In this document: positions 1 to 21,138 of the stretch, piece by piece
Position numbering within the stretch: the first letter of the stretch is position 1
How the letters are laid out: each line of letters begins with the position of its first letter
Assembly (NCBI GenBank): GCA_011051425.1
Contig: DRLF01000332.1
Coordinates: forward strand, 1 to 21,138
Source of the DNA: Thiolapillus brandeum
GTDB taxonomy: Bacteria; Pseudomonadota; Gammaproteobacteria; Chromatiales; Chromatiaceae
Direction: 5' to 3'
Length of the DNA stretch: 21,138 bases
The notes under the pieces: generated by a model
Told to the model about the DNA's origin: nothing
The model's input: only the letters and a program-made list of their open reading frames with translations
Database searches by the model: none
Position numbers and translations under genes: made by a program

Positions 1-2118
1 CGCGCCCACCATGCGGCCACTGCCCTTGAGTGTATGGAATGAGCGCCGGAAATTCTGCAGTGCCTGCTCGTCGCTGTGATCTGCTTTCCACAGGGGATAC
101 CGACTGCCGATGACTTCCAGTTCCTCACCGGCTTCTTCGATGAAAATATCGAAGATTTCCGGATCGATGTCATCCATCTGCAAGACAATACCGCTGTCCG
201 GTGTTTGTGTTTCCACGGCTTCGGCTTCTTCAGCCACTGTTTCGGTTTCCCGGCTGGCTTCCGTCTCTTCTGCTTCCATGGCTTCAGCAGACTCGTCGTC
301 TTCCAGCATCAGCGTGGAAGCCAGCTGTTCCTCTTCATCCGGCAGTTCATCCGTGAGCATGGAGTCGGCAAAAAGTTCTTCGTCTGAAACAGTTTCCCGG
401 GAGGCCTGCTCTTCGAATTCCGGATGAACCTCGGCTTCTTCCGCTGCTTCTTCCGAGGTCAGGCGCAGCAGCGCATCTGCCGCATAGTCGGTGAATTGCC
501 GCAGATTGCTGCGCTCTTCCAGACGGGCTTCCAGGTAGTACTCGATGCCGGCAAACAGATCCACCAGCGCGCTTTGCTGCACGCCGTTCAGCTGCACATG
601 CTCCTGATTCAGCTCATGGAGCACGGGCTCGGCCTGTTTCATGATGTCTGCCACCACATCCAGATTGGCAAGCTCGAACACACCCACCAGCTTGTGCACA
701 CTGTCGGCAACTTCGCCCAGGCCGGAACCGTCGACCGCCCCCCGCAGGTAGCGCTCAACACCGGATTTGATGGCCGTGAATTCGGCAAAGGCTTCCTTGA
801 TGACGGCCTTGACGCCTTCTTCGGTTTCCTGATCGTGGACGGCAGCAGCCTCCTGTCCGGAGTCCATGCTGCCTGTACCCGATGCGGAAAGAGCAGATTC
901 CACTTCAACGATGACTGTGGCAATCTGCATGAGCTGATCATCATCCAGCAGCTCATTGACGGCCAGTGAATCGTTCAGCCGGCCCGCCACCGCTGTGAGT
1001 TTTTCCCGCAGTGCGCCACGACCGAGCATGCCGAGGGTATCCCCCGCCTTGATCAGCTGCTCACCCAGCCCGTTCAGGCGATGAAGTTCCTCTCTGTCGC
1101 CACGGATGTACAGGTCCAGGGCTTCCTTGACCTGCAGAAGATCCTCGAGCAATGCGCCTGCAACGGCCTGAAGTACGCTTTCATCGGCGCCGGTAGCCGC
1201 TTCTGCCGGTGATTTGTGAATCTGGTCCGGAAAACTGTTGGCCAGGTCGGCGGTACGCTTTACAGTCTGTACCACCGGATTGAGCGAGTGGGAACGTGAA
1301 ACAAAATACAGCAGGCTCTTCAGCAAATCTGTAGGGAAATCCTGAACGGTTTTTTCCTCGCCTTTTTCGATCAGACGCTTCATGATCCGGTCGATGCGGC
1401 CAAACAGCTGTTTGACGTCCGCATCGGCGGTGAATTCCCCGTCGATGAGCGTCACCACCAGTGCTTCGGCGGCATCCATCAGGCGACGCAGCCTCAAAGT
1501 GCCGGCGACGGCATTGATCTTCTGCAACACGTCCAGCACTTCGTGCAGCCCCTGGTCCAGGTCGTTTTCCCGGTACCAGAGCAGCAACCCCTTGTGATAA
1601 CGGTTACGCAATCCTCTAACGATCTGGGGAATCTGTTTGTTGCCCGACCCCGGCACCACGGGTTCACGTTCCACCAGGCGATCCAGATTCGGGGCATAAA
1701 GTACGATTTCCGATGCAGGATGCAGATCCCGCAGCGCCCGGAGGTCGTTCAGCACCGGCAGCAGTACCAGGGGAATGTCCGGCTCACCTTTTTCCAGCCG
1801 CTGCAGGTAAGGCGGCAACTGCACCAGCCCCAGCATCAGGGACTCGGCAATACGCTCATTGCCCGAAATATCACCTTCGGTCAGCAGCCTGGCGACACGC
1901 TCCATCTCCTCCACGAGCATGCCGGCTCCATACACCTGCACCATGCGCAGGGTACCCAGCAGCTGGTGTACATGCTGCAGGTAGACTTGGATACCCTCAC
2001 CGGTAAAACCGGCGGATACATACTCCTCCAGCGCCTGACGTGCGAGCAGTATGGTTTCATCCATACCCTCCTTCACCCAGCGCAGGGTAGCGTAATCAGG
2101 TTTTTCCACGTCAGTCAT
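1..2118 (-). CDS. chpA: ChpA/PilL-type hybrid histidine kinase of the Pil-Chp pathway, N-terminal part (partial)
   Basis: This is a CheA-like kinase that senses through PilJ and controls type IV pilus activity by phosphorylating PilG and PilH. The frame is open from an ATG at 2118 to the window edge (706 codons), and the C-terminal kinase and receiver domains lie outside. The first ~150 residues match the conserved ChpA/PilL start: a WVKEGMDETILLARQALE stretch, then a degenerate Hpt-like HQLLGTLRMV and EEME. A strongly Glu/Asp-rich linker covers roughly residues 560-645. A true Hpt domain then begins, with the motif HTLKGSGR and its His codon at 34-36 (about residue 695), just before the cut. 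The gene follows pilJ after 99 bp and is the last visible gene of the operon. The symbol pilL is used for the same protein in other genera. Confidence 0.93.
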   Translation of the reverse strand, partial: MTDVEKPDYATLRWVKEGMDETILLARQALEEYVSAGFTGEGIQVYLQHVHQLLGTLRMVQVYGAGMLVEEMERVARLLTEGDISGNERIAESLMLGLVQLPPYLQRLEKGEPDIPLVLLPVLNDLRALRDLHPASEIVLYAPNLDRLVEREPVVPGSGNKQIPQIVRGLRNRYHKGLLLWYRENDLDQGLHEVLDVLQKINAVAGTLRLRRLMDAAEALVVTLIDGEFTADADVKQLFGRIDRIMKRLIEKGEEKTVQDFPTDLLKSLLYFVSRSHSLNPVVQTVKRTADLANSFPDQIHKSPAEAATGADESVLQAVAGALLEDLLQVKEALDLYIRGDREELHRLNGLGEQLIKAGDTLGMLGRGALREKLTAVAGRLNDSLAVNELLDDDQLMQIATVIVEVESALSASGTGSMDSGQEAAAVHDQETEEGVKAVIKEAFAEFTAIKSGVERYLRGAVDGSGLGEVADSVHKLVGVFELANLDVVADIMKQAEPVLHELNQEHVQLNGVQQSALVDLFAGIEYYLEARLEERSNLRQFTDYAADALLRLTSEEAAEEAEVHPEFEEQASRETVSDEELFADSMLTDELPDEEEQLASTLMLEDDESAEAMEAEETEASRETETVAEEAEAVETQTPDSGIVLQMDDIDPEIFDIFIEEAGEELEVIGSRYPLWKADHSDEQALQNFRRSFHTLKGSGRMVGA

Positions 2119-2217
2119 CAAAGGTCCCCAGGACAGGCTGTACAACAGGACCTGCAAAGCCGGGCGGAAAACAGGTCATCAGCCAGGACAGGTCGCAGGT
2201 GCATACGATCGTTTCCG

Positions 2218-4335
2218 TTACACTTTTTCCGGTAGAACGAATCCGGCAACGGACTGACGCAGGCGGTTGGTCTTTTCCGCAAGTTCCCCGATCTCGGCCG
2301 CCGCGTTGGCGGTACCGTCCGTGGTCTGCTGGGTGATTTCCTGGATCACGCCCATGGTATCGTTGAGCTGGCGGGCTTCAGCAGATTCCTGCTGCGCCGA
2401 ATCGGCCAGCTTGGTGATGATGCCGGCGATCTCATTGGATACCTTCTCGATCTCCTGCAGGGCAGAACCCGCATCCTCCGCGAGGCCGGCTCCACCGACC
2501 ACCTCCGTGGTACTGGCTTCCATGGAACTGACCGCCTCGTTGGTATCGGCCTGGATGGTCTGTACCAGCGCCTCGATCTGTTTGGTGGCGTTGGCGGAAC
2601 GTTCAGCAAGGCGCTGTACTTCGTCGGCAACCACCGCGAAACCACGACCCGCTTCACCGGCCATGGCCGCCTGCATGGCTGCGTTCAGTGCCAGGATGTT
2701 GGTCTGGTCGGCGATGTCCTCGATCAGCTCAACGATGTTACCGATCTCCTGGGAGCTCTCGCCCAGGCGCTTGATCCGTTTCGATGTTTCCTGGATCTGC
2801 TCACGGATGTTGTCCATGCCGTTGATGGTGCGGCGCACCGCCTCACCACCCTTGGCAGCCAGTTCAACCGAGTTCTCGGCAACCTGGGCGGACTCGGTCG
2901 CGTTGTTCGACATGTCCTGCAGCGCAACGGTCATCTTGTCGATAGTGCTGCTCGCGCCGGAAATCTGTTCACGCTGGTGTTCGGCGGCATCGGCCAGATG
3001 CATGATGGTCGCCTGTGTGTCCTGTGCAGAACCGGATACTTCCTCAGTAGTCTGGTTGATGGACTCCACCACTTCGCGCATGGCCTCGATGGCGTAGTTG
3101 ATGGAGTCGGCGATGGCCCCGGTGATATCCTCGGTAACCGTTGCCTGTACGGACAGGTCACCATCGGCCAGGTCACCCATCTCATCGAGCAGACGCCGGA
3201 TCGCTTCCTGGTTTCTCTGGTACTGCTCAGCCGTCGCTTCCTCTCGCTTGCGGGCCTGGCCTACCAGCACCATACCCAGCAGAACCAGCAGCACGGCAGA
3301 CAGAATACCCAGTGCGGTTACCAGAGTGGCATTGATGGGGATACCGCCAATCTTCAGCTCACCCGCGTCAGTTCCGTAGAGTTCGATAAGCTTGCGGACT
3401 TCTTCCGCCACCTTGTCTGACGACAGGGCCAGCTGGCTGGGTACGTCCATATCCGGTAATACCTGGCCTTCGGCGAGTGCCTCCTGAGCCATCTCGCTCA
3501 TACCGGCTTCACCAACAGCTTCCAGTGCCGGCAGTACATTGGAAATCATGCTCAGGATCATACCCAGGGATTCGTCGATATCTCCCAGGATAGCTGTCGC
3601 TTCGAGCAGACGCCCCTTGGTATCTTCACTCTTGACCGCTTCGATCCCCAGCACGGCACTGCCGTTCACCAGGGCATCCACCACGGTCTTCAGTTCATCC
3701 ACGTCCTGGGTCAGCTGGTCCACCGCCAGCGCCGTGGCCGAGCCGCCGGCCAGTACATCATTCAGTGCGGTATTGATGCGCTGTGCCAGAAACAGTTGCC
3801 GGGAAGCGTAGAAAATCTGGTTGGGCGTAGCCTTTCCTTCCACCAGTGCGTTGGTAACTTCGGTGGACACCTCGAGCAGATCCGGCAGGGTATCCCGGAT
3901 GGATGTAATGATCTCGTTCACCGTCAGGATGGCATCCTGGTTGTTCAGAATGGCATCCACATGAGAGCGTAGTTCCAGCCAGGCATTTTCCACCTTATGG
4001 AGTTCCGGCTGGATGGCGTCGGGTGATGGCGGCAGCCCAATGGAAGGCTGGCCATTCTTGAGGGCATCGAGCAGTTCCGAAAAACGGTTTCTGGATTCCT
4101 GCATGCGGGCAAATGATGCCTCCTTACCGCTGGCAGCTTCCGATGCGTATTTCGCAATCCGGTGTGCAAGTACCTGCTGCTCGGATGCATACAGGATGTA
4201 CTTGTCCAGATGCTTGCCATGCTTTGCCCATACCACGAAGGCAGACACACCCGCTATCATGGATGCGATCAGCAAGATTGAAAGCAGTGGAACCCATGCC
4301 GACCGTTCGGATCCTTTTTTTGCTCTAGCTACCAT
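2218..4335 (-). CDS. pilJ: PilJ, methyl-accepting chemotaxis transducer of the type IV pilus pathway
   Basis: This is the inner-membrane receptor that feeds the Pil-Chp kinase. It has 705 residues, close to the usual ~680. A transmembrane segment lies near residues 13-36, followed by a periplasmic PilJ-type helical sensor with two related modules ([13 protein letters not shown] near 52 and [13 protein letters not shown] near 179). A second membrane segment lies at about 336-358 and a HAMP region at about 359-412. The cytoplasmic signalling coil has the classic MCP tip ([13 protein letters not shown], then [21 protein letters not shown]) at about 541-580. The start follows a GGGG stretch 10 nt upstream. 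It is separated from pilI by 391 bp containing repeat copy 1, although the two are normally adjacent. No pilK methyltransferase gene follows it before chpA. Confidence 0.97.
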
Positions 4336-4353
4336 TATCTATACCCCATAATC

Positions 4354-4368
4354 GTGAGTTCGACTCAC
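4354..4368. repeat. Short perfect hairpin in the pilJ leader
   Basis: GTGAGT and ACTCAC form 6-bp perfect arms around a TCG loop, 19 bp upstream of the pilJ start codon. No T-tract follows on either strand, so it is not an obvious terminator. It could be an operator half-site pair or a leader RNA hairpin, or it could be chance. Only the inverted repeat itself is seen. Confidence 0.3.
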
Positions 4369-4425
4369 CCAACCAAGTTATTTTTCTGCCTCTTCGGCGT
4401 CGTGCCTCGCATCCAAGCGGATATC

Positions 4426-4705
4426 ATTAACCCGGCACCAATATAGATGACGCTCAGCCGTGATGCACTGTTCGCCAACACGGCATCAGGTTGCCGCTGT
4501 AGTTATTCTACAGCAAGACCTGATAACGCAGTCTGGCGGACAGTGCATAACGGCCCGCCTTTGATATCGATCAGTTGGGGCTTCAAGCCTGCCCCGGCCC
4601 GGCGTTATCGCTTTTGCCAATGGATCAACCATTAGGCGCAAGCGATGCCTTGTTCCGAGGCAGGCTTGAAGCCCTGAGCATCACCTATATTGATGCCGGG
4701 TTAAT
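4426..4705 (+). mobile_element. MITE-like structured repeat, copy 1
   Basis: This is a 280-bp element filling most of the 391-bp gap between pilI and pilJ. Its outer 32-bp terminal inverted repeats (4426-4457 and 4674-4705) start ATTAACCCGG and match at 29 of 32 positions. Arm A (4463-4477 with 4534-4548) pairs ATGCACTGTTCGCCA with TGGCGGACAGTGCAT. Inside it are ATCAGGT/ACCTGAT (4485-4491, 4518-4524) and GCTGTAG/CTACAGC (4496-4502, 4508-4514). Arm B (4578-4593 with 4659-4674) is a perfect 16-bp pair, GGGCTTCAAGCCTGCC with its complement, around an inner ATCGCTT/AAGCGAT pair. It matches copy 2 at 17523-17803 in the opposite orientation, with about 32 differences counted by eye. Both ends carry TTAA, which could be a target duplication or part of the inverted repeat. 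It holds no transposase, only short ORFs that are not conserved in frame between the copies. A non-autonomous mobile element is the best reading. A structured RNA is an alternative. Confidence 0.8.
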
Positions 4706-4726
4706 TTTACCCGCGTTACAGCATTC

Positions 4727-5284
4727 TCACTGCTGCGCTGCGGTCATAAAGTGTTTGTCATTGGCCAGTGCGGCCATGCTGAAAACCGGCCATACGCCGT
4801 CATCCAGTCCGAATACATCATATACATAGCGCCCCAGGGTTCCGTCGAAGTGCGCGTCGGCTATCTGCTTGCTCAGCGGCAGATGGCGCATGCCCAGTAC
4901 CGAAGAAACCAGCAACCCGGTGGATGCCCCCCGGTTCCGGATGACCAGTACACGGGAATGATCATCCACTACCACGGCACCGCCACCGATGAACTGCTGC
5001 AGATCGACGATAGGCAGTAATTCTCCACGGATGTTCGCCAGCCCCAGCATCCAGCTCTTGGTACCCGGTACGCGTGTGACCGCTTCCGGATACGGCAGCA
5101 GTTCCCGGATCTCGTTCATGGCGGATATCACTTTTACGCCATCCAGCACGAATGCCAGTCCCTGCCAGTCCTCTTCCTTGACCATGGTTGCAGGAACCAG
5201 TGATTCCTGCTCCCGGCTGCGCCGGTCCATGTCAGCCAGACGCTGCAGCACTGCGTGAATATCCTGTGCGCCGTCGCCAGCCAT
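4727..5284 (-). CDS. pilI: PilI, CheW-like adaptor of the Pil-Chp system
   Basis: This is a CheW-domain protein of 185 residues that couples the PilJ receptor to the ChpA kinase. The CheW fold is visible in GLAFVLDGVKVISAMNEIREL, then PGTKSWMLGLANIRGELLPIVDL and the closing GRYVYDVF segment. The start at 5284 is chosen because its ATG overlaps the pilH stop by one base (TGATG), and because the residues encoded further upstream in the same frame fall inside pilH and do not resemble PilI. The stop is 21 bp from the edge of repeat copy 1, so transcription from pilI into pilJ must cross that structured element. Confidence 0.93.
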   Translation of the reverse strand: MAGDGAQDIHAVLQRLADMDRRSREQESLVPATMVKEEDWQGLAFVLDGVKVISAMNEIRELLPYPEAVTRVPGTKSWMLGLANIRGELLPIVDLQQFIGGGAVVVDDHSRVLVIRNRGASTGLLVSSVLGMRHLPLSKQIADAHFDGTLGRYVYDVFGLDDGVWPVFSMAALANDKHFMTAAQQ

Positions 5285-5679
5285 CAGTCGACCAGCTCGC
5301 CTACCTTGCTCAGGAGTTGCGACACATCCACGGGCTTGACGAGATAATCCTTCGCACCCTGTCGCATGCCCCATTCCCGGTCGGTATCCTGATCCTTGGT
5401 CGTCACGATAATGATGGGAATGTGTTTGGTCGATGCATTGCGGTGAATCTTGCGCGTCGCCTGAAAACCGTTCAGGCCCGGCATGACCACATCCATCAGA
5501 ATCAGATCCGGCATCTCCTCCATTGCTTTCTGTACACCTTCCTCACCATCTGTGGCAACAACCACCTGATAGCCTTCATCGCCCAGCGCCATACTGAAGA
5601 TATGCACTTCGGTGGGAGAATCATCAACAATCAATACTTTTGCCATATTTTGTTTTTCCACTTGATAAATCGTTGTCAT
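5284..5679 (-). CDS. pilH: PilH, CheY-like response regulator
   Basis: This is a single receiver domain of 131 residues. It contains VLIVDDSPTE, the phosphoacceptor Asp in LILMDVVMPGLNGFQATR (residue 63), the Thr of IIIVTTKDQ and the Lys of YLVKPVD. The sequence GLNGFQATRKI and the TTKDQDTDREWGMRQGAKDY stretch are typical of PilH and distinguish it from PilG. In P. aeruginosa PilH promotes pilus retraction or acts as a phosphate sink. The chosen ATG overlaps the pilG stop (ATGA) and has AAGGCGG just upstream. Homology begins only at a second ATG at 5646 (MAKVLIVDD), which would give 120 residues, so the true start could be either. Confidence 0.93.
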   Translation of the reverse strand: MTTIYQVEKQNMAKVLIVDDSPTEVHIFSMALGDEGYQVVVATDGEEGVQKAMEEMPDLILMDVVMPGLNGFQATRKIHRNASTKHIPIIIVTTKDQDTDREWGMRQGAKDYLVKPVDVSQLLSKVGELVD

Positions 5680-6074
5680 GCCGCCTTGGGAATGTGCCGC
5701 CGGATAGCGTCCAGCAATTCATCCCGACTGAAAGGTTTGGTGAGATACTGGTCAGAACCCGCAAGACGCCCCTTGGCCCGGTCGAACAGGCCGTCCTTGC
5801 TGGACAGCATCACCACCGGCGTATCACTGTACGCTTTGTTGTTCTTGATCAGTGCACATGTCTGATAGCCATCCAGCCTTGGCATCATGATATCGACGAA
5901 AATAAGATCCGGATGATGATCTGCCACCAGCGACAGGGCCTCGAACCCGTCCGTGGCCGTCACGACTTCACATCCGGCTTTCTTCAGCAGGTTCTCTGCC
6001 GTTCGCCGAATGGTCTTGCTGTCGTCTATGACCATAATTTTTAGCCCGGAAAGCCCGGTATCTGCATCACTCAT
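5676..6074 (-). CDS. pilG: PilG, CheY-like response regulator
   Basis: This is a single-receiver regulator of 132 residues, the first gene of the Pil-Chp operon. It carries IMVIDDSKTIRRTAE, the phosphoacceptor Asp61 in IFVDIMMPRLDGYQTC, VVMLSSKDGLFDRAKG and the conserved Lys of YLTKPFSRDELL. The C/N-K-N region and SSKDGLFDRA stretch are typical of PilG. In P. aeruginosa it promotes pilus extension and raises cyclic AMP through CyaB. A candidate promoter lies about 40 bp upstream, and the gene overlaps pilH by 4 bp. Confidence 0.94.
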   Translation of the reverse strand: MSDADTGLSGLKIMVIDDSKTIRRTAENLLKKAGCEVVTATDGFEALSLVADHHPDLIFVDIMMPRLDGYQTCALIKNNKAYSDTPVVMLSSKDGLFDRAKGRLAGSDQYLTKPFSRDELLDAIRRHIPKAA

Positions 6075-6115
6075 TCTTTACTTCTCATGGTCTGTCCCGT
6101 TGTATCCGGGAAAAC

Positions 6116-6143
6116 AATATACTGCATCCCGTCATCAGGTGAA
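6116..6143 (-). promoter_or_regulatory. pilG: Candidate sigma-70 promoter for the pilGHIJ-chpA operon
   Basis: On the minus strand a TTCACC -35-like hexamer (6138-6143) is followed after 16 bp by TATATT (6116-6121), a 5/6 match to TATAAT. It lies 42 bp upstream of the pilG ATG, in the only gap before the operon. The motif is seen, but its activity is inferred. Confidence 0.45.
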
Positions 6144-6219
6144 GCCGATTCTGCGCATAGCGGACTGCACGATGGGAAAAGAGCATGATTCAGATCCATT
6201 TCAGGCCTTTGCCAAACGG

Positions 6220-6975
6220 CTATTCACCGACGCTGGGAATAACGGTAGTAATACCCCAGAACTCCCAGAGACGCATCCCCCCACGATAGTACTTGATTTT
6301 GTCGCTGGGGTAATCTGCCGCCAGCAATCCGCGGATAGCTCTGGGCGACTGACCACAATCCGGACCGTTGCAGAACAGAACCAGCTCCTTAGCCTGGGTG
6401 AAATCCCAGTCTTCCGTCTTGTATTTGCTGTCCACAATGCCCCATTTCTCCAGCAATGCCGTAAAGAAACCGATATCACCACGCTCCTTGGCGCCGAACT
6501 TTTCCAGCCATTCGGCAATCTCCGGCGAGTCAGGTTCTTTGGTCAACACCGTAAAAGGGATATTCACTGATCCCGGAATCGTACCTTTCTTGAACCAGGA
6601 AGGCGTTCTCGCGTCGATAAGCAAACCTTTTCCATCCCGCAGCTTGGTCTCCATGAAATCGAACATCTCCACTTCGCCATAGGTCTCCACATCCGGCGCA
6701 GGCGACATGGGCTTGATACAAAAGGGTGGACACGGCTGAATCGTCTTGGCGTAATGCCCGCTGAGTTCATAGTTCCTGTCCTGAACACGCTGAACTTTTA
6801 CAGAGCTTCCTTCATGTACCACATAGATATAAGGCTTATTGCTCGTCAGCGGTATAAACTTGCTGTCGAGGCCTACTTTCAATTCCTCTGCCGCAACTGG
6901 CAACACAGGCAGCAGAATCCCGGCAAATAACAGCAGAAAGCATATTTTCATGCCATTTTTCAATGTCTTCTCCAT
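6220..6975 (-). CDS. Exported rhodanese-like protein
   Basis: This is a probable periplasmic sulfurtransferase-like protein of 251 residues. A Sec signal peptide is visible (KICFLLLFAGILLPVLPVAA, with cleavage near VAA/EE at about 29). A ~75-residue N-terminal region ends in a CPPFC motif (Cys82, Cys86). The rhodanese domain shows LLIDARTPSWFKKGTIPGSV at about 118-137 and an active-site-like loop FCNGPDCGQSP (Cys202, Cys207). The C202 position fits the rhodanese nucleophile, but its sulfur donor and acceptor cannot be read from the sequence. A longer reading from 7062 would overlap the upstream gene and bury the signal peptide, so the ATG at 6975 (with GAGGGGGA 11 nt upstream) is preferred. 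It lies 64 bp downstream of a second secreted protein and is probably cotranscribed with it. Confidence 0.82.
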   Translation of the reverse strand: MEKTLKNGMKICFLLLFAGILLPVLPVAAEELKVGLDSKFIPLTSNKPYIYVVHEGSSVKVQRVQDRNYELSGHYAKTIQPCPPFCIKPMSPAPDVETYGEVEMFDFMETKLRDGKGLLIDARTPSWFKKGTIPGSVNIPFTVLTKEPDSPEIAEWLEKFGAKERGDIGFFTALLEKWGIVDSKYKTEDWDFTQAKELVLFCNGPDCGQSPRAIRGLLAADYPSDKIKYYRGGMRLWEFWGITTVIPSVGE

Positions 6976-7039
6976 ACGTTTCTCAATCCCCCTCAAACAC
7001 CCGGCACCCGCCGAAAAAGCCGCCCGCTCCCGGCACGCG

Positions 7040-7396
7040 CTAGCGATGCATTTTCCTGTCAATGATCATGCGTCTTACTGTCCGCATCGATGCACCGGAA
7101 TGAAAAGCCTTGTAAACTTCCGCTTTGTCTTTCTCCATCAGTGATTCATAAATGGAGTAAGTCCCCCGCTGTTTCATCCTGAGCAGCGATTCAAATTCCG
7201 GCTGGCTCAGCTCCCCTGCCTTCTTGTTTATCTTTACTTTGGCGGCACCGTTCGGAAGCACAGGCCTCGCCGGTTCCGACAGCGTTGCAGCTTCCGATTC
7301 GATATACTTCAGATATTCTTCCTCTGACAGCGCCAGACAATCAGCGGCAGAAAGAACAATAGCCCCTAAAATTATCCCTCTCATGCAGAAAGACAT
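7040..7396 (-). CDS. Small secreted protein of unknown function
   Basis: This is a protein of 118 residues that I do not recognise. An N-terminal hydrophobic signal peptide (RGIILGAIVLSAADCLA) is followed by a charged, largely helical mature part rich in Glu, Lys and Arg, ending in a basic tail (RTVRRMIIDRKMHR). The strong GGGGAGGGGG stretch just upstream supports the ATG at 7396; a second ATG four codons on is possible. It is upstream of the rhodanese gene on the same strand. In the 64-bp gap, a weak GCCG/CGGC stem (7019-7022, 7031-7034) followed by five T (minus strand, 7014-7018) could attenuate readthrough. A shared periplasmic role with the rhodanese is only an inference from position. 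Confidence 0.7.
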   Translation of the reverse strand: MSFCMRGIILGAIVLSAADCLALSEEEYLKYIESEAATLSEPARPVLPNGAAKVKINKKAGELSQPEFESLLRMKQRGTYSIYESLMEKDKAEVYKAFHSGASMRTVRRMIIDRKMHR

Positions 7397-7443
7397 AATC
7401 CCCCTCCCCTTTAAAACTCAAGGCGATTGTTTTCCCACTCTTT

Positions 7444-7495
7444 CCGGTTATGTCGCCCTCACAACCGGTTATTTTTATGGCAAACTTTTTTTGCC
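7444..7495. promoter_or_regulatory. Repeat-containing divergent intergenic region upstream of gshB and the secreted-protein cassette
   Basis: Within the 223-bp gap between the divergent genes, CCGGTTAT occurs twice in direct orientation (7444-7451 and 7465-7472), 21 bp apart, or about two helical turns. The second copy is part of the palindrome AACCGGTT (7463-7470). A hairpin follows with GGCAAA (7479-7484) and TTTGCC (7490-7495). The spacing would suit a regulator bound on one face of the DNA, but no known operator is matched. A TTGACA at 7569-7574 could be a -35 for gshB, though no good -10 follows it. Confidence 0.35.
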
Positions 7496-7619
7496 TTTAT
7501 AGCCGCAACATAGCAAGCTCCGTTTTCGAGCGCAAGGCTGTTGATTCAAATCTTTGGGCCAATGCACATTGACAATGCACGCGCTGCCACACAATCACTT
7601 TCGAACCGGTAAAAATAGC

Positions 7620-8570
7620 ATGACAACAAATCTTGGAATTGTGATGGACCCCATAGAATCCATCAAAACTGTCAAGGACAGCAGCTTTGCCATGCTGCTG
7701 GAAGCCCAGCGCCGCGGCTGGAATCTCTGGTACATGGAGATGAATGACCTGTTTCTGCTGGATAACAAGGCCATGGCCCGGATGAAACGGCTGCGTATCC
7801 GGGACGATCCGGAAAACTGGTATGAATTCGAAGAAGAAAAAACCGCCGAACTGGGCAGCCTGCAAACCATCCTCATGCGCAAGGATCCGCCTTTCAACAT
7901 GGAATACATCTACGCCACCTACCTGCTGGAACAGGCCGAGGTGCAGGGCTGCCTGGTGGTCAACCGCCCCAGTGCCCTGCGTGATGCCAACGAAAAGCTC
8001 TACACCAGCTGGTTTCCCGAATGCACACCTGCCACGCTGGTTTCACGCAGCTATCAGGATTTTACCGATTTCCTCAGCTGTCACGGCGACATCATCGTCA
8101 AACCCCTGGGCGGCATGGGCGGCGAATCCATCTTCCGCGTTCAGCAGGGCGATCCGAACACAGCGGTCATCCTGGAAACGCTCACCGCAAAACAGACCCG
8201 CTATGCCATGGCACAGAAGTTTATCCCGGAGATCAGCGCCGGCGACAAGCGCATCCTGGTCGTGGATGGCGTTGCCGTACCCTGGGCGCTGGCACGCGTT
8301 CCCCAGGCAGGCGAGAACCGCGGCAACCTGGCTGCCGGCGGCAATGCCCATGGCATCGAACTGAGTGAGCGGGATCACTGGATTGTGGACCAGGTGGCAC
8401 CCCGCCTCAAAGAAGCGGGAATTCTGTTTGCAGGATTGGATGTAATCGGCGACTATCTCACCGAAGTCAACGTCACCAGCCCGACCTGCATCCGGGAACT
8501 GGACGCTATCTACAACCTCAATATCAGCGCCATGCTGATGGATTGCATAGAGAAAAGAATCAACACATGA
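7620..8570 (+). CDS. gshB: Glutathione synthetase
   Basis: GshB joins gamma-glutamylcysteine and glycine with ATP to make glutathione in the cytosol. The 316 residues match the E. coli length. The start LGIVMDPIESIKTVKDSSFAMLLEAQRRG is almost the family signature. The ATP-grasp core includes ILMRKDPPFNMEYIY, VKPLGGMGGESIFRV (near 158), the glycine-rich NRGNLAAGG loop and the closing EVNVTSPTCIREL. The frame extends 22 codons further upstream, but family alignment fixes the ATG at 7620. It is the first gene of the plus-strand series and overlaps apbE by ATGA. Confidence 0.97.
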   Translation: MTTNLGIVMDPIESIKTVKDSSFAMLLEAQRRGWNLWYMEMNDLFLLDNKAMARMKRLRIRDDPENWYEFEEEKTAELGSLQTILMRKDPPFNMEYIYATYLLEQAEVQGCLVVNRPSALRDANEKLYTSWFPECTPATLVSRSYQDFTDFLSCHGDIIVKPLGGMGGESIFRVQQGDPNTAVILETLTAKQTRYAMAQKFIPEISAGDKRILVVDGVAVPWALARVPQAGENRGNLAAGGNAHGIELSERDHWIVDQVAPRLKEAGILFAGLDVIGDYLTEVNVTSPTCIRELDAIYNLNISAMLMDCIEKRINT

Positions 8571-9637
8571 CGACTGCCGTTCGCCTTGCCGCCCCCCTGC
8601 TGGCCATGCTGTTGCTGCTGAGCGCCTGTGACAGGCCCCAGCCGGTCTACAACAGCCGTTTCCTGACATTCGGCACACTAACGGACATCAGCATCGTGGG
8701 CGTTACCCACGAACGCGCCATGCGGGCCGTGGAAACCCTGGAAGACGATTTTGCCATCATGAACAAGGCCTGGCATGCCTGGGCACCCGGCCCCCTGACC
8801 CGCACCAACAACCTGCTGGCCGAGGGGGTACGCTTCGCCGTGCCCCCTTCCGTACTGACCCTGATGAAAAAGGCCAAGCAGCTCGCCAGGCAGAGCGACA
8901 ACCTGTTCAATCCTGCCGTGGGCCGCCTGATCAAACTGTGGGGATTCCAGAGCGACACCCTGGAAGATCATCGCCCGCCGGAAAAAGAAGCCATCGAAAA
9001 GTTGCTGGCGGCTCATCCCACCATGGACGACATCACCATCGACGGCATCCACGCCCAGTGCAGCAATCCTGCGGTACAGCTGGATTTCGGCGCCATCGGC
9101 AAAGGCTATGGCATCGACCTGGCCATCGAACATCTCAAGGAAATGGGCATCCAGAACGCCATCGTCAACAGTGGGGGCGACCTGCGCGCTATCGGCTCCC
9201 GCGGCGGCCATCCCTGGCGCATCGCCATCCGCAGCCCTTCCGGTTCGGGCACCCTGGGCTTCCTGTATGTTTCCGGCGACGAAAGCGTCTTCACCTCCGG
9301 AAACTACGAACGCAACTATCTTTGGGAAGGAAAGCTCTATCACCACATCATCGATCCACGCACCGGCTACCCGGCGGAAGGCACGCGCTCAGTGACTGTC
9401 ATCCATGACAACGCCACCGTGGCGGACGCGGCAGCAACCGCCCTGTTCGTGGCCGGCCCGAAAGACTGGCACCGCATCGCCAGGCAAATGGGCATCAAGT
9501 ACGTGCTGCTTATCGACACCGACAACATCGTGCACATGAATCCCGCCATGAAGAAGCGTGTACAACTGATGGACAGGAACCAGCCTGTGGAAATCTCAGC
9601 GCCGCTGACGGATACGGTGACAGCAGACCGCCCATGA
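8567..9637 (+). CDS. apbE: ApbE-family FAD:protein FMN transferase, lipoprotein
   Basis: This family attaches FMN covalently to Thr/Ser of exported or membrane flavoproteins such as NqrB/NqrC and RnfG. The protein has 356 residues. A lipoprotein signal with lipobox LSAC ends at Cys21. FGTLTDISI, TRTNNLLAEG, LDFGAIGKGYGIDLA (near 172), VNSGGDLRAIG, HHIIDPRTGYP and the DAAATALFV metal-site motif near 285 cover the full domain. The start at 8567 is set by ATGA overlap with gshB and by the signal peptide; an upstream ATG at 8543 would spoil the signal. It ends in another ATGA overlap with tonB. As I recall, the equivalent Pseudomonas locus has no apbE here. Its target protein is not in the window. 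Confidence 0.93.
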   Translation: MTTAVRLAAPLLAMLLLLSACDRPQPVYNSRFLTFGTLTDISIVGVTHERAMRAVETLEDDFAIMNKAWHAWAPGPLTRTNNLLAEGVRFAVPPSVLTLMKKAKQLARQSDNLFNPAVGRLIKLWGFQSDTLEDHRPPEKEAIEKLLAAHPTMDDITIDGIHAQCSNPAVQLDFGAIGKGYGIDLAIEHLKEMGIQNAIVNSGGDLRAIGSRGGHPWRIAIRSPSGSGTLGFLYVSGDESVFTSGNYERNYLWEGKLYHHIIDPRTGYPAEGTRSVTVIHDNATVADAAATALFVAGPKDWHRIARQMGIKYVLLIDTDNIVHMNPAMKKRVQLMDRNQPVEISAPLTDTVTADRP

Positions 9638-10515
9638 CCGCCATACGTCAGCAGCATCACAATGAAGCCATGATCACCATGACGGTAATCGCCGTGCTGG
9701 TGCATGCCCTGCTGATACTTGGCGTCAGCTTCGAACTGCCACCACCGCCCAAGCCTGCCACCCAGCCCAGCCTGGATGTCATCCTGGTGCCCACGCCCAA
9801 GAAACAGCCGGCACCGAAAGAGGCGGATTTCATGGCGCAGCAGAACCAGGAAGGCGGCACCGAAAAGGCCGGCCATGCCCGCCCCAGGGCTATCCCCAGC
9901 CAGCCAGCGCTGAAAAAGAGCGAGAAAGCCACTATCGAACAGGTGCGCAGCGGCACACCCGCACCGGAAAAACAGCAGCAGCCCAAGGTGGTGGCGAGCA
10001 GGAAAAAGGTGGTGCGCCAGGTGCCGGTAAAAAAGAAAGCCCCCGTCAGAGCCAGGCCGAAGCCCGACATGACCCAGCTGCTTTCCAGCACCCGCCAGGA
10101 AATCGCCCGCCTGACTGCCGAACTGGACAGGAACAGCGAATACGCTTCACAGCTCCCACGGCACAAGGCCATCAACGCCAGCACCAGGGAATACCGCTAC
10201 GCGGCCTATCTGGAGGCCTGGCGCAAAAAGGTGGAACGCGTGGGCAACCTCAACTATCCCGACGAGGCCAAGCGCAAGAAACTGTACGGCGATTTGCTGC
10301 TGCATGTCTCGTTGCGCGCCGACGGCTCCGTTCAGCAGATTCGCGTGGTGCGCTCCTCGGGACACAAGATCCTGGACGACGCCGCCGTACGCATCGTGCG
10401 CCTGGCGGCGCCCTTCGCCCCTTTCCCGGCAGAGATCCGCAAGGAAGTGGATATCCTGGACATAACCCGCACCTGGCAGTTTCTCAGCAACAACCGGCTG
10501 TTTTCCAGCAAATAG
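9634..10515 (+). CDS. tonB: TonB-family energy transducer, TonB3-like
   Basis: This protein has 293 residues. A short cytoplasmic tail is followed by one membrane anchor (MITMTVIAVLVHALLILGV, about 13-31), then a Pro/Lys/Gln-rich periplasmic spacer (about 35-145) and a helical stretch. The TonB C-terminal domain covers about 205-285: RVGNLNYPDEAKRKKLYGDL, VRSSGHKILDDAAVRIVRLA and PFAPFPAEIRKEVDI. TonB proteins transmit ion-gradient energy to outer-membrane partners. The gene at this syntenic position in P. aeruginosa, tonB3, is needed for twitching motility and pilus assembly, so a pilus role is likelier here than iron uptake. That functional link is inferred from synteny. No exbB/exbD is near. 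It overlaps apbE by 4 bp. Confidence 0.88.
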   Translation: MTAIRQQHHNEAMITMTVIAVLVHALLILGVSFELPPPPKPATQPSLDVILVPTPKKQPAPKEADFMAQQNQEGGTEKAGHARPRAIPSQPALKKSEKATIEQVRSGTPAPEKQQQPKVVASRKKVVRQVPVKKKAPVRARPKPDMTQLLSSTRQEIARLTAELDRNSEYASQLPRHKAINASTREYRYAAYLEAWRKKVERVGNLNYPDEAKRKKLYGDLLLHVSLRADGSVQQIRVVRSSGHKILDDAAVRIVRLAAPFAPFPAEIRKEVDILDITRTWQFLSNNRLFSSK

Positions 10516-10541
10516 GGTGGCCGCCTGATACAATAATCGCC

Positions 10542-11105
10542 ATGAGCGAAGCGTCATCTCTCACGAACCACTTTCTCATCGCCCTGCCCAGCCTGCAGGA
10601 CCCCAACTTTTCCCGCACCGTCACCTATATTTGCGAACACACAGGCGAAGGCACCATGGGCCTCGTCATCAACCGCCCCAGCGCCCTGCAGCTTACCGAT
10701 ATCCTGCATCACATGGACATCGAGGAAAGACCAGACACGCCATCGGATATGCCCATCTTCATCGGAGGACCGGTGCAGGAAGACCGGGGCTTCCTCCTGC
10801 ACACCCCGGCTAAGCGCTGGGATTCCACCCTCCTGATCGGTGACGACCTGGCGGTCACCACCTCCCAGGATCTGGTCAGGGCGCTTGCCAGAAACGAAGG
10901 CCCGGAAGAGATCCTCTTCGCCCTGGGCTACGCCGGCTGGGGGCCGGGTCAGCTGGAACAGGAACTGCAGCAGGATGCCTGGATATTCGGTCCCGCCTCG
11001 AAGGACATCCTGTTTCACACACCTGTGGAAGAGCGCTGGGAAGCTGCCGCCAGGCTGGCGGGCGTGGACGTGAATCTGATCAGCAACATCGGCGGCCATG
11101 CCTGA
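10542..11105 (+). CDS. yqgE: YqgE/AlgH family protein (UPF0301)
   Basis: This protein has 187 residues, the usual family length. The conserved start LTNHFLIALPSLQDPNFSRTV is followed by YICEHTGEGTMGLVINRPS, FIGGPVQEDRGFLLH, LGYAGWGPGQLEQEL and the C-terminal segment EERWEAAARLAGVD. The biochemical role is unsettled; the P. aeruginosa homologue was named AlgH from an alginate-regulation phenotype. It begins 26 bp after tonB, where a TACAAT at 10529-10534 might act as a -10, but no convincing -35 is seen. It overlaps ruvX by 8 bp, a pairing that is very widely conserved. Confidence 0.95.
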   Translation: MSEASSLTNHFLIALPSLQDPNFSRTVTYICEHTGEGTMGLVINRPSALQLTDILHHMDIEERPDTPSDMPIFIGGPVQEDRGFLLHTPAKRWDSTLLIGDDLAVTTSQDLVRALARNEGPEEILFALGYAGWGPGQLEQELQQDAWIFGPASKDILFHTPVEERWEAAARLAGVDVNLISNIGGHA

Positions 11106-11526
11106 GCCGCACAGCATGACGCTGCTGGGGTTCGACTACGGCACCCGCAAGATCGGTGTCGCCGTGGGACAGGAACTCACCGCCACCGCCACACCGCTGA
11201 CCGTACTGCACCTGGTGAAGAACAAACCCGACTGGGACCGCATCGCAGGCCTGATCGGGGAATGGCAGCCCGATGCACTGGTGGTCGGCCTGCCCATCGG
11301 GCCGGAAGAGAACGAAACCCCCATGACCGTGGCCGCGCGTAAGTTTTCCCGGCAACTGCACGGGCGCTTCGGCCTGCCTGTACACCTGGCCGACGAACGG
11401 CTAACATCCCGGGAAGCCTGGAGCCGCATCGGCGGCATCGCCGAGCGCGATGTCACCCGCATCGATTCCATGGCCGCCAAACTCATCCTCGAAACCTGGT
11501 TCAGCGCCCATGAACAACAGCAGTAA
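11098..11526 (+). CDS. ruvX: RuvX/YqgF, putative pre-16S rRNA nuclease
   Basis: This is an RNase H-fold nuclease of 142 residues implicated in 16S rRNA 5' maturation in E. coli. The family motifs are present: LLGFDYGTRKIGVAVGQ with the first catalytic Asp, LVVGLPIGPEENETP, the Glu of LADERLTSREA, and the late Asp in IDSMAAKLILETWF. The start at 11098 overlaps yqgE by 8 bp; an alternative ATG at 11116 (MTLLGFDYG) lies closer to the conserved region. The 3' end overlaps pyrR by 17 bp if the first pyrR ATG is used. Confidence 0.94.
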   Translation: MPEPHSMTLLGFDYGTRKIGVAVGQELTATATPLTVLHLVKNKPDWDRIAGLIGEWQPDALVVGLPIGPEENETPMTVAARKFSRQLHGRFGLPVHLADERLTSREAWSRIGGIAERDVTRIDSMAAKLILETWFSAHEQQQ

Positions 11527-12058
11527 CCGTATCTTCATGCAGCATGACGCCATCCTGGATCTGATCCAGGGCATGGCGCGCCTGACCGAACGCCACCTGC
11601 AGGACAGGGAAATAGAAGCGCCCGTGATGATCGGCATCCACACCGGCGGCGTGTGGGTCGCCGAACGCCTGCATGCGCTGCTGCACATCGGACAGCCACT
11701 GGGGCAGCTGGACATCAGCTTCTACCGCGACGATTTCACCCGCATCGGCATGAATCCCCAGGTAAAACCCTCTTCCATACCCTTTGCCGTGGACGACCGG
11801 CACATCATCCTGGTGGACGACGTCATACAGTCCGGGCGTACCATACGCGCCGCCATGAACGAAATCTTCGACTTCGGCCGTCCGGCCTCCATCACCCTGG
11901 TCACTCTCATCGAGCGCAGTGGCCGGGAGCTCCCCATTCAGCCGGACATCATCGGCCTCGAACCGCCCCTGGCCGACGAAGAGCACATCCGCCTGCAGGG
12001 ACCGGAGCCACTCAACCTGGCGATCAACGGCTCGCGGGTCAACCGGGAAAAGACATGA
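11510..12058 (+). CDS. pyrR: PyrR family protein, phosphoribosyltransferase fold
   Basis: This protein has 182 residues. The PRPP-binding loop [17 protein letters not shown] sits at about 99-115, with [13 protein letters not shown] and [10 protein letters not shown] upstream and [20 protein letters not shown] downstream, the standard PyrR layout. In Bacillus PyrR is an RNA-binding attenuator with uracil phosphoribosyltransferase activity; in pseudomonads it is thought to regulate without notable enzyme activity. There is no leader gap between ruvX and pyrR or between pyrR and pyrB, so any attenuation site must lie elsewhere. Alternative start at 11537 (MQHDAIL, 173 residues). The stop overlaps the pyrB ATG (ATGA). 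Confidence 0.92.
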
Positions 12059-13029
12059 ACGGCGAACCGCAACAGACAGACACACAGGGCAAGCTGCGGC
12101 ACTTTCTGAGCATCGAGGGCTTCCGCCGGGAACAGCTGGTGCAGATCCTCGATGCCGCAGAATCCTTCGCCATGCTGCCCGGGCGCCAGGTGAAGAAAGT
12201 TCCGCTGCTGCGCGGCAAGATCATCACCAACCTGTTCTTCGAGAACAGCACCCGCACCCGCACCACCTTCGAGCTCGCCGCCAAGCTGCTGTCCGCTGAC
12301 GTGATCAATTTCAACGTGAACGTGTCGGCCACCTCCAAGGGCGAGACCCTGCTGGACACGCTGCGCAACATCGAGGCCATGCACAGCGACATGTTCGTGG
12401 TGCGCCACCATGCTTCCGGCGCCGCTCATTTCATCGCGCAACATGTGGCGCCGGGGGTGAGCGTCATCAACGCCGGCGACGGCCGCCATGCCCATCCCAC
12501 ACAGGCCATGCTGGACATGTTCACCATCCGCCGCCACAAGGGGGATTTCACCCCCCTGCGGGTAGCCATCGTCGGTGACATCCAGCATTCCCGGGTGGCC
12601 CGTTCCCAGATCATGGCCCTGAACATCCTCGGCGTGTCCGAAGTGCGGGTGGTCGCGCCACGCACCCTGTTGCCTGCCGATGTGCGCACCCTGGGCGTGC
12701 ATGTCTTCCATGACCTGGAACAGGGCATCGAGGACGTGGACGTCATCATCATGCTGCGCCTGCAGCGCGAGCGCATGGACAACGCCCTGCTGCCGTCGGC
12801 CCATGAATACTTCCAGCTCTGGGGCCTGACCCAGGAGCGGCTGCAGCGCGCCAGACCCGATGCCATCGTCATGCACCCCGGCCCCATCAACCGGGGCGTG
12901 GAAATAACATCTGAAGTGGCAGACGGCCCCCAGTCGGTGATCCTGCAGCAGGTCAGCTATGGCATCGCCGTGCGCATGGCCGTCATGTCCATGGCCATGG
13001 GGAACCGCAGCGGAGATCAGGGCACATGA
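12055..13029 (+). CDS. pyrB: Aspartate transcarbamoylase catalytic subunit
   Basis: PyrB condenses carbamoyl phosphate and aspartate to carbamoyl aspartate, the committed step of pyrimidine synthesis. It has 324 residues. All active-site blocks are present: the phosphate-binding STRTRTTFE, the loop Ser/Lys in [59 protein letters not shown] and [13 protein letters not shown]. The start at 12055 gives ATGA overlap with pyrR and matches family length; the frame stays open far upstream but only as a shadow inside pyrR. It is followed directly by a defective dihydroorotase gene and no pyrI is present, as in the class A (Pseudomonas-type) ATCase arrangement where PyrB forms a dodecamer with the inactive partner. 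Confidence 0.97.
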
Positions 13030-14315
13030 ACACTTCCAGCATTCACATCCGGGGGGGCCGCCTCATCGACCCCGCCAACGGCATCGACGCCGAAAAGGAT
13101 ATTTTCATCACAAACGGCCTGGTCGCAGGCGTGGGAGAGAAGCCGGGCGGCTTCGAGGCAAAAGAAACCATCGACGCCAGCGGCAAGATCGTCTGTCCCG
13201 GCATCATCGACCTGGGCGTGCACCTGCGTGAACCCGGCGAGGAACACAAGGGCACCATCTGCAGCGAGGCGGAGGCCGCCGCTCGGGGCGGGATCACCAC
13301 GCTCATCTGCATGCCCAACACGCGCCCGGTCATCGACACGCCCGCTGTGTGGGAGCTGATCCGGCGCCGGGCCAAGGCCTGCGGCAGCGCCAGGGTACTG
13401 GCCATCGGCGCGCTGACGAAGAACCTGGAAGGCGAGCAGCTGGCGGAAATGGGCGCACTGCAGCAGGCCGGCTGTATCGCCGTGAGCAACACGCGCAGGC
13501 GCATGGGCAACACCCTGGTGACCCGTCACGCCATGGAGTACGCCCGCACCTTCGATCTGCCGGTCATCCTGTGCAGCGAAGACCCCCATCTCAAGGCCGA
13601 CGGCTGTATGCACGAAGGCAGTGTCGCCAGCCGCCTGGGGCTGCCCGGCATTCCCTCGGCGGCCGAGACCGTAGCCGTAGCCCGGGATCTGGCGCTGACC
13701 GAACACACCGACAGCCGCAGCCATTTCCATACCCTGTCCACCGGCCGCGCCATCGAGATGATCCGCCAGGCAAAGCGGGGCGGCGCACGGCTGTCCGCCG
13801 ACGTGGCCATCCACCAGCTGTTTCTTCTCGATACGGACGTGGATGGCTTTCATGCCACCTGCCATGTGGACCCGCCCTTCCGCACCCAGACCGACCGGGA
13901 CATCCTGCGCCAGGCCGTGGCCAGCGGCGATATCGAGGTGATCTGCTCCGACCACCAGCCCCATGAGGCGGACGCCAAGACCGAACCCTTTCCCCTCACG
14001 GCGCCGGGCATTTCGGGCCTGGAAACCCTGTTGCCCCTGAGCCTCAAGCTGGTGGAAGACGGCATTCTCGACCTGCCGACCGTCATCGCCCGGCTGACCT
14101 GGGGGCCGGCACAGGCGCTGGGGCTGCCCCAGGGACGGCTGGACAGTGGCCGCAGCGCGGATATCTGCATCTTCGACCCTGATGAAATCTGGACACTGGA
14201 TCCGGAGGGCATGCACAGCAGCGGCCGGAACACCCCCTTTGCCGGCTGGGAATTCCGCGGCAGAGTCACACATACCCTGTTTGAAGGGCGTACCACCTGG
14301 AGATCGGCCTCATGA
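13026..14315 (+). CDS. pyrX: Dihydroorotase-like protein, probably non-catalytic (PyrC'/PyrX)
   Basis: The 429 residues align along the whole dihydroorotase fold, but key metal ligands have changed. The HxH motif of active enzymes is [10 protein letters not shown] here (Gly64, with His66 kept). The HCED motif is CSED (Cys183). The HVST histidine is replaced (HFHTLST, Thr236), and the PHH-type motif reads IHQ. The late Asp309-His310 (SDHQPHE) is kept, as are the [11 protein letters not shown] and [10 protein letters not shown] segments. This is the pattern of the inactive PyrC' partner of PyrB in pseudomonads, which supports ATCase assembly. It keeps more of the motifs (VHLREPG) than I recall for the Pseudomonas form. 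An active dihydroorotase should exist elsewhere in the genome. ATGA overlaps join it to pyrB and pyrK. Confidence 0.88.
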
Positions 14316-15175
14316 AGCACCCGACACAGCGCGACAGCATCTTCCTGGAAGACGCCAGGATCCTCGAACATCATGCCTATCCCGGTGACCAGCACATCCT
14401 GCGTCTCGAGTCACCGCGTTGCGCGGCCAGCGCCAGGCCCGGCCAGTTCGTTCACCTCACGGTGGATCCCCAGCGCCCCATGCGGCGCCCCATTTCCATC
14501 ATGCGGGCCTCGGCGGAAGAAGGCTGGATCGACCTGCTCTACAAGCAGGTGGGGGAAGGAACCAGCCTGCTGGCCGCCCGTACCACGGGCGAATTTCTCA
14601 GCAGCCTCGGCCCCATCGGCACACCTTTCGAGATCCGGGAAAAACGCCCCCTGCTCATCGGTGGCGGTGTGGGCATGCCACCGATGATCTTCGTGGCGGA
14701 AAGCCTGAAGGGCAGCGAGCACCAGCCTGTGGTCATACTGGGTTCGGAAGTGCCCTTTCCGTTCAACCCCCATCCCTCACAGATCCTGCTGCCGGGAGTG
14801 CCCGACGGCGTCATCGCCACCATGCCCCTGCTGGATGACTGGAACATTCCCTGCCGCCTGGCCAGCCAGCAGGACATGGCCGGCGTGCACCAGGGCTATG
14901 TCACCGACCTGGCAAGACACTGGCTGAACAGCCTTGATGAACAGGCACGCAACGAAGTCGGGCTCTACGCCTGTGGCCCTCACCCCATGCTGGAGGCCGT
15001 GGTCAGTCTGGCGCGGGAATTTGCTCTGCCGGTGCAGGTCTCCCTGGAAGAGTTCATGGCATGTGGCGTGGGTGGCTGCGCCGGCTGCAGCGTCGAGGTG
15101 CAGACAGAAAACGGCCCGGCCATGCAGCGGGTGTGCGTGGACGGGCCTGTGTTCGACGGCTACCGGGTGTTCTGA
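14312..15175 (+). CDS. pyrK: PyrK-type dihydroorotate dehydrogenase electron transfer subunit (FAD, 2Fe-2S)
   Basis: This 287-residue protein belongs to the ferredoxin-reductase superfamily. It has a beta-barrel FAD domain with RRPISIM near 58-64 and LYKQVGEGTSLLA, and an NAD-binding segment (RPLLIGGGVGMPPMIFVAE, then LYACGPHPMLEAV). The C-terminal 2Fe-2S site is Cys251-x4-Cys256-x2-Cys259-x15-Cys275, the PyrK spacing pattern. In type 1B dihydroorotate dehydrogenases PyrK passes electrons from PyrDB to NAD. It overlaps pyrX by ATGA, so it belongs to the pyrimidine operon, yet no pyrD is in the window, and gammaproteobacteria usually use the membrane quinone-linked PyrD. It may serve a PyrDB encoded elsewhere or another flavoenzyme. 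Confidence 0.88.
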   Translation: MKHPTQRDSIFLEDARILEHHAYPGDQHILRLESPRCAASARPGQFVHLTVDPQRPMRRPISIMRASAEEGWIDLLYKQVGEGTSLLAARTTGEFLSSLGPIGTPFEIREKRPLLIGGGVGMPPMIFVAESLKGSEHQPVVILGSEVPFPFNPHPSQILLPGVPDGVIATMPLLDDWNIPCRLASQQDMAGVHQGYVTDLARHWLNSLDEQARNEVGLYACGPHPMLEAVVSLAREFALPVQVSLEEFMACGVGGCAGCSVEVQTENGPAMQRVCVDGPVFDGYRVF

Positions 15176-15183
15176 ACACCCGG
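15163..15183. terminator. Hairpin over the pyrK stop codon, possible bidirectional terminator
   Basis: CCGGGTGTTC and GAACACCCGG are perfect 10-bp arms around one base. As a real stem this is 8 bp (CCGGGTGT/ACACCCGG) with a 5-nt loop. It covers the pyrK TGA and lies between the convergent ends of pyrK and pilU. Neither strand has a T-tract after it, so termination by this hairpin is uncertain. Confidence 0.4.
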
Positions 15184-15208
15184 CGTTTGCGGCTGCTGCA
15201 TTCAGACC

Positions 15209-16327
15209 TCAATAGTCGTCCACCAGCATGGCAGCATCCAGATCCCGGGCACGTGTTCCGGGGGTATTGTCGCCCAGCTTGATCATGAGGCGCACCTCGT
15301 TGGCGGAATCGGCGTGCTTGAGTGCATCTTCCTCGGTAATCTCACCTTCCAGATAGAGTTCGTACAAAGCCTGGTCGAAAGTGATCATGCCGTGTTCCCT
15401 GGAGCGTTTCATCAGTTCCTTGAGCTCATGAACCTTGCCTTTGAGAATCAGGTCGGATGCAAGCGGCGTATTCAGCAGCACCTCGATGGCGGCCCGGCGA
15501 CCCACACCATCGGCACGGGGAATCAGTTGCTGGGCGAGGATACCCTTGAGGTTCAGTGACAAATCCATGAGCGCCTGGGTCATGCGCTCTTCCGGGAAGA
15601 AGTGCAGTATCCGTTCCAGAGCCTGGTTGGCGTTGTTGGCGTGGAGGGTGGACAGCACCAGGTGACCGGTTTCGGCGAAGGTCAGGGCGTGCTCCATGAC
15701 CTCCCGGGTACGGATCTCACCGATCAGAATCACGTCCGGCGCCTGACGCAGGGTGTTCTTCAGCGCCACTTCATAAGATTCCGTATCGATCCCCACTTCC
15801 CGCTGGGCGACGATGCAGCCCTGATGCTGGTGCAGGAATTCGATGGGATCCTCGATACAGATGATGTGGCCGTCACTGTGCTGGTTGCGATACCCCAGCA
15901 TGGCGGCAAGCGATGTGGATTTACCGGTGCCGGTAGCACCCACAAAAATGATCAGGCCGCGCTTGACCATCGCCAGTTTCTCGATGATCGGCGGCAGCTG
16001 AAGCTCCTCGAAGCTGGGAATGCTGGTTTCGATACGGCGCAGCACCATGGCCACGGCATCCCGCTGCACAAAGGCGCTGACCCGGAAACGCCCGATGCCC
16101 TCGGCGCTGACGCCAAAGTTGCATTCCTTGGTGTGCTTGAATTCCTCGCGCTGCTCCGGGCTCATCAGCCCGAAAGCCAGCTCCCGCGTCTGATCGGCAC
16201 TCAGCGCCGTCTTGGCGATGGGCTTGATGTGGCCGTCCACCTTCAGGCAGGGCGGGCGTCCCACGGTGATGAACAGGTCTGATGCCTTCTTGTCGGCCAT
16301 CAGGCGAAGTATGTCATTGAATTCCAT
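15209..16327 (-). CDS. pilU: PilU, PilT-dependent pilus retraction ATPase
   Basis: This is a hexameric secretion ATPase-like motor of 372 residues, acting at the cytoplasmic base of the type IV pilus to assist retraction. It has Walker A GATGTGKS at 130-137, the Asp-box IICIEDPIEFLHQHQG, Walker B DVILIGEIRTREVMEHAL, the His-box GHLVLSTLHANNANQALERI, and the GILAQQLIPRADG segment. It lacks the AIRNLI signature of PilT (the region reads TPLASDLILKGKVHEL), and it lies downstream of pilT, both expected for PilU. AGAGGT lies 8 nt upstream of the ATG. The C-terminal tail (RARDLDAAMLVDDY) is acidic. Confidence 0.96.
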   Translation of the reverse strand: MEFNDILRLMADKKASDLFITVGRPPCLKVDGHIKPIAKTALSADQTRELAFGLMSPEQREEFKHTKECNFGVSAEGIGRFRVSAFVQRDAVAMVLRRIETSIPSFEELQLPPIIEKLAMVKRGLIIFVGATGTGKSTSLAAMLGYRNQHSDGHIICIEDPIEFLHQHQGCIVAQREVGIDTESYEVALKNTLRQAPDVILIGEIRTREVMEHALTFAETGHLVLSTLHANNANQALERILHFFPEERMTQALMDLSLNLKGILAQQLIPRADGVGRRAAIEVLLNTPLASDLILKGKVHELKELMKRSREHGMITFDQALYELYLEGEITEEDALKHADSANEVRLMIKLGDNTPGTRARDLDAAMLVDDY

Positions 16328-16377
16328 TTAGAAACCTCTGGGTAAATAGCATCGTTCTGGCCGGTAGCCGCCCTGCA

Positions 16378-17415
16378 TCAGACGAACGCTTCCTTGTTCT
16401 GGGCGCGGGAACGGGCATCCTGCCGGGTAATCAGGCCCTTCTGCAACAGCTCCTTGAGGTGCTGATCCAGAGTCTGCATGCCCACGGCCTGTCCTGTCTG
16501 AATCGCGGAATACATCTGCGCCACCTTGTCCTCACGAATTAGGTTACGGATGGCCGGTGTGCCGATCATGATTTCCCATGCCGCCGTACGGCCGCCACCA
16601 ACTTTTTTCAGCAGGGTCTGGGCGATAACTGCGCGCAGGGATTCCGAGAGCATGGAACGCACCATGGATTTCTCCCCCGCCGGGAACACGTCCACGATCC
16701 GGTCGATGGTCTTGGCGGCGGAGCTGGTGTGCAGGGTACCGAACACCAGGTGGCCGGTCTCGGCCGCCGTCAGCGCCAGGCGGATGGTTTCCAGATCCCG
16801 CAGCTCGCCCACCAGTATGATGTCCGGGTCTTCCCGCAGGGCGGAACGCAAGGCTTCCGAGAAACCCAGGGTATCCCGGTGCACTTCCCGCTGGTTGATC
16901 AGGCATTTCTTGCTCTGGTGCACGAATTCGATGGGGTCCTCGATGGTGAGTACATGACCGTATTCGTTGTCGTTGATGTAGTCGATCATGGCCGCCAGGG
17001 TGGTGGATTTACCGGAGCCGGTAGGCCCGGTCACCAGCACGATACCGCGGGGATTTTCGCAGATGGTCTTGAAGGTAGAGGGACACTGCAGGTCATCGAG
17101 CGTCAGTACCTTGGAGGGAATGGTCCGGAAAACAGCGGCCGCACCCCGATCCTGGTTGAAGGCATTGACCCGGAAACGCGCCAGACCGGGTATTTCGAAG
17201 GAGAAATCCACCTCAAGAAATTCTTCATAGTCGCGACGCTGCTTGTCGTTCATGATGTCGTACACAAGACCGTGCACGGTCTTGTGATCCAGCGCCGGTA
17301 CGTTGACACGCCGGATATCGCCATCCACCCGTATCATGGGAGGCAATCCCGCTGACAAATGTAAATCCGAAGCGTTGTGCTTGACGCTGAATGCAAGCAG
17401 TTCTGTAATGTCCAT
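16378..17415 (-). CDS. pilT: PilT, type IV pilus retraction ATPase
   Basis: This motor depolymerises the pilus and powers twitching. It has 345 residues (P. aeruginosa PilT has 344). Walker A GPTGSGKS sits at 130-137, followed by VLTIEDPIEFVHQSKKC, Walker B DIILVGELRDLETI and the His-box GHLVFGTLHTSSAAKTIDRI. The C-terminal TPAIRNLIRED signature is essential for retraction in PilT. The ATG at 17415 (MDITELLAFSVKHNASDLHL) is preferred over an upstream ATG at 17457, because family alignment begins there and AGAGGG sits 7 nt before it. pilU follows after 50 bp. The upstream region contains a short hairpin and repeat copy 2. Confidence 0.97.
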   Translation of the reverse strand: MDITELLAFSVKHNASDLHLSAGLPPMIRVDGDIRRVNVPALDHKTVHGLVYDIMNDKQRRDYEEFLEVDFSFEIPGLARFRVNAFNQDRGAAAVFRTIPSKVLTLDDLQCPSTFKTICENPRGIVLVTGPTGSGKSTTLAAMIDYINDNEYGHVLTIEDPIEFVHQSKKCLINQREVHRDTLGFSEALRSALREDPDIILVGELRDLETIRLALTAAETGHLVFGTLHTSSAAKTIDRIVDVFPAGEKSMVRSMLSESLRAVIAQTLLKKVGGGRTAAWEIMIGTPAIRNLIREDKVAQMYSAIQTGQAVGMQTLDQHLKELLQKGLITRQDARSRAQNKEAFV

Positions 17416-17481
17416 GAAATCCCTCTTTTTTTCCGGGAAGAAAACTGCCGGATGCACTCAGGTAAAGACCTGCGCCGCCCG

Positions 17482-17498
17482 ACATCGCCCCCCGATGT
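17482..17498. repeat. Short hairpin with a homopolymer loop upstream of pilT
   Basis: ACATCG and CGATGT form 6-bp arms around five C (five G on the pilT strand), about 70 bp upstream of the pilT start and 25 bp from repeat copy 2. It could be an operator or leader hairpin. I see no convincing -35/-10 pair for pilT in this stretch (17416-17522). Confidence 0.25.
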
Positions 17499-17522
17499 TC
17501 GATGCAATCACAATAGCTTTAT

Positions 17523-17803
17523 ATTAACCTGTCGACAATATAGGCGATACTCAGGGCTTCAAGCCTGCCTCGGAACAAGGCATCGCTTGCGGCCAATGGT
17601 TGTTCCATTGGCAAAAGCGATAACGCCGGGCCGGTGCAGGCTTGAAGCCCCAACCAATTGATATTTAGAGGCAGGCCATGATGCACTGTCCGCCAGACTG
17701 CGTTACCAGCTCTTGCTGTAGAATGACTACAGCGGCGATCTGATGCCTTGCTGGCAAACAGTGCATCATGGCTGAGCGTCATCTATATTGTCACCAGGTT
17801 AAT
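17523..17803 (-). mobile_element. MITE-like structured repeat, copy 2 (opposite orientation to copy 1)
   Basis: This is a 281-bp element in the divergent gap between pilT and yggS. The 32-bp terminal inverted repeats (17523-17554 and 17772-17803) start ATTAACCTG and match at about 26 of 32. Arm B (17554-17568 with 17636-17650) has 15 perfect pairs and encloses GCCAATGG/CCATTGGC around TTGTT (17592-17612). Arm A (17681-17695 with 17752-17766) encloses GCTGTAG/CTACAGC (17715-17721, 17727-17733). The reverse complement aligns with copy 1 end to end with one single-base gap and about 32 differences. The longest identical block is 42 bp (17550-17591 here, 4637-4678 in copy 1). TTAA stands at both ends. 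The 434 bp between pilT and yggS contain this element, the short hairpin at 17482-17498, and otherwise nothing I can identify. Confidence 0.8.
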
Positions 17804-17849
17804 AATAGTACAGACCCAAACGATCCCATAAGGTATTTTTCAGGTTGCC

Positions 17850-18539
17850 ATGAGCAAACTGCAACAAAGATTATCACAGGTGCAAGCACAGATTAGGCGC
17901 TTTGCCTTATCTTGTGACAGAGATCCAACCGGCGTACGACTCATTGCTGTAAGCAAGACCCGCCCGGCCAGCGATATCCGCGAGGTCTGGAAGGCAGGAC
18001 AGAAGGCGTTTGCCGAAAACTACCTGCAGGATGCCCTGCAGAAAATCCCCGTCCTGCACGATTGCGATATCGAATGGCATTTCATCGGCCGCATCCAGTC
18101 CAACAAGACCCGGCCCATTGCAGAGAACTTCGCCTGGGTGCATACCCTGAGCAGCCTGAAACACGGCCGGCGGCTCAGCGAACAGCGTCCGGAAGGGCTG
18201 CCACCCATCAACATTTGCGTGCAGCTGAATCTCACCGGCGAAGCCAGCAAAAGCGGTATATCCGCAGACGAACTGGCGCCCCTGCTTGAAAAACTGGCGG
18301 ATCTGCCCCATCTGCGGCTGAGGGGGCTGATGACCATGCCCCCCGCATCAGCAACCACGGCGGAGCAGCACGAAGTGTTTTCTCGATTGCATGGGTTGCT
18401 GACAGAAATGAACCGGCAGGGCCATGGACTGGACAGCCTTTCCATGGGGATGTCGGGAGATATGCAGGCAGCCATCTGTGAAGGCGCTACAATGGTGCGC
18501 ATTGGCACTGCGATATTCGGACCGAGAACACAGCAATGA
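17850..18539 (+). CDS. yggS: YggS/PLPBP family pyridoxal phosphate homeostasis protein
   Basis: This PLP-binding protein of 229 residues has no known enzymatic activity and buffers pyridoxal phosphate and amino/keto-acid balance. The PLP lysine is Lys36 in LIAVSKTRPA, the same number as in E. coli. Family blocks FAENYLQDALQK, WHFIGRIQSNKTR, VQLNLTGEASKSGIS, LRGLMTMPP, LSMGMSGDMQAAI and VRIGTAIFGPR are present. The family usually has FGENY and IGPLQ where this has FAENY and IGRIQ, so small departures exist at conserved spots. It overlaps proC by ATGA. Its promoter region begins right at the end of repeat copy 2, 46 bp upstream. Confidence 0.96.
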   Translation: MSKLQQRLSQVQAQIRRFALSCDRDPTGVRLIAVSKTRPASDIREVWKAGQKAFAENYLQDALQKIPVLHDCDIEWHFIGRIQSNKTRPIAENFAWVHTLSSLKHGRRLSEQRPEGLPPINICVQLNLTGEASKSGISADELAPLLEKLADLPHLRLRGLMTMPPASATTAEQHEVFSRLHGLLTEMNRQGHGLDSLSMGMSGDMQAAICEGATMVRIGTAIFGPRTQQ

Positions 18540-19363
18540 AGACAAAGACTCTGGCATTCATCGGCGGCGGCAATATGGCCAGCGCCCTGATCAAGGGACT
18601 GATCGAAGACGGCACCCCCCCCCAGAACATCCTGGTGGCCGAACCCGATGATCAGCGCCGGGAACAGCTCGCCGCCAGCTTCGGTGTGCGTACCGTGGAT
18701 GACAACAGCCTGGCCGCAAACGAGGCGGATATTCTCATCCTCGCCGTCAAGCCCCAGGTACTGAAAGCGGTAGCGACTGCCCTGGCGCCCGCACTGAAGC
18801 GGAAAAAACCACTGTGCCTGTCCATCGCCGCCGGCATCCGGCACGCCAGTCTGCAGGCATGGCTGGGTGAAGACATCCCCCTGGTGCGCGTGATGCCCAA
18901 TACCCCCGCCATGCTGGGAGCCGGCGCCAGTGGACTGTATGCGCCAGCCAGCGTCGGCGACGACCAGCGCAGTGAGGCCGAGCACATCATGCGCGCCACG
19001 GGCATCGCCGTGTGGCTGGACGATGAAAGTCAGATGGACGCGCTCACCGCCGTATCGGGCAGTGGTCCCGCCTATTTTTTCCTGTTCATGGAAGCCATGG
19101 AAAACAGTGCGCGCAAACTGGGGCTGCCCGACAAGACTGCCCACCTGCTGGTGCTGCAGACCGCCCTGGGCGCCGCGCGCATGGCCATGGAGAGCGCCAC
19201 CGAACTGGAAGACCTGCGCAGGAGCGTCACCTCTCCCGGCGGCACCACGGAAAAGGCCCTGGACAGCTTTAGGGAACATGAGCTGGAAAAGCTGGTCGAC
19301 AAGGCGCTGACCGCCGCGCGGGACAGGTCCATCGAAATGTCCACCGCGATGGGAGAAGACTGA
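18536..19363 (+). CDS. proC: Pyrroline-5-carboxylate reductase
   Basis: ProC reduces pyrroline-5-carboxylate to proline with NAD(P)H, the last step of proline synthesis. It has 275 residues. The N-terminal Rossmann motif is FIGGGNMASALIKGLI (about 7-22), then ILAVKPQVL, VRVMPNTPAMLGAGASGLY, the dimerisation-domain AVSGSGPAYFFLFMEAM, and the C-terminal SPGGTTEKALDSFREHEL. It overlaps yggS by 4 bp and yggT by 1 bp (TGATG). The yggS-proC-yggT order is common in gammaproteobacteria. Confidence 0.97.
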   Translation: MKTKTLAFIGGGNMASALIKGLIEDGTPPQNILVAEPDDQRREQLAASFGVRTVDDNSLAANEADILILAVKPQVLKAVATALAPALKRKKPLCLSIAAGIRHASLQAWLGEDIPLVRVMPNTPAMLGAGASGLYAPASVGDDQRSEAEHIMRATGIAVWLDDESQMDALTAVSGSGPAYFFLFMEAMENSARKLGLPDKTAHLLVLQTALGAARMAMESATELEDLRRSVTSPGGTTEKALDSFREHELEKLVDKALTAARDRSIEMSTAMGED

Positions 19364-19941
19364 TGGGAACAAGCTACGCCACCAACCCACTGATTTTCAT
19401 CCTGCAGTTTGTATTCGAAGCCTACATACTTGTCGTGCTGTTGCGCTTTTTCCTGCAAGTAACCCGCGCCGATTTCTACAATCCCCTGTCCCAGTTCATC
19501 GTCAAGGTCACCTCCCCCGTGCTGGTGCCCCTGCGCCGCATGATTCCCAGCATGGGCGGCATGGATGTGGCCGCACTGATACTGGCCTGGGCACTCAAGG
19601 CGGTGGAACTGCTGCTGGTCGTACTGATCTCCACCGGCGCCTTTTCTCCCGGCTATGCCATCCTTGGCGCCATCCCGGGCCTGGTCGGGCTCACCATCAA
19701 TATCTTTCTCTATGCAATTATCATTCAGGCCATACTCAGCTGGGTCAATCCGGGCACCTACAACCCCGCCGCCAGCCTGCTCTATTCCCTGACCGCTCCT
19801 GTCCTGCGGCCTGTACAGCGCTTCATTCCACCCATTGGCGGCATCGATCTCTCTCCCATGGTCGCCATACTGGGGCTGATCGTGCTGAAAATGCTCATCC
19901 TGCCCCCGCTGAACCAGCTGGTGGCAGCACTCATCTCATAG
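19363..19941 (+). CDS. yggT: YggT family integral membrane protein
   Basis: This protein has 192 residues, with two YggT domains in tandem. Each has a hydrophobic segment, then a conserved PVLxPxxRxIPxxGGxD stretch: PVLVPLRRMIPSMGGMD near 45-65 and PVLRPVQRFIPPIGGID near 146-165. Four or more membrane helices are likely. The function is not established; E. coli yggT has been linked to osmotic or ion stress. It is translationally coupled to proC and followed after 4 bp by yggU. Confidence 0.93.
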   Translation: MGTSYATNPLIFILQFVFEAYILVVLLRFFLQVTRADFYNPLSQFIVKVTSPVLVPLRRMIPSMGGMDVAALILAWALKAVELLLVVLISTGAFSPGYAILGAIPGLVGLTINIFLYAIIIQAILSWVNPGTYNPAASLLYSLTAPVLRPVQRFIPPIGGIDLSPMVAILGLIVLKMLILPPLNQLVAALIS

Positions 19942-19945
19942 CACT

Positions 19946-20230
19946 GTGAGCTGGTACCGGCTGGACGGGGAGGATCTTCTTCTGTTCCTGAAGATCCAGC
20001 CTCGCGCGGGCAAGGATGCTTTCGGCGAGATCATGGAAGATTCACGCAAGCTGCGCATCAAGGCGCCGCCGGTGGACGGCAAGGCCAATGCCCACCTCAT
20101 CAAATACCTCGCCAAGACATTCAGGGTAACCAGGAAGCAGGTCATTATCGAATCCGGCCTCGGCAGCAAGCGAAAACGGATACGCATCAGGGACTGCGGC
20201 GGCTTACCGGAAGACTTGCTCACAAGATGA
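19946..20230 (+). CDS. yggU: YggU family protein (DUF167)
   Basis: This is a small DUF167 protein of 94 residues, starting at GTG. It contains LFLKIQPRAGKDAFGEI, LRIKAPPVDGKANAHLIKYLAKTF and VIIESGLGSKRKRIRI, all typical of the family, whose role is unknown. The GTG is accepted because it lies 4 bp after the yggT stop and gives the full domain. It is the last gene of the yggS-proC-yggT-yggU series. Confidence 0.93.
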   Translation: MSWYRLDGEDLLLFLKIQPRAGKDAFGEIMEDSRKLRIKAPPVDGKANAHLIKYLAKTFRVTRKQVIIESGLGSKRKRIRIRDCGGLPEDLLTR

Positions 20231-20394
20231 AAAGTTTGAGCCGTCGGCAGATGCGGTTTGCAGGGCGTAAGAGTACAGCGTATTGCGCGGTATTACTGCA
20301 AAGGGCGCGAACAGGTCTGCCGCCCCCTACACCAACAGAAAATTCCATGTAGAATAGCGCCACCCGGCACTATCACACACAGCAAGCGATCAAA
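20231..20394 (+). promoter_or_regulatory. Intergenic region before the Wzz-type gene
   Basis: These 164 bp separate yggU from the next gene on the same strand. TAGAAT at 20350-20355 is a 5/6 match to a -10 box, but no good -35 precedes it. TTTGCAG (20257-20263) and CTGCAAA (20296-20302) form a distant inverted repeat that could be chance. I see no clear terminator for yggU. Promoter assignment is weak. Confidence 0.25.
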
Positions 20395-21138
20395 ATGAAA
20401 GAAAACCAGCCCGTTCCTGTCTATCCCGTGCAATACATCCCCAACACCGAGGATGAAATCAGCCTGGTGGATATTTGGCTGACCTTCAGGAAGCACCGCA
20501 AGCTGTTTTTCAAGGTGGCCATCGGCGTTACCCTGCTGGGACTGATCGTCGCACTGATAATGCCAAAGTCTTACGACCTGCGTACTTCCATAGAGATCGG
20601 TACCGCCATTCGCGGGGACACACCCACCCCCATCGAAGCACCGGAAACGGTCAAGGCCAAGCTTGAAAACTCCCTGATACCCATGGTCATCCACCAGCTG
20701 AACAGTGCTGAAGACGACACCATAGAATACAAGATCAGCACGACCATCCCCAAGAAAAGTGCCCTGATCGTGCTGACGAGCAAGATGACCACAGACGAGG
20801 AAGCGCAATACAAGAAACTGCACAACATGGTGATCGAGGCAATTACCAAGGATCATGCAAGAATCATCAACGTTCTGAAGAAGAACCTGCAAACCGAACT
20901 GTCGCTGGCCCGCATCCTGCTGGATGAACTGATCGACCCCGCCACCCTCGCTGCGCTGATCAAGGAACAGGAAAAAGCGCTGGAAGAAGCCCGCGCCAAT
21001 CTCGAGGCGCTCAGCAAGCCTGAAATCTTCGGCGTGGAAATCAAGGCGGAAGAAAACAAGATCCAGGGCGAGAAAAACAAGCTGGCCTCACTCAAAGACC
21101 AGGCGATCATCCTGAACGAAAAGCTGCAAAAAACCGCC
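20395..21138 (+). CDS. Wzz-family polysaccharide chain-length/co-polymerase protein (partial)
   Basis: The frame is open for 248 codons to the window edge. The N terminus has the Wzz layout: a short cytoplasmic stretch with EISLVDIWLTFRKHRKLFFK, a membrane segment at about 39-57 (KVAIGVTLLGLIVALIMP), then a periplasmic part beginning YDLRTSIEIG. From about residue 150 the chain is a Lys/Glu-rich coiled coil. Proteins of this kind set chain length of O-antigen, capsule or exopolysaccharide. No other polysaccharide gene is visible, so a specific product cannot be named. It probably opens the next locus to the right. Confidence 0.82.
   Translation, partial: MKENQPVPVYPVQYIPNTEDEISLVDIWLTFRKHRKLFFKVAIGVTLLGLIVALIMPKSYDLRTSIEIGTAIRGDTPTPIEAPETVKAKLENSLIPMVIHQLNSAEDDTIEYKISTTIPKKSALIVLTSKMTTDEEAQYKKLHNMVIEAITKDHARIINVLKKNLQTELSLARILLDELIDPATLAALIKEQEKALEEARANLEALSKPEIFGVEIKAEENKIQGEKNKLASLKDQAIILNEKLQKTA

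What the first reader, a model, noticed from the sequence alone, without database searches (positions are those of the whole stretch)
4426..4705. A 280-bp cloverleaf-forming repeat with 32-bp terminal inverted repeats (copy 1 of 2)
The element is bounded by near-perfect inverted ends, contains two further long hairpin arms, and has a full-length inverted partner at 17523-17803 about 88-89% identical by eye. It has no transposase. I cannot assign it to a named family (it is far longer than REP or ERIC units). It is the best candidate here for an undescribed element, probably a MITE moved in trans.
Basis: partly seen in the sequence, partly recalled or inferred. Interest (0 to 1): 0.7.

Follow-up and report, generated by a model that had tools for sequence, protein, structure and literature searches.

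The report
Two-armed IS630-type mini-transposon (MITE)
A short parasitic DNA element without genes of its own, with ends matching a known class of jumping gene (IS630), carries two inverted copies of a 97-letter hairpin whose shape is kept while its letters change across many bacteria, which suggests that the folded hairpin does something not yet described.

Summary
In detail: 4426-4705 and 17523-17803 are inverted copies (89%) of one element. It recurs in 12 of 15 genus genomes. The second site is empty in at least four relatives, and comparing filled with empty sites shows a TA target duplication. The element is an IS630-type MITE: its ends (TATTAACCCGGC...) match the right ends of IS630-family genes in two relatives and both ends of several named IS630 elements. 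No intact cognate transposase was seen in the genus.

The core is unusual. It is two head-to-head copies of one 97-98-nt hairpin module with an invariant internal loop (CAAGGC/AACGC) and identical spacing. In 21 diverse copies, 68 of 100 pairs show compensatory changes. A covariance model of the arm hits 44 of 185 sampled genomes of the class, where the same arm pair sits between unrelated terminal repeats. T.G wobble pairs cluster at stem positions 15-17, on the strand that reads CAAGGC first, in both arms and in unrelated families.

Best reading: a MITE moved in trans by IS630 transposases, whose arms act as folded single strands, most likely RNA. The inverted duplication would make it work in either orientation. 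The arms' function is inferred, not shown.

The parts
4426..4456 (+). copy 1, left terminal inverted repeat (TTAACCCGGC... to TCAG)
   Evidence: pairs with 4675-4705; IS630-type end
4457..4554 (+). copy 1, arm A: 98-nt hairpin module, CAAGGC-first sense on +; its internal loop carries a substitution (CAACACGGC for CAGCAAGGC)
   Evidence: alignments A2 and A4
4555..4577 (.). copy 1, 23-nt linker between arms
   Evidence: alignment A2
4578..4674 (-). copy 1, arm B: 97-nt hairpin module, CAAGGC-first sense on -
   Evidence: covariance model R1, 94.8 bits; alignment A3
4675..4705 (-). copy 1, right terminal inverted repeat
17523..17553 (+). copy 2 (inverted), left terminal inverted repeat; flanked by TA
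   Evidence: empty-site comparison
17554..17650 (+). copy 2, arm B
   Evidence: R1, 98.9 bits; folds with z -8.6
17651..17674 (.). copy 2, 24-nt linker
   Evidence: alignment A2
17675..17772 (-). copy 2, arm A
   Evidence: R1, 52.6 bits; folds with z -8.9
17773..17803 (-). copy 2, right terminal inverted repeat; flanked by TA
   Evidence: empty-site comparison

Best explanation
Each copy is a non-autonomous mini-transposon (MITE) of the IS630/Tc1-mariner class. Step 1, shown by sequence: its terminal repeats are of the TATTAACCCGGC type of IS630-family elements, and it inserts at TA with TA on both sides. Step 2, inferred: an IS630 transposase acts on the ends in trans. Step 3, shown: the core is two inverted copies of one 97-98-nt hairpin module that keeps pairing, spacing, an internal loop and a T.G wobble site while stem sequences, and between families even the terminal repeats, change. 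Step 4, inferred: the module works as a folded single strand in the sense that reads CAAGGC first. I think this is most likely RNA in read-through transcripts, as a processing or protection site that makes insertions tolerable to the host. Two inverted copies would put one module in the working sense whichever way the element is transcribed. Probabilities: IS630-type MITE about 0.9; single-stranded function of the arms about 0.6; RNA rather than single-stranded DNA about 0.35 overall.
For: Copies: end pattern in 12 of 15 genus genomes, reversed control 0 in all 15; 16 end pairs 281-284 bp apart in the complete genome G007. Insertion: empty site and TA duplication; in 16 printed G007 copies the outside base is T on the left in 16 and A on the right in 15. 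Transposase: right ends of IS630-family genes in G003, G001 and G140 match MITE ends at 18, 19 and 20 of 22, where 5 of 16,197 TA sites in 86 loci reach 18; seven named IS630 copies have both ends of this type, 7 to 12 of 12 matches to TATTAACCCGGC. Core: 68 of 100 pairs with double changes; same invariant positions in both arms; same arm pair with other ends in other genera. Strandedness: G.T excess on the CAAGGC strand, concentrated at positions 15-17. Copy 1 lies within a run of co-directional genes.
Against: No intact transposase with both such ends was found in the window's genome, in G007 or elsewhere in the genus; the three genes with the matching right end have missing or altered left ends. 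IS630 (DDE_3) genes are absent from 12 of 16 arm-rich genomes. For families with other ends no matching transposase was found. No RNA data exist here; function of the arms rests on substitution patterns, and related copies are not independent events. Arms of other families were found with a model built from arm B, which could favour pairing. T.G could also be kept to break long perfect palindromes. The two arm-disrupted 131-bp copies at distant TA sites show that intact arms are probably not needed for movement, which fits tolerance but weakens any role in transposition.
Confidence: 0.6

Rival explanations
1. IS630-type MITE whose arms act as single-stranded DNA hairpins (extruded cruciform or lagging-strand template) bound by transposase or a host protein, for example to bring the two ends together.
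For: Explains fold, fixed 97-nt geometry and strand polarity as well as RNA does. The arms lie directly inside the terminal repeats in all families seen.
Against: Two 131-bp copies with both arms disrupted, 127 of 131 identical, sit at distant TA sites and look moved. The arms are shared by families with unrelated ends, so they are not tied to one transposase. IS630-type (DDE) enzymes act on duplex ends (recalled). No arm without MITE ends lay in the Y1-transposase loci.
Confidence: 0.25
2. IS630-type MITE whose arms have no function: long palindromes stay paired because mispaired cruciforms are corrected against themselves (intrastrand gene conversion).
For: Such correction would create paired double changes without selection on a fold; terminal repeats, which must pair for another reason, also covary.
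Against: It does not explain the unpaired, invariant loop at identical positions in both arms, the fixed length of 97-98 nt across genera, or T.G pairs kept at positions 15-17 with a fixed polarity, since correction would remove them.
Confidence: 0.1
3. The repeat is moved by some other enzyme (for instance IS110-, IS5- or Y1-type), and the likeness of its ends to IS630 is convergent.
For: 12 of 16 arm-rich genomes show no DDE_3 gene. An IS110-family element sits exactly at the tip of four copies in G007.
Against: The IS110-type sequence lies outside the tip, as an insertion that uses the repeat as target. DDE_Tnp_1 is absent from 8 of 16 arm-rich genomes. The TA duplication and 18-20 of 22 end identity right behind IS630 genes fit IS630.
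Confidence: 0.05

Closest known systems
IS630-family insertion sequences with TATTAACCCGGC-like ends (copies on plasmids of Neptuniibacter, Thauera, Acidithiobacillus caldus, Azotobacter salinestris, Pelobacter; IS1471 and an Acidovorax copy less alike)
   Same: Terminal inverted repeats (19-24 of 26 between their own two ends; 7-12 of 12 to TATTAACCCGGC), TA at both ends, same family of transposase as the relics in the genus.
   Different: About 1.1 kb with a transposase gene; no two-arm core. The window's element has no gene and consists mostly of the two hairpins.
Bacterial MITEs of the Correia/NEMIS, ERIC and RUP kind
   Same: Small, no transposase, TIRs, TA at the ends, fold as RNA; RUP is linked to an IS630 element (PMC2229807, passages seen).
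   Different: That review gives about 100-200 bp and a single end-to-end stem loop; here 280 bp, two conserved inverted hairpin modules, and a core more widespread than any one terminal repeat.
Caulobacter CIR elements
   Same: Two long arms joined by a linker (PMC2229807, passages).
   Different: The review describes no end-to-end stem in CIR; here there is a terminal stem of TIRs. Sequences were not compared.
REP/REPIN elements with RAYT (Y1) transposases
   Same: Inverted pairs of hairpins in intergenic DNA.
   Different: REPs are 20-40 bp (abstract of PMC3733652 in a search listing); here 97-nt arms, TA duplication and no link to Y1 genes.

Membership tests
MITE | short element with terminal inverted repeats and no transposase gene | tested here: met
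   280-281 bp, about 31-bp TIRs; no ORF that covers the element resembles a transposase; chance ORFs only
MITE | several copies, with empty sites and target duplication | tested here: met
   TA duplication read at copy 2 only, copy 1 flanks decayed
IS630-derived MITE | ends match those of an IS630-family element | tested here: met
   right ends of IS630 genes in G003, G001, G140 (18-20 of 22) and both ends of seven named copies, 7-12 of 12
IS630-derived MITE | TA target duplication | tested here: met
IS630-derived MITE | mobilised by an IS630 transposase in trans | not testable with these tools
   needs a transposition assay; no intact partner seen in the genus
REP/REPIN-RAYT | association with a Y1 (RAYT) transposase gene | tested here: not met
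   Y1_Tnp in 11 of 15 genus genomes, but no arm without MITE ends lay in the loci fetched around them
known Rfam RNA family | match at or above the gathering score | tested here: not met
   0 matches in the window; best 24.7 bits against 90 for mir-9424
NEMIS-like RNase III target | transcript cleaved within the stem | not testable with these tools
   no RNA data
Caulobacter CIR | two arms plus linker, GANTC motif in a loop | not tested
   only passages of a review seen

The most novel reading that the evidence does not exclude
A widespread, undescribed structural nucleic-acid domain: a 97-nt hairpin with a fixed internal loop and a U.G site, carried as an inverted pair. It has been passed between IS630-type MITEs with unrelated ends through Gammaproteobacteria and a second class, and it engages a host factor as RNA (or single-stranded DNA) so that the selfish element works, or is tolerated, in either orientation.
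Probability: 0.35. Interest if true: 0.78.

Novelty: new variant of a known kind. Interest (0 to 1): 0.55.

Why it matters
In ordinary MITEs the ends are conserved and the middle is filler. Here the middle keeps its fold, loop and spacing while the ends differ between families, so something selects on the folded core. That makes a concrete question testable: what recognises a 97-nt hairpin that recurs many times per genome in many marine and sulfur bacteria? The covariance model would also let many unexplained intergenic repeats be annotated.

Tried and rejected
Rejected. A TTAA duplication (piggyBac-like): the empty sites have no TTAA there. A Y1/RAYT origin. A known RNA family. An autonomous copy bounded by two such ends: no inverted end pair beyond 284 bp in G007 at up to 1 mismatch, four ends unpaired; of five pairs above 340 bp in the named loci one is an element with an internal insert (L161), two were inspected and held genes that read by eye as house-keeping (L146, L155), two were not inspected. 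IS110 as mobiliser: it lies outside the tip. A phage or plasmid home: no match for the window's element in plasmids, E. coli or (end pattern) viral contigs, nor for an Olavius symbiont copy in phages.

Led nowhere. Ends of DDE_3 genes in other arm-rich genomes and of DDE_Tnp_1 loci. My first checks of L245 and L246 did not recognise their GGTTAATA ends, which were found only on re-reading. Viral-contig scans with two IS630 proteins. Seven paper searches by topic or sequence string showed no description of this element in the rows listed; three papers were seen as passages only (PMC10969869; PMC2229807; PMC4853749).

Dropped rows. 3 of 79 full-length elements could not be oriented (second arm not of type A). 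1 of 22 representatives (L133, arm B inverted) was left out of A2. Arm B uses the first 20 of 22 rows of A3. In one search only arms beside ends other than TTAACC were meant: 51 typed, three TTAACC-like ones dropped by hand, 48 used, 42 non-redundant.

Full report
WHAT IS THERE. The element at 4426-4705 and its inverted copy at 17523-17803 (89%) are real and at the stated places. It folds far better than shuffles (z -15.1, 0 of 200) and matches no Rfam family at its cut-off. Copy 1 lies between a methyl-accepting chemotaxis gene (2218-4335, -) and a gene at 4727-5374 (-), with two response-regulator-like genes further upstream on the same strand. It looks like a pilus-chemotaxis operon, so copy 1 is probably transcribed (inference; the 4727-5374 gene has no NCBIfam match at 1e-10 and only reads like CheW by eye). 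Copy 2 lies between divergent pilT-family (16378-17457, -) and yggS (17850-18539, +) genes.

COPIES. The 280-bp query gives 27 matches at E<=1e-3 in the window's own genome, a 2.74-Mb MAG of 84% completeness; the 27 include itself, fragments and self-palindromic hits. Among 38 genomes searched, 11 had a match, in 2 of 24 genera. A 21-base end pattern with up to 1 mismatch is in 12 of 15 genus genomes; the reversed control is 0 in all 15. The complete genome G007 has 16 inverted pairs of ends 281-284 bp apart, two 131 bp apart and four unpaired ends. One subfamily there is nearly identical at different sites, hence recent. Contig lengths tie G001, G009 and G014 to MAGs deposited as 'Sedimenticola sp.'.

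INSERTION. The pilT-element-yggS stretch was searched in the 15 genus genomes, 14 of them relatives. In G003, G005, G010 and G011 the two flanks align directly to each other. In most others the intergenic DNA is too diverged to read base by base, in G002 the flanks are on different contigs, and no listed match puts the element at this place (listing capped). G003 reads CTTATAATAG; the window reads CTTTATA-TTAACC...GGTTAA-TAATAG. That is a TA duplication around TTAACC...GGTTAA. In 16 printed G007 copies the outside base is T on the left in 16 and A on the right in 15. Other base preference around TA is weak. I found no test of an empty site for copy 1.

ENDS AND TRANSPOSASE. DDE_3 (IS630) genes are in 2 of 15 genus genomes, not in the window's own nor in G007. 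At first I saw no matching ends. A re-reading shows that behind both genes, with the outer tip 23 and 29 bp after the stop, stands a sequence of the MITE type: TATTAACCCGGCAATAAATTAG (G003) and TATTAACCTGGCATCATAATAG (G001). A third IS630 gene, in G140, has TATTAACCCGGCAACTGAATAT 124 bp after an early stop. Best matches to MITE ends are 18, 19 and 20 of 22; of 16,197 TA sites in 86 loci, 5 reach 18. All three proteins score above NCBIfam's IS630 cut-off. Their left ends are missing or altered, so these are relics. Of 30 listed plasmid hits (1,490 records matched in all) I fetched seven named IS630 copies. Their two ends match each other at 19-24 of 26, and match TATTAACCCGGC at 7 to 12 of 12 over the 14 ends; Neptuniibacter (left) and Thauera (right) are exact and IS1471's left end is the weakest. 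So the element is an IS630-type MITE. The active partner was not seen.

THE CORE. From 79 full-length elements, 58 distinct ones were oriented, and 22 representatives differ by more than 10%; 21 were aligned. RNAalifold pairs 100 column pairs, 68 of them with changes on both sides that keep the pair. Read in the CAAGGC-first sense, both arms are 97-98 nt with the same invariant positions C23, G26, G27, C28, A70, C71 and G75. They are two inverted copies of one module: an outer stem of about 20-22 bp, the internal loop, 7-8 bp, a second internal loop, an apical stem and a small loop. Six arms folded singly have z between -7.4 and -8.9.

WIDER FAMILY. A covariance model of arm B hits 44 of 185 sampled genomes of the class at E<=1e-4. 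In an overlapping phylum sample it hits 39 of 199, of which 20 are outside the class, 19 of these in one family. That family is probably Zetaproteobacteria (inference; a named Zetaproteobacteria MAG carries an arm). E-values are rough and only 20-22 candidates per genome were scored. In loci fetched from such genomes two convergent arms are bounded by 30-36-bp repeats of quite different sequence that sit at TA, often CTAG: TAGTGTCCTGTC.., TAGTACTCCTTC.., TACTAAGACAAACG.., TACCCAAACCACCTC... The gap between arms is 7-10 nt in 21 of 22 such pairs and 23 in one (L271), against 23-26 nt in the window's family. Pseudoalteromonas chromids carry near-complete copies with no annotated feature, in 4 records. 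At hisS-ispG the copy of strain CuT4-3 is absent from HL-AS1 and SDCH90, whose sequences I read. The target duplication is less clear there because the right flank has diverged.

STRANDEDNESS. If the arm mattered only as duplex DNA, mismatches in its fold should be G.T and A.C about equally. In the 21 elements found by their ends, on the arm-A-first strand, arm A has GT 39: AC 11, arm B 4: 19 and the terminal stem 17: 24. Each arm thus favours G.T on its own CAAGGC strand. The excess is local: outer-stem GT fall at positions 15-17 in 20 of 24 cases in arm A (21 arms) and 10 of 14 in arm B (20 arms). In 49 non-redundant model-found arms, 32 have more GT than AC, 2 fewer and 15 as many. In 42 non-redundant arms of other families, 37 of 54 T.G (T on the 5' strand) fall at 15-17, against 1 of 19 A.C or C.A and 3 of 17 G.T of the other sense. 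Caveats: related copies are not independent events, and the other-family arms were found with a model. But arm A was not in that model and shows the same pattern.

MECHANISM. Shown: IS630-type ends, TA duplication, two inverted modules, conserved fold, loop and wobble site. Inferred: mobilisation in trans, and arms that act as folded single strands. I favour RNA because a U.G site is natural there, because copy 1 lies in a run of co-directional genes, and because NEMIS MITE transcripts are proposed RNase III targets (PMC2229807, passages). Two arm-disrupted 131-bp copies, 127 of 131 identical, stand at distant TA sites in G007. This suggests that intact arms are not essential for movement, and favours a role in how the host tolerates the element. 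Head-to-head duplication then gives one sense-oriented module for either direction of transcription.

NOVELTY. Seven paper searches found no description in the rows listed. The library is open-access only, so this is weak evidence of absence. As a kind it is a MITE; the conserved two-arm core shared between end types is, as far as I could see, a new variant.

Noticed in passing
L039, L055, L056, L058, L070 (G007): An IS110-family element (Pfam Transposase_20 and DEDD_Tnp_IS110 for the ORF in L039) stands exactly at the tip of the terminal repeat of four copies, with near-identical flanks: it appears to use the MITE end as target.
   Followed up: partly
L044:1501-1826; L014; L047; L176, L186, L209, L211: Several copies carry a further insert of about 46-58 bp in arm B near the conserved internal loop, in different subfamilies: a nested repeat with a preferred site.
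   Followed up: no
L021, L023; L154, L162, L179; W03 407580-407630: Solo palindromes of about 34-51 bp made only of the two terminal repeats, at separate sites: arm-less derivatives.
   Followed up: no
L133:4283-4566: A copy in which arm B alone appears inverted relative to the rest, so that single arms may flip.
   Followed up: no
L058 (G007), right part: A separate element with ends GGAACCTCTGA.. beside CTAG holds one arm of the same module, in the genus itself.
   Followed up: partly
window 4350-4378: CGTGAGTTCGACTCACCCAACCA just upstream of copy 1 reads by eye like the 3' part of a tRNA gene; ARAGORN finds no tRNA in the window.
   Followed up: no
L308:2440-2710 (Azotobacter chroococcum plasmid pAcX50f): An unannotated two-armed element with ends GGGTCTGTTGACG.. 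at CTAG, a further end type.
   Followed up: no
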